Shown in pieces: positions 1 to 64,000 of a stretch of DNA of 64,000 nt. The stretch is taken from assembly GCA_019638355.1 (NCBI GenBank), contig JAHBTY010000002.1, positions 256,001 to 320,000 of the forward strand, in the 5' to 3' direction. How positions within the stretch are numbered: the first letter of the stretch is position 1; each line of letters starts with the position of its first letter. Below the pieces are notes generated by a model that was given only the letters and a program-made list of their open reading frames with translations, was not told the origin of the DNA and ran no database searches. This stretch comes from Cyclobacteriaceae bacterium (GTDB lineage Bacteria; Bacteroidota; Bacteroidia; Cytophagales; Cyclobacteriaceae). A program made the translations under genes and the position numbers.

Positions 1-507
1 AGTCAGCAGATACGCGTTGCCGAAACATACAGGCGCACAAATCATAAAAATATTTTTGAAGACATTATTGCCCACGAACAGCTGGATAAAAGCCGGATTA
101 TTGCCGAAAATGATTTTGCCATTGCCTTCATTCCTTACTTTGCACGCTATGCTTATGAAGTCATGATTTTTCCAAAAGGAAATCACCAAACACTTATTTC
201 GTTAAACGAAAAAGAACTTGCCGGTTTTACCAAAGCATTTCACGAAACCGTTCGCAAACTCGACATGAATTTTGAAATGGATTTTCCTTACGTGATGGCG
301 ATGATGCAAGCCCCGATTGATGGTGGCTCATATCCAGAGTTTAGAATGCATTGCTGGTTGCAACCACCCTATCGCCAACCAGGATTAATAAAATACTTAG
401 CCGGGCCCGAGATTGGTGCCGGAAACTTTATGGCCGATACCATGCCCGAAGAGAAAGCTGCCGAACTTCAGAAAATAAAAGTGACCGAGTATTTATGGGA
501 ACGTTAA
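1..507 (+). CDS. galT: Galactose-1-phosphate uridylyltransferase, C-terminal part
   Basis: The reading frame is open from the first base, so the gene begins upstream of the window and only about 168 residues are seen. The visible part matches the second half of GalT: an aromatic-rich segment around MHCWLQPPYRQP, followed by the region GAGNFMADTMPEEKAAEL, which corresponds to the E-T/I-G-A-G-F...PEE-AA stretch near the end of bacterial GalT. The catalytic HPHGQ motif would lie upstream, outside the window. The enzyme exchanges UMP between UDP-glucose and galactose-1-phosphate in the Leloir pathway in the cytoplasm. The sugar kinase that follows begins 9 bases after the stop, so the two are almost certainly co-transcribed and supply one another with sugar-1-phosphate. 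Family identification is firm; the substrate could be another aldose-1-phosphate given the atypical kinase partner. Confidence 0.85.
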   Translation, partial: SQQIRVAETYRRTNHKNIFEDIIAHEQLDKSRIIAENDFAIAFIPYFARYAYEVMIFPKGNHQTLISLNEKELAGFTKAFHETVRKLDMNFEMDFPYVMAMMQAPIDGGSYPEFRMHCWLQPPYRQPGLIKYLAGPEIGAGNFMADTMPEEKAAELQKIKVTEYLWER

Positions 508-516
508 TGTCAAAGC

Positions 517-1803
517 ATGTTTATTGAGACTTCCGCACCCGGTCGTTTAGATGTAATGGGTGGCATTGCCGATTATTCCGGCTCGCTTGTTTTACAAATG
601 CCTATTACACAACGCACAACTGTAAAGCTGCATCTTCGTACCGATTATCGTTGTGATCTGAAAAGTTTTATCGGCACCAGCCAACCGTGGGAACTTAAAC
701 TTGATTACCGCGACCTACTACAGAACAATCAGGTAGACTATACCTTCGCTAACTCATACCTTGCCCAGCGCAAACAAACCTGGGCTGGTTACATTTTAGG
801 TTGTGCGTTGGTACTGCAAAAAGAAAAAGGAATTGCCTTTAGCGGAGCCACTATCGAAGTTCATTCTGAAGTTCCGCTAGGCAAGGGAGTTTCATCATCA
901 GCATCGGTTGAAGTAGCTACCATGCGTGCACTCGCACAAGCGTTTCAACTTAACTTAACACCAACTGAGTTACCTACACTCGCACAAAAAGTAGAAAACC
1001 TTGTAGTAGGCGCACCGTGTGGATTGATGGATCAGCTTGCATGCCATTTAGGCGAACCGACTCATTTACTCCCCATTGTTTGTCAACCTGATCTGATTGA
1101 ACCGTTGTTGCCCATCCCGGAAGGAATTTATTTTATAGGAATTGATAGTGGAGTAAAGCATTCCGTAAGCGGCCATCAATATGGAAATGTTCGCAGTGCA
1201 GCGTTTATGGGTTACTCAATAATTGCCGCGCATTTGGGGACAACACAAAAAGATCTTGAACATGCCTTGCAAACAGGTAAGCGAAATCATTTACCCTACC
1301 GGGGATATTTGTGCAATATCTCAACTAATGAGTTCGAGTCCCGATTCAAAAGTATTTTACCAGAACAACTTTCCGGTAAAGCATTTTTAGAAAAATATAT
1401 CTCCATCGATCCTGTAACGAAAATTAATCCCGATACCGTTTATCATGTTCGGGTATGTACAGAGCATCCGGTGTATGAAAACAATCGGGTAAGTCAGTTC
1501 AGATCATTACTAAATGCCTACGCGCAGCAACAAACAAGCGAGAAAACTAAAACGTTAACTGCGCTAGGTAACCTGATGTATGCAGCCCATGAAAGTTATT
1601 CGCGCTGTGGATTAGGCTCTGATCGCACCGATGAAATTGTAGCACTCGCAAAAAATGCTGCCGGAATTTATGGCGCCAAGATTACAGGCGGTGGCCAGGG
1701 CGGTACAGTTTGTTTGCTGACAGATACAGCCGGCAAACAAACTGCTAAGGCTTTGCATCAACAACTGATTGAAAAATACAATCAGTCTTTGGTTTGGTTT
1801 TAA
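517..1803 (+). CDS. GHMP kinase, L-arabinokinase/galactokinase-like
   Basis: A 428-residue GHMP-family sugar kinase, longer than classical GalK (about 380-390). Motif 1 near residue 7 is APGRLDVMGGIADYSGS, not the GEHTDY(N/S) of ordinary galactokinase. The phosphate-binding loop is VPLGKGVSSSASVEVA (about residues 120-135), followed by GAPCGLMDQLACHLG, with the C-terminal GHMP motif KITGGGQGGTV near residue 390. From memory, the GGIADYSGS form of motif 1 is also that of the C-terminal kinase domain of plant L-arabinokinase (ARA1). The product should be a cytosolic ATP-dependent anomeric sugar kinase making galactose-1-phosphate or arabinose-1-phosphate. It sits 9 bases behind galT, supporting a Leloir-type salvage role. 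Fold assignment is certain; substrate is not. Confidence 0.85.
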   Translation: MFIETSAPGRLDVMGGIADYSGSLVLQMPITQRTTVKLHLRTDYRCDLKSFIGTSQPWELKLDYRDLLQNNQVDYTFANSYLAQRKQTWAGYILGCALVLQKEKGIAFSGATIEVHSEVPLGKGVSSSASVEVATMRALAQAFQLNLTPTELPTLAQKVENLVVGAPCGLMDQLACHLGEPTHLLPIVCQPDLIEPLLPIPEGIYFIGIDSGVKHSVSGHQYGNVRSAAFMGYSIIAAHLGTTQKDLEHALQTGKRNHLPYRGYLCNISTNEFESRFKSILPEQLSGKAFLEKYISIDPVTKINPDTVYHVRVCTEHPVYENNRVSQFRSLLNAYAQQQTSEKTKTLTALGNLMYAAHESYSRCGLGSDRTDEIVALAKNAAGIYGAKITGGGQGGTVCLLTDTAGKQTAKALHQQLIEKYNQSLVWF

Positions 1804-1966
1804 GGTGCCGCAAACTTGATGTGCCATTTGGAATATCAAAAAACTAATTCCAGAGCAACTTATTATTTCTTGATCACCATGCTGAACGGGTTTGTGCTAC
1901 TATGCGCCAAAACATGTAATGCTTTTCACATTTATTCCGTATGTGGCGCAAAATTTAATTAACCAC

Positions 1967-2011
1967 AACCTTCGGTCGGGCTACCATAAGCCCGCCCCTC
2001 TGGGGCTTTGG
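1967..2011. repeat. Dispersed palindromic element, copy 1
   Basis: The reverse complement carries a GCCCC-AGA-GGGGC hairpin followed by a TATGGTAGCC stretch and a second small palindrome. A clearly related copy lies about 37 kb away at 38954-39000. Both are intergenic and contain GGTAG at the foot of the second hairpin, which resembles bacterial REP elements. The rest of the 1804-2062 spacer holds only a weak inverted repeat (TGCGCCA at 1903-1909 and TGGCGCA at 1944-1950) and no gene I can support. Confidence 0.6.
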
Positions 2012-2062
2012 CTTAATTTGTAAGCTCCGGGCCATTGTTGCAAACACATGGTTGGCGAGCGT

Positions 2063-2542
2063 TTATTTTACACTTAATGTTTTTAGTAACTCAAATAATA
2101 TCTTCCTTTCGTTCACATAGCTTTTCTCGGGTTGGTTCAAAGCTGTAAAGTAAACTAAAGTCGTGTTTCCTAAGTCCAAGTTCTCCTCTCTGAATTTGTA
2201 GTCGATTACTCTGAATTGTCTGTCATTAACTTTTTCATCCCTGACACTTATAATTTGGTATTGATCAAATCTTTTTGGGATATAGTCCACAAGAGTCTGA
2301 GTCAATTGGTCAATTGTCTGTTTGTCGGTGTTCTTAATCACCCTTATTGTAATGTTTTTACAAAACGGAATCTCCTTCGCACACTTGAATTTAAATACGT
2401 AAGTGTCGTCCGAAATCTTTTGATATTCCCAGTTTCTATCGACCGTGAATTCAATGTTGTGTTTATCCAAAGTGTATTTTTTCTTCTCTGTCCCCTGAAA
2501 CAAAAGAGTGGTTGTCAAAAGGACAATTTTAAATTTTATCAT
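2063..2542 (-). CDS. Hypothetical secreted protein
   Basis: A 159-residue protein beginning with a short hydrophobic stretch (residues about 4-15) that could be a signal peptide or lipoprotein-like leader, though no clear cleavage motif is visible. The remainder alternates beta and amphipathic helix segments in a pattern reminiscent of PsbP/DUF1795-type small periplasmic domains, but I do not recognise the family. It follows the cytochrome gene by about 33 bases on the same strand. Its composition is more AT-rich than the neighbouring operon, so it may be a later insertion. No function is proposed. Confidence 0.55.
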   Translation of the reverse strand: MIKFKIVLLTTTLLFQGTEKKKYTLDKHNIEFTVDRNWEYQKISDDTYVFKFKCAKEIPFCKNITIRVIKNTDKQTIDQLTQTLVDYIPKRFDQYQIISVRDEKVNDRQFRVIDYKFREENLDLGNTTLVYFTALNQPEKSYVNERKILFELLKTLSVK

Positions 2543-2575
2543 GCCTCAGTCAGTTTTCAAATAAATGCACACCAA

Positions 2576-4489
2576 CTAAGGCGTGGGCACCCGCAACGAA
2601 TTAATCCACTTCGCAATTTTCAGGGCTTCATCTTTCGGTACTTGTGGCATGGGCGCCATAGGTGTTTCATGCTCTGGCCAATTCTTCGGCTCCGGATTGT
2701 AAATCAATTGCACGATTCGATCATCTGTGTATTTACGTTTGGCTATATCCGCAAAGGATGGCCCTACTTGCCGCTTGTTGGTATTGTGGCAAGCCGTACA
2801 TGTATTCTTCACCAGCAAGGGTTCTATTTCAGCATAGGTTAACGACTTGCTGGTTGTGGTTTTGGTTACTGGTTTAGCAACCGGTTTAGTTGTAGTGGGT
2901 GTACGTTTTGTACTCAACTGAGTTGCAGGCAACTTCTCACCATCGGGAATATTATTTAACGTGTAGTAGGCTGCATGATGCAATACCGGCAATCCATCTT
3001 TCGAACGAATGCCCGGCACCAACAATTCGTGCAAATAATATTGACGAAGGTTATCCACCACTACTCTTACTTTCAAACCATCATCTGAAACTTTAACGCC
3101 TTTGATTGATAGTTTCTCTTCATTGATAGTCGGGCTTCCATAAACCGGATGATATTTATAGATATAACTTCTACCAAAGTATGAATCTAAATTTTCGGCC
3201 GTGGTTTTATCTACCGGGTAAGTAAACTCAATCTCAAAACCATCGGGCATAGCCTTAACCGTTTTCATTTCCATCGGCACTTTGCCTGTCCACACCAAAC
3301 GCTGCAAGCCAGCAGTACTTGTACCAGCCGAACCCCAACCGCGGTTAGTAAGTCCTGCATACAACGAACCATCGTGTCCCCAGTTCATGCGCAACACCCC
3401 CGATTGAAACCCAGACTTGAACTCAAATGCCACGCCCTGAAATTCACCTTTCACTTTTTCCATCACTACGCGCATAATTTTACTCTGGCCTTGATCGCCC
3501 ACAAAAATTTGTCCGGCAAACGGACCAAACTTACCGTTGGTTTCGTCTTTTATAATTTCTGCATTTGAAATACCCAACACACCATGTGGCAACCACACAG
3601 CCGGTAAACGGGTAGCCGGAAAATCATTTTTAAGATTATACAACAGGTCTGGATTTTTTTCATCGGCTATGTTTTCAGGTTTGATATAAGCACCTTCCTT
3701 CTTGATCTGCCGTGCATCAACTTTCGCATATAATTGCTCGGTAGAAATTTTTACAGGCGAGTTTGCACGATCGGTCCAGCGTAAGCCTGCCGGATGACCG
3801 GTAAAACTTCCTTTCGTTACGTGAAAGATTCCACCTGAACCTTGCCAATCGCCCTGATTATCATCGTAAAAAAATTCGCCATCAATCATTCCCAAACCAC
3901 AAGGCGAGCGCATACCGGTTGCCCACGGTTCCATTGTACCATCAGGAGAAATTCTCATCGTCCAGCCGCGCCACGGAACTCTACTTTCACCACGCCACCA
4001 TTCTTCATCGCCAAAGGCAACATTACCCGTTACAAAGAAACTTCCATCGGGTGCAACCTTCGGCCCGAATGAATATTCATGATAATGTCCGGACAAGGGC
4101 CAGGCATAAACGGTTTCATATACATCGGCACGATCATCGCCATTGGTGTCTTTTAGTTTTGTTAGCTCACCGCGTTGGGCAGTATAAAGTGCGCCTTCGT
4201 GCCACGCCAGCCCCAATGCTTCGTGCAAACCCGAAGCAAACAGTGTATAGCGAGGTTGACCCTTTTCCATACTTGCATTTTCAATCAACCACACATCGCC
4301 CCTGCGTGTGCATACGGCTATGCGCCCATCGGGCAACGTAGCTACACCGCCTACTTCCAGCAACATGCCTTCCGGTGCGGGCAAAGTCATAATGCGGTAA
4401 TAGTCTTCTTCTTTGGGAGTTTTAGAAGTTTGAGCAAAGAGTGGTTGCATCAACCACACGCTTATTATTGTAATGAATATTTTCTTCAT
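2576..4489 (-). CDS. Beta-propeller dehydrogenase-like protein with C-terminal cytochrome c domain
   Basis: A 637-residue exported protein with a clear signal peptide (residues 1-19, ending LFAQ). The first 400 residues form a propeller of the glucose/sorbosone-dehydrogenase or membrane-bound-dehydrogenase type, with repeats such as GVATLPDGRIAV and HEALGLAWHEGALYTA. After a Thr/Pro/Lys-rich linker (about residues 525-550) comes a class I cytochrome c domain with the haem motif CTACH and a downstream Met-rich segment (PMAPMPQVP) that can supply the axial methionine. It should oxidise or bind a sugar-like substrate in the periplasm and pass electrons to the respiratory chain. It begins 20 bases after the DUF1080 gene, so the two form an operon. 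The physiological substrate is not evident. Confidence 0.8.
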   Translation of the reverse strand: MKKIFITIISVWLMQPLFAQTSKTPKEEDYYRIMTLPAPEGMLLEVGGVATLPDGRIAVCTRRGDVWLIENASMEKGQPRYTLFASGLHEALGLAWHEGALYTAQRGELTKLKDTNGDDRADVYETVYAWPLSGHYHEYSFGPKVAPDGSFFVTGNVAFGDEEWWRGESRVPWRGWTMRISPDGTMEPWATGMRSPCGLGMIDGEFFYDDNQGDWQGSGGIFHVTKGSFTGHPAGLRWTDRANSPVKISTEQLYAKVDARQIKKEGAYIKPENIADEKNPDLLYNLKNDFPATRLPAVWLPHGVLGISNAEIIKDETNGKFGPFAGQIFVGDQGQSKIMRVVMEKVKGEFQGVAFEFKSGFQSGVLRMNWGHDGSLYAGLTNRGWGSAGTSTAGLQRLVWTGKVPMEMKTVKAMPDGFEIEFTYPVDKTTAENLDSYFGRSYIYKYHPVYGSPTINEEKLSIKGVKVSDDGLKVRVVVDNLRQYYLHELLVPGIRSKDGLPVLHHAAYYTLNNIPDGEKLPATQLSTKRTPTTTKPVAKPVTKTTTSKSLTYAEIEPLLVKNTCTACHNTNKRQVGPSFADIAKRKYTDDRIVQLIYNPEPKNWPEHETPMAPMPQVPKDEALKIAKWINSLRVPTP

Positions 4490-4509
4490 AAAATTTCTTC
4501 GTTAAAGAA

Positions 4510-6420
4510 TTACCAAATGATTGTGTAATTGAACGACCCACTAACCGGTATAATCAATTCCTGCTTTCCTGCGCTTTCGCGGATTTGAGGAGTTCCGTTT
4601 ATGCGGATGTAATAACTCTTATCATCAATAGCATACCAGCCATTCGGGTTTTTCGTGATAACTTTCCCTTCTGCCAATTTGTAGTATAATCCGGTTTTTC
4701 CATTCGGGTTATTGATGGTTACTTCATGCACAATTGCATTGTCTTTCGGATACACTTTATCTTCTACTTCCAATCCACGATAAGTAGCTTTAAAGGTTGG
4801 TCGTCCTGTATCATCTACTGAATAGCCCCTGGATCGATACTCGCCTTTTGTTACTTCTGCTTCTTTCGCAATTACAGGAAACGCTTCGTTGGCTGATGAT
4901 AAAAACGCAAGGGGTTGATTGTTGAAAAGAAACAATGTAGCACCAAGCGGTTTAAATGAACCATCGCCCCGATCGTGCCACATGGGTGTTGCATCTACAA
5001 ATTCGCCACGCCATACACAGGCAATATTTCCGGCTTTCAAATCATATACATAATGAACACCGGAAGGATCGCCCACGCCAATGGTATGTGTTAACCGTTG
5101 TTTGTTATCATCTTTAAAATCAAGGAATGCCCGCAACAACTTTGGCGAACTGGTCGGGTTAATCAAAATTGGAGAAACCGGTTGATCGTTGGGTGGATAA
5201 GAATTAAATGCATGCAAAGCCTTAAGGTCCGCTCCTGCCTGAACATAAAAGCCTAATCGCGGTGGCATCCACGAAGCATTTTTATAATTGATGATTTCGA
5301 ATGGATATGAACCAGCTTTAAGGTTAATGGCTGCCTGGTTGGTTGGCCACCAGCCATCGCCACTTTGTGCGTTTACCAACTGTTGATTGTTAATGGTTAA
5401 CCGCGCGCCACCCGTGTAAGCAATCAGAAAGCGATAATCTGCATCATCTGATACCGTGAGCGTTCCGGTATAGCGTGCACCGTAAGCATCTTCATTTTCT
5501 AAAATCTCACAGCTTAGTTCAGAAAGTTTGCCACTTGCAGCAACCGGCAACGAAACAAAATCAGAAATCAACTTATAATTACCATACCAGGTTTGATAAG
5601 CCACATCGCTGATGTTTACGGAAACTGGCTTAATAGCGGTGTACTTGATATTGCGAATAGCCACCGGACCATGATCACCTTGAATCATCAACGGACCGGT
5701 TGGCTTTTCATTATTTTCAATCGGACCACCGGTTGGTAATGGTACTTCCACATTTTCATGGATGCGTACACCATTCAGATCGACATATACAAAGCGTGCG
5801 TTTTCAATTTTGTTACCCGCTGCATCGAAGCGAGGCGCACGAAATGAGATTTTAAATTTCTGCCAAAGGCCAGGTGCTTTTGCAGGATTGCTAAGCGGAG
5901 CTTTGCCCATATAAATTTTCCCTTTCTCGTTTTCCCAGTTGCGATAGATACCACCCATGTCAGAATACTTTGGCGTTTGCACGCCCCAGCTATCGAGCAG
6001 TTGTACTTCGTATCGGCCTTGCAAATAAATACCGGAATTGGAACCACGCGGCAACATTACTTCCAGTTCAAGTTCCAGATCGCCATGTTCGAGATTGGTA
6101 ACCAAGTGGTCCTTCTTCGTATCATCATTCATGTTAAGCAGAATGCCTGAACCAGTGGTGAATGTTACCGCTTTTTGTTCGGTTTTAGCAACCACGCTTT
6201 TGGTTTTTTTTCCACGCTTTTCGATTACCGGTTGCAATTCCGTTTTTCCCTTTTCATGAATATCGAGGTCGGGATTGATAACCACATCGCCCACAATTTG
6301 CCAGTTGCCCGCCTGCGGACGAAAGGCTGAAAGATCGTTCAAGTTTAAGTTTTGTGTCTGGGCACCAGCTACAAACGTGCCTAAAAAGGCTGCATAGGCA
6401 AATAATAGTTTCTTTAACAT
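4510..6420 (-). CDS. DUF1080 (3-keto-disaccharide hydrolase-like) protein with PA14-like domain
   Basis: Read from the ATG at 6420 this is a 636-residue exported protein with signal peptide MLKKLLFAYAAFLGTFVAGA; a start 30 bases further upstream would put a non-signal extension in front. Residues about 90-260 form a DUF1080 concanavalin-like domain (for example SNSGIYLQGRYEVQLLDSWG and GGIYRN). Residues about 280-410 look like a PA14-type carbohydrate-binding module (YTGTLTVSDDADYRFLIAYT). The remaining 230 residues are a beta-rich region I do not recognise. DUF1080 proteins are associated with 3-keto-glycoside or 3-keto-disaccharide hydrolysis. Being upstream of a propeller-cytochrome c protein in one operon suggests an oxidative periplasmic glycan pathway; that link is inference. 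Confidence 0.75.
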   Translation of the reverse strand: MLKKLLFAYAAFLGTFVAGAQTQNLNLNDLSAFRPQAGNWQIVGDVVINPDLDIHEKGKTELQPVIEKRGKKTKSVVAKTEQKAVTFTTGSGILLNMNDDTKKDHLVTNLEHGDLELELEVMLPRGSNSGIYLQGRYEVQLLDSWGVQTPKYSDMGGIYRNWENEKGKIYMGKAPLSNPAKAPGLWQKFKISFRAPRFDAAGNKIENARFVYVDLNGVRIHENVEVPLPTGGPIENNEKPTGPLMIQGDHGPVAIRNIKYTAIKPVSVNISDVAYQTWYGNYKLISDFVSLPVAASGKLSELSCEILENEDAYGARYTGTLTVSDDADYRFLIAYTGGARLTINNQQLVNAQSGDGWWPTNQAAINLKAGSYPFEIINYKNASWMPPRLGFYVQAGADLKALHAFNSYPPNDQPVSPILINPTSSPKLLRAFLDFKDDNKQRLTHTIGVGDPSGVHYVYDLKAGNIACVWRGEFVDATPMWHDRGDGSFKPLGATLFLFNNQPLAFLSSANEAFPVIAKEAEVTKGEYRSRGYSVDDTGRPTFKATYRGLEVEDKVYPKDNAIVHEVTINNPNGKTGLYYKLAEGKVITKNPNGWYAIDDKSYYIRINGTPQIRESAGKQELIIPVSGSFNYTIIW

Positions 6421-6514
6421 AGTTGTATAAACTAAAAACACGAATATCATTAATCTAAACCAGAAATAACAACCCTTGCCTCGTTGATTTAAAACACATG
6501 TTGCCCAAATTATT

Positions 6515-6522
6515 TAACTTTG
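6515..6522 (+). promoter_or_regulatory. Bacteroidota -7 element (TAACTTTG)
   Basis: TAACTTTG matches the TAnnTTTG -7 consensus of the Bacteroidota primary sigma factor. It ends only 10 bases before the ATG at 6532, so the HEPN gene would have a very short leader. No good TTG at the usual -33 distance is visible. Confidence 0.45.
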
Positions 6523-6531
6523 ATTTTATTC

Positions 6532-6807
6532 ATGCTAACCAAAGAAGAACATATTTCGTATTGGAAACGAGAAGCAGATCGTAACTGGGAAACAGCTCTG
6601 TACCTCCAAAAAGGAAATCATCGGGTAATGGCCCTGTTTATGATTCACCTGGTTACAGAAAAGCTACTTAAAGCACATTGGGTAAAAGATAATTTTGAGA
6701 ATCAACCTCCCCGTACTCACGATTTACAAAATCTGAATAAACAAACTGAACTCGACTTACCCGCAGAAGACTACGATTATCTGGCTGTTCAAATACAGAA
6801 AATCTAA
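6532..6807 (+). pseudogene. HEPN domain protein, C-terminally truncated
   Basis: Starting at the ATG at 6532 (an upstream TTG at 6520 lies inside the probable -7 element), the protein has 91 residues. It matches the N-terminal two thirds of a HEPN domain: SYWKREADRNWETALYLQ, LVTEKLLKAHWVKDNF and the RTHDLQNL segment. Homologues of this type continue after the YDYLA segment with a further roughly 40 residues containing the NIEGRYPDY-like region and last helix; here the frame ends after QIQKI. The partner nucleotidyltransferase starts 10 bases downstream. HEPN proteins of such pairs are typically RNases, and loss of the last helix should inactivate it. It may be a relic, or a short variant kept as a binding partner. 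Confidence 0.65.
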
Positions 6808-6817
6808 AACTAAAAAC

Positions 6818-7147
6818 ATGCTTACTCGAAAAGCTTTAAACCAACGTGTTACCAACTTTATTGCCGATCTAAACGCAGCCGGTTATATGCCCTATCGGGT
6901 TGTGCTGTTCGGTTCTTACGCTAAAGGCAAACCGCATGCACATAGTAACATTGACTTGGCGGTTTGGGATCAGAAATTTACAGGGTGTAGTACAATTGAT
7001 ATTGAACCTATTGCATCCATCGTTTCAAAGTATCCTTTACTTGAGCTTCACCCCTTCTCGTTAGATGATACTGAATATAATAATCCGTTTGTTAAAGAGA
7101 TATTAAAGCAAGGAGTTCTCAGCCCGGTCTGCCTTTGTAATTCATAA
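6818..7147 (+). CDS. MNT-type nucleotidyltransferase domain protein (HEPN partner)
   Basis: A 109-residue minimal nucleotidyltransferase of the DNA polymerase beta fold. The signature near residue 31 reads GSYAKGKPHAHSNID. In active members the last four residues are SDxD, so the first metal-binding aspartate is replaced by asparagine while the second is kept. In HEPN/MNT systems the MNT protein AMPylates or otherwise neutralises the HEPN toxin. Here the toxin is truncated and the transferase has a substituted catalytic residue, so the module looks decayed. It could still bind nucleotides or its partner. The gene is 10 bases after the HEPN frame and is clearly in the same transcript. Confidence 0.75.
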   Translation: MLTRKALNQRVTNFIADLNAAGYMPYRVVLFGSYAKGKPHAHSNIDLAVWDQKFTGCSTIDIEPIASIVSKYPLLELHPFSLDDTEYNNPFVKEILKQGVLSPVCLCNS

Positions 7148-7224
7148 ATAGCTAAGTATTTAAGTTAGGTGTTGTGGTTTAAAGCAATACAGTTCATAAT
7201 AATTAGCTTTACATACTCATCCCA

Positions 7225-8409
7225 ATGTCCACACTCAATAAAATAAAATCCTTATCAGAAATTATACATCCTGAGGTAGTTCAATGGCGCAGGCATTTGC
7301 ACGCCAACCCGGAACTATCCTATCAGGAATTTAATACTGCAGCATTCGTTGCTACCCAGTTAAAATCATTTGGACTTGATCCTGTGCCGATAGCTACCAC
7401 TGGTTTAGTAGCCCTTATTCAGGGTAAGCCCGGAAAAAATACAATTGCCTTGCGGGCCGATATGGATGCATTGCCCATAGAAGAAAAAAATAAAGTTGCT
7501 TATAAATCAACTACGCCCGGTGTAATGCACGCGTGTGGTCACGATGTGCATACCGCTTCATTGTTAGGTACTGCAAGAATTCTATCGCAACTTAAAAATG
7601 AATTTGAAGGCACCGTGAAATTGATCTTTCAACCGGGAGAAGAAAAAAATCCGGGTGGTGCATCGTACATGATTAAGGAAGGCGCATTACAAAATCCGAC
7701 ACCGGCATCCATTATCGGGCAACATGTTATGCCGTTGGTTCCGGTGGGTAAAGTGGGCTTTCGCGAGGGCATGTATATGGCCAGCAGCGATGAAATTTAT
7801 TTGAAAGTAATTGGTAAAGGTGGGCATGGGGCTGCGCCAGAACTTGCTATTGATCCGGTTGTGATTGCATCGCATATCATTATTGCCTTGCAGCAGGTAA
7901 TCAGTCGCAATGCAAGCCCGAAGCAACCTACCGTGTTAACATTTGGGCGCATTGTGGGCGAAGGTGCTACCAACATTATCCCCAATGAAGTAAACATTGC
8001 CGGTACGTTTCGGGCATTGAATGAACAATGGCGCAAAGAAGGACTGGAGAAAATTGAAAAGATGGCCAAAGGTATTGCTGAAAGTATGGGCGGCAAATGT
8101 GAAGTAACCATTTCGCACGGATATCCTTACCTGGAAAATAATCCGGAGCTTACACGAAGAATCCGCCAGGCAGCAGAAGCGTATGTAGGTAAAGAAAATG
8201 TGGTTGACATTGAACTTACGCTGGGCTCAGAAGACTTTGCCTATTACTCGCACGTAGTACCAGCATCGTTTTACCGGCTGGGCACGCGCAACGAAGCAAA
8301 AGGGTTAACATCGTATGTGCATTCACCTACTTTTGATATTGATGAAGATGCCTTAAAACTAGGGCCCGGCTTAATGGCCTGGATGGCACTTACCGAACTC
8401 TCAAATTAA
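7225..8409 (+). CDS. M20 family amidohydrolase (N-acyl-amino-acid/hippurate hydrolase type)
   Basis: A 394-residue cytosolic M20D metallopeptidase of normal family length. The N-terminus WRRHLHANPELSYQEF, the metal-site segment ADMDALPIEE, and HACGHDVHTASLLG are the family motifs, and the dimerisation lid domain (about residues 185-300) carries GKGGHGAAPELAIDPV. The conserved GSEDFAYY segment near residue 335 carries the remaining metal-contacting residues. Members hydrolyse N-acyl amino acids or indole/hippurate conjugates with a binuclear Zn/Mn centre. No signal peptide is seen. The gene stands alone, with 77 bases upstream and a separate transport gene 50 bases downstream. The exact acyl substrate cannot be read from the sequence. 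Confidence 0.85.
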   Translation: MSTLNKIKSLSEIIHPEVVQWRRHLHANPELSYQEFNTAAFVATQLKSFGLDPVPIATTGLVALIQGKPGKNTIALRADMDALPIEEKNKVAYKSTTPGVMHACGHDVHTASLLGTARILSQLKNEFEGTVKLIFQPGEEKNPGGASYMIKEGALQNPTPASIIGQHVMPLVPVGKVGFREGMYMASSDEIYLKVIGKGGHGAAPELAIDPVVIASHIIIALQQVISRNASPKQPTVLTFGRIVGEGATNIIPNEVNIAGTFRALNEQWRKEGLEKIEKMAKGIAESMGGKCEVTISHGYPYLENNPELTRRIRQAAEAYVGKENVVDIELTLGSEDFAYYSHVVPASFYRLGTRNEAKGLTSYVHSPTFDIDEDALKLGPGLMAWMALTELSN

Positions 8410-8460
8410 GTAATTGTTACCACCACGGTTGTTTACGCTACGTAAGTATATTTACATGCA

Positions 8461-10068
8461 ATGATGCAGGAACAACCGGCAACACAACCCACTACTCCCT
8501 GGAAAATTGTTTTCCGGAACACCGCCTACATACTAGCCGCGTTGCTGATTTTTCTTTTCGCACTTGATCTGATGATCTCTTCCCTCCAACATTTGGGGCA
8601 AGATGCAGCCGATGTGATTGTGCTGGCTACTTCCAATCCGTTTACCGGATTATTCATAGGATTACTTATTAGTGCACTTATTCAAAGTAGTTCTGCTACA
8701 ACAGCTATGGCTGTTGCCTTAATGGCCACCGGCTCCATGACACTAAGCAGCGCCATCCCTATTATTATGGGTGCCAACGTAGGCACCACCATCACCAGCA
8801 CAATTGTTTCATTAGGCTTTATTACCAAGAAGAAAGAATTCAGACGTGCGGTTACCATTGGTACTTATCACGATTTCTTTAATATCCTCACCGTATTGCT
8901 TCTGTTTCCGTTGGAATATTACTTCGGATTTTTATCGGTTATTGCCCATTATGTTGGAAGCACCTTATTTAATGAGCCCCTCGGCCAGTCTTCCGGCAAC
9001 TTTTCATTATTGGGGTTTGGATTTGGATCGCTCGTAAACTTAATTGTTACCACCATCAACAACGGTTTTGTATTGATCCTGCTATCAATCGTACTACTTT
9101 TTTCGTCTATTTTATTTTTCAGGAGAGTAATTTCCAAAACACTAGGTATTAAACAGGATCGTTTTCAACATTTCTTTTTTAAGAATGCATTCAAATCATT
9201 TGGCTGGGGTTTGCTTACCACAGCAGCTATCCGCTCCAGCACCGTTACCACTTCGCTGGTGGTGCCATTGGTGGCCAAGAAGGTTGTAAAAATAAAAGCA
9301 GCTGTTCCGTTTGTATTGGGGGCCAACATTGGAACTACTATTACAGCATTTATTGCAGCCCTGTTTAACTCAAATGCCGCTATTAGCCTGGCTGTTGCAC
9401 ACTTCTTATTCAATGCTATTGGTGTTATACTTTTCCACCTCATTCCATTTGTGAAAGAGTTACCCTTAAAACTCTCAAATGGTTTGGGGCGCCTCACTTT
9501 AAAATATCGTTTAGCCGGATTTTTATACTTATTACTTACCTTCTTTGTGATACCATTTGCCCTTATATACTTTAACAAAGATGCGGTACGTGTAAACGAG
9601 TTAACCTACCAACAATTTAATTTAGCCACCCAGCAGGCATTTACTTACAAGGTTGTTTCCAAAACCTACCCGCATTACAACACCAATTTATTATTATATG
9701 AAACATCGGTGACCGATGCCGAGCCGCATAAAATCCTTACCTCTTACAGAAGAAATAACGTGCTTATCATTAACAACGAATTGTTTGAGCTAAATCGCCC
9801 AGGATTTTGCCGCGATTCAGAAGACGAACATGGTAAATACAGGTATTGTATTTTGGAAGTGTTGCCCTCGCTTCCGCTCACACCCACGCTTGTTGCCGAT
9901 TCTGTTTTTGTATTTGAAAAACAATGGTACCAACCTGAACGGGTGGATTCGGCCCGCCTGAAGGTGTATGTGAGCGCTGCCCTGAACCTGATTGTAAAAA
10001 AAGAGAAACTAAACGATCAAGGCATTGCTACCGAACAAGAACTTCTGGTACAGGTACGGGCCAAATAA
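8461..10068 (+). CDS. Na/Pi cotransporter family protein (NptA/PNaS type)
   Basis: A 535-residue inner-membrane transporter with two inverted repeats, each carrying the family signature: QSSSATT at about residue 76 with GANVGTT shortly after, and RSSTVTT near residue 260 followed by GANIGTTITAF. About eight to ten hydrophobic segments span residues 20-370. The last 160 residues are a soluble domain that is not the usual PhoU domain and looks like a Bacteroidota-specific extension with two Cys (PGFCRDSE and YRYCILE). Function: sodium-coupled phosphate uptake or efflux. Two ATGs lie in tandem at 8461 and 8464; either may be used. It is followed by two small envelope genes on the same strand. 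Confidence 0.85.
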   Translation: MMQEQPATQPTTPWKIVFRNTAYILAALLIFLFALDLMISSLQHLGQDAADVIVLATSNPFTGLFIGLLISALIQSSSATTAMAVALMATGSMTLSSAIPIIMGANVGTTITSTIVSLGFITKKKEFRRAVTIGTYHDFFNILTVLLLFPLEYYFGFLSVIAHYVGSTLFNEPLGQSSGNFSLLGFGFGSLVNLIVTTINNGFVLILLSIVLLFSSILFFRRVISKTLGIKQDRFQHFFFKNAFKSFGWGLLTTAAIRSSTVTTSLVVPLVAKKVVKIKAAVPFVLGANIGTTITAFIAALFNSNAAISLAVAHFLFNAIGVILFHLIPFVKELPLKLSNGLGRLTLKYRLAGFLYLLLTFFVIPFALIYFNKDAVRVNELTYQQFNLATQQAFTYKVVSKTYPHYNTNLLLYETSVTDAEPHKILTSYRRNNVLIINNELFELNRPGFCRDSEDEHGKYRYCILEVLPSLPLTPTLVADSVFVFEKQWYQPERVDSARLKVYVSAALNLIVKKEKLNDQGIATEQELLVQVRAK

Positions 10069-10083
10069 TGGCTATTACAGCCG

Positions 10084-10111
10084 TTGGCCTAAAGCAAATT
10101 AAGTATATTGC
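10084..10111 (+). promoter_or_regulatory. Probable Bacteroidota promoter
   Basis: A TTG at 10084-10086 and TATATTGC at 10104-10111 are 17 bases apart, close to the TTG-N17-23-TAnnTTTG pattern. It sits 12 bases before the ATG at 10123 and would drive the small envelope genes and the lipid enzyme behind them. Confidence 0.4.
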
Positions 10112-10122
10112 CTCATCAAATT

Positions 10123-10488
10123 ATGGAAGGCATTAAAGACACAATCTTCAAATTTTTACGCCTCGATAACCTGGTCGATAATCTTTCAGGATACCTGGAA
10201 ACCCGGTTGGAGTTGTTCAAGATAGAAATACGCGAAGATGTGGCCCGCGCTATGGCCCAAGCCTTAATGGTGGCCACCATTTTACTACTCGCCATTCTAT
10301 TCTTATTATTTTTTAGTGTAGGCCTTGCTCATTTCTTGAATAGTTATTTTGATAAACCGTATGCCGGCTATTGGATTGTTGCATGTATGTACGGGGTACC
10401 ATGTCTCATTTTCATTATCTTCCGAAAAAAAATCAGCCAGGCTTTTGAGCAGCATATGGCCACTCTGATGAAACGAAAAGGGAAATAG
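10123..10488 (+). CDS. Phage-holin-family / Holin-X-like small membrane protein
   Basis: From the ATG at 10123 the protein has 121 residues (an earlier TTG at 10108 overlaps the probable -7 element and is not preferred). The N-terminal half is amphipathic (DNLSGYLETRLELFKIEIRED), followed by two transmembrane segments at roughly residues 48-70 and 80-103, then a basic tail ending MKRKGK. This is the layout of the DUF1469/Holin-X superfamily found in many bacterial chromosomes without phage genes. It is probably an inner-membrane protein of unknown role rather than a phage holin. The next gene begins two bases after its stop. Confidence 0.6.
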   Translation: MEGIKDTIFKFLRLDNLVDNLSGYLETRLELFKIEIREDVARAMAQALMVATILLLAILFLLFFSVGLAHFLNSYFDKPYAGYWIVACMYGVPCLIFIIFRKKISQAFEQHMATLMKRKGK

Positions 10489-10489
10489 T

Positions 10490-10882
10490 ATGGAATTACT
10501 GGAAACTCAAGACCCGGAAAAGAAAAGGTTAATCGAAGCTTCTAACCGTCATAAACAAGAACTTCAACGGGAAGTAAAAGCCATGTCGGATAAAACCGAG
10601 CAGGTTGTTAAGAATGCATTGATTATCGGTGGCACACTGGCTGTTACTTATTTATTGATTTCGCAACTACGACCATCTAAAAGGAAAAAAGTTAAGACTA
10701 AAGCAACCGTTCAAAATTCAGAATCTGCCTTTGAACCAGCACCGGCTTATTCACCCCCATCATTCCTTTCTCAACTTGGCGATCGTTTGGTTAACCAGGC
10801 CACGCTTATATTGCTCGATATTGCGAAAGACAAATTATTCGAATACCTGAGTAACCGAAAGCAAAAGCATGAAGATTCTTGA
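10490..10882 (+). CDS. Hypothetical membrane-anchored protein
   Basis: A 130-residue protein with a charged N-terminal helix (residues 1-42, many Glu/Lys), one transmembrane segment (about residues 43-62, ALIIGGTLAVTYLLIS), a basic patch RPSKRKKVKTK immediately after it, a Pro/Ser-rich stretch and a final amphipathic helix. The basic patch places the C-terminus in the cytoplasm. It lies directly behind the Holin-X-like gene and overlaps the start of the prenylglyceryl phosphate synthase by 14 bases, indicating translational coupling. I recognise no family; a partner of the upstream membrane protein is a reasonable guess. Confidence 0.6.
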   Translation: MELLETQDPEKKRLIEASNRHKQELQREVKAMSDKTEQVVKNALIIGGTLAVTYLLISQLRPSKRKKVKTKATVQNSESAFEPAPAYSPPSFLSQLGDRLVNQATLILLDIAKDKLFEYLSNRKQKHEDS

Positions 10883-11633
10883 AACACTGCAAGAGCGACA
10901 CAAGTTGGGTAAAAAATCCATTGCCGTATTGGTTGATCCGGATAAGATAGAAGATCCGGCCCGCTTAAATACGTTAATCCGACTTGCAACCGAAAACTGT
11001 ATCGACTTCTTTTTTGTTGGTGGCAGTTTAGTAACTACTACTAACCTGGCCGAGGTGATCAAACACATTAAAGAAATGGTATCGCTGCCGGTGGTACTGT
11101 TTCCGGGAAGCTCACTTCAAATTGATCCTTCTGCTGATGCTATATTATTCTTATCACTGATCTCCGGTCGCAACCCCGATTTATTAATTGGTCAACATGT
11201 AGTGGCTGCACCCATACTCAAAAACAATCGACTGGAAATTATGCCCACCGGATATATGCTTATCAATTCCGGTAAGACCACTTCCGTAGCGTACATTAGC
11301 AACACTACGCCAATACCCGAAGATAAATACTCACTTGCTGCTTGCACTGCGATGGCGGGTGAAATGCTGGGACTAAAACTTATTTACATGGATGCCGGCA
11401 GCGGTGCCGAGCGCGAGATTAGCGCCAAAATGATCAGCACAGTGCGCAAATCTGTAAACGTTCCGTTAATTGTAGGTGGTGGAATTAACACCAGTCAAAA
11501 AGCATTTAATGCACTGGAAGCTGGAGCTGACCTGATTGTAATTGGCAATGCGTTGGAAAAAGATCCTGATCTGCTTACTGAAATTAGTGATCGTGTTTAC
11601 GATTGGAATCAAAGTGTAGAAGCAAGAAAGTGA
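10869..11633 (+). CDS. Geranylgeranylglyceryl/heptaprenylglyceryl phosphate synthase
   Basis: A 254-residue TIM-barrel prenyltransferase of the PcrB/GGGPS family, matching family length. Visible motifs are the N-terminal VLVDPDK (sn-glycerol-1-phosphate site), FFFVGGSLVTTTNL, LPVVLFPGSS, IYMDAGSGA and the phosphate-gripping VPLIVGGGIN and ADLIVIGNALEK near the C-terminus. It condenses a prenyl diphosphate with glycerol-1-phosphate to make an ether-linked lipid precursor, the first step of archaeal lipid synthesis; Bacteroidota carry a group II form with unclear physiological role. It overlaps the upstream membrane-protein gene by 14 bases. Chain-length specificity cannot be judged by eye. Confidence 0.88.
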   Translation: MKILETLQERHKLGKKSIAVLVDPDKIEDPARLNTLIRLATENCIDFFFVGGSLVTTTNLAEVIKHIKEMVSLPVVLFPGSSLQIDPSADAILFLSLISGRNPDLLIGQHVVAAPILKNNRLEIMPTGYMLINSGKTTSVAYISNTTPIPEDKYSLAACTAMAGEMLGLKLIYMDAGSGAEREISAKMISTVRKSVNVPLIVGGGINTSQKAFNALEAGADLIVIGNALEKDPDLLTEISDRVYDWNQSVEARK

Positions 11634-11694
11634 GTTGATAACCTCACTGTGCCTCACCCATCATAATTTTTCTGTTCTCGTAGGTTTATACAAC

Positions 11695-11711
11695 CCTCTC
11701 CACACGAGAGG
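11695..11711. terminator. Small hairpin between convergent genes
   Basis: CCTCTC and GAGAGG flank a five-base loop in the spacer between the convergent prenylglyceryl phosphate synthase and acylphosphatase genes. There is no clear T-tract, so terminator function is only a suggestion. Confidence 0.3.
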
Positions 11712-11748
11712 TAATTAAGTTCGTAGGTCACTCTCACCGTAATAGTGG

Positions 11749-12024
11749 TTACCTCCGCACTTCAAACTCTGTAAAGTTCTGCAAAGGGGCTTCTGATGTT
11801 TCTACTTGTTGAACCTGTGCGCGTTCCGGGCCTTGCCAACACCATTCCATAAATTTTTGTAATACCTCGTTTGAAGCTTCTGCTTCGATATAAACCGAAC
11901 CACTAGGTTGGTTGCGCACAAAACCTTTTACACCCAACTCATCTGCCTTTTGTTTGGCAGATGCCCGGTAATAAACACCTTGTACTTTTCCGGTGATGGT
12001 TATGTTGAGGTGATGGATGGTCAT
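11749..12024 (-). CDS. acyP: Acylphosphatase
   Basis: A 91-residue protein of exactly the family length. The active-site loop ITGKVQGVYYRASAKQKA supplies the catalytic arginine, and GFVRNQPSGSV carries the catalytic asparagine that positions water. The C-terminus FTEFEVRR matches the usual final beta strand. It hydrolyses carboxyl-phosphate bonds such as acetyl phosphate or 1,3-bisphosphoglycerate in the cytoplasm. It is monocistronic here, convergent with the gene on its left. Confidence 0.92.
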   Translation of the reverse strand: MTIHHLNITITGKVQGVYYRASAKQKADELGVKGFVRNQPSGSVYIEAEASNEVLQKFMEWCWQGPERAQVQQVETSEAPLQNFTEFEVRR

Positions 12025-12157
12025 AATTTATGAGAGACTGGTTATACTCATTTTGCGCATGAACATCCTCAAAGGCCGATAAGCTGGCCTTGACTTACAT
12101 GAAAGTAAACAAAAAAAGACCAATGACTAATCGCTTTGTGTCAACGCAGTTTATTTG

Positions 12158-12391
12158 TCAATCATTTTTTAGTAGGTCTAACAGGATTCCGACACTGAGC
12201 ATAATACTCAACAGACCTAAGACAATATTCTTAATTCTTATAAATGTCGGTTCATATTTCTTGTTGTCAAACATATGGTCAATTCCAATGATTAAAAATC
12301 TAGACTTCCCATCGTTCCTAATTCCAGAGACTAGCGCGAACACACCCCAGCCAAGTAGAACGATTGTAGCAATTATTCGGAACCAATCCAT
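12158..12391 (-). CDS. Small hypothetical membrane protein
   Basis: A 77-residue protein with two hydrophobic segments (residues about 5-23 and 56-74) joined by a charged loop NDGKSRFLIIGIDHMFDNKK. The start codon is ATG. The composition is AT-rich compared with surrounding genes. It sits between acylphosphatase and a frameshifted Fic toxin, a patch that looks recently acquired. No known family is recognised. The 133-base spacer on its left contains a short inverted repeat (AGGCC...GGCCT near 12071-12092) and nothing else supported. Confidence 0.5.
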   Translation of the reverse strand: MDWFRIIATIVLLGWGVFALVSGIRNDGKSRFLIIGIDHMFDNKKYEPTFIRIKNIVLGLLSIMLSVGILLDLLKND

Positions 12392-12452
12392 GATTTTGAA
12401 TTTCTCATCCGTTCTAATAATGTGATTTAATAAACTTTATTACCAACTTCCA

Positions 12453-13063
12453 CTATCCTCCTGATTGCTCTACAATAAGTTCCAAAATTAAACTCGTTAA
12501 TATTTCTACATCGCTGTTTATCGTTCCTTGCATGTAGCGCTCATAAACAAATACATTGTCAGGCGGGTTCAGGTTTAGTATTAATCCTTTCTCCCATGCG
12601 AGTAACCGAATAAACTCGCGTTGGGCTCGTCCGTTGCCTTCTCTGAAAGGGTGTAGATAATTCACATGATCCAGAATCTCAGCTAATTTCTGTGCTAATG
12701 CTTGTTGTCCGTTTTGCGAATACCTTTGTATTCCAAAATCAATGTATCGATGTAGCGTAAAGCATTTTCAAAATGGCTTGTCGGAAAAAACTGTTTACCT
12801 GCTTTGCCAATTTCAACAACTCGTCTTGTGCCTGCCCAAGCATAAACATCCTGAAACAAGTGCTTGTGAATTACAAACAAACTTGTTGTGCCTTTAATTT
12901 TTATAGGATTTTCGTAAAGCTCTTGTACTCGTTTTGTTACCGCACCGCTTTCAGCAAAAAGCAAAACTTCCTCGTCTTCAATGTTAGCTAAATTACGAAG
13001 TACCCCCGTTTTGGGATCAGTGTAAGTATAATCGGGGTCTAAAAATTTGTAAGCATCAGACAT
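12453..13063 (-). pseudogene. fic: Fic/DOC family AMP-transferase toxin, single-base frameshift
   Basis: Two adjacent minus-strand frames make one Fic protein of about 204 residues. The first frame (start ATG at 13063) covers the N-terminal helices, including HKHLFQDVYAWAGTRRV, and stops early. The second carries the intact catalytic motif HPFREGNGRAQREF and the C-terminal helices. They join if one A is added to the A4 run at 12712-12715 (T4 on the plus strand); the restored junction reads RKNGQQALAQKLAEILDHVN, typical of the family. Fic toxins AMPylate targets such as topoisomerases. The start overlaps the antitoxin stop by 8 bases. The homopolymer position makes an assembly error possible as well as a real mutation. 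Confidence 0.85.
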
Positions 13064-13277
13064 AAGCTTTCTCTTTTGCCAATTTGATAAACTCGGCAAA
13101 AGTAATTTTTCCGGTTACGTAATCTCTGATGAGGGTTACACCTTTAGGGGTTGGCTCAAAACCTTCAAACATGTTAGTGCCGATAGCGTTTGCCGTGCTT
13201 TCCAATGTTTTAAGATCCGAAAATTGCACACCCATCAGGGTAAGATTATCGCGGTCTATGTCTATAACCTTATACAT
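13056..13277 (-). CDS. VbhA-type antitoxin of the Fic module
   Basis: A 73-residue protein read from the ATG at 13277 (an in-frame TTG lies 12 bases earlier). It contains TNMFEG (about residues 34-39), fitting the [S/T]xxxE[G/N] inhibitory motif of class I Fic antitoxins; the glutamate would displace the gamma-phosphate site of ATP in the Fic active site. The C-terminal half VTGKITFAEFIKLAKEKAYV resembles the three-helix VbhA antitoxin domain. The stop overlaps the Fic start by 8 bases, the usual antitoxin-first order. The antitoxin is intact while the toxin frame is broken. Confidence 0.8.
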   Translation of the reverse strand: MYKVIDIDRDNLTLMGVQFSDLKTLESTANAIGTNMFEGFEPTPKGVTLIRDYVTGKITFAEFIKLAKEKAYV

Positions 13278-13351
13278 ATTTTCTACCAAAAGTTATTCAA
13301 TATACAACTTTTCCCATAAAGAGATTAGCAGAAATGAATCCGACTCTGCTT

Positions 13352-14971
13352 TCAAAAAACATAATCCGTACTCAAAAACACCGACTCACGGTTTTGAATA
13401 ATCTGGCTGATAATTTTTTTATTGCTTTCACTTGCCTTTGTAGCTACCAACGTACGAATGGAGAACACTCGTAGCGCATCACCTACCGATAAGGTTCCTT
13501 CTGCCGAATCTTTTCTTCCGTTGAACGGAAAATTATCCGGGCCGCGCTGGCATTGCACATTCAGGTTAATGCGGCCCACCTGGCTCGAGAACGCATCAAT
13601 CAACCGCGCTACTTGTTTGGAGTCGTTGCCAAAAATACTCACCTGTTGTCCAAAGTTAGAGTTAAGCACATAATCGATTGCCTCCTCTTCATTCTCAAAA
13701 GGAACCACGGGCACCACCGGACCAAACTGCTCTTCGTAATACACGCGCATTTTATTATTTACCGGATAGAGTAAAGCCGGGTAAAAAAATGTTTCTGAAA
13801 CTGTACCCCCATCCGGATTGATAACAGCAGCACCGTGTTGTTTTGCATCTTCCACCAACTTGGTTAAGTAATCGGTCTTGCCCGGTTCGGGTAGTGGTGT
13901 AAGGCCAACACCTGCATCCCACGGCATGCCGGGTTTCAGTTTTGAAATTTCAGCCGATAACTTTTTAATAAACTCATCTACAATGCTTTTGTGTACATAT
14001 AAAATTTTTAAAGCTGTACAACGCTGACCGTTGAATGATAACGAACCCAGCAAACATTCATTTACGGCATTGTTGATATCGGCATCGGGCAATACGATAG
14101 CCGGGTTCTTCGCATCTAAACCTAAAATTGCTTTTAAGCGATGTGGCTTCGGATGTAGTTTCTTTAATTCGTTCGCGCCTTTATTGGTACCAATAAAAGC
14201 AAACACATCTACTTTACCGGTTTCCATTAACGCGCCCACTGTTTCGCGCCCACGCCCATAAATCACATTAATTACACCAGCCGGAAAACACGTGCGAAAA
14301 GCTTCGAGTAGCGGATGTATTAACAGCACACCATACTTGGCGGGTTTAAACACCACCGTATTACCCATAATCAAAGCCGGGAATAGCGTGCTGAATGTTT
14401 CGTTGAGCGGATAGTTGTAAGGCCCCATGCACAAGGCAACACCTAATGGCACACGTCTGATTTGCGCCATAATACCTTGCTCGTACACAAAGCCCGATGA
14501 CTTACGGTCGAGTTCTTTCAATGAGTTGATAGTATCTACAATGTAATCGCAGGTGCGATCAAATTCTTTTTCAGAATCTTTTTGTGTTTTACCGATTTCC
14601 CACATTAACAGGTTTACAATGGCTTGTCGTTGTTCGCGCATCTTCACCAGAAATTTTTCTACATGTTCGATGCGCTCAGCCACCGACATGGTAGGCCACA
14701 CACCATGGCCCTGATCGTATGCTTTTACGGCTGAGTCTAATGCCGCCAACGCTTCTTTCGATGTGAGCAAAGGTGTGCTTCCAATTACTTGTTGTTTGAT
14801 AGTTCCATCGGGTTGTTTTAAACACACCGGACTTAATACCGGGCTCATATCACCTTGCCAGGTAACTAACTTACCATCTAATAAATATTCGCGTTGTTCT
14901 AACTTGGAAGGCAAAGCTACCGCAGCAGGCACCTGATTGGCTTGTGGAAAAAGATTTTTAATAGAGTTCAT
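13352..14971 (-). CDS. gapN: NADP-dependent (non-phosphorylating) glyceraldehyde-3-phosphate dehydrogenase-like aldehyde dehydrogenase
   Basis: From the ATG at 14971 the protein has 539 residues; an upstream start would lie inside deoC. It is an aldehyde dehydrogenase with the NAD(P)-binding segment PLGVALCMGPYNYPLNE and FKPAKYG, the general base region LGLDAKNPAIVLPDAD, and the catalytic cysteine in FNGQRCTALK, matching the GapN subgroup. GapN oxidises glyceraldehyde-3-phosphate directly to 3-phosphoglycerate with NADPH formation. The start overlaps the end of deoC by 14 bases, which makes sense because DeoC releases glyceraldehyde-3-phosphate. A 30-residue C-terminal extension ends at 13352. 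Substrate assignment is by motif and context. Confidence 0.78.
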   Translation of the reverse strand: MNSIKNLFPQANQVPAAVALPSKLEQREYLLDGKLVTWQGDMSPVLSPVCLKQPDGTIKQQVIGSTPLLTSKEALAALDSAVKAYDQGHGVWPTMSVAERIEHVEKFLVKMREQRQAIVNLLMWEIGKTQKDSEKEFDRTCDYIVDTINSLKELDRKSSGFVYEQGIMAQIRRVPLGVALCMGPYNYPLNETFSTLFPALIMGNTVVFKPAKYGVLLIHPLLEAFRTCFPAGVINVIYGRGRETVGALMETGKVDVFAFIGTNKGANELKKLHPKPHRLKAILGLDAKNPAIVLPDADINNAVNECLLGSLSFNGQRCTALKILYVHKSIVDEFIKKLSAEISKLKPGMPWDAGVGLTPLPEPGKTDYLTKLVEDAKQHGAAVINPDGGTVSETFFYPALLYPVNNKMRVYYEEQFGPVVPVVPFENEEEAIDYVLNSNFGQQVSIFGNDSKQVARLIDAFSSQVGRINLNVQCQRGPDNFPFNGRKDSAEGTLSVGDALRVFSIRTLVATKASESNKKIISQIIQNRESVFLSTDYVF

Positions 14972-15629
14972 GGTAGGTTGTAGGATTTTGGGTAACAATA
15001 TTTTTTCCGGATGAGGTTCCGAGCCGATCGGCTCCGGCTTCTATTAATTGAATGGCTTGTTCATAGGTTTTAATTCCTCCGCTCGCTTTTATACCAACTG
15101 TTGCTGGCACAGCGCTGCGAATAATTTTTATATGCTCAACTTTAGCTCCTGCGGAAGCAAACCCGGTAGATGTTTTTACAAAATCAGCACCAGCATCGGC
15201 ACAAAGTTTACTGGCTTCTTCTATTTCTGCATCCGACAAGTAGGCAGTTTCAATGATTACTTTTAAGAGCTTCTGATTATCGTGCGTCAACTTTGCGCAC
15301 TTGGCTATTTCTATTTTAGTCCAGGGCAATCCGGTTTTAAACGAACTGATGTTCCATACCACGTCAACCTCATCGGCACCGTTATCGATCGCGCGTTTGA
15401 TTTCGTCCAGTTTGGTTTCCGTCATGCTATACCCGAGTGGAAAACCTGCCACCGTAACTAATAAAATTTTATCGGTTCCAATTTCACGTTGTGCACGCTT
15501 TACCCAAAAAGGTGGCACACAAATACCTACAAAACCAAAGGCACGAGCCTCATCCACCAATTGATCAATTGCACTTATGGTAAGTGCAGGACTCAAGTTG
15601 GTGTGCTCAATATAGTGGGCCAGATTCAA
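14958..15629 (-). CDS. deoC: Deoxyribose-phosphate aldolase
   Basis: A 223-residue class I aldolase of usual length. The start is TTG at 15629, because a stop lies four codons upstream and the N-terminus (N)LAHYIEHTNLSP aligns with the family (LA..IDHT.L.P). The Schiff-base lysine is in GADFVKTSTGF, and VGIKASGGI carries the second conserved lysine. It cleaves 2-deoxyribose-5-phosphate into glyceraldehyde-3-phosphate and acetaldehyde in nucleoside catabolism. It overlaps the following GapN-like gene by 14 bases. No other deo genes are adjacent. Confidence 0.9.
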   Translation of the reverse strand: MNLAHYIEHTNLSPALTISAIDQLVDEARAFGFVGICVPPFWVKRAQREIGTDKILLVTVAGFPLGYSMTETKLDEIKRAIDNGADEVDVVWNISSFKTGLPWTKIEIAKCAKLTHDNQKLLKVIIETAYLSDAEIEEASKLCADAGADFVKTSTGFASAGAKVEHIKIIRSAVPATVGIKASGGIKTYEQAIQLIEAGADRLGTSSGKNIVTQNPTTYHELY

Positions 15630-15730
15630 CGTTGCTGATGTTTAACCGGCAACGAAATTAGTTTATCCGAATCAGATTATTTAGGCGAATGACATTATTT
15701 AAGAGAGCAGAATGAAAATACTCATCAACA

Positions 15731-15768
15731 AACGATAATTAGGCTAATACTATACCTAAATTATCGTT
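15731..15768 (-). terminator. Hairpin downstream of the small-protein operon
   Basis: Arms AACGATAATTAGG (15731-15743) and CCTAAATTATCGTT (15755-15768) pair with one bulge around an 11-base loop. The hairpin lies 29 bases past the stop of the gene at 15797 and upstream of deoC, so it is probably a terminator, though an operator for deoC is possible. The rest of 15630-15796 shows no gene. Confidence 0.5.
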
Positions 15769-15796
15769 CAGTAATGAAATCTGAGTTCAAAAACAA

Positions 15797-16165
15797 TTAG
15801 TGCCGGATGCCACACTCTTTACAATACTTCATTTTATAAGGTGGGTTTTTCTTTGGCATTTTTTTATGACCGTAATAGAGTGGGTTTGAGTATTGCGGTG
15901 CAGCCAACTTTTTCAATAACTTTTGTTTTTCCTTTGCAGCTTTCTCCACACGCGCATAAAATTCGTATTGAGCCGTATGTTTTACCTTCGCTTTCTTCAG
16001 CAAAATTTTTTGCCTTTTAGTTTGCTGATGAGTAGGCTTTAGCTTTTTGGAATGAACCTGAATGATTTCAGGGGCTTTATCGCCAAGCGTAGTTTGAGCT
16101 TGGGATAGCCAGGGCACAATAATAGCCAACAGACTGGTGAAAGCCTGGATTAATAGTTTTTGCAT
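15797..16165 (-). CDS. Hypothetical secreted basic protein
   Basis: From the ATG at 16165 the product is 122 residues with a convincing signal peptide (MQKLLIQAFTSLLAIIVPWLSQAQ). The mature part is strongly basic and helical (many Lys/Gln, for example KKLKPTHQQTKRQKILLKKA), then a Tyr/Pro/Lys-rich section ending KYCKECGIRH, a CxxC pair that could bind metal or form a disulfide. A longer frame upstream would run through the two micro-protein genes and is not believable. It is the last of three small genes on this strand, starting about 35 bases after the second micro-protein. I do not recognise a family. Confidence 0.5.
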   Translation of the reverse strand: MQKLLIQAFTSLLAIIVPWLSQAQTTLGDKAPEIIQVHSKKLKPTHQQTKRQKILLKKAKVKHTAQYEFYARVEKAAKEKQKLLKKLAAPQYSNPLYYGHKKMPKKNPPYKMKYCKECGIRH

Positions 16166-16199
16166 AGCAGCGATAGAACGCTGCAAACCGGTAGATATT

Positions 16200-16343
16200 T
16201 CAGGAAGTGAAGAATTGGAAAATATAATAGGCCACCACAGCCATTCCAACCAACAAGGCAATGTAACCGAACATACGGGCACGTTCATAGTAGCCCTTCA
16301 CGGGCATGATGCTTTTCTTTTTGCGATGAGTAGTCAAAGTCAT
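16200..16343 (-). CDS. Micro-membrane protein 2 (47 aa) of a coupled tandem pair
   Basis: Start ATG at 16343 overlaps the stop of the preceding 38-residue gene in a TAATG arrangement, a sign of translational coupling. The 47 residues are MTLTTHRKKKSIMP, then VKGYYERAR, then a single transmembrane segment (about residues 24-44) ending FQFFTS. The motif P-x-K-x-YY-x-R-x-R immediately before the membrane segment is shared with its upstream neighbour, so the two are probably an ancient tandem duplication. The positive N-terminus predicts N-in topology. No known family is recognised. Confidence 0.6.
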   Translation of the reverse strand: MTLTTHRKKKSIMPVKGYYERARMFGYIALLVGMAVVAYYIFQFFTS

Positions 16344-16459
16344 TAAGATTCTACTATAAATCTCGCAATAAAATACACAGTAAAGCAAACCGCAACCAGC
16401 ACCATTAGCACGCGAGGCCGATTGTAATAAACTTTAGCTGGAGTAACTTTCAATTTCAT
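16343..16459 (-). CDS. Micro-membrane protein 1 (38 aa) of a coupled tandem pair
   Basis: A short frame with ATG at 16459 and TAA at 16343-16345. The sequence begins MKLKVTPAKVYYNRPRVL and continues as one transmembrane helix ending FIARFIVES. The stop overlaps the next gene's ATG by one base. The same P-x-K-x-YY-x-R-x-R block precedes the membrane span as in the next gene. The length, coupling and shared motif argue that it is real although it is below usual gene-calling limits. Function is unknown; small partners of a larger membrane complex, or leader-like peptides, are possible. Confidence 0.55.
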   Translation of the reverse strand: MKLKVTPAKVYYNRPRVLMVLVAVCFTVYFIARFIVES

Positions 16460-16970
16460 AACTAATTGATTTACATAATTTTAATATAAAAATACAAAAA
16501 TAAACTTGAAATAGCAAAAGGATAAAAATGGCAGTTGAATGGCTATTAAAACAGTTAAGCCGACACAGGTAACTGGGTATTGCGATTACCCAGCAGTAGA
16601 TAATTTTCTTCAGCCAAAGCCCGCATCGGTTTTTTGATGCCGGTTGTAGATAGCAATGTGTTGATTGCGACTGCAGATTGCACATGAAAGGCTAAGTTGA
16701 CTATTACCCCTTGTGGTATTCTTTCATTCGCATAAGGTGATACCGGTATCGGTTTTAGATTAATTGTTGCGTTTGTCTAACAGTTTTTCCTGTTGATGGT
16801 AACGCTTCATATTGTCAGGCCACTTCCCTCTATCGTAGCATTGTTTCTGTTTTACTTTTCAGACAGGGCTTTGCATGTTGATGTCCATCAAATCTTTTCA
16901 ATAACCTGGTTTACCCGGCATATACCAAAAGAGGCTGCCCTATTGAGACGGGCCCGAAATATAAATTCAG
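16460..16970. other. Long spacer with an AT-rich leader and a possible gene remnant
   Basis: Bases 16460-16545 are very AT-rich and probably hold the promoter of the micro-protein operon. On the minus strand a frame without a usable start is open at 16555-16776 (73 codons). It contains the segments NLKPIPVSPYANERIPQG, LSTTGIKKPMRALAEENY and LLLGNRNTQLPVSA, which have a protein-like composition. Just upstream in another frame is MKRYHQQEKLLDKRNN. This could be a decayed gene with a frameshift. The stretch 16780-16970 shows nothing else I can support. Confidence 0.35.
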
Positions 16971-18497
16971 TTAACCCACCTTTCCCGGATAAATAGTAGA
17001 GCCGGTATTGATAATCAAAATCTTTTCATCCTTTGGCACTTCATCGCGCATTTGTAATAGTAATGCTAAGCCAGCAATGCCGGAAGGTTCGCATCTTACC
17101 GATTGTTTGCGTGCTATCTCCAATGCTTCGGTAACAAAATTCTCATCTACATCCAATATGCCCGAAAGGTTTCCAATGCGTTCGTTCTGAATCAACGAAT
17201 TAATATAAAACTGGTAATCGTCTAACGAGGGCAAATAATAAGAAAATAATTTGTCAAGTTTCGAATTAGCATCGCGGGTGGTGGCGCCCATGAAGTTACA
17301 TTCGTTTATTTTTTTTATGTCGCCCAGAAAGCGCGGATCGTGCTTGTAGATACTGTTATTAAATTCGCGCTCGGCAATAATTAAAATATTCACAAACAAA
17401 TCGCCTGTGCCAAACGGCACAAAACAATAAGCCGGATTTTCATTCAGCACTTCGTACGAAAGCCAATCGTAATAGTTATCGTTAAACCGGTCCAGAATTT
17501 CACGATAGGTAATATCAATACCCTCTTTGTTGTGGGTAAGTTCTTTAATCTCTTTTCCGGTTAAAGATCGTGAACTTAGATCTGTTTCATATACTTCACA
17601 ACCCATCTGGCGCAACGATTCTTTAATGCTTGCGCTGATGCGATTGTCCATCAACACTTTTAGCTTCGTGTTTACTTTATATAAATTAAAGAAATGCTGA
17701 ATAGCTGCTGCCGCACTTCCGGATGAAATGATTGACACTTCTTTAATGTTGTAGCGCTTCGATTTAATCAAAACTTCCCACGCCATGCGGGCTTTGTGTG
17801 TGCCTGTTGGATTAGTACTTTCATCTTTCAACCATACGTTGGTAAAGCCGGGCACTTCAATCCGAAATGTATTGGATGCCGGAAACCGAGGCTCGTAAAA
17901 CGGGCGTGGTGGAAATTCCGGTTTGGCTGGATCGTTGAGCGAAGGCACATATAATCCATCAATCATGTCATCGCTGGTTCGTGCTTGCTCATCGTCAATT
18001 TGTTCTTTGATCAGATCTAACTCCTTCTTCGAAAGTTTTTCGAGGAGCACATTGGCAATTTTCGCAGCAAACGAATCTACATTATCAGTATCAATTGACT
18101 TGCTGGGTTCTGGCTCTGCCATATCTTCATCGCCTGCATCCAGCAATGTGTTGAATTTATCCGCAAAGCGATCGCTAATCAAAGCATTCCAATCGTGTTT
18201 GTTTTGCGTGGCAAATAGTGCCAACAAATTGCGCAGCGATTGTGTAGCTCCGGGCGGGCTTTTTAAATTGAAAGCCCTGCGCAATAAATCTTCTGATGGT
18301 CCCTGCGGATAAGCCAGCGAGAGTTGGGGATCAAGCGATGGTGTATTTTTTACAAAATCTTTCATGGCTTTTTGCAAGCCATGAATAAAACTCCACCGAC
18401 CGGTACCCACCGACTCGTGAAAACCGGTGCGTGCCAGTTGTTCACGGATTAAATCCAGAATCTCTTTAGGAATACGTTTGGCTGATGCTTTCTTCAT
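16971..18497 (-). CDS. PLP-dependent fold-type II enzyme with long N-terminal extension
   Basis: A 508-residue protein. The C-terminal 310 residues form a threonine-synthase/cysteine-synthase-like fold: the PLP lysine is K235 in DESTNPTGTHKARMAW, the cofactor phosphate loop is SSGSAAAAIQ, and a glycine-rich loop is FVPFGTGDLF. The last segment IINTGSTIYPG matches the end of this fold. The first 190 residues are helical and charged, with an Asp/Glu-rich part (AGDEDMAEPEPSKSIDTDN), and match nothing I recognise. The enzyme probably acts on a beta- or gamma-substituted amino acid. It follows lspA by 76 bases and may be co-transcribed with ileS-lspA. Substrate is unknown. Confidence 0.7.
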   Translation of the reverse strand: MKKASAKRIPKEILDLIREQLARTGFHESVGTGRWSFIHGLQKAMKDFVKNTPSLDPQLSLAYPQGPSEDLLRRAFNLKSPPGATQSLRNLLALFATQNKHDWNALISDRFADKFNTLLDAGDEDMAEPEPSKSIDTDNVDSFAAKIANVLLEKLSKKELDLIKEQIDDEQARTSDDMIDGLYVPSLNDPAKPEFPPRPFYEPRFPASNTFRIEVPGFTNVWLKDESTNPTGTHKARMAWEVLIKSKRYNIKEVSIISSGSAAAAIQHFFNLYKVNTKLKVLMDNRISASIKESLRQMGCEVYETDLSSRSLTGKEIKELTHNKEGIDITYREILDRFNDNYYDWLSYEVLNENPAYCFVPFGTGDLFVNILIIAEREFNNSIYKHDPRFLGDIKKINECNFMGATTRDANSKLDKLFSYYLPSLDDYQFYINSLIQNERIGNLSGILDVDENFVTEALEIARKQSVRCEPSGIAGLALLLQMRDEVPKDEKILIINTGSTIYPGKVG

Positions 18498-18573
18498 AAC
18501 TGAGAAAAGGTCGCGGTATCTGTGCAGATTAACAACCCGTTGGCATAATTACCTGGCGCCATCGCTTCAAAAA

Positions 18574-19233
18574 TTATTCAACAGGTGTGGTTGGTGTGTC
18601 TGTTGCTGTATCCGATACTAAGACCTGGTTCGGTTCAGTTGTTGGTTTGGTTTCCTTTAACTCTTCTTTGAAAAATCGCTTTTGCGAAAACAGAATAATC
18701 ACCACACCAATGAAAATTGACGAGTCGGCAATATTAAACACCGGACTAAAAAACTCAAAGTAATCGCCACCAATACCCGGTACCCAGGCCGGCCATTGAA
18801 AGTTGAATAACGGGAAATACAACATATCGATTACCTGCCCGTGAAACCAGGGAGTAGGCACACCCAACGGGGCATTATTTAAATACACACCATAAAATGT
18901 ACTATCAATTACATTACCGATAGCTCCACCTAATATCAGCGCAAGGCAAATCAGAAAACCGGTGTGCGCACTTTTCTGCACCATTTTAATCATGTAATAA
19001 CTTATTCCAAACATGGCACAGATGCGAAAGATGGTGAGCGCCAATTTCCCAAACTCGCTTTCCCATCTTATTCCGAAGGCCATACCCGGATTAAGCAAAT
19101 AGTGTAAACGAAACCAGGTGCCCAGTACATTAATCTCCTGGTGAATGTACATGTTATGATACACCAACAGCTTACTGGTTTGGTCGATGGCTATTACGAC
19201 TAATGCGATTAAAAAAAATTTTGCGTACTTCAT
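18574..19233 (-). CDS. lspA: Lipoprotein signal peptidase (signal peptidase II)
   Basis: A 219-residue inner-membrane aspartyl protease, somewhat longer than the usual 160-170 because of loop and C-terminal extensions. Four transmembrane segments are visible. The catalytic aspartates lie in GGAIGNVIDSTFYG and in FNIADSSIFIGVVII, the two family motifs. It removes signal peptides from prolipoproteins after diacylglyceryl transfer. A Thr/Glu/Pro-rich cytoplasmic tail follows residue 195. It lies 14 bases behind ileS, the common ileS-lspA arrangement. Confidence 0.93.
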   Translation of the reverse strand: MKYAKFFLIALVVIAIDQTSKLLVYHNMYIHQEINVLGTWFRLHYLLNPGMAFGIRWESEFGKLALTIFRICAMFGISYYMIKMVQKSAHTGFLICLALILGGAIGNVIDSTFYGVYLNNAPLGVPTPWFHGQVIDMLYFPLFNFQWPAWVPGIGGDYFEFFSPVFNIADSSIFIGVVIILFSQKRFFKEELKETKPTTEPNQVLVSDTATDTPTTPVE

Positions 19234-19247
19234 GAATATGCGTCTCC

Positions 19248-22200
19248 TCAGTTTACCGTAATCTTTAACTTAATATTGTATTCGTCCATCTCCACTTCCG
19301 TGGAATCTGTTACTTTTTCTTTCAACTCCATAGAGAGCGCTTGTGTTTCGGTTTGGATGTAAGCTTTATGTTCCGCCAAAGCGGCTGTAACAAACTCACC
19401 ATTTTTCTCCACCTCAAGCGAAATTTTATCCAGCACTTCAAGGCCCATATCCTTCCGGAGGTTCTGTACGCGGTTTACAAAATCGCGGGCAATACCTTCG
19501 CGCTTCAGTTCATCCGTTAACGTAATATCCAACGCCACGGTTAACCCATTTTCAGATGCTACCGACCACCCCGGAATATCTTCGGAAGAAATGAGCACAT
19601 CATCCAGCACAAGATCAAAACCACCTTTGTTTAGCTTGCCTTGTTTTTCTATTATCTGAATTTCCGCTTGTGTAAACGTGCTGATCACTGCCGAAACTTC
19701 TTTCAGCCTGGGGCCATACAGTTTTCCCAATCGGGCAAAGTTGGGTTTCACTTTTTTCACCAACAAGCCAGAAGCATCATCTATGTATTGAATCTCTTTA
19801 ACATTTACTTCAGCTTTAATAATTGCCTCCACACTTCTTACGCGCGCAGCAAATTTTTCATCCAACACTGGCAATAGTATTTTTTGCAGCGGTGTACGCA
19901 CTTTTACTTTGCTGTTCTTACGAAGGGAGTGCACCAGTGAACAAATGCGCTGTGCATAATCCATCGACTTCTCTAATTCAACATCCTTACGATTTCCTTC
20001 GGGCTTTGTTAATAACGTGTGGTGAACCGATTCATACTTCAACGGTGTATTGAACTGCTTTGCCTTCTGGCGAATGTTATCAGTCAGGTTTTTATACAAC
20101 CACTCGCTGAAGAATGGAGCGATGGGCGCCATTAATTGTGCAGTAACCATCAAACACTCGTACAAGGTTTCGTAGGCTGCTTTTTTATCTAACGAAAGTT
20201 CTCCACGACTTGCCGGTTGCCAAAAACGTTTACGATTTAAGCGCACATACCAGTTAGAAAGATGATCGTTTACAAATTCCTGAATGGCGCGTGCGGCTTT
20301 GGTTGGTTCGTAATCGGCATAGGCTGCAATCACTTCTTCAATCAGCGATTGTTCTTTGGTGATAATCCATTTATCCAGTGGCGCCAATTCATTGAACGGC
20401 ACGTTGTTCATTTCATCTTTCTCAAAGCCATCGATGTTGGCATATAGAACAAAGAATGAATAAGTGTTTATCAACGTTCCGAAAAACTTGCGCTGTGTTT
20501 CCTCTACTCCGGCAAAATCGAACTTGAGGTTATCCCACGGTGGCGCGTTTTCCATCATGTACCAACGCACTACATCGGGGCCATACTTGGTGAGGGCATC
20601 GAATGGGTTTACCACATTGCCTTTGCTTTTACTCATCTTGTTACCGCTTTTATCGAGTACAAGCCCGTTGGAGATTACATTTTTAAATGACACTCCGCCA
20701 TTGCCCACTTTTTTGTTAACGGCTTTTATTTCGTCACAGCTTTCGCTTAGCATAACCGCTATCGCGTGAAGCGTGAAGAACCAACCACGGGTTTGATCCA
20801 CACCTTCGGCAATAAAATCGGCCGGGTAACTTTTCTCAAAAATGTCTTTGTTCTCGAATGGATAATGCCACTGTGCATACGGCATGGCGCCACTATCAAA
20901 CCAAACATCAATCAGGTCGGCTTCGCGATACATCGGTTCGCCTTTGCTGCTTACCAGAATAATTTCATCAACATACGGACGGTGCAAGTCCATGGACCAT
21001 GGACCATGGACCATTGCTGCTTGCATAAGACCTGCCTTCACCGACTTCTCTACTTCTGCTTTAAGCTCAGCCTGCGAACCAATACAAATTTCTTCTTTGC
21101 CATCTTTGGTACGCCAGATTGGAAGTGGTGTTCCCCAATAGCGTGAACGCGATAAGTTCCAATCAACAAGGTTCTCCAACCAATTACCAAAACGACCCGT
21201 GCCTGTGCTCTCTGGTTTCCAGTTAATGGTTTTGTTGAGCGCAACCATTTTATCTTTCAGCGCGGTTGTCTTGATGAACCAGCTATCGAGTGGATAATAC
21301 AACACGGGTTTATCGGTACGCCAGCAATGCGGGTACGTGTGCTCGTACTTCTCTACTTTAAAAGCTTTGTTCTCTTCTTTCAGAATAATCGAGATGATAA
21401 CATCGGTGTTTTTGTAATCCGCGTGGCTTTCATCTTCGTTGGTATAATTCTTTACATAAAAATCATCTGCGCCAAGCGGCTTATGCGTTTTGATGTTGTA
21501 TTTCGCAACTCCAGCTTTTAAGCCTTCACCAATCTGACTGATAAATTTTCCTTTACGATCCACAGTAGGAACTTCATTACCGCCTTCGTCTTTTACCGTT
21601 AGTGCGGGCACACCGTTTTGTTTCGCTACGCGAAAGTCATCGGCACCGAAGGTAGGTGAAATGTGTACTACTCCGGTTCCATCTTCGGTTGTAACAAAAT
21701 CTCCGGCTATTACCTGAAACGCTTTGTCGGCATCGTAAAATGGTTGGATGTACGGGATCAGTTGCTCATAGTGAATACCCAGCAACTGCTTACCCGTAAA
21801 CTCCTGTACAATTGCGAAAGGGATTGTTTTATCGCCAGCTTTGTACTCTTCAAGCTTTAAGTCTTTATTCTTGTCAGAAAAATATTTACTTACAAGATCC
21901 TTTGCTAAAACTACACTAACCGGTTTGTGGGTGTATGGATTAAAGGTATTTACCTGCGCATACGTAATCTTCTCTCCCACTGCTAATGCTGTGTTGGAAG
22001 GAAGTGTCCATGGTGTAGTAGTCCAGGCAAGAATAAATGTTTCATATTCTGCTTTGAACAAAAACTCAGACTTCGGATCGCGCTTCACTTTAAACTGCGC
22101 TACAATGGTAGTGTCTTTTACATCTTTATACGTGCCGGGCAAATTCAACTCGTGCGAGCTTAGCCCCGTACCCGCTGCCGGTGAGTATGGCTGTATAGTG

Positions 22201-22730
22201 TAACCTTTATACAACAACTGCTTATCGTACAACTGCTTCAAAATCCACCACAACGATTCGATGTATTCTTTTTCGTAGGTGATGTACGGATTCTGCAGGT
22301 CAACCCAATAACCCATTTTGGTAGTCAGGTCGTCCCACTGATCCTTATACTTCATTACCGTTTCGCGGCACTTCTTGTTGTAATCTTCAATGGAAATTTT
22401 CTTACCGATATCATCTTTGGTGATGCCCAGCTCTTTTTCAACTTGCAACTCTACCGGCAAGCCGTGTGTATCCCACCCGCCTTTGCGTTTTACCTGGTAG
22501 CCTTGCAGGGTTTTAAAGCGACAGAAAATATCTTTTACGGTGCGGGCCATTACATGGTGAATGCCCGGGGTTCCGTTGGCCGATGGCGGCCCCTCATAGA
22601 AGGTAAAAGTCTCGGCACCTTCGCGCACGCTTACCGACTTCTCAAAAATTTTCTCTTTTTTCCAGAATTCGAGTATTTCGGTGGCCACCTGGGCCAGATT
22701 AAGGTCTTTTGTTTCTCTGTATTTACTCAC
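19248..22730 (-). CDS. ileS: Isoleucine--tRNA ligase
   Basis: A 1160-residue class I aminoacyl-tRNA synthetase of the long type. The start codon is GTG at 22730. The HIGH-like motif is GPPSANGTPGIHHVMART near residue 49 and the KMSKS motif is in DKSGNKMSKSKGNVVNPF near residue 690; between them lies the CP1 editing domain (TTTPWTLPSNTALAVG). The anticodon-binding domain follows. A short low-complexity insertion, AAMVHGPWSMDLHRPYVDE around residue 575, comes from a tandem CCATGGA repeat in the DNA. lspA follows after 14 bases. It charges tRNA-Ile in the cytoplasm. Confidence 0.97.
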   Translation of the reverse strand: MSKYRETKDLNLAQVATEILEFWKKEKIFEKSVSVREGAETFTFYEGPPSANGTPGIHHVMARTVKDIFCRFKTLQGYQVKRKGGWDTHGLPVELQVEKELGITKDDIGKKISIEDYNKKCRETVMKYKDQWDDLTTKMGYWVDLQNPYITYEKEYIESLWWILKQLYDKQLLYKGYTIQPYSPAAGTGLSSHELNLPGTYKDVKDTTIVAQFKVKRDPKSEFLFKAEYETFILAWTTTPWTLPSNTALAVGEKITYAQVNTFNPYTHKPVSVVLAKDLVSKYFSDKNKDLKLEEYKAGDKTIPFAIVQEFTGKQLLGIHYEQLIPYIQPFYDADKAFQVIAGDFVTTEDGTGVVHISPTFGADDFRVAKQNGVPALTVKDEGGNEVPTVDRKGKFISQIGEGLKAGVAKYNIKTHKPLGADDFYVKNYTNEDESHADYKNTDVIISIILKEENKAFKVEKYEHTYPHCWRTDKPVLYYPLDSWFIKTTALKDKMVALNKTINWKPESTGTGRFGNWLENLVDWNLSRSRYWGTPLPIWRTKDGKEEICIGSQAELKAEVEKSVKAGLMQAAMVHGPWSMDLHRPYVDEIILVSSKGEPMYREADLIDVWFDSGAMPYAQWHYPFENKDIFEKSYPADFIAEGVDQTRGWFFTLHAIAVMLSESCDEIKAVNKKVGNGGVSFKNVISNGLVLDKSGNKMSKSKGNVVNPFDALTKYGPDVVRWYMMENAPPWDNLKFDFAGVEETQRKFFGTLINTYSFFVLYANIDGFEKDEMNNVPFNELAPLDKWIITKEQSLIEEVIAAYADYEPTKAARAIQEFVNDHLSNWYVRLNRKRFWQPASRGELSLDKKAAYETLYECLMVTAQLMAPIAPFFSEWLYKNLTDNIRQKAKQFNTPLKYESVHHTLLTKPEGNRKDVELEKSMDYAQRICSLVHSLRKNSKVKVRTPLQKILLPVLDEKFAARVRSVEAIIKAEVNVKEIQYIDDASGLLVKKVKPNFARLGKLYGPRLKEVSAVISTFTQAEIQIIEKQGKLNKGGFDLVLDDVLISSEDIPGWSVASENGLTVALDITLTDELKREGIARDFVNRVQNLRKDMGLEVLDKISLEVEKNGEFVTAALAEHKAYIQTETQALSMELKEKVTDSTEVEMDEYNIKLKITVN
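20988..21014. repeat. Tandem CCATGGA repeat inside ileS
   Basis: A 27-base stretch with 3.5 tandem copies of the heptamer CCATGGA, which is nearly self-complementary with its overlap. It encodes the in-frame residues VHGPWSM in a variable loop of IleS. Similar GGTCCATGG runs occur as intergenic repeats in Bacteroidota, so this looks like a repeat that entered a coding region without breaking it. Confidence 0.7.
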
Positions 22731-22850
22731 GGTTACCCAAAATAAGGCCGTAATTTAGGACATTTTGGGGATTGGGCAGTGGGTAATTGGCATTCGGAAT
22801 AGGGAGATCGCGCATTGGGGATTAGGATTTGAATCTATTAAATTTAGGGT

Positions 22851-23471
22851 ATGAAAGTGGAAGAGCCGGATTTGAGTTTGAGCTATACGTATGCCGATTA
22901 CCTGAAATGGGATTTGCCCGAAATGGTAGAGTTAATTCGTGGCAAGGTGTACAAGATGTCGCCTCCTCCAACATCAAGGCATCAAACTATTGTCGTTAAT
23001 CTGGTAACAGAAATCAAGGCATTTTTAAAAAAGCAAAAGTGTAAAGTGTTTGTTGCTCCCTTTGATGTACGCCTCCTCCGAAAGGGCAAACAAAATGAAG
23101 ATATAACAACTGTAGTTCAACCCGACATTTGTGTGATTTGCGATCCAACCAAAATTGATACGCGTGGTTGTTTGGGTGCCCCTGATTGGATAATTGAAAT
23201 TCTATCGAAGCATACTTCAGCTAAAGACCTGAACGAAAAATTTGAAGTGTACGAAGAAGCAGGTGTAAAAGAATATTGGGTAGTGCATCCCGGAGAGCAA
23301 ACGGTGTTGGTTTATACCCTGAACGATGCTGGAAAATACGAAGGCATTTTAAAGCCGTATGTGCGAACCGATAAAGTTCAGCCTAAGACCTTGCCTGGAC
23401 TTACAATCGATTTAGAGGAAGTATTTGAACGTTCCGAACCGGAAGATGAAAGTCATTATGTGAGGATTTGA
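22851..23471 (+). CDS. Uma2 family (DUF820) PD-(D/E)XK endonuclease-like protein
   Basis: A 206-residue protein of the Uma2 family. The N-terminal ELIRGKVYKMSPPPTSRHQ, the central VVQPDICVICDPTKID and WIIEILSKHTSAKDL, and EYWVVHPGEQ are the conserved blocks; the nuclease-like residues are the Glu of the first block, the Asp of QPD and the E-I-L motif. These proteins are restriction-endonuclease-like and expanded in Cyanobacteria and Bacteroidota; cellular role is unresolved. It is a single gene with a possible promoter just upstream (TTG at about 22817, TAAATTTA at about 22841). The 22740-22830 spacer contains G-rich near-repeats around GGGGATTGGG and ATTGGGGATTAGG. Confidence 0.8.
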   Translation: MKVEEPDLSLSYTYADYLKWDLPEMVELIRGKVYKMSPPPTSRHQTIVVNLVTEIKAFLKKQKCKVFVAPFDVRLLRKGKQNEDITTVVQPDICVICDPTKIDTRGCLGAPDWIIEILSKHTSAKDLNEKFEVYEEAGVKEYWVVHPGEQTVLVYTLNDAGKYEGILKPYVRTDKVQPKTLPGLTIDLEEVFERSEPEDESHYVRI

Positions 23472-23476
23472 GTTAC

Positions 23477-25927
23477 CTACTCAGCCGAACCCATCCGATC
23501 ATGGATTTTGATTTTTTTGATGTCGATGGCTTCGTCATCTTGTTCGCCATAAAACGAACTATCAAAATCATCAATAGGCAAACGATCTTTGCTCTTGCGC
23601 GGTTTATCGAACGTCATGATTAATGCCGGAAGTAAGATCAAGTTGGTGAACATCGAAATGATCAACGTAGTAGAAGTGAGTAGGCCCAATGCCACGGTAC
23701 CACCAAAATCGCTAAAAGCGAAAATGATAAACCCGGCAAACAACACCACTGAGGTATAAATAATACTCTTACCGGTTTCTAAAATACTTTCACTTACAGA
23801 ACGAGGTACAAAAAATCCGCTCGACAAAAGTTCTTGCCGGTATTTGGCTAAGAACCGGATTGAGTTATCAACTGAAATACCAAACGTAATACTAAAAATC
23901 AAAGCCGTACTCGCTTTAAGTGGAATATGAAAATAACCCATTAAGCCTGCGGTTATCATTAAAGCAATCAGGTTGGGAATTAGCGAAATAACAATCATGC
24001 GTGCATTGGCAAAAAGTATTGCCATAGAAAGGGTGATCAGGATGCCCGCCAGAATTAAACTTTCAGTCAGATTTTCAATCAGAAATTTATTACCCTTTAT
24101 AAATATTTTTGAAGACCCTGTTACGGTAACGGTCACCGTATCGCTCTCGGCCCGTAGAATTTTTTTTAGTTCAGCTACTAATGTATCGGCTTTCGGTTCA
24201 ATAACCCGATGTACCAGCGAATCCATTTTGATTGATCCTATATCGGCCATCTGCATGGAGATACGCATTTTCGTGTACGTTGTATCCACAAACGATTTGA
24301 ACAACCCACTATTATCGTTCTGGCCTTTCAGATAATCTAATACAAATTTGGCTTCTATATCGGATGCGGGCAGTCCGTAACGTTCGGGATTATTATTGAA
24401 GTAGGCTTGCCGCGATGCTTTGATTAAACTAAGCACAGAAAGGGGGCGAGACGTAACCTCAATAGAATCGAGTGCATGTTCAAACTTATCAATCTCTTTG
24501 GCAATGCGAAGGTTTTGAAGCGGGCGTTTGCGTTTGGTTTGCAAATCCACTTCTATTTCCAATGGCATAATGCCGCTAAAGTTTTCTTCTACAAATTTCA
24601 GATCGCGCTTAATATCACTGTCTTCCGGTATATCATCTACCATGTAGGATACCGAGTACAGGCGCAACATTCCAACAATTGCCAATAGTGTGATAATCAA
24701 TGTAGCTATGTATATAACCGGCCGATGCCGATGCACCATCAGATCAATAAGCCGGACAAAACCACCTAATATTTTAAAGTTAAGGTGCTTTAAGTGTTTT
24801 TGGTTAGGTTCGGGCATCCACGAAAGTATGCCCGGTATCATAATAAGACTTACCACAAACAAGGCAATTATATTAATGCCGGCTACAATACCAAATTCGC
24901 GCAACACCAGAATATCGGTTGAAAGCAATGTGAGAAATCCGATTGCCACCGTAAGATTGGTTAGAAACGTAGCTAATCCCATCTTCATAACCACTGCTTG
25001 TATGGCTTCCATTTTATTTTTACGATTTACATACTCCACATGGTATTTGTTGAGCAGGTAAATTGCATTGGTTATACCAATTGTTACAATTACTGGCGGA
25101 ATTAGTCCGCTGAGTAAACTGATTTTGAATCCAAACAAAGCAATGGTGCCGATGGTCCACACCACTACTATACCAATCATAATCATCGAAAAAATAACCG
25201 CCCGTACCGATCGGAAAAACAACAACATGATTACCCCCGTAACAATAGCCGACAGGTATAGAAAAAATGAAAGTTCCTTGCGCACCTGCTCGGCCATTAC
25301 CGACCGCACAAAGGGTAACCCGGCATAGTGAATTTGAATATCGGTTTGTTTGGTAAATTCTTCACCCAGTTTTATAAGGCTATTGGTAACATCTATCCGT
25401 TTAGCTGAATTTGCATAATCTTTATGCAGGGGCGCCAGTATCATGGTTGCACCATTCGTAACATTAACCAATTGGCCCATGTAAAATTTCTGATCCAATG
25501 CTAGGGTTAACAAAGTATCCAATTGCTGTTGCGTTGCAAGAGTATCCGGAAATAGCGGAACCAGTTTAAACTTCTTTTCGATTGTATCCTTTTCAATTAC
25601 CCGAAGCAGTGGCAACGAAAGTACCTCGGTTATTCCATCGATTTTTTTTAGGTTTAAACTAAGTGCTTTTAGTTTTTGAAAATTAGCTAACTGGTACATC
25701 GCACTGTCTTTTATTCCCAGTGCCATCATGTTACCATCTTCTCCAAATTGCTTTTTAAATTGGTTAAAGAAAACCATGTCGGGGTCTTCTATCGGTACGG
25801 TGCGGGCAAAATCATAACTCATCTGAACTTGCGCTGCATAGTAACCCATTACAACTGTAATTGCGCCAATCAATGCAATTAAGGCTACTTTGTATCGGAT
25901 AATGAACTGCGCTACTTTAGACCACAT
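23477..25927 (-). CDS. RND superfamily / MMPL transporter
   Basis: An 816-residue inner-membrane protein with an RND topology: one N-terminal membrane helix, a large periplasmic domain (about residues 40-220), five more helices, a second periplasmic domain (about 430-600) and six final helices. The proton-relay type helix carries ITFGISVDNSIRFLAKYRQE. This fits the MMPL or hopanoid/lipid exporter branch (812-900 residues) rather than AcrB (over 1000). The C-terminus is a charged cytoplasmic tail. No periplasmic adaptor or TolC homologue is adjacent, arguing for lipid or small-molecule transport without an outer-membrane duct. Substrate is unknown. Confidence 0.85.
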   Translation of the reverse strand: MWSKVAQFIIRYKVALIALIGAITVVMGYYAAQVQMSYDFARTVPIEDPDMVFFNQFKKQFGEDGNMMALGIKDSAMYQLANFQKLKALSLNLKKIDGITEVLSLPLLRVIEKDTIEKKFKLVPLFPDTLATQQQLDTLLTLALDQKFYMGQLVNVTNGATMILAPLHKDYANSAKRIDVTNSLIKLGEEFTKQTDIQIHYAGLPFVRSVMAEQVRKELSFFLYLSAIVTGVIMLLFFRSVRAVIFSMIMIGIVVVWTIGTIALFGFKISLLSGLIPPVIVTIGITNAIYLLNKYHVEYVNRKNKMEAIQAVVMKMGLATFLTNLTVAIGFLTLLSTDILVLREFGIVAGINIIALFVVSLIMIPGILSWMPEPNQKHLKHLNFKILGGFVRLIDLMVHRHRPVIYIATLIITLLAIVGMLRLYSVSYMVDDIPEDSDIKRDLKFVEENFSGIMPLEIEVDLQTKRKRPLQNLRIAKEIDKFEHALDSIEVTSRPLSVLSLIKASRQAYFNNNPERYGLPASDIEAKFVLDYLKGQNDNSGLFKSFVDTTYTKMRISMQMADIGSIKMDSLVHRVIEPKADTLVAELKKILRAESDTVTVTVTGSSKIFIKGNKFLIENLTESLILAGILITLSMAILFANARMIVISLIPNLIALMITAGLMGYFHIPLKASTALIFSITFGISVDNSIRFLAKYRQELLSSGFFVPRSVSESILETGKSIIYTSVVLFAGFIIFAFSDFGGTVALGLLTSTTLIISMFTNLILLPALIMTFDKPRKSKDRLPIDDFDSSFYGEQDDEAIDIKKIKIHDRMGSAE

Positions 25928-26036
25928 TTTTTTGCAAAGCTATTTTCAGCAGGGTTTTAGGTGGCCAAAACTAAGGAATTTTGCGAAAGAATTGGCTTTA
26001 TAAACGGCATTCTAATCATCAACCTTTATAATCCGG

Positions 26037-26363
26037 TTAATGTGAAACTACCTTCAAACCGACTATGGAAACAATGAGGGTGCTGATAAAAAACACTCGC
26101 CAGAAATCGGCTGGCTCTTTAAATACAAGTATGCCCACCAAAACGGTACCTACTGCTCCAATGCCCGTCCAAACAGCATAGGCTGTACCAATCGGTAAGG
26201 TTTGTGAAGCCTTGTACAACAACGCCATGCTGATGGTAAGGCAAATAAAAAATCCACTCAACCAATACCACGATGTTGCACCGGTGGTTTCTTTTGCCTT
26301 GCCCAAACAAGAAGCAAAACCTACTTCAAACAAACCTGCAATTACAAGGATGAACCAATTCAT
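26037..26363 (-). CDS. SMR family exporter, SugE/Gdx (guanidinium) type
   Basis: A 108-residue small multidrug resistance protein with four transmembrane helices. The essential glutamate is in the first helix (IAGLFEVGFAS). The helix-3 segment LPIGTAYAVWTGIGAVGT is the family hallmark, and its GTAYAVWTG form is that of the Gdx/SugE subgroup, which exports guanidinium ions, rather than EmrE. It functions as an antiparallel dimer in the inner membrane. It is 32 bases downstream of the dGTPase gene, with no room for its own riboswitch. Confidence 0.85.
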   Translation of the reverse strand: MNWFILVIAGLFEVGFASCLGKAKETTGATSWYWLSGFFICLTISMALLYKASQTLPIGTAYAVWTGIGAVGTVLVGILVFKEPADFWRVFFISTLIVSIVGLKVVSH

Positions 26364-26395
26364 TACGCTATTCTTTTACTTACAGTTGCTTTTAT

Positions 26396-27721
26396 CTAAA
26401 CAGCAAAGCCTATAATTTTTTTATACAAACTAATGGCATGCCGATCGGTAAGGCCCGATATAAAATCTACTATTTCGCGTGCAAGCGAATAATAATCGTT
26501 TTGTTGTTTAAGGTTCAACAAAATGTCTTCCGGTAATAACAACAACAGGTTTTGATACTTGCGCGATTTACGACCTTCCGTGGCCTGCAAGGCAGCTGTT
26601 AAAAATTCGTGTAATAAACCTGGTAACACTTCATGGCCGGCAGCTTCAATCTCCACAACCTTACGCGCACGATAAATCTTATCAACCGAAACGGTGATGA
26701 TTTGTTTCAATGCTTCTTTGGATGGACATAAATCGGCCAGCGCCTGATTGAATTTACCTTCCAGAATTTGTTGTTCACTATCCAGAAACAAAGTGGAGCA
26801 TTCATCCATCAGGTCGCCAATAGCGAGCGCCCTCAAAAAACCAATTCGCTCTTGCTTGCTTTTTAGTTGATCGAGCTTGCCCAGTTTTGATTTTCCTTTG
26901 TTGATGATGTTTTCAAAAAGACTTTTTGCTTCGTCATACTGAACCAAGCCGAGGCTACACGCATCTTCCAGGTCTATAATGCTGTAACAAATATCATCGG
27001 CAGCCTCCACCAAAAATGCGAGTGGGTGCCGATCGTAAGCAAAATCGCCAACGGGTGGCAGCGCCAACGTGGTGGCCACTTCACGAAACGTTTCCTTCTC
27101 GGACTGGAAAAAGCCAAACTTTTTCTGGCTGCGTTTCTTCTTATCGCGTTCCGGAAAAAAAGCCGGACACGGATATTTTGTAAAGGCACCCAGTGTGGCG
27201 AACGTTAGCTTTAACCCATATTGATTTTTGTTTAATATGCGAAAGCCTTGTGCGTTGCCTTCAAACTGAATCAGGTCGCTCCATTGTTGTTCATTCACTT
27301 TTTCTTTAAGAGACAACCCCAGCGGATGATGTTTAAAGAAATCTGAAATAGAATCTTCACCAGCATGGCCAAAGGGCGGATTGCCCAGATCGTGTGTGAG
27401 CGAGGCCGCAGCCACGATAGCGCCAAAATCAAATAGTGAAACCTGGTTTGATAAATTTTTATGGCGTTGTAAAATAACCTCACCAACCCGCTTACCTAAC
27501 GAGCGACCCACGCTGCTCACCTCTAAACTGTGCGTTAATCGGGTATGTACAAAATCGTGTTCGGGTAGCGGATGCACCTGCGTTTTGTCTTGCAACTTGC
27601 GGAAGGGGTGCGAAAAAATAATGCGATCGTAATCTTGTTCAAATGCACTGCGCGATGGCTCGCTTGAAACAAGTTGCTTTTGCCCAATGCGTTGGGCTGA
27701 GAGTAAATCTTTCCAATTCAT
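26396..27721 (-). CDS. dgt: Deoxyguanosinetriphosphate triphosphohydrolase
   Basis: From ATG at 27721 (MNWKDLLSAQRIGQKQL) the protein has 441 residues, close to the family size; the 30 codons upstream are palindromic spacer and not believable. The HD-domain metal ligands are in HTRLTHSLEVSSVGRSLG and LTHDLGNPPFGHAGE, followed by the nucleotide-pocket segment FEGNAQGFRIL. It hydrolyses dGTP to deoxyguanosine and triphosphate, controlling the dNTP pool. The gene is followed after 32 bases by the SMR exporter. Its first codons lie in a 38-base segment that is duplicated 227 bases upstream, so the leader has been rearranged. Confidence 0.88.
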   Translation of the reverse strand: MNWKDLLSAQRIGQKQLVSSEPSRSAFEQDYDRIIFSHPFRKLQDKTQVHPLPEHDFVHTRLTHSLEVSSVGRSLGKRVGEVILQRHKNLSNQVSLFDFGAIVAAASLTHDLGNPPFGHAGEDSISDFFKHHPLGLSLKEKVNEQQWSDLIQFEGNAQGFRILNKNQYGLKLTFATLGAFTKYPCPAFFPERDKKKRSQKKFGFFQSEKETFREVATTLALPPVGDFAYDRHPLAFLVEAADDICYSIIDLEDACSLGLVQYDEAKSLFENIINKGKSKLGKLDQLKSKQERIGFLRALAIGDLMDECSTLFLDSEQQILEGKFNQALADLCPSKEALKQIITVSVDKIYRARKVVEIEAAGHEVLPGLLHEFLTAALQATEGRKSRKYQNLLLLLPEDILLNLKQQNDYYSLAREIVDFISGLTDRHAISLYKKIIGFAV

Positions 27722-27740
27722 GTTGCGGTAAAAATAGAAA
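27703..27740. repeat. 38-bp direct repeat, copy over dgt start
   Basis: This segment covers the start codon and first six codons of dgt. It is identical over 38 bases to 27930-27967. Confidence 0.85.
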
Positions 27741-27767
27741 CAATTGGGTAGTGAAGTATAAAAATTT

Positions 27768-28103
27768 GGCCCGTGGGAACACAGGCCAGGGTGAGATAAG
27801 AAGAATATCAAATATAAGCTTGGTTTGGTCTGTGATCACACAGATTGGAGAATATCAAAAGTTTAGTTATAGTCTGTGAGGACAGACACAGACCAAAGTA
27901 AAGGGACCAAGGAGGGTATAAAAAAATTGGTAAATCTTTCCAATTCATGTTGCGGTAAAAATAGAAAACAAAAGGGGTTCTGGTTTGCTCTGCCCTGTGG
28001 TCACACAGATAGGAGAATATCAAAATATAAGGTTGGGTTGATTTGGTCTGTGAGGACACAGACCAAGGAGGGTATAAAAAATTGGCCTGTGAAGACACAG
28101 GCC
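27768..28103. repeat. Cluster of six CTGTG...CACAG palindromes
   Basis: Six imperfect palindromes of the form GGYCTGTGRRnACACAGRCC lie at 27768-27787, 27827-27846, 27872-27894, 27992-28009, 28045-28064 and 28084-28103. The best are GGTCTGTGAGGACACAGACC and GGCCTGTGAAGACACAGGCC. Linkers partly repeat too (GAGGGTATAAAAA after two of them, GGAGAATATCAAAA after two others). Spacing is irregular (39-120 bases), so it is not CRISPR. The stretch 27722-28143 contains no gene. Confidence 0.8.
27930..27967. repeat. 38-bp direct repeat, upstream copy
   Basis: An exact copy of the dgt start region (27703-27740) lying in the spacer between palindromes. It holds a ghost start (MNWKDL in the minus strand) that runs into non-coding sequence. 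Confidence 0.85.
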
Positions 28104-28143
28104 AAGGGTAAGTAGGAACGAGTAAAGAAGTCGCGTGAAATTT

Positions 28144-28734
28144 TTACTCTTTCAACACCAAATCAATACACATAACAGCTGCCATAATCAACATGCGCAA
28201 CGGATGATCGGCCGGCACATCGTTACTGATTTGAAGAATATAATTATCGGCTGATGTAAACAACTCTTTACCCAGGCCGCTCCATTTCTTGGTAACCAAC
28301 GCAAACTCCTTTCCATCATTGGAAACAAACCTAAAATCCCAGCTGGTCCACTTGCCTTTCAGCATACAAAGCGGGCGCTCGCTTGCATCCAATACTTCAA
28401 ACTTACCACCAATGCTGAAAAATTTTTGTTTGAATTTACCAATCAACGTTCCACGCTCATCCAGCACTTCTACGGTAGAAAGAAAGAATGAAACTCCGCG
28501 CTTCACTATCAATACAGTTTTGCCTTCGGGAGTTTTAATGTCGATTTCAAAAGGCGTCATCCGTTTGTAATCCGTAAAGCGGAATATCTTGGTAAAAAAA
28601 CCGAGGCGCTCTTCGCGGGCTTGTAACACAAGTTGTTTCGAGTCAGGATCGAAAATATCAAAGCTATTGGCTGCTTTAAATACCTTAACATGTTCCTTAA
28701 CGAAAAAGAGGTTTTTGTTTAATGTTGGGTGCAT
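28144..28734 (-). CDS. LURP-one / phospholipid-scramblase-like protein
   Basis: A 196-residue protein with the repeated beta-strand pattern of the Tubby-C2/LURP-one fold: VKVFKAANSFDIFDPDSK, GVSFFLSTVEVLDERG, GKFEVLDASERPLC, and a C-terminal hydrophobic helix (RMLIMAAVMCIDLVLKE) that likely associates with the membrane. It overlaps the MtfA gene upstream by 38 bases, and no alternative in-frame ATG downstream gives a sensible start. Cellular role in bacteria is unknown. It ends a glyS-mtfA-this gene operon. Confidence 0.7.
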   Translation of the reverse strand: MHPTLNKNLFFVKEHVKVFKAANSFDIFDPDSKQLVLQAREERLGFFTKIFRFTDYKRMTPFEIDIKTPEGKTVLIVKRGVSFFLSTVEVLDERGTLIGKFKQKFFSIGGKFEVLDASERPLCMLKGKWTSWDFRFVSNDGKEFALVTKKWSGLGKELFTSADNYILQISNDVPADHPLRMLIMAAVMCIDLVLKE

Positions 28735-29479
28735 ATAGTTTTACCGGGTCTTGATTAAAAAGTTTCACCAAAATAGCATAAAGTGTTGGCTGGGCATCCA
28801 GAAAAGTTTTTGAGCGTTCAAAAAAATTTTCAACTGCCACCGCAAAAAACTCTTCCATATTATCAAAGGCATACTTTCTGAAAAAATGGTTTTCGTTGGC
28901 GCGCAGGTTAGCCATTTCATTTTCAGCATAGCGTTCAAAAGCTTCCACCAGGTTGTTATCCAATACATCGTTATCCACGGACTTATGCTCCAGCCACAGT
29001 GCATGCGCAAACTCATGGAGCAATAGGTTAAGTCCATCGTCATCGTATTTTAATCCTTCGGCAATACCGCGCCAGCTAAACACAATAGTTTGAAGAGCCG
29101 GATTTACTTCGCCTTTGTGCCTGCGGTGGGTTATGCGCGAATTGTAATAATCCGGATAGACAATGATGCGCTTAAAGTACTGCAACGCTTTGTCTTTTGA
29201 TGGTAGAAACAGCAATAATTGTGCTGCAGCACATGAAATAATCGCCTTCATGGCCCGTGTTAATTTAATCCGATCGCGTGGAATAAATTCGAAGTACTCG
29301 TAATGATCGCGGGCTAATTTCAGAAACTTGATCTTGAGCGACCACGGCAGCGAAGTGTAGTAGGCGTATTTATGATTAAGAAAGCGATGAAAGATTGGCC
29401 CATAATAAAAACGAAAGCGCAACTCCTGATATGCCAGATACAGAAGTCGCGCCAGCCCTGCTAACAAGGCAAATTTCAT
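28697..29479 (-). CDS. mtfA: M90 family zinc peptidase (MtfA-like)
   Basis: A 260-residue protein with one hydrophobic N-terminal segment and the zinc-peptidase motif H155-E156-F-A-H159 in LLLHEFAHALWLEHKSVDND. A third ligand is likely supplied by the later ENEMANL/AFDNMEEFFA region. This matches MtfA (peptidase family M90), which in enterobacteria modulates the Mlc repressor; Mlc is not expected here, so the target is unknown. It begins one base after the glyS stop and overlaps the next gene by 38 bases, so it is clearly translated from the glyS transcript. Confidence 0.82.
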   Translation of the reverse strand: MKFALLAGLARLLYLAYQELRFRFYYGPIFHRFLNHKYAYYTSLPWSLKIKFLKLARDHYEYFEFIPRDRIKLTRAMKAIISCAAAQLLLFLPSKDKALQYFKRIIVYPDYYNSRITHRRHKGEVNPALQTIVFSWRGIAEGLKYDDDGLNLLLHEFAHALWLEHKSVDNDVLDNNLVEAFERYAENEMANLRANENHFFRKYAFDNMEEFFAVAVENFFERSKTFLDAQPTLYAILVKLFNQDPVKLYAPNIKQKPLFR

Positions 29480-29480
29480 T

Positions 29481-31022
29481 TTATATGGTCTTCAAAAGTT
29501 CGGCCATTGAAACAGATTCAGAAATAATTGCTTTCACCGCATCAATCGCCACGCGATCTTGTTTCATGGTATCGCGGTTACGAATGGTTACAGTATTATC
29601 CTGCAACGTTTGATGATCGATGGTGATGCAATAAGGCGTACCAATGGCATCTTGTCTGCGGTATCGTTTACCAATTGCATCCTTCTCTTCGTAGAAGCAA
29701 CGGAAATCGAACTTCAGCAAGTTCATAATTTCATGCGCCTTCTCAGGCAAGCCATCTTTTTTCATTAATGGAAGTATAGCCACTTTATTAGGAGCCAACG
29801 GTGCCGGAATTTTTAATACCACGCGCTCGCTGCCATCTTCCAGTTTTTCTTCTTTGTAGGAAGAAGCAAGTACCGATAAGAACATGCGATCTAACCCTAC
29901 CGATGTTTCGACTACATACGGAATGTAGTTCTGATTATCTTCCGAATCGAAGTACTGAAGTTTTTTACCGGAGTATTTCTCATGGCTCTTCAAATCGAAA
30001 TCGGTACGACTGTGAATACCTTCCAGTTCGCGAAAGCCCATGGGGAAGTTAAACTGAATATCGCATGCAGCATTGGCATAATGCGCCAGGTTTAAATGAT
30101 CGTGGTATCTGTAATTATCATTACCCAAACCAAGTGCCTGATGCCACTTCAATCGTTTCGCTTTCCAGAACTCGTACCATTTCATTTCTTCGCCCGGCTT
30201 CACAAAAAACTGCATCTCCATTTGCTCAAACTCGCGCATGCGAAAAATAAACTGGCGCGCCACAATTTCATTCCGAAATGCTTTACCGATTTGTGCAATC
30301 CCGAAAGGAATTTTCATGCGACCGGTTTTTTGCACGTTCAGGAAGTTTACAAAAATACCCTGCGCTGTTTCGGGACGCAGGTAAATCTTGTTGGCATCAT
30401 CGGCCACTGAACCCATTTCGGTGGAGAACATTAAATTAAACTGGCGCACATCGGTCCAGTTTTTTGTTCCGGAAATAGGATCAGCTATTTCCAGGTCATC
30501 AACCAATTGTTTCATAGCCACCATATCGTTATTGGCCATGGCCGTTTTTAACCGATCATTTATCTCGTCTATCTTTTTCTGGTACTCTACCACGCGGGCA
30601 TTGGTGCTTACAAACATAGCCCGATCAAAATTTTCGAAACGCTTCGCAGCCTTCTCAATTTCCTTCTCAATTTTTTCTTCCAGTTTTTCAATTACGCCTT
30701 CAATAAGTTGATCGGCCCGGTAGCGTTTTTTAGAATCTTTGTTATCGATCATCGGATCGTTAAAGGCATCTACGTGGCCACTGGCTTTCCACGTGGTGGG
30801 ATGCATAAAAATTGCGGCATCAATACCCACAATGTTATCGTGCAGCAGTGTCATAAACTTCCACCAGTATTCCTTAATGTTGTTCTTGAGCTCGGCCCCG
30901 TTTTGGCCGTAATCATATACGGCACTCAGGCCATCGTAAATCTCGCTGCTGGGAAAGATAAACCCATACTCTTTGGCATGGGAGATTACATTTTTAAAAA
31001 GATTGTCTTCAGTATTTGCCAT
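29481..31022 (-). CDS. glyS: Glycine--tRNA ligase (alpha2 type)
   Basis: Starting at ATG 31022 (MANTEDNLFKNVISHAKEYG), the product has 513 residues and is the homodimeric class II GlyRS of the eukaryote/archaea/Bacteroidota type, not the alpha-beta enzyme of E. coli. Class II motifs are visible: motif 1 in GFIFPSSEIYDGLSAVYDYG, motif 2 in the FRNEI region (GKAFRNEIVARQFIFRMRE) and motif 3 in VVETSVGLDRM. The C-terminal anticodon-binding domain begins near residue 400. It charges tRNA-Gly. mtfA follows after one base. Confidence 0.95.
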   Translation of the reverse strand: MANTEDNLFKNVISHAKEYGFIFPSSEIYDGLSAVYDYGQNGAELKNNIKEYWWKFMTLLHDNIVGIDAAIFMHPTTWKASGHVDAFNDPMIDNKDSKKRYRADQLIEGVIEKLEEKIEKEIEKAAKRFENFDRAMFVSTNARVVEYQKKIDEINDRLKTAMANNDMVAMKQLVDDLEIADPISGTKNWTDVRQFNLMFSTEMGSVADDANKIYLRPETAQGIFVNFLNVQKTGRMKIPFGIAQIGKAFRNEIVARQFIFRMREFEQMEMQFFVKPGEEMKWYEFWKAKRLKWHQALGLGNDNYRYHDHLNLAHYANAACDIQFNFPMGFRELEGIHSRTDFDLKSHEKYSGKKLQYFDSEDNQNYIPYVVETSVGLDRMFLSVLASSYKEEKLEDGSERVVLKIPAPLAPNKVAILPLMKKDGLPEKAHEIMNLLKFDFRCFYEEKDAIGKRYRRQDAIGTPYCITIDHQTLQDNTVTIRNRDTMKQDRVAIDAVKAIISESVSMAELLKTI

Positions 31023-31084
31023 AAGTCGCAAAGATAGAAATAGAAAGATGCTGCAAAACGAGCCCTACTTTTAATTTTTTATCC

Positions 31085-32380
31085 TTACAAATGGCTGGGC
31101 AACCGAAGGGTAAAGGTTGAGCCTTGCCCCAACGCTGATTTTAATTGAATGGTGCCGTTAAGGCGGGTCACAATTTCGCGCACAATGTAAAGCCCAAGGC
31201 CCGAGCCGCTAGAGTCTTCTGAAGCCCGGTAAAACATGTTGAAGATTTTCTGTTGCTGTTCAATCGCAATACCCTGGCCATTGTCTTTTATCCAAAGCGT
31301 TACATGTTGATTTTCCGACTGGGCACCAATCTCTATTTCGCATTTATCCTTTTGCCGATCTGCATATTTAAATGCATTGCTGATCAGGTTATTCAATAGC
31401 ATTTTAAGGCGAGCAGGGTCTGTGATAACTTCCATTTCCGGATGTACACTGAGCTTAAGTGTCATTTTATCTACCGGCCCCATAAACTTCAGATCGTCCA
31501 GAATTTTTTGTACTAAGGGCCGTAATAAAAATTTTTCTTTGCTGATTTCCTGCCGGGCATTTCTGGAAAAATCTATCACTTCTTTTATGAGTAAATCCAT
31601 ATTTTGAATGCGTTCGTGCATCATACTATGGCACTGCTTTAATTCTTCTTCACTTGAAGTTCGCCCTGCAATATCCAGCAAGCCTAACAACGATGTAAGC
31701 GGAGCCCTTAACTCATGCGAGGCGCTATATACAAAGCGATCTAACTCCTGATTGGTTTTGGTTAGTAAAGTATTCTTCTCCAGAATTTCTTTTTGAGAGT
31801 GATAATTCATATCCATTAAAAAATACACTACAGCCGTGCAAAGAAAGAAACCACCCAAAAAGTTGATAATGAAACTTATTAATCTATACTCCTCTGCATT
31901 TATTCTTTCCATATCAACTCCACTTAGTACAAACATGGGCAAAGGAAAAAGATAGGCCGATAGAAACAAGAATACTAAGAACATGCAGAACAGTACTACA
32001 AATAACCGATTACTATAACCAAATAAAACCATGGAGGTTAGGGCAGCCATTATGAAATAAACAAACACCCCTGATTGCGATGAATCGTTTACTGCAAAAA
32101 AATAAGTCATGATGCTGATCAACAACAAGAAGGTAAGGCTTGACGCACGATAATAACCCCTGTGGTTTAACATAATAGTTAGAACCGAAGCCACCATTAC
32201 CATCAGATAGCCCGGCACCAGAATGTAAATATCCTGGCTGCTATCAAAAATTAAGTAAAACAAAACAACCACAAAACACAGTACTCCTAACTGACCTCGT
32301 AAGAGCGCCACTTTATATTCAGCGCGCGAGGCAGGTTTGATATTGCCGATAAGCAACCTGGTAAGCAAGGATACATGCAT
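31085..32380 (-). CDS. Sensor histidine kinase, membrane type (paralogue 1)
   Basis: A 431-residue kinase with about six to seven transmembrane helices (residues 25-190), a short coiled linker (NTLLTKTNQELDRFVYS), a HisKA dimerisation domain with the phospho-acceptor H222 in SASHELRAPLTSL, and an HATPase_c domain with N-box LLNNLISNAFKYA, G1 DNGQGIAIEQQ and G2 GSGLGLYIVREI. The membrane part matches no known sensory fold I can name. No response regulator is adjacent. It is 43 bases downstream of a close paralogue, with a third copy at 47834. Confidence 0.9.
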   Translation of the reverse strand: MHVSLLTRLLIGNIKPASRAEYKVALLRGQLGVLCFVVVLFYLIFDSSQDIYILVPGYLMVMVASVLTIMLNHRGYYRASSLTFLLLISIMTYFFAVNDSSQSGVFVYFIMAALTSMVLFGYSNRLFVVLFCMFLVFLFLSAYLFPLPMFVLSGVDMERINAEEYRLISFIINFLGGFFLCTAVVYFLMDMNYHSQKEILEKNTLLTKTNQELDRFVYSASHELRAPLTSLLGLLDIAGRTSSEEELKQCHSMMHERIQNMDLLIKEVIDFSRNARQEISKEKFLLRPLVQKILDDLKFMGPVDKMTLKLSVHPEMEVITDPARLKMLLNNLISNAFKYADRQKDKCEIEIGAQSENQHVTLWIKDNGQGIAIEQQQKIFNMFYRASEDSSGSGLGLYIVREIVTRLNGTIQLKSALGQGSTFTLRLPSHL

Positions 32381-32423
32381 AACTGGCTAAAGATAAACAA
32401 TGCATCGAATGCCGGAACATAAA

Positions 32424-33698
32424 TTATTCAGGCAGGTAAACTGTAAATACCGAACCCTCACCCCGTGTTGATTTTAATTCAATTTTCCCATTTAGCCGGG
32501 CCAGTGTTTCTTTCACGATGTACAAACCCAAGCCCGAACCATTGGATTGTTCGGACGCCCGGAAAAACATTTCAAAAATCTTTTCGTGATGTTCTTCGGC
32601 AATACCCAAGCCATTATCGGCAATCTCTATGCGTGTGCCGACTCCATCAGCAACTACCCGAATGGATACCTCCTGCATTTCTTTACCCGGATCATGGTAT
32701 TTAAATGCATTGCCGATCAGGTTATGCAAAACTACTTTCAGGCGGGCTTTATCGGTTGTAGGTTTATACTCGGGTGGCACATCCAAACGCACGTAAATCT
32801 GCTCCATACCTTCAGCAAACTTTAAGTCGTTTATTGTTTCCTGAATTATACCGAACAAGTCAATCGTTTCCTTTTTAACAGCTTGCCTGGCATTACGCGA
32901 AAAATCTATAATCTCTTTAATAAAAACATCCATGTTATGTACACGGTCTTTCATTAATGCAAAACATTGTTCCAGTTCTTCGGGGTTTGCGGTGCGCTGG
33001 GTAACTTCAATGAGGCCGAGTAGCGACCGCAACGGAGCCCTTAAATCGTGCGAGGCACTGTACACAAACCGGTCGAGTTCAGAATTGGTTTTGGCAAGTA
33101 ATTCGTTCTTAGCCAATATCTCTTGTTCGGTTTTGTTGTTGATGGCGATGAGAAAGTACAACTGTGCAATAACCGAAAACATGGCTATCATAAAATTGAT
33201 GGCGAAGTTTAGACTGATATACGCCTCGGAATAGGTGCGTTTAGGTTGTATGGATATACCGCCCCAATAAGAAAGAAAAAACAAGGCTATTGAAAAAGAA
33301 ACAAAACCAAAAGCCCAATACTTTTGGCGATGACCAAATATGGCAATGGAAGACATTGCCGCAACCACAAAAAATATATAAACACCGCTGCGATACTGAT
33401 CGTTGGATGCAAATAAAAAAACCAGCACGTTTATAAGAAACATAAACAAAATACTGGAAAGTTTATGCTTACCCAAGCGATTCAGATAAAGCGATACTAC
33501 TCCAATCAGAATGGCTGCAACGTAGTACCATTCGTTACCGGTAATGTTATTCACCCAATCCACCAGCAAATAAACAATACCAACCAAAATGGAAAGTAAA
33601 ATAAGATTGCCTCTGAAAACAGCATTTTTGTAATCAAGCCACGAATCAATATAATTCTGCCTGCCTATAATCAGATTTCTGAAACGCTTGCCAAACAT
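32424..33698 (-). CDS. Sensor histidine kinase, membrane type (paralogue 2)
   Basis: A 424-residue kinase with the same architecture as the one downstream: hydrophobic N-terminal 190 residues with a conserved N-R-L-G-K/RSGVYIFFV-type pattern, linker NELLAKTNSELDRFVYS, acceptor H217 in SASHDLRAPLRSL, and ATP-binding boxes LHNLIGNAFKYH, DNGLGIAEEH and GSGLGLYIVKE. It is divergent from the universal stress gene at 33779, so 33699-33778 should contain two promoters. It is probably in one transcript with the next kinase gene. Signal and partner are unknown. Confidence 0.9.
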   Translation of the reverse strand: MFGKRFRNLIIGRQNYIDSWLDYKNAVFRGNLILLSILVGIVYLLVDWVNNITGNEWYYVAAILIGVVSLYLNRLGKHKLSSILFMFLINVLVFLFASNDQYRSGVYIFFVVAAMSSIAIFGHRQKYWAFGFVSFSIALFFLSYWGGISIQPKRTYSEAYISLNFAINFMIAMFSVIAQLYFLIAINNKTEQEILAKNELLAKTNSELDRFVYSASHDLRAPLRSLLGLIEVTQRTANPEELEQCFALMKDRVHNMDVFIKEIIDFSRNARQAVKKETIDLFGIIQETINDLKFAEGMEQIYVRLDVPPEYKPTTDKARLKVVLHNLIGNAFKYHDPGKEMQEVSIRVVADGVGTRIEIADNGLGIAEEHHEKIFEMFFRASEQSNGSGLGLYIVKETLARLNGKIELKSTRGEGSVFTVYLPE

Positions 33699-33778
33699 GA
33701 GGCTACCCTGATTTACTTCGCCAATGTATTTTTAAATTGCCACAAAAAACATGATCGGGTTCACTATTTTTCAATAGT

Positions 33779-34627
33779 ATGATTGACTTTAAAACAATTG
33801 GGTTAGCCGTTGCTTTTTCACCTACCGCACCGGCTATGTTGGCGGAAGCCCGAAGGCTTGTTATTTATTTTAAATCTAAACTAGTTCTGATTCATGTTGG
33901 TGAACACACACCCGATGACGAACAAAAGATGAAAGGCTTGATTGCCGATTGCGGGTTAGATGAGGCAAGGGTTACGGTGTTATGGAAATCGGGTGATCCG
34001 GTGAAACAAATTCTGGATGCCTGCAAAAATGAGAAGATAGATTTGCTAATGGCCGGAGCCTTAAAAAAGGAAAACCTTGTAAATCATTACCTGGGCACGG
34101 TTGCTCGTAAAATTTTGCACAAAGCCGATTGCTCCGTGTTAATGATTACACGCCCATCGGTAGAAGAAGTTCCCATCCGCAATGTGGTGGTAAATGCCGA
34201 AGATAGCCCCTACATTGATGAAGCTATTTGGGCAGCCTGCCATTGGAATACCCCTGAAAATGCCTGGATACACATTGTGCGCGAATTGAAACTATTGGGC
34301 CTGGCGCTTGCCGCGAACGAACAATGCAATGCCGAAGAATATGAACAACGTAAGCAACAAATGTTGCAGCAGGAAATTGATGTGGTGGAAGAAATGCTGA
34401 AGCGTATTCCACATCATAAAAATAAAATCAATATAAAAATAGTATCCGGTAAAGCAGGCTTTGAACTGGCCCGGTTTGCAGAACGGAAAGAAGCCGATTT
34501 GCTGGTAATGGGTGCACCCCACCGTAAGTTTTCATTTTTTACACGTGTATTCCCGCACGACCAGGAATACATCTTCAACGATTTGCCTTGTAATGTTTTG
34601 ATGGTTCAACCCCGCAAATCCAAATGA
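33779..34627 (+). CDS. Tandem universal stress protein
   Basis: A 282-residue protein made of two Usp domains (about residues 1-125 and 140-278). The first is typical in shape (LVLIHVGEHTPDD, LLMAGALKKE, VARKILHKADCSVLMI) and the second ends LLVMGAPHRK...NDLPCNVLMVQ. The exact ATP-binding GxxG-S/T is poorly kept in both, so it may not bind ATP. The stop overlaps the ATG of a cation/proton antiporter (ATGA), which ties it to ion homeostasis, a common Usp-antiporter pairing. Confidence 0.85.
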   Translation: MIDFKTIGLAVAFSPTAPAMLAEARRLVIYFKSKLVLIHVGEHTPDDEQKMKGLIADCGLDEARVTVLWKSGDPVKQILDACKNEKIDLLMAGALKKENLVNHYLGTVARKILHKADCSVLMITRPSVEEVPIRNVVVNAEDSPYIDEAIWAACHWNTPENAWIHIVRELKLLGLALAANEQCNAEEYEQRKQQMLQQEIDVVEEMLKRIPHHKNKINIKIVSGKAGFELARFAERKEADLLVMGAPHRKFSFFTRVFPHDQEYIFNDLPCNVLMVQPRKSK

Positions 34628-35850
34628 ACAAACTCAGCCAATACGAAGTAATGAGTTTGCTGATACAGCTTAGCGTAATGCTGTTGGCCGGGCGGTTGCT
34701 TGCCGAAGCTGCGCGTAAGATTAAACAGCCGGCAGTAATTGGCGAAATTCTGGCGGGCATTATTCTGGGCCCTACTATACTGGGCATGCTCAACCCCGAT
34801 TGGTTTCAGGATTTGTTTCCAAGCGGATCATCTTCGCTGGTGCTGGATGGTTTTGTACAGGTAGCCGTAGTTATGCTGCTGTTTATTGCCGGGCTTGAGG
34901 TTGACCTGCACATTGTGTTGCAACAAGGCAGGCAGGCATTTTATACCAGTACGTTTGGCTTAATTATACCATTCGCATTTGGCTTTATGTTTCCCTATTT
35001 CTTTCCGGAGTTTTTCGGCAGCACAAACGAAACACGGCACCTCGCCTACTCACTCTTTATGGGTACTTCCATGGCAATTACAGCACTACCGGTTATTGCA
35101 CGCATCCTGATGGATCTTGGAATTTTCAAATCGCGCATGGGTATGCTGGTAATATCATCGGCTATGATTAATGATTTAATTGGCTGGCTAATATTTTCGG
35201 TTGTATTGGGTATGATTGGTAAGTCGCAAAACATTTCATTGTGGAATACAGTATTGCTTACGGTAGGCTTTACAGCTGCTATGCTTACTGTTGGTCGCTG
35301 GCTCATCAACCGCGGATTACCGTGGGTAAATCAAAAATTAGCCTGGCCTGGTGGATTACTGTCATTGGCATTGGCACTTTGTTTTCTGGCTGCGGCCTTT
35401 ACAGAATACATAGGCATACACGCAGTGTTCGGAGCGTTTATAGTAGGCGTTGCGCTGGGCGATTCGGAACATTTAAGTGAACGGGCCAAAGAAATTCTTC
35501 ATCAGTTTATTAATAACATTTTTGCTCCATTGTTTTTTGTAGCGATTGGGTTGAAAGTAAACTTCATTGAAAATTTTGACCTCACATTAACGCTGGCAAT
35601 TATAGCCATTGCCTTTGCGGGAAAAATAATAGGTAGCGGCTGGGGCACCCGCTTGGGCGGATTTAGCTGGCGCGAATCGATGGCTGCAGCCTTTGGTATG
35701 AATGCACGGGGAGCAATGGAAATTATTCTGGGGTTGGTTGCGCTCGAAAATGGATTGATAAATGAAAGGGTGTTTGTATCACTTGTAATCATGGCGCTTG
35801 TAACCAGCATGAGCAGCGGGCCCTTGATGAAGTGGATGTTGAAGAAATAA
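34624..35850 (+). CDS. Cation:proton antiporter (CPA2/KefB-like, no RCK domain)
   Basis: A 408-residue inner-membrane antiporter with about twelve transmembrane helices. The segment QPAVIGEILAGIILGPTILG and SSAMINDLIGWLIF are the CPA2 signatures, the latter with the ND-type ion-binding pair (NDL), followed by GIHAVFGAFIVGVALGD. It ends after the membrane domain, with no cytoplasmic RCK (TrkA-N) domain, so gating may depend on the overlapping Usp protein. Exchange of K+ or Na+ for H+ is expected. The start overlaps the Usp stop in an ATGA. Confidence 0.9.
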   Translation: MNKLSQYEVMSLLIQLSVMLLAGRLLAEAARKIKQPAVIGEILAGIILGPTILGMLNPDWFQDLFPSGSSSLVLDGFVQVAVVMLLFIAGLEVDLHIVLQQGRQAFYTSTFGLIIPFAFGFMFPYFFPEFFGSTNETRHLAYSLFMGTSMAITALPVIARILMDLGIFKSRMGMLVISSAMINDLIGWLIFSVVLGMIGKSQNISLWNTVLLTVGFTAAMLTVGRWLINRGLPWVNQKLAWPGGLLSLALALCFLAAAFTEYIGIHAVFGAFIVGVALGDSEHLSERAKEILHQFINNIFAPLFFVAIGLKVNFIENFDLTLTLAIIAIAFAGKIIGSGWGTRLGGFSWRESMAAAFGMNARGAMEIILGLVALENGLINERVFVSLVIMALVTSMSSGPLMKWMLKK

Positions 35851-35906
35851 AAAATCAAGCAAGGGTAGCATTGATCAATTCCACCATTTAAGATTCAGAA
35901 TTAATA

Positions 35907-36147
35907 GGCAGCCCCTGGGGCCAGATCAAAATTCAATTTAATCTTTACAACAGGGAAGCTTCTAACGAAGCTCAACTATATATAAACCAGGAAGCCGCTG
36001 CCTTCAGGAGGCCCCGATGGGGCCAATTAAATAATTGATTAAACTCTACAAACAGGTAGCTCCTCCGGAGCCACAATTTTAAGCTTCGTTAGAAGCTTCC
36101 TGTCTGTAGCTAATTGATAACGTTTTGAAAATGGCCCCAGCGGGGCC
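35907..36147. repeat. Array of six REP-like hairpins upstream of a REP-associated transposase
   Basis: Short perfect hairpins at 35911-35921 (GCCCC-T-GGGGC), 35957-35972 (AGCTTC-TAAC-GAAGCT), 36010-36024 (GGCCCC-GAT-GGGGCC), 36059-36071 (GCTCC-TCC-GGAGC), 36081-36098 (AAGCTTC-GTTA-GAAGCTT) and 36133-36147 (GGCCCC-AGC-GGGGCC). Several are preceded, in one or other orientation, by ACAGG or CAGG(A/T)AG. The second and fifth, and the third and sixth, are inverted copies of each other. At 36056 a GTAG tetranucleotide sits at the foot of a hairpin. This fills the 35851-36228 spacer. Confidence 0.8.
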
Positions 36148-36228
36148 TCCTGTTTGTGTCAATTGCATCATTATATATAATCTCCATTGGGTTCGCCTTC
36201 TTAATCTGATTTACAAAACTCGTATCTT

Positions 36229-36696
36229 GTGTGTATGGCCAACACCTATTCCCAGATTTACCTGCACTTCGTATTTACTGTAAAAGGTCGGCAAGCAGTA
36301 ATACCCAAACAGCATAAAGAAGAGCTCCACAAATACATTACTGGCCTGGTCAAAAAACGAGATGCTACACTTCTTGCTGTGCATTGCATGCCCGACCATG
36401 TGCATCTTTTTGTAGGCTTCAAACCCATATTATCCATCGCTGATTTCATCAAAGAAATAAAAGTTGAAAGCAATGAATTCATTCAGGCAAAAAACTGGAC
36501 ACCTGGAAAATTTGCCTGGCAGTCCGGATATGGTGTGTTCTCCTATTCAAGATCACAAATCGATTCTGTAATTCGGTATATCAATAATCAGGAAGCCCAC
36601 CATCGCAAACAAACCTTTCGCGCAGAATATCTCGAACTCTTGAAAAAATTCGAAGTTGATTTCGGTGAAAAGTACCTGTTCGAATTCCTGGATTGA
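36229..36696 (+). mobile_element. tnpA_REP: REP-associated tyrosine transposase (IS200/IS605-like, RAYT)
   Basis: A 155-residue Y1 transposase. The HUH metal motif is in CMPDHVHLFVGFKP and the catalytic tyrosine is in SVIRYINNQEAHHRKQ, both family hallmarks; the N-terminus YSQIYLHFVFTVKGRQAV is typical. The C-terminal extension YLELLKKFEVDFGEKYLF resembles chromosomal single-copy transposases. There is no tnpB and no obvious IS boundary, but a dense set of REP-like hairpins lies directly upstream, so it is best read as a domesticated RAYT acting on those repeats. Intact. Confidence 0.88.
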
Positions 36697-36727
36697 TTTG
36701 CCCACTTGCATATTCTTTTTACTTTTG
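36697..36727 (+). promoter_or_regulatory. Bacteroidota consensus promoter
   Basis: TTTG at 36697-36700 and TACTTTTG at 36720-36727 are separated by exactly 19 bases, an almost perfect match to the TTTG-N19-TAnnTTTG consensus. It begins at the base after the transposase stop and leads to a GTG start 19 bases downstream. Confidence 0.7.
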
Positions 36728-36746
36728 TAAAACCTTCTGTCCCAGC

Positions 36747-37250
36747 GTGATCCGAAAATTTTTTCCGCTAGACAAAAACTACCTGCTTGAACAAGCCCAG
36801 TTAGACTCGCGGCAACACCTGCTCGTACAGCTTGTCGAAAAAGTAAAAAGCATTCACTTGCTAAAGCACAACCCATTGGGTTTGGAAGATGACTTTTCGC
36901 TTTCCATCAAACGCTTCCAACTTAAAAACGCAAAGCCCCTCGAGAGCTTCTACCAAAATCTGGCGGCCGTGTATCGCTACAAGCATGGCGAAAACCAACT
37001 CGAGTTTATGTGGGACGGGCGCGAGCATATTGATAAATACAAAACCGAATGGGAAGCTGCATTTATTAACTGGACCAATCACTTCTGTACGCACGAATTG
37101 TTTCTGCAAGCCGTACTTGATCTAACCGTCTTCCTTCCTGAAAACCGGCAAGCCGCATTAGCCGAAAACAAAATGAATCATTTTATTCTCCAGCATTTTG
37201 AAATGCGCATGCATAAAAGCAAAGGCCTGGTGGCGATGAGGGTGGCCTAA
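36747..37250 (+). CDS. Hypothetical protein
   Basis: Starting at GTG 36747, which follows a consensus promoter, the protein has 167 residues; the longer frame that starts at 36693 would cross the promoter. The sequence is mainly amphipathic helix (LLEQAQLDSRQHLLVQLVEK, FYQNLAAVYRYKHGENQ, HFILQHFEMRMHKSKG), with no signal peptide or membrane segment. I do not recognise a domain. It is a stand-alone cytosolic gene between a transposase and the FMN-dependent enzyme. Confidence 0.6.
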   Translation: MIRKFFPLDKNYLLEQAQLDSRQHLLVQLVEKVKSIHLLKHNPLGLEDDFSLSIKRFQLKNAKPLESFYQNLAAVYRYKHGENQLEFMWDGREHIDKYKTEWEAAFINWTNHFCTHELFLQAVLDLTVFLPENRQAALAENKMNHFILQHFEMRMHKSKGLVAMRVA

Positions 37251-37262
37251 CGCAAATCAAAG

Positions 37263-37293
37263 TTTGATTCCTGTTCGATAATCACTAATTTAT
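37263..37293 (+). promoter_or_regulatory. Probable promoter of the glutamate-synthase-like gene
   Basis: TTTG at 37263-37266 and TAATTTAT at 37286-37293, 19 bases apart, fit the Bacteroidota pattern with one weak -7 position. The ATG lies 21 bases further. Confidence 0.5.
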
Positions 37294-37314
37294 CCGGTCT
37301 TTAATTTCAAACCT

Positions 37315-38913
37315 ATGAAGCGACCCGCATTCTACCTTTACTCTGCAATTGCCGTTGCCATTGTGCTGGCTTTAAGTTATTTCTGGATCAATGCCCTGTA
37401 CTTGTTTATCTTGGTTGGCCCAATCATTTTTATTGGTATTCAGGATATTTTACAACCGCGGCAATCCATTCGTATAAACTTTCCGGTGTTGGGCCGCTTA
37501 CGGTATGTGTTTGAAGACTTACGACCAAAAATTCAACAATACTTTGTGGAGAGTGATACCGATGGTGCACCGATCAATCGCAACGAACGCTCCGTAATTT
37601 ACCAGCGCGCCAAAAAACAAACCGATACTATTCCATTTGGTACACAATTAAATGTTTATGCCGAAGGCTACGAGTGGATGACACACTCCATCGTACCCAA
37701 AGATTTTCACAAACTCGATCACAACCCGCGTGTACGCGTGGGCGGAAGAGAATGCAAACAACCGTATGATATGAGTGTGCTGAACATTAGCGCCATGAGT
37801 TTCGGATCGTTGAGTAAAAATGCGGTACTCGCTTTAAACGGTGGTGCAAAAATGGGTGGCTTTGCACACAACACAGGCGAAGGTGGCATCAGTCCGTACC
37901 ACTTACAACCTGGAGGCGACCTGATCTGGCAAATAGGTACCGGCTACTTTGGTGCGCGCGATGACAATGGAAACTTCAGTGATGAAACGTTTAAAAAAAA
38001 TGTTGCGCACGCCAATGTAAAAATGGTAGAGATAAAACTATCGCAGGGTGCAAAGCCCGGCCACGGTGGAATTTTACCGGCCAAGAAAAATACACCCGAG
38101 ATTGCAGCTATCCGGCATGTTAAAGCCGGTACAACTGTTTTCTCGCCCCCGTTTCACAGTGCCTTCAGCACACCCATCGAGTTGATTCAGTTTGTGAAAA
38201 GGTTGCGCGAGCTATCCGGTGGCAAACCGATTGGCTTTAAACTTTGCATTGGCCGCAAGGGCGAGTTTCTATCCATCTGTAAAGCCATGGTGCAACTTAA
38301 CACCTACCCCGACTTTATTACCATTGATGGTGGCGAAGGTGGTACCGGTGCCGCTCCGCCTGAGTTCTCAAACTCAGTTGGTATGCCCATGTTAGATGCA
38401 CTCGCTTTCGCGGATAATGCCTTGCGTGGTTTTGGTATTCGTAAAGAAATGCGGTTGATTGCTTCCGGACGAATCTTAACCGGTTTTCATATCCTGCGGG
38501 CGATGGCCCTTGGTGCCGATACTTGTAATTGCGCGCGCGCCATGATGATGGCCCTCGGTTGCATCCAGGCATTGGAGTGTCATAAAAATACTTGCCCAAC
38601 TGGAGTAGCCACACAAGACCCGTATTTTATGAAGGGCTTAGTGGTGGAAGATAAAACTGTGCGGGTTGCCAATTATCATAAACATACGGTAGAAAGTTTT
38701 GTAGAGCTGATGGGTGCAGCGGGGTTAGATCATCCCGACCAGATTAACCGCACGCATGTGTACAGGCGCGTGTTCATGAACCTTGTTAAAACCTACGAAG
38801 AAATTTATCCTACACTACCCGATGGCTGCCTGCTAAACGATAGTGACATTCCATTTGATTATGATGATTATATGAAACGCGCTTCCGCTGAGAGTTTTGA
38901 GGTGGCGGTGTGA
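37315..38913 (+). CDS. FMN-binding glutamate synthase family protein, membrane-anchored
   Basis: A 532-residue protein with two N-terminal transmembrane segments (residues about 9-45), followed by the central FMN/Fe-S region of glutamate synthase (GltB). Hallmarks are SAMSFGSLSKNAV, HNTGEGGISPYH, GAKPGHGGILP, ITIDGGEGGTGAAPPEF and the Cys cluster NCARAMMMALGCIQ-ALECHKNTCPTGVATQ that binds the 3Fe-4S cluster. The glutaminase domain and the small subunit are absent, so it cannot use glutamine directly. Stand-alone homologues are widespread with unclear substrates; oxidation of a small alpha-keto/amine substrate at the membrane is plausible. Confidence 0.87.
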   Translation: MKRPAFYLYSAIAVAIVLALSYFWINALYLFILVGPIIFIGIQDILQPRQSIRINFPVLGRLRYVFEDLRPKIQQYFVESDTDGAPINRNERSVIYQRAKKQTDTIPFGTQLNVYAEGYEWMTHSIVPKDFHKLDHNPRVRVGGRECKQPYDMSVLNISAMSFGSLSKNAVLALNGGAKMGGFAHNTGEGGISPYHLQPGGDLIWQIGTGYFGARDDNGNFSDETFKKNVAHANVKMVEIKLSQGAKPGHGGILPAKKNTPEIAAIRHVKAGTTVFSPPFHSAFSTPIELIQFVKRLRELSGGKPIGFKLCIGRKGEFLSICKAMVQLNTYPDFITIDGGEGGTGAAPPEFSNSVGMPMLDALAFADNALRGFGIRKEMRLIASGRILTGFHILRAMALGADTCNCARAMMMALGCIQALECHKNTCPTGVATQDPYFMKGLVVEDKTVRVANYHKHTVESFVELMGAAGLDHPDQINRTHVYRRVFMNLVKTYEEIYPTLPDGCLLNDSDIPFDYDDYMKRASAESFEVAV

Positions 38914-38953
38914 TTTTGATAAGAGAATATTATCAACAAGGTGGCAAAGTCAT

Positions 38954-39000
38954 AAGCCCCGGAGGGGCGGCCATATGGTAGCCAGACCGCAGGTCGGGTT
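38954..39000. repeat. Dispersed palindromic element, copy 2
   Basis: Begins with GCCCC-GGA-GGGGC, then ATATGGTAGCC and GACC-GCA-GGTC. Related to the reverse complement of the copy near 1967-2011. A GTAG tetranucleotide stands just before the second small palindrome. Confidence 0.6.
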
Positions 39001-39041
39001 AAAAATTAAATCTAAATTTTGGGCCACGCGCCATACAAAAT

Positions 39042-39068
39042 GAAATGCACCTTGGTTTGGTGCATTTC
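39042..39068. terminator. Bidirectional hairpin terminator
   Basis: GAAATGCACC and GGTGCATTTC form a 10-bp stem around a seven-base loop, followed by seven A's on the plus strand and AT-rich sequence. It lies between the convergent glutamate-synthase-like and VWA genes. A second imperfect stem, AGAGGC.../...GCCTCT near 39103-39153, is closer to the VWA stop. Confidence 0.55.
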
Positions 39069-39164
39069 AGAAAAAAATTATTGAACATAGAAACAAATAA
39101 AAGAGGCCATCTCACAAGTCAATCGTTGTCGATTAAACCCGGAGACGGCCTCTGCCCCACCCGC

Positions 39165-40316
39165 TTAGAAACTTAAATTTTTTGTCTTTGCTTTCTCGCG
39201 CACCGCTTTAATCATGGCTGCATCCAACGTATTATCGGTTATTTCTTTTGGTGTGTTTGTAACAATATATTCCTGACGTTTTTTACTCAAGCTTTGAATT
39301 TCGTCCTGAATCTTTTTGCGCTCATCGGCCTTTTGTTTTACATAAGCCTGGCGTTGCGTTACCGTCATGCCCTTCATTTCTTTTGGCAGGTCTTCATCTT
39401 TTGCTTCCGTAATCACTTTTTCATTTTCCTTCGATGCATCTACCAAATCCCAACTTGAGTTTTTATAGGCGTGTGAACTTTTTGACACCGCGCGTTCCAC
39501 TTTGTTCGCTTCACCGTAACTGCCGGCATTGTTATCCTGTCGGCTCTGTAATTCTTTTTTAGAAGCTCCGCTGCTGCCGTAGTACACATAGGTGTCATTT
39601 AATTTTTCATTCAACGCACTGATGCGATCATCATAAGGCGAAGGCACATATACCGTTCTGCGATTTTGTTCAATACTCATGTAGTAGCCCCCCGTAATAT
39701 CGGCACCATCTTTCCAACTGGTTGCTATTCCTTCCTCAAAAGGACCACAGAAAATAGTATTTACTACCACACCCTTTTCGCGGGCTAAGGTACTTGCTGT
39801 GCGATATGAAACACTGCCTTGTGTAAACGGTTCATTACCCGCAATAAAAATCATTTTCAAATCGGTAGCCAGCGTACTCCACGCCAACTGTTTTAGCGAA
39901 GTATTGATTACGTGGCCGCAATATTCATTACCGCCATTGGTAGAAAGTGCAAACAGCTTTTCCGAAATCACATCCAGGTCATCCGTTAAACCACTCACCA
40001 GCCGGATGTATCCTTCCGATGATGGCAATCCATCGTTGCCATATTCATAAAGCGCAATTTTAATGTTGGGCTTTTTTCCATCGGCACATTTAGCGGCCGC
40101 GAGTTCGTTTACAATTTTCCACAGTTGCGATTTAGCCTGATCAATCAAGCCGTCCATACTATTACTGGTATCCAGCAACAAGGCCAGTTGAATGCTTTGA
40201 TCTTTGGCCGGTGGTGGTGCCACAGGCGCAAATGCACTCAGGCTAAAAAAGAATATCACAGAAAGGATCGCAAGACGGTTCTTAACCGGGTTCGCGAAAA
40301 AAAAGATTGTCTTCAT
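39165..40316 (-). CDS. VWA domain protein, secreted
   Basis: A 383-residue exported protein with signal peptide (hydrophobic stretch at residues 14-32). A von Willebrand A domain begins at about residue 43, with the MIDAS motif DTSNSMDG (DxSxS) in LALLLDTSNSMDGL, and a later FIAGNEP strand. The C-terminal 130 residues are a charged coiled helix (KQKADERKKIQDEIQSLSKK). The MIDAS suggests metal-dependent protein binding in the periplasm. It is divergent from the LytS-like kinase gene; the 212-base spacer between them contains no other gene and presumably both promoters. Confidence 0.85.
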   Translation of the reverse strand: MKTIFFFANPVKNRLAILSVIFFFSLSAFAPVAPPPAKDQSIQLALLLDTSNSMDGLIDQAKSQLWKIVNELAAAKCADGKKPNIKIALYEYGNDGLPSSEGYIRLVSGLTDDLDVISEKLFALSTNGGNEYCGHVINTSLKQLAWSTLATDLKMIFIAGNEPFTQGSVSYRTASTLAREKGVVVNTIFCGPFEEGIATSWKDGADITGGYYMSIEQNRRTVYVPSPYDDRISALNEKLNDTYVYYGSSGASKKELQSRQDNNAGSYGEANKVERAVSKSSHAYKNSSWDLVDASKENEKVITEAKDEDLPKEMKGMTVTQRQAYVKQKADERKKIQDEIQSLSKKRQEYIVTNTPKEITDNTLDAAMIKAVREKAKTKNLSF

Positions 40317-40528
40317 GGCGTTTTAGTTTTTGATAAAGTTTACGCGCTAAATCGCTTTGGGGTACCTACACTTAGTGGCGGTACCCGCACACCGGGCGAA
40401 AGCCACAGCCGACCGGGTGAACGGGTTGAAATGAATAAACCATACCTCAAACCACCCAAAATTATTGTAGTAACTTTCCAACCGGAACACATCCAAATTC
40501 CGTTGAGAACCGGAAAAGCGATTTAAAA

Positions 40529-42460
40529 ATGAAGAAGCTGTTGATCTTTTTACTTCCACTACTACTGGCCTCCACCGGTAGTATCTGCCATGCGCAGAAG
40601 AAAAAAGCCGACTCCTATTCGGATTTTAAAAGCCGGTCGTCTCAAAATAGCATCACACAACTTATACGCGATGCAACAGCAGTTAAATACTCAAACCCCG
40701 CACAAGCCCTTAGTTTTGTACAGGAAGCTTTGGGCATGAGCCTGACGCAAGGCGATGTTTTGAGTGAAGCCACGTGTTATTTGTTGCTGGGCGAGATTAA
40801 TGAACAAATACGCGAGTGGACATTAGCCCTGGAAAACTATAACAAAGCTTACCAACGGCTGGCCGTTAAATACAATGCTTCACCCGAATACATCCGCACG
40901 TTAAGAGGATTGGGAAACACAAATCTTAAAATGAGTAATTACGAGCAAGCACTGGTTTATTATAATCAAGCTTTGCAATTAAAATTAAGCCAATCCGAAA
41001 AAACAGAACTGCAATTAGATGTTTCAGAAGTTTATTACCAGCAGGGTAATTATGCACAGGCGTTGGCCGCGATTGAAGATCTCAGCACCAATCAAAAGAT
41101 TATGGGCGATGCGTTGGTAGGCAGAATTCAAAATCAGAAGGCTAAAATTTTTGCCCGCACCAACGAAGTGGATAAAGCCAACACCTTATATAAATCATCG
41201 CAACAGAATATACGGGCAGCTAGGAATGCGGCACCTGCCAAAGAAGAAGAAGCCTTAAAAAGTACCAAAGAAGAAATTTCGGAAGTGCTGCGCGAACAAA
41301 AACGCTACGATGAAGATATTGCTCTACGCAATCAGTCCATTGATTATAATCTTGAATCGCAAAACTTAAGCGAAGTTTCTAAAGACAAAATTGAACTTAG
41401 TAAATCGCTTGCCGCGAAAGGCGAAACGAATGAAGCTATTCAACAGTTAAAAGAAGCAGCTGCACTGGCCGATTCAGTTAGCAGCCCCAAAGAACAGGCT
41501 GCGGCCTATCTGAATCTGGCAGCACTGTATGAAAAGAACGGACGCACAGTTGATGCCTTAAAGACATATCAAAAATACAGCGAAGCCGTTTCGCGAACCG
41601 CGCAACAAACTGAAATTAATCAACTACAAAAAGCCGAACTCATTCGCAAGCAAAAGGAAATTGAAACCATCAGCAATGAGGTAGTTGCAGGCCAGCGCGA
41701 GGAACAAACTTTACTGCAACAACAACAACTTATTATCTATGGCCTACTGGCCATAATTGCGATTATTCTGACTACAAGCTACTTCATTTATAAAAATGCA
41801 AAAGCCAGCAAGCGAGCGAATCAATTACTGGCATTAAAATCATTACGCGGGCAAATGAACCCGCATTTCATTTTTAATGCCCTCAATTCAGTTAACCAAT
41901 TTATTTCACAGAACGATGAGCGCTCGGCCAACAAGTATTTATCGGAGTTCTCAAAACTTATGCGCCTGGTGCTGGAGAATTCACAGGAAGATTTTATCAC
42001 CTTACAAAAGGAAGAAGAAATTATCTCGTTGTATGTAAAGCTGGAGCATTACCGCTTCCGCGATAAGTTTGATTATACTATTACTATTGATGAAGCTTTG
42101 AATAAAGAAACCATTCAATTACCACCCATGCTTATTCAACCGTATATCGAAAATGCCGTGTGGCACGGCCTGCGTTATAAAGAAAACAAGGGTAACCTTA
42201 CGTTGAATTTTATACGAAACAATGGCAGCATGCAGGTGATTATTTCTGACGATGGCATTGGCAGAAATAAATCGGCTCAGCTTAAAACCAATAATCAGAA
42301 GAAACATAACTCCACCGGGTTAAAAAATATAGAGGAGCGGCTGCAGATATTGAATACCGTATATAAAACAAATTACACTGTAGCCATAGAAGACCTGCCT
42401 GCAGATAGCGGTACACGCGTTATCATTTCTATTCCTAATTCAAATACACCCATCGTATGA
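40529..42460 (+). CDS. TPR-containing LytS-type sensor histidine kinase
   Basis: A 643-residue protein: signal peptide (residues 1-22), tetratricopeptide repeats in the periplasm (residues about 45-365, e.g. ALENYNKAYQRLAVKY, QALVYYNQALQLKL, DALKTYQKYSEAVSR), a coiled linker, one transmembrane helix (about 407-426), then the LytS-type His_kinase domain with H446 in RGQMNPHFIFNALNSV and the ATP-binding region (ENAVWHGLRYK, SDDGIGRNKS, TGLKNIEERL). The signal probably is read by the TPR part, as in many Bacteroidota LytS proteins. Its stop overlaps the start of a LytTR regulator (ATGA), which is its cognate partner. Confidence 0.92.
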   Translation: MKKLLIFLLPLLLASTGSICHAQKKKADSYSDFKSRSSQNSITQLIRDATAVKYSNPAQALSFVQEALGMSLTQGDVLSEATCYLLLGEINEQIREWTLALENYNKAYQRLAVKYNASPEYIRTLRGLGNTNLKMSNYEQALVYYNQALQLKLSQSEKTELQLDVSEVYYQQGNYAQALAAIEDLSTNQKIMGDALVGRIQNQKAKIFARTNEVDKANTLYKSSQQNIRAARNAAPAKEEEALKSTKEEISEVLREQKRYDEDIALRNQSIDYNLESQNLSEVSKDKIELSKSLAAKGETNEAIQQLKEAAALADSVSSPKEQAAAYLNLAALYEKNGRTVDALKTYQKYSEAVSRTAQQTEINQLQKAELIRKQKEIETISNEVVAGQREEQTLLQQQQLIIYGLLAIIAIILTTSYFIYKNAKASKRANQLLALKSLRGQMNPHFIFNALNSVNQFISQNDERSANKYLSEFSKLMRLVLENSQEDFITLQKEEEIISLYVKLEHYRFRDKFDYTITIDEALNKETIQLPPMLIQPYIENAVWHGLRYKENKGNLTLNFIRNNGSMQVIISDDGIGRNKSAQLKTNNQKKHNSTGLKNIEERLQILNTVYKTNYTVAIEDLPADSGTRVIISIPNSNTPIV

Positions 42461-43194
42461 AGGCAATTATTGTAGATGATGAAAAGGATAGTCGCGAAAT
42501 TCTGGCCAACTACCTTAAAAAATACTGCCCGGACGTTACCGTTTGTGGTTTTGGCGAATCTGTTGCCACAGGTTTAGAGGAAATAAAAAAACATAACCCG
42601 GATGTAGTGTTTCTGGATATTGAAATGCCCTATGGGAATGGATTTGATTTGCTAGACAAAGTGGGTGAGATAACATTTGAAACGGTTTTTGTAACTGCTT
42701 TTGATAACTACGCCATTCAAGCCCTGAACCAAAGCGCTGCCTATTATTTGTTAAAACCAATTGATATTGATGAGCTTGTAAAAGCCGTAGAAAAAATTCG
42801 AATTGAGCGCACCGAAAAAAATTATATGCAGCATGCCCGGCTGCTGCTCGAAAATAAAAAGAACAGCACGCATCAAAAAATCATGCTGCCCACGTTAGAG
42901 GGCTTTGAGATCGTGAACATCAACTCCATTTTATATTGCGAGGGTGCTGATAACTTTACAAAATTTCACTTTGAACACGGACAACCGCTATTAATTTGCC
43001 GTACGCTAAAATATTTTGAGGACATTCTAAAAGAACATCGGTTTATTCGTATTCATCGTTCACATCTCATCAACCCCGATTTTGTGGTACGATATTCGAA
43101 GGGAAAGGGTGGATATGTTACCATGAAAAATAATCAGGAACTTGAAGTATCGGCAAACAAAAAACAGGATTTTCTAAATCTATTTGAATCATAA
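42457..43194 (+). CDS. LytTR family response regulator
   Basis: A 245-residue regulator with receiver domain (residues 1-120; phospho-acceptor D54 in VVFLDIEMPYGNG, Lys in YYLLKPIDIDEL) and LytTR DNA-binding domain (residues about 140-245; ILYCEGADNFTKFHF, RIHRSHLINPDFV). It binds direct repeats upstream of target genes as a dimer. The start overlaps the kinase stop by 4 bases, so it is the partner of the LytS-like kinase. The META lipoprotein gene begins 8 bases after its stop and is probably in the same operon. Confidence 0.94.
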   Translation: MKAIIVDDEKDSREILANYLKKYCPDVTVCGFGESVATGLEEIKKHNPDVVFLDIEMPYGNGFDLLDKVGEITFETVFVTAFDNYAIQALNQSAAYYLLKPIDIDELVKAVEKIRIERTEKNYMQHARLLLENKKNSTHQKIMLPTLEGFEIVNINSILYCEGADNFTKFHFEHGQPLLICRTLKYFEDILKEHRFIRIHRSHLINPDFVVRYSKGKGGYVTMKNNQELEVSANKKQDFLNLFES

Positions 43195-43202
43195 AATTGA
43201 GT

Positions 43203-43631
43203 ATGAAAAAAATTGGCTATTCCATTTTTATAGTTGTGCTAGTAGCCGCGGCATGCAAGCCATCCAATAAAATCAATAAAGTTGTGGGTATTACAAAGGC
43301 AACATTTGAAAACACAAAATGGGCCTTAACCGAACTTGATGCCCAAGCCATCACCTTCGAGAATAAGCCCTACCTGATGTTTGCACCCAAGAGTATGGTG
43401 GTAAATGGTTTTGGTGGTTGCAATCAGTTGGCTGGCTCCTACGAATCATCCGGACAGAAATTAAAACTCAACAACATGGCCGCCACACGTATGTTTTGTC
43501 AGGAAACCATGCAAACTGAAAATGCCTTTCTTCAAACGTTGCAACAAGTAAATCACTACCGGATTGAAGGGCACCAGTTAATGCTTTTGCAGGATGATAA
43601 AGTAGTAGCCCGTTTAAGGGTTGCCAATTAA
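43203..43631 (+). CDS. META domain (HslJ-like) lipoprotein
   Basis: Reading from ATG 43203 (an upstream TTG at 43197 is not needed) gives 142 residues. The N-terminus MKKIGYSIFIVVLVAAAC is a lipoprotein signal with the lipobox at AAAC. A META domain follows, with TKWALTELDAQ, FGGCNQLAGSYESSG and KLNNMAATRMFC, characteristic of HslJ-type proteins. It would be anchored in the periplasm or outer membrane. It lies directly behind the LytTR two-component system, which may control it. Confidence 0.8.
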   Translation: MKKIGYSIFIVVLVAAACKPSNKINKVVGITKATFENTKWALTELDAQAITFENKPYLMFAPKSMVVNGFGGCNQLAGSYESSGQKLKLNNMAATRMFCQETMQTENAFLQTLQQVNHYRIEGHQLMLLQDDKVVARLRVAN

Positions 43632-43731
43632 TATCATTTGAGTCTCCGTTCATCAAATTTTTACTTGTATTGATACGAGTATGGGGTTATACTGCGCATT
43701 CGATAACCTGTTAAACTATAACCAAACTTGT

Positions 43732-44199
43732 ATGAAGGCAAAGCTTTTTGTAATTCTATTTTTGTGTCTGTTAGACACCGTTTCATTTGCGCAAGATGTA
43801 ACCGTTACGGATGAAGAGTTAACCAAGTATGCTACCGCTATGGATTCCATCAATGAAATGTCGGCCGAAGTAAAAGAGATGATTACTGAATTGGTGAAAA
43901 ACAACAAAGTAGTAACCGCTACCCGGTACAATGAAATCTCAAAAATTATTACCGATGAAACCAAATTAGCAGAAGCCAAGGCAACACCAGAAGAAATTGC
44001 ATTTGTGAAAGAATTGGCGGCTAAGCGTGATTCGGCCACCGTACAAATCAATGCTGCTGTACAAAGCCTTGCAAAAGATTTTGTAGGCGCTGCCACATTT
44101 AACAAAGTACGAAAAGCATTAAGTGCCGATGTTGAATTAAAAAGTAAGTACGAAGCTCTTATGGCTGAGCTGGCAAAGGATAATCCAGGGGTTCAATAG
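43732..44199 (+). CDS. DUF4168-like secreted protein
   Basis: From the ATG at 43732 the protein has 155 residues with signal peptide MKAKLFVILFLCLLDTVSFAQ. The mature part is helical and charged with a pattern like DUF4168 (ELTKYATAMDSINEM, AKDFVGAATFNKVRKALSAD). An upstream in-frame start at 43681 would extend into non-signal sequence. It is a periplasmic or surface protein of unknown function, one gene after the META lipoprotein and about 100 bases from it. Confidence 0.6.
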   Translation: MKAKLFVILFLCLLDTVSFAQDVTVTDEELTKYATAMDSINEMSAEVKEMITELVKNNKVVTATRYNEISKIITDETKLAEAKATPEEIAFVKELAAKRDSATVQINAAVQSLAKDFVGAATFNKVRKALSADVELKSKYEALMAELAKDNPGVQ

Positions 44200-44216
44200 A
44201 ATCTTCTGGTTTAACC

Positions 44217-44283
44217 GGGTTGTATCAAATTGGGTTATGTCAGGTTTTCATCATACCAAACGATAGCCACTTTGATACAACCC
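44217..44283. terminator. Long inverted repeat between convergent genes
   Basis: GGGTTGTATCAAA (44217-44229) and TTTGATACAACCC (44271-44283) are perfectly complementary over 13 bases, with a 41-base loop. It sits between the convergent DUF4168-like and DUF4407 genes and is followed by a T-run on the plus strand. Bidirectional termination is the simplest reading; the long loop is unusual. Confidence 0.6.
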
Positions 44284-44290
44284 TAATTTT

Positions 44291-45343
44291 TTAAGACTTA
44301 TTTAATAATATATCCAGGCTGGTGTTGGCATAACCGGCTTCCGTTCGCGCAACATCTTTCAATCGTTCTTTTGCAGCCGCATGTTCGCGCGCCACGTATT
44401 CTACACGTTGCACTTCATAACCATGCTCTTCCATTTTCAATAGGTTATCATATGGCCCGCGGGGCGAAATCAGTTTTACAAAAACCGGTGCGGTTTCTAT
44501 CGCGATAAATAAAAACAAAATAAACCAACTCGCCCACGCAATGGCACTACTGTTAGCTGCTATTCGATTTAATGCTTCCAGCCTGCTGGCAAGGCCATCG
44601 GGCTTTTGTTTTTGCAGTTGCGTTAATTCGGTTTGCAATTTGGATTGGGTGGCTGCTAATGCAGCTCTTCGCTCCGTTAATAAACTTTCATTTCGTGCTT
44701 TTAATTGACTCAACTCCAGGTCGGCTTTTTCAGCATCGGCTTTTTTCAATTTATAAATCGGGCCGGCATTGCGTTGTTTGGTGCCTCCAGTGCCATCGGC
44801 TTCTTCGCGGGCTTGCTTATCCAACTCATTGCGTTCAATGGTTTTGGCTGCAAGTTCAGAATTGAGTTTTTCAATTTCACTGCTAATCTGGTTTTGATCG
44901 GATTGAAATCTGAGTTTTACCTCATTTTCCTGATTGGCATATGCCTGCTGTTCCATCAGCACCAGCTCTGCTTGTATTTCCTTTTCAAAAATTTTTAATT
45001 CCAATGGTCGTGCAATTACAACCGAAATAATAATCGCAAGCACTATCCGGGGCGATGCCATCAACCACTCCTGCCACGGTTTGCCATCCTTGCGCATACT
45101 CGAAACAATAAACCGATCGAGGTTAAAGATCATCAGACCCCATACCAGGCCGAGTATTGCAGCTATCCACACATTATCGAAAACGGTAAACAAGGCGTAG
45201 GCAGCTGCTAACGCGGCAAATACACCTGTAAAAAATACCGTAGCACCTATGCCCACATACCGGGTGCTCTCGCTTGAGCATTTATTGAGCAGGGCTATAC
45301 TCGCACCGGAGCAAAGCCAAAAGAACTTCTTGATTTTTTCCAT
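44291..45343 (-). CDS. DUF4407 membrane protein
   Basis: A 350-residue protein with three N-terminal transmembrane helices (about residues 28-48, 53-75 and 95-115), then a coiled coil of about 130 residues in two runs (QSDQNQISSEIEKLNSELAA and RNESLLTERRAALAATQSK), one more membrane helix (about 270-290) and a cytoplasmic tail. This is the DUF4407 layout. No ATPase or catalytic motif is seen. The hairpin at 45460-45489 lies upstream. Function is unknown. Confidence 0.8.
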   Translation of the reverse strand: MEKIKKFFWLCSGASIALLNKCSSESTRYVGIGATVFFTGVFAALAAAYALFTVFDNVWIAAILGLVWGLMIFNLDRFIVSSMRKDGKPWQEWLMASPRIVLAIIISVVIARPLELKIFEKEIQAELVLMEQQAYANQENEVKLRFQSDQNQISSEIEKLNSELAAKTIERNELDKQAREEADGTGGTKQRNAGPIYKLKKADAEKADLELSQLKARNESLLTERRAALAATQSKLQTELTQLQKQKPDGLASRLEALNRIAANSSAIAWASWFILFLFIAIETAPVFVKLISPRGPYDNLLKMEEHGYEVQRVEYVAREHAAAKERLKDVARTEAGYANTSLDILLNKS

Positions 45344-45459
45344 GGAAAAGTAACGGGCATAGTTCAGGAATAGTATAAACCAACTTCAAACAAGTTGAAT
45401 GCCGTTACCGCGATACTGGAAATTTACAATGTTATGTGGACTGATCTATAAATCATGTT

Positions 45460-45489
45460 CTAAACCGAACAGCTCAATGTTCGGTTTAG
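45460..45489. terminator. Perfect 11-bp hairpin downstream of tex
   Basis: CTAAACCGAAC and GTTCGGTTTAG surround an eight-base loop. It lies 17 bases past the tex stop on the minus strand and may also serve the upstream side of DUF4407. No long T-tract. Confidence 0.5.
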
Positions 45490-45506
45490 TAGATTGATGG
45501 CACAAC

Positions 45507-47771
45507 TCAGCGCTTAAATTTATCGCGCAAAGCTGCGAGTTTATCTTCCATCGATTCAACTGCTTTTACCGGTGCTTTAGGTTTGGGTGTTCGTTCTTGT
45601 CGCGAAGGGTTTGCAACTGGCGTTGAGGTTCCAAACGGATCGCTTTTCATCGACAAGGCAATTCGCTTACGCGGAATATCTACCTCCACCACGGTTACCT
45701 GCACTTTCTGTTGCACCGCTACAACCGTGTTCGGATCTTTTATAAACCTATCGCTCAAATGACTGATGTGTACCAGGCCATCCTGATGCACACCAATATC
45801 TACAAAAGCACCAAAGGCAGTTACGTTTGTAACAATACCCGGAAGCTTCATGCCAATTTTTAAGTCTTTGATTTCATGCACACCTTCGGCAAACTCAAAC
45901 ACTTCAAATTTTTCGCGTGGATCGCGACCAGGCTTTTCAAGTTCTGCTAAAATATCGGTGAGGGTTGGCAACCCTACTGCATCGGAAACATATTTTTTAA
46001 GGTCAAGTTTTTTTCTGAGCTCTGCACTCGTCATCAAATCTTTTATGGTGCAACCAAGATCAGCCGCAAACTGCTGTACCAGTTCGTACCGTTCCGGATG
46101 TACTGCACTTGCATCCAATGGATTTTTAGAATCGCGAATGCGCAAGAACCCTGCGCATTGTTCAAATGCTTTCTCACCTAAACGCGGCACTTTCAATAAT
46201 GCTTTACGATCCGCGAAAGCGCCATGTTGGTTGCGATACTCCACAATACTTTTTGCCAACTGCGGCCCAAGGCCTGATACATATGCCAATAATTCTTTGC
46301 TGGCAGTATTCAACTCTACACCCACAGAGTTCACACAACTAATCACCACATCATCCAATCCTGCTTTTAGTTTATATTGATCCACATCGTGCTGATATTG
46401 CCCCACACCAATTGATTTGGGATCTATCTTCACCAATTCTGCCAATGGATCTTTAAGTCTTCGGCCTATGGAAACCGCACCACGCACCGTTACATCATGG
46501 TTAGGAAATTCTTCACGGGCAACTTCCGATGCAGAATATACCGATGCTCCACTTTCATTTACCATCACAATCAATATCTCTTTTGGCAAACCTATACTCT
46601 TTACGAAAGCTTCTGTTTCGCGACTTGCCGTTCCATTACCGATAGCAATGGCTTCAATCTTAAACCGATCGCAAAGGCCTAATACAATTGTGGCCGACTT
46701 AGCTGTTTCGCGTTGTGGTTCATTCTGATAAAGTACGGTATCGAACAACAAAGCACCTTGCTCATCTAAACAAACCAACTTGGTGCCGGTGCGAAAACCC
46801 GGATCAAGTGCCAATACTCTTTTCTGTCCTAATGGTGATGCGAGCAATAGTTTTTTCAGATTAGCTGCAAACACCTGAATAGCTTCTGCATCTGCCTTCA
46901 TTTTACTCTCCACCCGAATTTCCGTTTCAAGCGATGGTTTTAATAATCGTTTATAGGAATCTTTAACAGCTAAGGCAACCTGCTCACTCGCTTTCGAGGT
47001 GCTTTTTACAAATTGTTTCTCAAGCGATGCAATGGCTTGTTCTTCCTGCGGTTCGATATTTAACGTAATGAAACCTTCTTTCTCTGCTCTGCGCATAGCA
47101 AGTAAACGGTGCGAAGGTGTTTTCTGAATAGGCTCCTTCCAATCAAAATAATCTTTAAACTTCTGTGCCTCCTCACTTTCAGCTTTTGATTTGATTACTG
47201 TTGCCTCAATTATACCTTCGGCCCAAAACAACTCTCTCATTTTTTGCCGCGCTTCCTGGTTTTCACTTACCCATTCAGCGATGATGTCGCGTGCACCATC
47301 CAATGCTTCCTGCTCGCTGGCAACACCTTTCTCTGCATCTATAAAAGTTTTTGCCAATTCAATTACATCCTTTTGGTTTTGCACGAACAGTGCTTGAGCC
47401 AACGGCTCCAAACCTTTTTCCTTGGCTACGCTTGCACGCGTTTTGCGCCTTGGTTTGTAAGGCAAATAAATATCTTCCAGTTCATTCAGGGTTTCAGCTT
47501 GCGCGATTACTCCTGCCAATTCAGGAGTTAGTTTTTGCTGCTTTTCGATAGATGCCAGAATATACTCTCTTCGCTTTTCCAACTCTACCAATTGCTCGTG
47601 CCGATCGCGGATAGTGGTTAGTACAACTTCATCTAAACTACCAGTAACTTCTTTGCGATAGCGGGCTATAAATGGAATAGTGGCACCGCCTGCCAATAGT
47701 TCAATTACACGGTTTACCTGGTCAATCGTAAGATTTAATTCGTTAGAAATTTTTTGTTCAAGCACATTCAT
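45507..47771 (-). CDS. tex: Tex family RNA-binding transcriptional accessory protein
   Basis: From ATG 47771 (MNVLEQKISNELNLTIDQV) the protein has 754 residues. The order is Tex N-terminal helices (ATIPFIARYRKEVTGSLDE), a YqgF/RNase H-like domain (VLALDPGFRTGTKLVCLDE), helix-hairpin-helix regions (LAYVSGLGPQLAKSIVEYR), and an S1 RNA-binding domain at about residues 645-715 (GIVTNVTAFGAFVDIGVHQD). Tex acts on RNA polymerase/transcripts in the cytoplasm. The C-terminal tail is Lys/Pro-rich. Monocistronic. Confidence 0.95.
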   Translation of the reverse strand: MNVLEQKISNELNLTIDQVNRVIELLAGGATIPFIARYRKEVTGSLDEVVLTTIRDRHEQLVELEKRREYILASIEKQQKLTPELAGVIAQAETLNELEDIYLPYKPRRKTRASVAKEKGLEPLAQALFVQNQKDVIELAKTFIDAEKGVASEQEALDGARDIIAEWVSENQEARQKMRELFWAEGIIEATVIKSKAESEEAQKFKDYFDWKEPIQKTPSHRLLAMRRAEKEGFITLNIEPQEEQAIASLEKQFVKSTSKASEQVALAVKDSYKRLLKPSLETEIRVESKMKADAEAIQVFAANLKKLLLASPLGQKRVLALDPGFRTGTKLVCLDEQGALLFDTVLYQNEPQRETAKSATIVLGLCDRFKIEAIAIGNGTASRETEAFVKSIGLPKEILIVMVNESGASVYSASEVAREEFPNHDVTVRGAVSIGRRLKDPLAELVKIDPKSIGVGQYQHDVDQYKLKAGLDDVVISCVNSVGVELNTASKELLAYVSGLGPQLAKSIVEYRNQHGAFADRKALLKVPRLGEKAFEQCAGFLRIRDSKNPLDASAVHPERYELVQQFAADLGCTIKDLMTSAELRKKLDLKKYVSDAVGLPTLTDILAELEKPGRDPREKFEVFEFAEGVHEIKDLKIGMKLPGIVTNVTAFGAFVDIGVHQDGLVHISHLSDRFIKDPNTVVAVQQKVQVTVVEVDIPRKRIALSMKSDPFGTSTPVANPSRQERTPKPKAPVKAVESMEDKLAALRDKFKR

Positions 47772-47833
47772 GCACACCTCGTTTTAAGTCGGGGTGCGAA
47801 TCAACAAAATAAATCAGATACAATGCAAAAAAA

Positions 47834-49096
47834 TTATATCGGTAAAAGTAAACTGAATGTAGAGCCTTTACCATAAACCGAACGCACTGAAATACTTCCT
47901 CCCATACGGGTAGCGGCCTCGCGTGCAATATATAAGCCTAAGCCGGAGCCACCGGTACTTGAGGCTGTTTTATAAAACATATCGAAAATCTTTTCAATGT
48001 GTTCCGGCCTGATTCCCTGACCATTATCTGATACTGAAATTTCTACATGCGGATTACCCGAACTGTAATCTATTTCGATGAATTGATTTTCCTTCGACTT
48101 ATCATGATAGCGCACTGCGTTGGACACCAGGTTGTTCATGACCATGCGCAACCGTACCGGATCGGTAGTGATTTTTGTTTCGGGAGGAATATTCAACTTA
48201 AAATCAATACGCTGCACGCCTTCGTTAAAGCGCAGCCCATCTACTACTTCATTTATCAACTCCTCCAGGTTTATGGTCTCACGCACCAACTCAAGCCGTG
48301 TGTTACGCGAATATTGGATAATGTCCGTTATAAACTTATCCAGCACGCCCACGCGCCCGTTAATCATTTGCAAATACATTTTTAACTCCTCCGGGTTATC
48401 GGTTTTGCCCGTAAGATTAATTATTCCAGCTATCGAACTTAACGGTGCACGCAAATCGTGCGAAGCACTGTACACAAACCGATCTAACTCGCTATTTACT
48501 TTAAGTAATTGCTTGTTTTGATTGCGCATCTGCAACTCGTTATGTTTCAGATTTTCTTCATTGTAATAGTTGTTGGCTATTACCAGAAAAAAAAGATAGC
48601 TGCATGTTAAGGCAAATGTTAAAACATTTATAACAAATAGCGTAGAAATTTCGCGCTGATTAAAATAGCGTTTCGGCAACAATTCTAAATCCACAAAGAA
48701 AACAGCAAAATACAATACCAATGAAAATATCAGAAAAGATACCCCCAGGTACCATTCTTCGTATCCAAAAATTACCAGTGCAGCAAAGGCAAAAATTCCC
48801 AAATACATGTGCAGCCCGGTTTGAGTGCTTTCGGTGGAAGCAATAGCATAAATACTCAGGTTGAATGAAACTAAGCCTATTGTAGCCGCAACCTTGCTAT
48901 AACCAAATTTATTAATTGCAAAGGTTACCCCGGATATCAGAAAAAATGCAATAAAAATATACAGCGGTATGTGGGTGGAGAAGTACAGGTTAAATGCCCA
49001 CATAATGGCAGTAACCGTAAACGCTAATACTGATAAATGATTAACTAACTCCTGGCGATGACGCGGGCCTGTTTTTAATTTAAAAATGGCAAGCAT
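47834..49096 (-). CDS. Sensor histidine kinase, membrane type (paralogue 3)
   Basis: A 420-residue kinase paralogous to the pair at 31085-33698, with six to seven membrane helices in the first 185 residues, linker NKQLLKVNSELDRFVYS, acceptor H213 in SASHDLRAPLSSI, and ATP-binding boxes MNNLVSNAVRYHD, DNGQGIRPEH and GSGLGLYIAREA. The kinase domain is highly similar while the membrane part is divergent, fitting different signals. No response regulator is adjacent. It lies between tex and yicC. Confidence 0.9.
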   Translation of the reverse strand: MLAIFKLKTGPRHRQELVNHLSVLAFTVTAIMWAFNLYFSTHIPLYIFIAFFLISGVTFAINKFGYSKVAATIGLVSFNLSIYAIASTESTQTGLHMYLGIFAFAALVIFGYEEWYLGVSFLIFSLVLYFAVFFVDLELLPKRYFNQREISTLFVINVLTFALTCSYLFFLVIANNYYNEENLKHNELQMRNQNKQLLKVNSELDRFVYSASHDLRAPLSSIAGIINLTGKTDNPEELKMYLQMINGRVGVLDKFITDIIQYSRNTRLELVRETINLEELINEVVDGLRFNEGVQRIDFKLNIPPETKITTDPVRLRMVMNNLVSNAVRYHDKSKENQFIEIDYSSGNPHVEISVSDNGQGIRPEHIEKIFDMFYKTASSTGGSGLGLYIAREAATRMGGSISVRSVYGKGSTFSLLLPI

Positions 49097-49186
49097 ACGA
49101 AGCAGGAGCGGATTGACATGGGATCAGAATAACTAATCAAATATATATTTTTAAAAAGATAATTTGATTAACCGCAAGCAATTTAA

Positions 49187-50065
49187 CTACAACACGTTAT
49201 TCAATTGCTCTTTTATTTTTTCCAACTCTTCTTTCATCAAAACCACATACTTTTGCATTTCTGCATCATTAGCTTTGCTGCCTATGGTATTTATTTCTCG
49301 GCCAATTTCCTGAGCAATAAATCCGAGTTTTTTGCCGGAAGATTGTTTATCGTCCATCACTTTCAAAAAATAATCGAGATGTGTTTTTAACCGAACACGC
49401 TCTTCATGAATATCCAGCTTTTCGATATAAAAAATTATCTCCTGCTCTAATCGGTTAGCATCAAATCCTTCGCTACCGAAAAAGTCGGTAATGTTACCTT
49501 TTATGCGGGCCCTGATTTTTTCAACCCGCTTCGGATCAAGTTCCTCCACGTACAACAGTCCCTGGCGAATATTTTCGATGTAAGCACTAAGTTTACTTTC
49601 TAACGATTTGCCCTCGGTTGAACGAAATTTATCGCAGTGGCGAATGGCTTCATCCAACACTGAGAGTACACGCTCCCACTCGGCCGGGTCTAATTCTTCG
49701 CGACCGTTGTTTTGTACTACATCGGGTGAGTTAAGGGCTATTTGAAATAACCCATCAGCAGGCGCACTTACCTGCGCGGCCAGCCGCTTTAATTCGTTGT
49801 AATACGAAGCAAACAATGCTTCGTTGTAGTGGTGTTTGATTTCCTGCTTCAAGCCTGGTTGCAAATCAATACTGAGCGAAACTTTTCCGCGTTCTAACTT
49901 ATCACTTATAACATTGCGTAACGCTAATTCTTTTTCAGCATACTTTTTTGGCAGACGTAAGTTCAAATCCAAAAATTTAGAGTTAAGGCTTTTTACCTCA
50001 ATGGAAATTACCCCCTCGCCCAGGTTGGTGGTGGCTTGCCCAAAGCCTGTCATCGATTTTATCAT
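49187..50065 (-). CDS. yicC: YicC family endoribonuclease
   Basis: A 292-residue protein of family length. N-terminal MIKSMTGFGQ is diagnostic, followed by SIEVKSLNSKFLDLNLRLPK, and the C-terminal domain ending GREINTIGSKANDAEMQKYVV...EELEKIKEQLNNVL. In E. coli YicC is an RNase that takes part in sRNA turnover. Cytoplasmic. It follows the large barrel protein gene on the same strand with a 66-base gap. Confidence 0.92.
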   Translation of the reverse strand: MIKSMTGFGQATTNLGEGVISIEVKSLNSKFLDLNLRLPKKYAEKELALRNVISDKLERGKVSLSIDLQPGLKQEIKHHYNEALFASYYNELKRLAAQVSAPADGLFQIALNSPDVVQNNGREELDPAEWERVLSVLDEAIRHCDKFRSTEGKSLESKLSAYIENIRQGLLYVEELDPKRVEKIRARIKGNITDFFGSEGFDANRLEQEIIFYIEKLDIHEERVRLKTHLDYFLKVMDDKQSSGKKLGFIAQEIGREINTIGSKANDAEMQKYVVLMKEELEKIKEQLNNVL

Positions 50066-50131
50066 AGCAATTATATAGAAATACCTGCAAGGTATTTATT
50101 TTTTGAAGTTACCGATAACGGAAAGGTTAAA

Positions 50132-53100
50132 TCAAAAATCGAAACCAAGCGTAATAGAGAGGCGTGGATTTTTTACCTGGTAATTTTCTACTGGCCACGC
50201 TACATCAAACTTCATATAATATCCCAGCATCATGGTGCGAAGCCCAACCCCATAGCTATAGAGCCACGGATTCAGGTACTCGTTAATTTCAATTACAAAA
50301 GGACTGCCCGATTCGCGATCTTCGGGTACCACTCTTTTGCGCACACTGTTACGCGAATTAAATGGAACCGGCCCTGTCCAACTTGTACCAATGTCATAAA
50401 AAGCAGTAAACTGAAGGTTACGGAAAAAATTAGAGGTAATGGGGCCGTTACTCAACGCCCGGATAAGGGGAACACGCAACTCAATATTTCCTACCGCTAC
50501 ACTGTTTCCATAAAGGGTTGCATAATCAAACCCTCGTAAATTGGTAGCAAATTCAGAGAAGAGTATGTTTTCATTAAAGGTGCCTTGAACACCTTGTAAA
50601 GGATTTTGCAGCCCAGAGTAGTTGATGCGATTAAATGCCCAGTTATCCATGCCCCCCAATAAATATTTTTTTGGTGAGTTACCGAAGAAGGTACCTGTAA
50701 AGCCCCGCACAGCTAACACAATTTCACGATAGATTTTTTGATAGTGCCGCACATCAATTGATAATTGTGAAAAACTTTTTGTGGTATTACCCAAGGCCTC
50801 ATAATGTACCAGGCTGATTTTACCCCGTGTTCCCTCAATTATGTTCATACCTGTTGTAAGTGAGTTATCGTAAACCACTTCGGCTCGGGCTCCGGCATAT
50901 ATCTGATAGCGTGATGGCAAAAACTTTGGCGCAGTATCCTGCGGAATTATATAACCTCTATCTACAAATTGTGTAAACCCTACAAATGGTTTTAGCGAAA
51001 CACGGGTTCGAACTGAGAGCGGAAGCGAAGCACCAAATTCCACTTTCTGAAAGGAGTACTTTTGTTCTTCTACATCAACAGACCGGGCCGCATTTGTCTC
51101 CCAAAAAATAACCTTCCGGTCAAATCGAACACTATAATCAATTCGATAGGGCAGGTATTGAAACTCACCCCACACATCGCCACTTTTAAAATCAAATGCC
51201 GTTTGAAGACCGCCAATTATCCGGTAATTCTCCAGCATATCGTTCATCTGGGCTTCTACGCGCATACTAAAACCCCGCAACGGGTCAATCACAAAATTGG
51301 AAACTATATTTTCGTAGCTAAACTTGGGCATGTACGGAAATGGCCCGGTAACACGGCTGGCATCGCGTGCTTTCATGTAGCGGGTTAAAAAATTTTCGCT
51401 CGGTTGCTTGGTTTTCAATACCTCATCCTCAAAAACATAATCGTTGGTATTTAAGGGTCTTTCTGTTTTAGGTTTAATGGTATCTGGCTTAACCGGATCT
51501 TCAAACGTATAGTCATCGGTATTAATCACACCTTTGGTACGCACCGAGTCGGCCGGTTTGGGTAATTCTTTTTGAGTGGTGTCGGTTTTTTCGCGTAGGC
51601 GTGCATTTATCAAATCCTTTATGGACATGCTTTTGGGCTGCTCTTGTTTACGTTTTTCGGTTAACGTTTTAGCTTGCTGTACTTCGCGCCTGCGTGAGGC
51701 TGGTGTAAAAATCTGTTTATCAAAATTAAAGTTGTTCACTTTAAAAATATCTTCACCCAGATTTTGAGTAGCCACCATTACAAAACTTTGGTTCACAAAG
51801 TTCAGGTCGTAATCGCGAATGCTGGAGTTATAATTGGATACTTGCGCATAAATACCGGTTTGGCGGTTATACCGGAATAAGTTTACGATTCCGCGCTGAT
51901 CGCTCAGGTAAAAAAAGTTATTTTCATCCAGCGCTTTGGGTTTAAAATCTTTACTTAAAGTATTGGTAACGCGGGTAACGGTTGTGCTGGTGGTATCGAG
52001 GCTAAATAAAAACAGGTTATAATTTACCGTTGATTTATCGTAGCCACGCAGGGTACTTGAAATAGAATCGGTTGTTCGATTTGAGCTAAAAACTATTGTA
52101 TTACTGTTGGGAATAAAAGAAGGATCAAGGTCGTCAAAAATATCATTGGTTAGTCTGCGGGTTCGATCTCTGCGGCTGCTTATCAAAAACAAATCATTCT
52201 GGCCATTCAAATCGGCACTTAAAACTGCCAGGCGGCCATTACCCGAAAAATCAAAACTACGCACGTTGCTAAACCTGTCTAACTCGCGGGGTAATTTGCT
52301 TTTGGTTAGTAAATCGTAGAGCCAGAAAACGTACTGACCATTTTTTACTCCAATTACACCCAGTGTATTGGCATCGGCCCAACTTAGCAGCGGAATGCTG
52401 TGATCCACCGTTTGGCGAATTACTTTATTTCCCCCATTTAAGATCACAGTTTCTTGTCCATTTTCGAGGGAACGAACTTTAACTGTAAACTTGCCGCGAT
52501 CATTTTCAGCATAGGCTATTTTTTTTCCATCGGGGCTGATTTTTACTGTGGTAAAAACAACGGTGCTGCGATGCTTGTATGTAAAGCGCGAAGAATCTGG
52601 CGGGGCTACATAACTTTGTGCTACGCGTTTTTCCATCTCAGAATAGTAATTCTTCCATTCCGTCATCAATTGTTTGAATGGAATACCAAGGGTAATTAGC
52701 ACACTGCGCTCCTCGTTTCGGATAATGCGGGTATAGTTGAGGATATTATTGATGGCACTTTTGCCATATTTTTCCACAATAAAATTCCAGATAGATTGTC
52801 CCACCAGGGCGGCATCAGGGCCTGTCATGCGCAGGGCTCTGTTTGCCTTTTTTTCGGCCATAATCTGCCTCACAAAATCATCCATTTCGTCATTCCAACC
52901 TTTGGCCACGTACATCGAGGCGCCATCTACAAACCAATCGGGCAGGTTAAGCAATACTGCGTTTTGAAACATGTCTTTCAGGCTTCCGCCAAACATCATT
53001 TCGTTCAGCATCAGATCTGAAAATTTATAAATCAACTCTTCTTTAAATTCTTCTACCGTGCCGGGGTGGGCAACTTCTATGTAGGGCTTAACAAATTCAG

Positions 53101-53446
53101 TTTCGCCACCCGATGTAAATTGTTGCTTGTTAAGGCCCATGTTGCTCTGCTGCAAATCGGCCACTGAACTGTATAAAAACACCTTTGTTTTTTGCGAGGG
53201 ATAATACCCGATTAAATCGGTAATGCGATCAAACTCTTTTTCCAGGTAATCAAGAGCCTCTTGCGCTACCCGTTTGCGGTCGTCATAAAAGTAAACATCA
53301 AAGTTTTCTGAGCTGAGATAGTTCCAGCGCAACTGCTTGTATTGAACCCTGTTTCTGCCATACTGCTCATACGCGCGCTGTGCGTATGAGGCATTAAAAG
53401 AAAAACCAACAATAAAAATCAAAATAATAACCCGAATCACTCGCAT
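50132..53446 (-). CDS. Outer-membrane protein: MA-peptidase-like domain, TolB-type propeller, BamA-like barrel
   Basis: An 1104-residue exported protein with signal peptide (residues 1-22, ending ASYAQ). Residues about 40-270 look like a peptidase-MA domain (SSENFDVYFYDD, LPDWFVDGASMYVAKGWND), but no HExxH is present: the expected position reads ELIYKFSDLML. Residues about 290-600 carry TolB/PD40 propeller repeats (PDGKKIAYAENDRGKF, NTIVFSSNRTTD). A Lys/Pro-rich linker follows, then at about 720-1104 a BamA/surface-antigen type barrel ending in Phe (SITLGFDF). The three-part layout is seen in Bacteroidota. It sits in the outer membrane; function unknown. Confidence 0.8.
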   Translation of the reverse strand: MRVIRVIILIFIVGFSFNASYAQRAYEQYGRNRVQYKQLRWNYLSSENFDVYFYDDRKRVAQEALDYLEKEFDRITDLIGYYPSQKTKVFLYSSVADLQQSNMGLNKQQFTSGGETEFVKPYIEVAHPGTVEEFKEELIYKFSDLMLNEMMFGGSLKDMFQNAVLLNLPDWFVDGASMYVAKGWNDEMDDFVRQIMAEKKANRALRMTGPDAALVGQSIWNFIVEKYGKSAINNILNYTRIIRNEERSVLITLGIPFKQLMTEWKNYYSEMEKRVAQSYVAPPDSSRFTYKHRSTVVFTTVKISPDGKKIAYAENDRGKFTVKVRSLENGQETVILNGGNKVIRQTVDHSIPLLSWADANTLGVIGVKNGQYVFWLYDLLTKSKLPRELDRFSNVRSFDFSGNGRLAVLSADLNGQNDLFLISSRRDRTRRLTNDIFDDLDPSFIPNSNTIVFSSNRTTDSISSTLRGYDKSTVNYNLFLFSLDTTSTTVTRVTNTLSKDFKPKALDENNFFYLSDQRGIVNLFRYNRQTGIYAQVSNYNSSIRDYDLNFVNQSFVMVATQNLGEDIFKVNNFNFDKQIFTPASRRREVQQAKTLTEKRKQEQPKSMSIKDLINARLREKTDTTQKELPKPADSVRTKGVINTDDYTFEDPVKPDTIKPKTERPLNTNDYVFEDEVLKTKQPSENFLTRYMKARDASRVTGPFPYMPKFSYENIVSNFVIDPLRGFSMRVEAQMNDMLENYRIIGGLQTAFDFKSGDVWGEFQYLPYRIDYSVRFDRKVIFWETNAARSVDVEEQKYSFQKVEFGASLPLSVRTRVSLKPFVGFTQFVDRGYIIPQDTAPKFLPSRYQIYAGARAEVVYDNSLTTGMNIIEGTRGKISLVHYEALGNTTKSFSQLSIDVRHYQKIYREIVLAVRGFTGTFFGNSPKKYLLGGMDNWAFNRINYSGLQNPLQGVQGTFNENILFSEFATNLRGFDYATLYGNSVAVGNIELRVPLIRALSNGPITSNFFRNLQFTAFYDIGTSWTGPVPFNSRNSVRKRVVPEDRESGSPFVIEINEYLNPWLYSYGVGLRTMMLGYYMKFDVAWPVENYQVKNPRLSITLGFDF

Positions 53447-53455
53447 ACAATCCCG

Positions 53456-54508
53456 CTAAGATTTCGAATATAACGCTTTAAATCTGTTAATATTTACCGT
53501 AGGCAAAATTTCACCTGAGCCCGTTAGCCAATTGGCCAGGTGAGCCGCGAAATAAGGGGCCAGGCTCACACCTTTGGTTCCCAAACCGTTAAAAATAGCA
53601 ACATTTTTGGAATCTGGATGGTGCCCCAACATAGGCCTGCGGTCGGGTGAGGTGGGCCGCATACCCCAATGCTGCGCTACCGTGTTAAAAGGCAACTTCA
53701 ACAAGGCGGTTAATCCTGCCTCCAGTTCGGCCCGGGCCCGATCTGTTACAGTTTCAGTTAGTTGACTTGCCTCGTATGTAGCACCCACCTTATAATAATT
53801 CGTTGTTGCTGGTACTACATAAACACCCCGATTATAAATCAGCTTAGGAGTTTCGTGCAGTTTAATTGTTAAAGTTTCGCCTTTTAGTGGTTTTACCGGT
53901 AGTGCTTTCCAAAGTTGGGTCAAATAAGTACCCGTACAAAATATAATACCTCGGGCGTCCCATTGTTTATACGTTATTTGTTCTGCATCAACTTGTAGTT
54001 GGGTTTCATCAAACCATTCTTCTGCAAACGAGTTTTGATCGATAAGCCAATTACGTACACTACTTAAAAAAACAGGCACATCCACATACCCACATTGGTT
54101 GGTTACAAGCCCACCAAAAGAATCATGAACCTGATCGCCATAAGTGCTTTGTGTATGAATAGCAGCTATAAACTTTTGGTTTTCGGGCCGGGCGCTATTA
54201 CACATCCATTCATTTTGTTCCTGTACCGATAAGAAAGGCCGGTACAAAGGCATCGGGTGAAAGAATTTCTGCTCAAGTATTAGCTCAGCCTTTGGATAAA
54301 AATCAAACACCGATTGAAAAAGATTTTCAGCCAGCCAGGTACGCGTCATTAGCTTGCCGGTAATTGGGTTGAAAAGCCCCGCAGCTACCATCGAACTGCG
54401 ATTATTTTCAGGCCTGTCCAGCACCACTACACGTTTACCACGCTGTACCAACTGCCAGGCTAAACAAGAGCCCGCCAAACCTTGCCCTATAATCAGGTAA
54501 TCGATCAT
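53456..54508 (-). CDS. FAD-dependent oxidoreductase (DAO family)
   Basis: From ATG 54508 the protein has 350 residues. The Rossmann motif IGQGLAGSCLAWQLVQRG starts right at the N-terminus, with the acidic end VVVLDRP. The C-terminal GMRPTSPDRRPMLGHH and FNGLGTKGVSLAPYFA are typical of glycine/D-amino acid oxidase-like enzymes. It should oxidise an amine or amino acid using FAD. An upstream longer frame would displace the FAD motif from the start and is not preferred. It is divergent from the MBL hydrolase. Confidence 0.85.
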   Translation of the reverse strand: MIDYLIIGQGLAGSCLAWQLVQRGKRVVVLDRPENNRSSMVAAGLFNPITGKLMTRTWLAENLFQSVFDFYPKAELILEQKFFHPMPLYRPFLSVQEQNEWMCNSARPENQKFIAAIHTQSTYGDQVHDSFGGLVTNQCGYVDVPVFLSSVRNWLIDQNSFAEEWFDETQLQVDAEQITYKQWDARGIIFCTGTYLTQLWKALPVKPLKGETLTIKLHETPKLIYNRGVYVVPATTNYYKVGATYEASQLTETVTDRARAELEAGLTALLKLPFNTVAQHWGMRPTSPDRRPMLGHHPDSKNVAIFNGLGTKGVSLAPYFAAHLANWLTGSGEILPTVNINRFKALYSKS

Positions 54509-54582
54509 ACTTAGTTGATGGGTTAAAAATACACCGGGCAGTTGTTGTTTCCTCTTTAATTTTCCAATCAATCAAATCCTTA

Positions 54583-54612
54583 AGGTCTTTATTATTACCT
54601 GCTTAAAGACCT
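54583..54612. promoter_or_regulatory. Inverted repeat between divergent genes
   Basis: AGGTCTTT (54583-54590) and AAAGACCT (54605-54612) form an 8-bp dyad spaced by 14 bases in the 128-base divergent spacer between the FAD oxidoreductase and MBL genes. An operator is possible; a transcript hairpin is the alternative. Confidence 0.3.
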
Positions 54613-54636
54613 GAAAGGTTTTACTACTTTTACAAG

Positions 54637-55287
54637 ATGATGAAAATTGAAACCTTCACCTTCAATCCATTTCAGGAAAATACCTTTGTGGTGTATGATG
54701 AAACCGGTGAAGCAGTAATTATTGATCCGGGTTGTTACGAGGCCCACGAAAAAAAAGTGTTAACTCAGTTTATAGAAGGCAAAAAGCTTACAATAAAGTT
54801 GTTGCTCAACACCCATTGCCATATCGACCATGTATTGGGCAACGATTTTGTTAAGTTCAAATACAATGTTCCGTTTCTAATTCATGAAAAAGAACTACCC
54901 GTTTTAAAGGCTGTAAAGAGCTATGCATCCAACTACGGGTTTCCCTCCTACCAGGAAGTTTTGCCTGAAAATTTTTTGAAGGAAGGAGATTGCGTAAATT
55001 TTGGTGCTACGCAGTTACAAGTAATTTTCTTACCAGGGCATGCTCCGGGCCACATCGGGTTTTACCATGCCGAGACAAACTCATTGTTAAGTGGCGATGT
55101 GTTGTTTGAAAACAGTATAGGCCGCACAGACTTGCCTGGTGGCGATTATAACACACTAATCCAAAGCATACATGAAAAAGTGTTTACGCTACCTGACGAA
55201 ACAATTGTGTATCCCGGCCACGGTCATACCACCACGGTTGGTGAAGAAAAACTAACAAATCCATTCTGTGCAATTGTTACCCGATGA
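54637..55287 (+). CDS. MBL-fold metallo-hydrolase
   Basis: A 216-residue metallo-beta-lactamase fold protein, glyoxalase II-like in length. The metal motif is H60-C-H62-I-D64-H65 in LLLNTHCHIDHVLGNDF. Further ligands are in LPGHAPGHIGF, LLSGDVLF and VYPGHGHTT. Two ATGs in tandem (54637, 54640) are both possible. Its stop overlaps the start of the pssA gene by 4 bases. Substrate unknown; hydroxyacyl-thioester hydrolysis is likely. Confidence 0.88.
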   Translation: MMKIETFTFNPFQENTFVVYDETGEAVIIDPGCYEAHEKKVLTQFIEGKKLTIKLLLNTHCHIDHVLGNDFVKFKYNVPFLIHEKELPVLKAVKSYASNYGFPSYQEVLPENFLKEGDCVNFGATQLQVIFLPGHAPGHIGFYHAETNSLLSGDVLFENSIGRTDLPGGDYNTLIQSIHEKVFTLPDETIVYPGHGHTTTVGEEKLTNPFCAIVTR

Positions 55288-55967
55288 GTTTGTTGCGTCA
55301 TATACCCAATGCACTTACTTGCGCCAACCTGGTTTGCGGATGCCTGGGGATAATCAGCTTGTTTACCCATAAAATTGAGCCGGCCTATTTTATCTGGGCC
55401 GCGTGTTTGTTTGATTTTTTTGATGGCTTTGCAGCTCGTTTGCTTAAAGTCTCATCTCCTATTGGTAAAGAACTTGATTCACTTGCCGACATGGTAAGCT
55501 TTGGCGTTTTACCAGCGCTGGCCGTTTATAACTGGATTGCATTGGGTAGCGGTTTATACTTGCCATATATTGCCATTATAATTTCTGTTTTTTCGGCTTT
55601 GCGCCTGGCCAAATTTAACATTGATACCAACCAAAGCGATTCATTTATTGGTGTTCCCACTCCGGCCAATGCCTTGTTCCTTTCGGCTTTGCCATTTTTA
55701 CCAGAGGCAATTCGAACATTTGTTTTTTCGCCTTACATATTATCGGCTATTGCAGTTGCATTTTCATTGCTGCTGGTGGCACCACTTCCTTTATTCGCAT
55801 TAAAATTTAAAAACTTTAGCTGGCAGGGTAATCAACTCAGGTTTACCTTTTTGGCAGTTTCGGTATTGCTGCTATTGGCATTCCATGCGGGGGCAATACC
55901 TTTTATCATACTATTTTATATTGGAGTCTCGTTAGTTTCGCGATTGGCAGGTGTAGAAAAAAAATAA
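55284..55967 (+). CDS. pssA: CDP-diacylglycerol--serine O-phosphatidyltransferase
   Basis: A 227-residue inner-membrane enzyme with about six to eight transmembrane helices. The CDP-alcohol phosphotransferase signature D-G-x2-A-R-x8-G-x3-D-x3-D is seen in FDGFAARLLKVSSPIGKELD followed by SLAD. It makes phosphatidylserine from CDP-diacylglycerol and serine, the precursor of phosphatidylethanolamine. Type II PssA size. Overlaps the MBL gene by 4 bases. porU starts 3 bases after the stop. Confidence 0.9.
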   Translation: MSLLRHIPNALTCANLVCGCLGIISLFTHKIEPAYFIWAACLFDFFDGFAARLLKVSSPIGKELDSLADMVSFGVLPALAVYNWIALGSGLYLPYIAIIISVFSALRLAKFNIDTNQSDSFIGVPTPANALFLSALPFLPEAIRTFVFSPYILSAIAVAFSLLLVAPLPLFALKFKNFSWQGNQLRFTFLAVSVLLLLAFHAGAIPFIILFYIGVSLVSRLAGVEKK

Positions 55968-55969
55968 CG

Positions 55970-58900
55970 ATGTCCGCAATCAGGCTTGCGATTTGTTTAA
56001 TCTTTTTGTCTTTGGCTACCGTTTCAGTAGCTCAAACTAATTCTGTATTGAGTTCCGGTAACTGGTTTAAGTTTTCTGTAACCTCCGATGGTGTAGTTCA
56101 AATTAACTACAACTTACTTCGACAAGCCGGTGTTAACCCAGACCAGATCGATCCGCGTAATATTCAGGTTTACACAGGCCAACCAGGTATGCTACCACAA
56201 GCCAATAGCAAACCACGTAAAAGTGATCTTACACAAATTGCCATTCAGGTTATAGGCGAACAAGATGGTCGCTTTAATAATAACGATATTATTCAGTTTT
56301 TTGCACAAGGGCCCGATCGTTACCAATACAATTTGCAAAAGCAGATTATGGAGTACGAGAACAATTTGTTCACCGATAAAAATTATTATTTTCTTACAAT
56401 CGGAACTGAACCCGGAAAGCGAATTACTACGCGCGAAAGCATAGCGGGCACACATCCTGTAATTTCAACTTATCAGGATCTTGCATTCTATGAAACCGAA
56501 AAGTACAACCTGTTAAAATCGGGGCGTCAATGGTTTGGCGAACAATTCGATGCCAGCACATCGGCCACCATTCGCTTTGAGATTAGCAACGTTGTTGAAA
56601 ACTCTCCGATAAAATTTGTGTCGCATGTAATGGCACAGTCTATTTCGCCTTCATCGTTTACGGTGGCCTACAATAACAATACGGTGCTAACGCAGGCTAT
56701 TGATGCTGTGCCCAACACGCGCTATGGAGTAAAAGGAATAATAAAAGCCGATACGATTATTCTGAACTCAACTACGGTGGGGGCAAGCACAAACCTTAAC
56801 CAGGATATCCGTTATCAGTTTACAAAAGGCGCTTCCGGCCTTTCTGTGGGGTACCTTGATTTTTTTCTGCTCACGCTTTCGCGGAAGCTTACCATGCGTA
56901 ACCCTCAATTTCTCTTTCGGTCAGCGGCAAGTGTTGAAGCCGCAGTTTCATCTTATGAAATTTCCAATGCTGCTACTGGCATTCAAATTTGGGATGTTAC
57001 CGACCCTGAGCAGGTTGTGCAACAAGCTTTCACATTAGCAACAGGTAAAATCAATTTCGCTGCGCCATCAGAAATCCTGCGCACATTTGCCGCTATAAAC
57101 TCAAGTCAACTTCCGGCTCCGGTTTTTGAAGGTGTTGTTCCTAACCAAAACCTGCGTGGAAGTACCGCTCCCGAACTTTTGATTATTACAAACACAGCTC
57201 TTATCTCCGAAGCTCAACGCTTAGCGAATCATCGTCAACAACAAGGTATTTCGGTTGGCGTAACAACCGTGGATAAAATCTATCATGAATATGCTGGTGG
57301 CAAGCAAGATTTTACAGCTATACGCGATTTTATACGCAGTTATTTTACACAACCTGGTTCAGCACTTAAACATGTATTAATCTTTGGGCGAGGGTCATAC
57401 GATTATAAAAATCGTGTTTTTAATAATTCCAACTTTGTACCCATTTACGAATCGCGCAATTCGTTAAGTCCGCTGGAAACATATTCGTCCGATGACTATT
57501 ACGCATTTATGGATGTTAATGAAGGCGATTGGTTTGAATCGCCCGCGCAGAATCATACGCTCGATTTAGGCATTGGCCGTTTACCGGTTAAAAACTTAAC
57601 GGAAGCCAAAGCTGTAGTAGATAAACTGATCGAATACGACACCGAACGTGCAGGAGCCTGGCAAAACGAAATTCTTTTTGTGGCCGATGATGGCGACTTT
57701 AACATTCATCATTCGCAAGCCGATCAACTGGCAACTTATGTGGAACAAACTTATCCGGCTATGACTACAAGAAGATTTTTTGTGGATTCGTATGAACAAG
57801 TTACAAAGCCAGGTGGGCAAACCAGTCCGGATGCAGCCAAGGCACTGGACCTCGCCATCCGCAAAGGATCATTAATCGTAAACTTTACCGGACATGGTTC
57901 GGAACGCGTGTGGATGGATGAACGCATTCTGGATGATGAAATGGTGAAGCGTTGGAAAAACAAAAAGCAATACCCATTGTTCGTAACGGCTACGTGCGAG
58001 TTTGGTCGTCACGATGATCCTATGCAGATAACCAGTGGTGAGTTAACCTTGCTACAACAAAAGGGTGGAAGTATTGGTCTGGTTACATCGGCCCGACCGG
58101 TTAACTCCAGCACCAACTTCACATTGAATCGTGCTTTCTACGAAGCTTTGTTTACCAAAACAAACAATCAATACCCCGATCTTGGCTCAACTTTCCGCAT
58201 CACAAAAAACAACAGTACCAGTGGTATTGCTAATCGTAATTTTTCTTTGCTTGCCGACCCCAGTATGAAACTGGCATTACCACAAAACGAAATTGTATTT
58301 GATGAGATTACTACGGATGCCGGAGCAACCACCCTTACGGGTTTGACTGAAATAAAAGTAAAAGGCCACATCGAAAATGCAGGAGTAATAACTGATGGTT
58401 ATACCGGTAAGATGATCCTTTCTCTGTACGGTGAACCTGAAACGCAAAGCACACGAGGAGACGAAAACGCTCCCTTCAGCTACACGGAACTATCCAATGC
58501 ATTGTATCGGGGTCAGGTTTCAGTTGAGCAAGGTGTGTTCGAATCCAGCTTTATGTTAACCAAAAATATTCCGGTTAATAGTTCGGTGGCTACCTTTACG
58601 GGCTTCGCTTATCACCGCACGGGGTTGGCAAGTGGATATACCTATCAGAATGCAGGTGGCCTGAATAACAATCCATCGCTCGACACAACGCCACCGCAAA
58701 TTAAGTTATTTATAGGCGACACCACATTTATATCCGGTGGCATTGTGGGGCCTTCCACGCGCATTGTTGCATTATTTGCCGATGAGAATGGAATCAACAT
58801 CACGAACTCCCCGGAAGGGAAAGAAATTTTATTTTCGTTGGATAATGGGCCCGGTCAGAACATAAATGATTACTACCTGGCTGATGTGAATACGTATAAA

Positions 58901-59341
58901 AAAGGGAGATTACTTTTTCCGCTTGAAGGATTAGAAAAAGGAAAGCACACCATCACCTTAACAGCATCGGATACACACAACAATACCAACTCGGCAACTG
59001 TACCTTTTGTGGTTACCGATGGTAGCACAATCGAAATAGAGGAGTTTGTGAACTACCCAAACCCATTCGAGGGCAATACTACGCTTGAGTTTACCCATAC
59101 CCGGCCTGGCGAAGACCTGGAAGTTTGGGTAAGTATTATAGATTTGGCCGGAAACAAAATTATGGAACAACATTTCGAGGTTTTAGCCAGTCAATACAGG
59201 GTTACACTTACCGAATGGAACGGACGATCAGCCTCCGGAACAAAATTAGGCCGGGGTATATATGTGGGTAAACTATCTGTTCGTTCATTATTGGATGGCT
59301 CGAAAAATGAGCAATTTACCAAGCTAATTGTGCTTAATTAA
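55970..59341 (+). CDS. porU: Type IX secretion sortase, PorU-like (C25 peptidase)
   Basis: An 1123-residue exported protein: signal peptide (residues 1-22), beta-rich N-terminal part, C25 gingipain-type peptidase domain at about residues 400-760 with catalytic H642 in NFTGHGSERVWMD and C676 in FVTATCEFGRHDD, Ig-like domains, and a C-terminal FlgD/T9SS-sorting-like domain (VNYPNPFEGNTTLEF). This matches PorU, which cleaves the C-terminal signal of T9SS cargo and attaches it to A-LPS or cell-wall components at the outer membrane. porV follows after 26 bases, the conserved order. Confidence 0.93.
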   Translation: MSAIRLAICLIFLSLATVSVAQTNSVLSSGNWFKFSVTSDGVVQINYNLLRQAGVNPDQIDPRNIQVYTGQPGMLPQANSKPRKSDLTQIAIQVIGEQDGRFNNNDIIQFFAQGPDRYQYNLQKQIMEYENNLFTDKNYYFLTIGTEPGKRITTRESIAGTHPVISTYQDLAFYETEKYNLLKSGRQWFGEQFDASTSATIRFEISNVVENSPIKFVSHVMAQSISPSSFTVAYNNNTVLTQAIDAVPNTRYGVKGIIKADTIILNSTTVGASTNLNQDIRYQFTKGASGLSVGYLDFFLLTLSRKLTMRNPQFLFRSAASVEAAVSSYEISNAATGIQIWDVTDPEQVVQQAFTLATGKINFAAPSEILRTFAAINSSQLPAPVFEGVVPNQNLRGSTAPELLIITNTALISEAQRLANHRQQQGISVGVTTVDKIYHEYAGGKQDFTAIRDFIRSYFTQPGSALKHVLIFGRGSYDYKNRVFNNSNFVPIYESRNSLSPLETYSSDDYYAFMDVNEGDWFESPAQNHTLDLGIGRLPVKNLTEAKAVVDKLIEYDTERAGAWQNEILFVADDGDFNIHHSQADQLATYVEQTYPAMTTRRFFVDSYEQVTKPGGQTSPDAAKALDLAIRKGSLIVNFTGHGSERVWMDERILDDEMVKRWKNKKQYPLFVTATCEFGRHDDPMQITSGELTLLQQKGGSIGLVTSARPVNSSTNFTLNRAFYEALFTKTNNQYPDLGSTFRITKNNSTSGIANRNFSLLADPSMKLALPQNEIVFDEITTDAGATTLTGLTEIKVKGHIENAGVITDGYTGKMILSLYGEPETQSTRGDENAPFSYTELSNALYRGQVSVEQGVFESSFMLTKNIPVNSSVATFTGFAYHRTGLASGYTYQNAGGLNNNPSLDTTPPQIKLFIGDTTFISGGIVGPSTRIVALFADENGINITNSPEGKEILFSLDNGPGQNINDYYLADVNTYKKGRLLFPLEGLEKGKHTITLTASDTHNNTNSATVPFVVTDGSTIEIEEFVNYPNPFEGNTTLEFTHTRPGEDLEVWVSIIDLAGNKIMEQHFEVLASQYRVTLTEWNGRSASGTKLGRGIYVGKLSVRSLLDGSKNEQFTKLIVLN

Positions 59342-59367
59342 CTACCTTTACCGCTTAGAACTTGAGT

Positions 59368-60522
59368 ATGAATAAGTTAAGTCTGCTGGCCTTTTTTCTA
59401 TTCCTAACTACATTAGGTTTGTCTCAACCTCAGCAAGGTACCCTTATAGGTCAGGATAGTACCAATCGGGTAATTACAACTGCCGTACCCTTTCTTACAA
59501 TCACGCCCGATGCACGCGCTGCAGGTATGGGCGATGTAGGAGTGGCTACTTCTGCCGATGTAAACTCCGCTTATTGGAATGCAGGTAAACTTGCCTTTAT
59601 CGATAATGGCTTGGGCTATGGGGTATCGGGTTCCTACACTCCCTGGCTTGGTAAAATCATTAACGATATGTATGTGTTTTATCTTTCCGGTTTTTATAAG
59701 ATCGGCAGGGAACAAACGGTAGCCGCCTCCATGAAATATTTTGATCTGGGTGAAATCCAATTCAGAGGTGTGAGTAATGAAGATCTGGGAAGATTTAACC
59801 CACGCGAATTTTCGTTTGATGTTACCTACTCACGCTTGCTTACCGAAGAGTTGGCTATTGGCGGTGCCTTGCGCTACATCCATTCAAATTTAACGGGGGC
59901 ATTATCAACTGGAAATATCGATGCTCGTCCAGGAAATTCCGTTGCTGTTGATCTTGGTGTTTATTACACCAAACCGCTATCGTCCCGAAATTCAACGGTG
60001 TCGTTAGGTGCTGCTATTACCAATCTGGGAGCTAAAATTTCTTATTCCGATGCCGCTAATCGGGATTTTATACCTACTAACCTAAGAATGGGTGGCGCCT
60101 ACACAATGGAACTTGACCCTAAAAACACACTTACACTTGCATTGGATTTTAACAAACTCTTAGTTCCAAGCCCACCCCGAAATAATTCAACACCATTGCT
60201 CAGTGGCATATTCGGATCGTTTACCGATGCGAGAGGTGGCTTTAAAGAGGAGATTCGTGAGTTTACAACCTCAACAGGAATTGAATATTGGTATGATAAA
60301 ACGTTAGCCGGAAGGGTGGGGTACTTTCACGAAGCCAACGATAAGGGCAACAGAAAATACCTTACAGCCGGAGTAGGTTTGCGTAAAAATCAATTCGGAT
60401 TTGATGTTGCCTACCTGGTACCAACCAATAAAAGAGAAAACGCCCTTGCAGAAACACTTCGTATTACAATTATGTTAACCTTTGAAGGTAAGGTACGCGA
60501 AAAAGACTCTGTTACCGATTAG
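59368..60522 (+). CDS. porV: Type IX secretion outer-membrane barrel, PorV
   Basis: A 384-residue FadL-like outer-membrane protein. Start ATG 59368 is preferred to an in-frame TTG at 59362. Signal peptide MNKLSLLAFFLFLTTLGLSQ. The conserved segment ITPDARAAGMGDVGVATSAD near residue 40 and the barrel strands ending ITIMLTFEGKV identify PorV/LptO. It carries cargo to PorU in the attachment complex. It lies 26 bases behind porU and 4 bases before the M16-like gene. Confidence 0.93.
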   Translation: MNKLSLLAFFLFLTTLGLSQPQQGTLIGQDSTNRVITTAVPFLTITPDARAAGMGDVGVATSADVNSAYWNAGKLAFIDNGLGYGVSGSYTPWLGKIINDMYVFYLSGFYKIGREQTVAASMKYFDLGEIQFRGVSNEDLGRFNPREFSFDVTYSRLLTEELAIGGALRYIHSNLTGALSTGNIDARPGNSVAVDLGVYYTKPLSSRNSTVSLGAAITNLGAKISYSDAANRDFIPTNLRMGGAYTMELDPKNTLTLALDFNKLLVPSPPRNNSTPLLSGIFGSFTDARGGFKEEIREFTTSTGIEYWYDKTLAGRVGYFHEANDKGNRKYLTAGVGLRKNQFGFDVAYLVPTNKRENALAETLRITIMLTFEGKVREKDSVTD

Positions 60523-60526
60523 TTAA

Positions 60527-61789
60527 ATGCTTGATAGAAAGTCCGCACCCACATTCACACCCCCTTCTGACTTTAAGCTTCCCTCACCTGAAATAACGCG
60601 ATTATCAAATGGGTGCAACTTGGTTTGCTTGAAAGAAGTAAATCAAGATGTCATCAAGCTCGAGTTGATTTTTAAATCAGGAAAGTGGTTCGAGCCGGAG
60701 CCTGGTATAGCACACTTTACTTCATTAATGCTGGACAAAGGTGTGCCTGGCAAAACAGCCTACCAAATTGCAACCCAATTTGATCTTTTTGGAGCATCGA
60801 TAGATGTTAGTGCCGGGTTAGACTTTTCTTCTGTAACACTTTATGCATTGGCATCTAACGCACTCGAAATATTTCCGCTTTTCTTTCAATTAGTAACACA
60901 ACCCATATTTCCTGACCACGAACTTATTAATGCCAAAGATATCTTCATTCAAAATCTTAAATTAAATCTTAAAAAAAACAGCTTCGTAGCAAGTAGAAAT
61001 ATCCGTAAAAACATTTTTGGGGAAACACATCCGTATGGTGCAATAATAGAAGAGACACATATCAAGTCCCTAAGTCGCGAATCCCTACTAGCCTATTTTA
61101 AAAACCAATTTGTTCTGCAAGAGGTGTATCTGACTGGGTCATTACCCGATGCTGTGCTTAAGCTTATGGCATCGCAGTTGGAACAACTTAACTCCCAATC
61201 AAGACAAAAAATCAATGCATTACACGAAAAGAACAACAGCCCTCAACTTCAACATATTGACAGAACGGATAGCATTCAAACAAGTGTGCGTATTGGCAAA
61301 CGAATCATAAACCGCAATCACCCGGATTACCCGGCACTTATTTTACTTAACCACATTCTGGGTGGGTACTTTGGTTCAAGGCTTATGAAAAATCTTCGTG
61401 AAGAACGAGGACTTACGTATGGAATCAATTCAACTCTTACAAATTTTGCCAACGATTCGATATTCCTGATTGGAACTGATATTAATAAACCAGATCGAAC
61501 CCTGGCAATTGATGAAATAATGCACGAGATCACGCTGCTCAGTAATCAACCTGTTTCACCCTCAGAATTAATTCTTGCACGCAATCATCTTCTTGGGGGG
61601 CTTCAGTTAGATGCTGCTAATCCATTTTCGATCATGGATAAGATCAAATCAATGCGTACTTATAACTTATCCTCTGATTATTATAGCAACTTGTTTCAAA
61701 GCATTTTAAAAACAGACGCTGATTTTTTAAACCAATTGGCTTTAAAACACCTCGCAACTGAAGAATTGCACATCGTTACAGTAGGCTAA
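60527..61789 (+). CDS. Non-catalytic M16 peptidase-like protein
   Basis: A 420-residue protein with the two-domain fold of M16 (pitrilysin) peptidases. At the position of the zinc motif HxxEH it reads H63-F-T-S-L (GIAHFTSLMLDKG), lacking the glutamate and second histidine, so it cannot be catalytic. The second half retains the substrate-binding Arg/Tyr block GGYFGSRLMKNLREERGLTY of M16B beta subunits. It lacks a signal peptide. Active M16 partners are usually encoded nearby, but none is in the window. Clustered with porU-porV by 4 bases. Confidence 0.85.
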   Translation: MLDRKSAPTFTPPSDFKLPSPEITRLSNGCNLVCLKEVNQDVIKLELIFKSGKWFEPEPGIAHFTSLMLDKGVPGKTAYQIATQFDLFGASIDVSAGLDFSSVTLYALASNALEIFPLFFQLVTQPIFPDHELINAKDIFIQNLKLNLKKNSFVASRNIRKNIFGETHPYGAIIEETHIKSLSRESLLAYFKNQFVLQEVYLTGSLPDAVLKLMASQLEQLNSQSRQKINALHEKNNSPQLQHIDRTDSIQTSVRIGKRIINRNHPDYPALILLNHILGGYFGSRLMKNLREERGLTYGINSTLTNFANDSIFLIGTDINKPDRTLAIDEIMHEITLLSNQPVSPSELILARNHLLGGLQLDAANPFSIMDKIKSMRTYNLSSDYYSNLFQSILKTDADFLNQLALKHLATEELHIVTVG

Positions 61790-61794
61790 ATAAA

Positions 61795-61817
61795 AAAAGC
61801 CCTTATAAAGGGCTTTT
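61795..61817. terminator. Rho-independent terminator (bidirectional)
   Basis: AAAAGCCC and GGGCTTTT flank a seven-base loop TTATAAA. It ends the porU-porV-M16 unit and, read the other way, the rRNA operon. Confidence 0.8.
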
Positions 61818-61832
61818 GCATAGAATAAAAAA

Positions 61833-61942
61833 TAGGCAACGACTTACTCTCCCGGGTTTTACCCTAGTACCATCAGCGCGGGTGGTCTTAACTGCTCTGT
61901 TCGGAATGGGAAGAGGTGATCCCCACCGCTATAGTCACCTTA
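61833..61942 (-). rRNA. rrf: 5S ribosomal RNA
   Basis: The reverse complement reads GGTGACTATAGCGGTGGGGA at its start, then CCCATTCCGAACAGAGCAGT, and closes with GGGAGAGTAAGTCGTTGCCT, the standard 5S pattern. Boundaries are good to within a few bases. Confidence 0.92.
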
Positions 61943-61977
61943 ATGTCTTTGGTGTTGGTGAGGATTAATTCCCACCG

Positions 61978-61995
61978 TCCCGATCATTATCGGGA
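61978..61995. repeat. CCCGAT-N4-ATCGGG hairpin, copy 1
   Basis: TCCCGAT-CATT-ATCGGGA in the 23S-5S spacer. The TCACCTTAATGT next to it is also present twice (61935-61946 and 61995-62007 region), so a local duplication of the 5S 5' end is likely. Confidence 0.6.
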
Positions 61996-62150
61996 TCACC
62001 TTAATGTTTGTGTCTTGAGGTTGTAGTGTTTGAGTGCTTCGTATTCAATACTAATCACAGTGGACTACCAACTCCGGACTTTCAATATCGTTGACAAAAT
62101 TGATGAAAGAGTATGCGTTTTTAAAAGTAAAAGCTTGCGAGCACATAGTT

Positions 62151-62166
62151 CCCGATTGCTATCGGG
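62151..62166. repeat. CCCGAT-N4-ATCGGG hairpin, copy 2
   Basis: CCCGAT-TGCT-ATCGGG just beyond the 3' end of 23S rRNA. The same stem as the copy at 61978, with a different loop. It may form part of the precursor processing stem. Confidence 0.55.
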
Positions 62167-62171
62167 ATTGT

Positions 62172-64000
<1,829 letters not shown>

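Follow-up and report, generated by a model that had tools for sequence, protein, structure and literature searches.

In the window, by which we mean the whole 64-kb stretch of DNA analyzed, two short adjacent reading frames, here called A and B (Table 1), were found to be paralogous genes; the genes themselves, their paralogy, order, and spacing, and the selection on their coding content are supported directly by the data. We tentatively propose, with rather less than even confidence, that their products are a cotranslated pair of accessory or regulatory membrane microproteins with cytoplasmic N termini, which would pair up and act on a larger inner-membrane protein.

Table 1. Coordinates of A, B, and the features around them in the window
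Feature	Positions	Strand	Description	Basis
Gene A	16343-16459	minus	ATG start, 38 aa; predicted single-helix membrane protein, first of the pair	Translation, homologs, purifying selection
Gene B	16200-16343	minus	ATG start, 47 aa (45 aa if from TTG); predicted single-helix membrane protein, paralog of A	Translation, homologs, purifying selection, profile comparison with A, one-helix model
Conserved upstream block	16460-16514	minus	55 nt directly upstream from A; probable promoter/start region	Pairwise identity
CGIRH protein	15797-16165	minus	Basic protein ending in CGIRH, probably secreted; neighbor, not judged part of the pair	Translation; independent, wider family
deoC-family aldolase	14958-15629	minus	Syntenic neighbor	Pfam DeoC

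Reading frames and evidence for coding

The frames were described correctly and in detail by the initial annotation: their translations give 38 and 47 codons and a one-base overlap within TAATG, in which the base A is common to the stop codon of the first gene and the start codon of the second. Its statement that both carry P-x-K-x-YY-x-R-x-R before a single membrane helix also held, on the evidence of a motif scan, of the one hydrophobic stretch that follows the motif in each protein, and of a structural model of B. The motif reads PAKVYYNRPR in A and PVKGYYERAR in B. A search of all six frames of the window for P.K.YY.R.R returned these two matches only; in 40 windows simulated with a first-order Markov model, the strict pattern averaged 0.0 matches and a looser pattern 0.475 matches per window. 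The B frame is open upstream from its ATG (62 codons counted from a TTG), and several close relatives have the fitting start of B at a TTG that lies two codons past the window's ATG; the protein may be 45 rather than 47 aa long. The differences that six of the closest genomes show in its N-terminal extension (TTHRKKKSI in the window) are mostly synonymous, and the extension looks to be translated as well. Prodigal has a usual minimum gene length of 90 nt, and both A and B are longer than this.

Substitution counts point to selection on the encoded proteins. Pooled pS and pN for A were 0.58 and 0.096 among seven of the closest genomes (21 pairs; pN/pS about 0.17), with dN/dS values from 0.03 to 0.31; the corresponding values for B, from six genomes (15 pairs), were 0.65 and 0.084 (pN/pS about 0.13), with dN/dS from 0.03 to 0.11 in the 11 unsaturated pairs. 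The counts for B omit one locus (L054) whose frame shifts within a homopolymer of A, probably through an error in the assembly. The frames of both genes can be aligned in other genera. Judged by these patterns, A and B are real genes under strong purifying selection, and the initial view of them as genuine small-protein genes is upheld by the selection acting on both and by their homologs.

Neither protein matched Pfam at an E value of 10; the best NCBIfam matches of A and B had E values of 0.11 and 0.077, with scores far below the cutoffs, and the best match in PHROGs had an E value of 0.15. A search of 40 A/B members against Pfam touched 21 families, none of them matched by more than a single member (best E value, 0.0027). 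The proteins are thus undescribed, as had been claimed, in the sense that they have no match in Pfam, NCBIfam, or PHROGs. Full-text literature searches returned no paper whose listing was recognizably about the A/B pair, although such a paper may be in print; PMC11364881 is a catalog of small proteins.

Topology

All 16 A and all 16 B sequences examined had one hydrophobic helix with a positive N-terminal side. Net charge before the helix was at least +3 in all 32 (means, 3.9 for A and 4.8 for B), and the mean after the helix was -0.1. By the positive-inside rule, under which the basic end of a membrane helix stays cytoplasmic, this charge pattern predicts that the N termini of both proteins lie in the cytoplasm. 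An AlphaFold2 model of B built from seven sequences had one continuous helix at residues 15 to 46 with a mean pLDDT of 78, confidence being low for roughly the first 20 residues; according to this model, the membrane helix would begin, on its cytoplasmic side, with the motif, which would not be a separate segment.

Paralogy, gene order, and spacing

Profiles of A-type and B-type sequences aligned in hhalign with a probability of 98.3% and an E value of 1.8e-14, a score favored by the choice of rows, since the A profile held 16 of 20 A-type rows (four diverged rows were left out) and the B profile held 14 of 20 B-type rows and two new ones. Scoring with separate A and B models showed that in 20 of 21 pairs, which included some from genera other than the window's, the first gene resembled A more than the second did; this count is not strictly held out, as the training rows came from the window's genus and included the A row of L116, and L084 and L113 have the same sequences. 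The exception was L153; the pairs at L129 and L115 were counted, and L072 and L147, with three frames listed, were not. Because the first gene is so regularly the more A-like one, the duplication is probably old, predating the split of these genera, with gene order kept since. Profile alignment and order together confirm the earlier claim that A and B are paralogs, and they indicate that two different chains have been maintained next to each other. Within B, R21 and F25 do not vary, and G26 and Y27 hardly do; A lacks a consensus at the two positions after the F.

The 22 A-B junctions comprised six overlaps of 1 to 4 nt (TAATG, TGATG, or ATGA), two abutting pairs, 11 gaps of 1 to 11 nt, two longer gaps (about 22 nt at L077 and about 51 nt at L074), and one ambiguous case (L054). 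TAATG itself was present at two of them only, in the window and at L062, and is thus one local variant of a tight spacing that is itself conserved. The translational coupling through TAATG that was first suggested is therefore retained in part: the tight spacing is kept and suits coupling, whereas the TAATG is not conserved.

Upstream block

The 55 nt directly upstream from A had mean pairwise identities of 0.78 and 0.71, compared with 0.30 to 0.34 further upstream, among eight genomes chosen for the similar look of their upstream regions; in more distant genomes (e.g., L061, L063, L064, and L069 to L077) the block was not clearly common. We consider it the probable promoter and start region of the pair itself, judging from this conservation. 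Some versions of the block are similar to TAnnTTTG, the Bacteroidota -7 element, without a clear -33 element; a sigma-70 scan, which found 8 sites versus 4.1 expected, placed none within positions 16460 to 16514. The block was rejected as the mark of a regulon, as its 25-base core (positions 16487 to 16511) matched the genome at a single site when up to 3 mismatches were allowed.

Distribution across genomes

The A/B profile matched 50 of 62 genomes of the genus at an E value of 0.01 or better, which excludes a lack of homologs in related genomes. Among good-quality genomes of the genus, 42 of 46 had a match; the pair is absent from the other 4 and is thus dispensable. By coordinates, the hits in the 50 genomes were two adjacent ones in 31, a single one in 16, and hits with further nonadjacent ones in 3; A/B copies stand at three places in one genome (G767). 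A single copy was also seen at 7 of the 29 loci compared for synteny. A closer look at 21 loci revealed a weak, diverged small membrane frame beside the single hit at L138, L147, and L150 and a doubtful second frame at L140.

At the level of the family, 15 of 196 sampled genomes, spread over 5 of 84 genera, matched at an E value below 1e-3; the search listed 137 of the 196 at an E value of 1, and those beyond the 15 were taken as noise. Matches at 1e-3 numbered 7 in an order-wide sample of 291 genomes and 3 in a class-wide sample of 295, all within the same family. The named relatives, at seven loci, are uncultured genomes labeled Cyclobacteriaceae, Cytophagales, or Bacteroidetes bacterium. 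At this sensitivity, at which distant relatives of such short proteins could be missed, the pair appears to be confined to part of one family. Phages, plasmids, and viral contigs gave no match to a query of B or B-type sequences, and on this basis a mobile origin of the pair was rejected.

Genomic neighborhood

Synteny was compared over 29 loci that were fetched for having hits and are not a random sample; A and B frames were marked at an E value of 0.01, and some stretches end at contig ends. The common order was an SDR gene (fabG-like), lpdA, in some cases genes for an ECF sigma factor and an RskA-like anti-sigma factor, A, B, in some cases a TPR gene and an SNase gene, the gene for the basic protein ending in CGIRH, deoC, and genes for an aldehyde dehydrogenase and an acylphosphatase; the labels fabG, lpdA, and TPR, like DinB and met for other genes, are ones that we presume from the sequences. 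The sigma and anti-sigma genes, which match ECF models and RskA_C, respectively, lie directly upstream from A/B at 11 of the 29 loci; a TPR gene lies directly downstream at 17, SNase was found at 14, and deoC was found at 20. The TPR gene is not beside B in the window, at L052 to L057, or at L078. The TPR proteins that follow A/B, as downstream from B at L067, L070, and L061, are large and secreted-looking and vary greatly in length (389 to 1,399 aa in their cluster).

A whole-genome search with one anti-sigma query (E value, 1e-5) found no anti-sigma gene in 12 genomes that have A or B, the window's genome included, and in three genomes (G011, G055, and G174) the anti-sigma gene is located elsewhere than A/B. 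Conversely, neighbors persist with no A/B seen between them: an anti-sigma gene and a TPR-like gene in G177; lpdA, TPR, SNase, CGIRH, and deoC in G159; and lpdA, SNase, CGIRH, and deoC in G769. As the neighbors remain without A/B, and as neither the sigma nor the TPR genes are constant, A/B is a separable unit.

The gene order upstream from A in the window's genome differs from that of relatives: positions 16971 to 18497 (minus strand) encode a PLP-dependent enzyme (PALP), a place taken in relatives by lpdA, sigma/anti-sigma, or DUF2520 genes. Elsewhere in the window, Fic/VbhA-like toxin-antitoxin genes occupy positions 12453 to 13289 (minus strand), with a VbhA antitoxin match at 13056 to 13289 and a Fic match at 12453 to 12665; the Fic-like frame is apparently broken between 12665 and 12695 (the parts were scanned apart), and the middle frame, at 12695 to 13099, has no Pfam match by itself. 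Positions 22851 to 23471 (plus strand) encode a Uma2-family protein, a family whose Pfam name is putative restriction endonuclease fold.

The CGIRH protein

The frame of the CGIRH protein starts at position 16165, 34 nt after the end of B. Its N terminus has a hydrophobic stretch that by eye resembles a signal peptide, and Y-C-x-x-C-G-I-R-H at its C terminus was invariant in nine aligned rows. It has no Pfam match and forms an uncharacterized family of its own, spread over several families of the Cytophagales: it was found in 30 of 241 genomes of the order, 22 of which belong to other families, where A/B was not seen in the samples searched. In the genus it was present in 51 of 60 genomes. Its contig is not that of A/B in G010, G012, G775, or G780, and in G779 the two are separated by about 69 kb. 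Automatic gene calls gave it in 20 of the 29 stretches, and direct search added the window and L052, in both of which the automatic choice had dropped it. At L062 it is present in tandem copies (5660 to 6004 and 6058 to 6441). In the window's clade it directly follows B, and cotranscription with A/B is possible there.

Discussion

The reading that we favor can be set out as a series of proposed steps. A and B would probably have a promoter of their own, and translation of B would follow immediately on that of A, so that the two chains arise at the same time. Each chain would insert as a single helix with its basic N terminus in the cytoplasm, the P-V-K-x-Y-Y-x-R-A-R stretch forming the cytoplasmic start of that helix. 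The two would then pair and become accessory or regulatory parts of a larger protein in the inner membrane, which they may contact through the conserved basic and aromatic stretch. An obligatory heterodimer in every genome is unlikely, since a single copy was counted at first in 16 of the 50 matching genomes of the genus and at 7 of the 29 synteny loci, although a few of these have weak, diverged neighboring frames.

By analogy, this accessory-pair reading fits KdpF, CydX, and AcrZ, accessory single-helix microproteins of bacterial membrane complexes that resemble A and B in small size and in having one membrane helix. Among solved structures, the A/B profile hit nothing but KdpF chains; these hits covered the helix part alone and had nonsignificant E values (0.26 and 0.38). 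Unlike these proteins, A and B are a duplicated pair; kdp, cyd, and acr genes were not seen beside them in the 29 stretches, as far as genes were named, and we know of no basic P-x-K-x-YY-x-R-x-R stretch in KdpF, CydX, or AcrZ. In its layout of two adjacent small single-helix genes, the pair also resembles PsbE/PsbF (cytochrome b559) and PufB/PufA (light harvesting), whose chains have their N termini inside and form heterodimers, as A and B might; those chains bind cofactors through helix histidines, whereas the helix of 40 aligned A/B members has no conserved histidine, and no sequence match was found. A more specific form of the proposal, which we regard as unlikely, is a cofactor-free two-chain device: an A-B heterodimer would present a joint basic and aromatic cytoplasmic face that switches a large inner-membrane machine, and selection would maintain it in a conserved neighborhood while the adjoining stress-sigma cassette comes and goes.

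Other explanations assign the pair to its neighbors. That A and B belong as accessories to the ECF sigma/RskA-like anti-sigma module, serving as membrane cofactors or targets of that stress switch, is attractive from the synteny, given the position of that module directly upstream at 11 loci and the model matches of both its genes. The association is not constant, however: 12 genomes with A or B yielded no anti-sigma gene to the single query, three have it elsewhere, and G177 has it with a TPR gene and no A/B seen between them; the idea was demoted mainly on account of the 12 genomes, and we hold it to be improbable. We think it very improbable that A, B, and CGIRH make up one operon with one function, as the initial annotation had proposed for A, B, and the basic protein that follows. 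The direct succession in the window's clade and the frequency of CGIRH in the stretches compared would suit it, but CGIRH is separate and wider, being present in other families where A/B was unseen and in G159 and G769 without A/B, lying on another contig or at a distance in some genomes, and being parted from B by TPR and SNase genes in many genomes. The operon was rejected as a necessary unit.

It has also to be considered that A and B are small toxin- or holin-type peptides active on membranes, like Hok or DinQ, controlled by antisense RNA or by each other. The likeness to Hok and to DinQ, the subject of PMC3567139, lies in size and the single membrane helix, and the HokA model matched A weakly and nonsignificantly (E value, 0.11; 12.6 bits versus a cutoff of 89). 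Against this kinship stand the fixed chromosomal setting over a genus, the strong coding selection, the lack of a match to B or B-type queries in phages, plasmids, and viral contigs, and the lack of an Rfam match within positions 15600 to 17000, where Rfam would detect described RNAs and a novel antisense RNA could escape; we judge the toxin explanation decidedly improbable. That the frames are no genes at all and either arose by chance or reflect a conserved RNA element is hardly credible. The region folds slightly better than shuffled sequences (z = -1.24; 12 of 100 shuffles were as good), but the pooled pN/pS ratios of both genes already contradict this explanation, the frames can be aligned in other genera, and the same Rfam scan had nothing at the site; with neither scan nor shuffle folding yielding anything, a conserved RNA element at A/B was rejected.

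Small membrane proteins of this phylum have, to our knowledge, been little studied, and A and B add to it a small-protein family with clear coding evidence. The old duplication, the kept order, and the tight spacing make them a directly testable pair of paralogous microproteins, for which genomes without the pair at the same place (G159 and G769) or with one copy provide ready controls.
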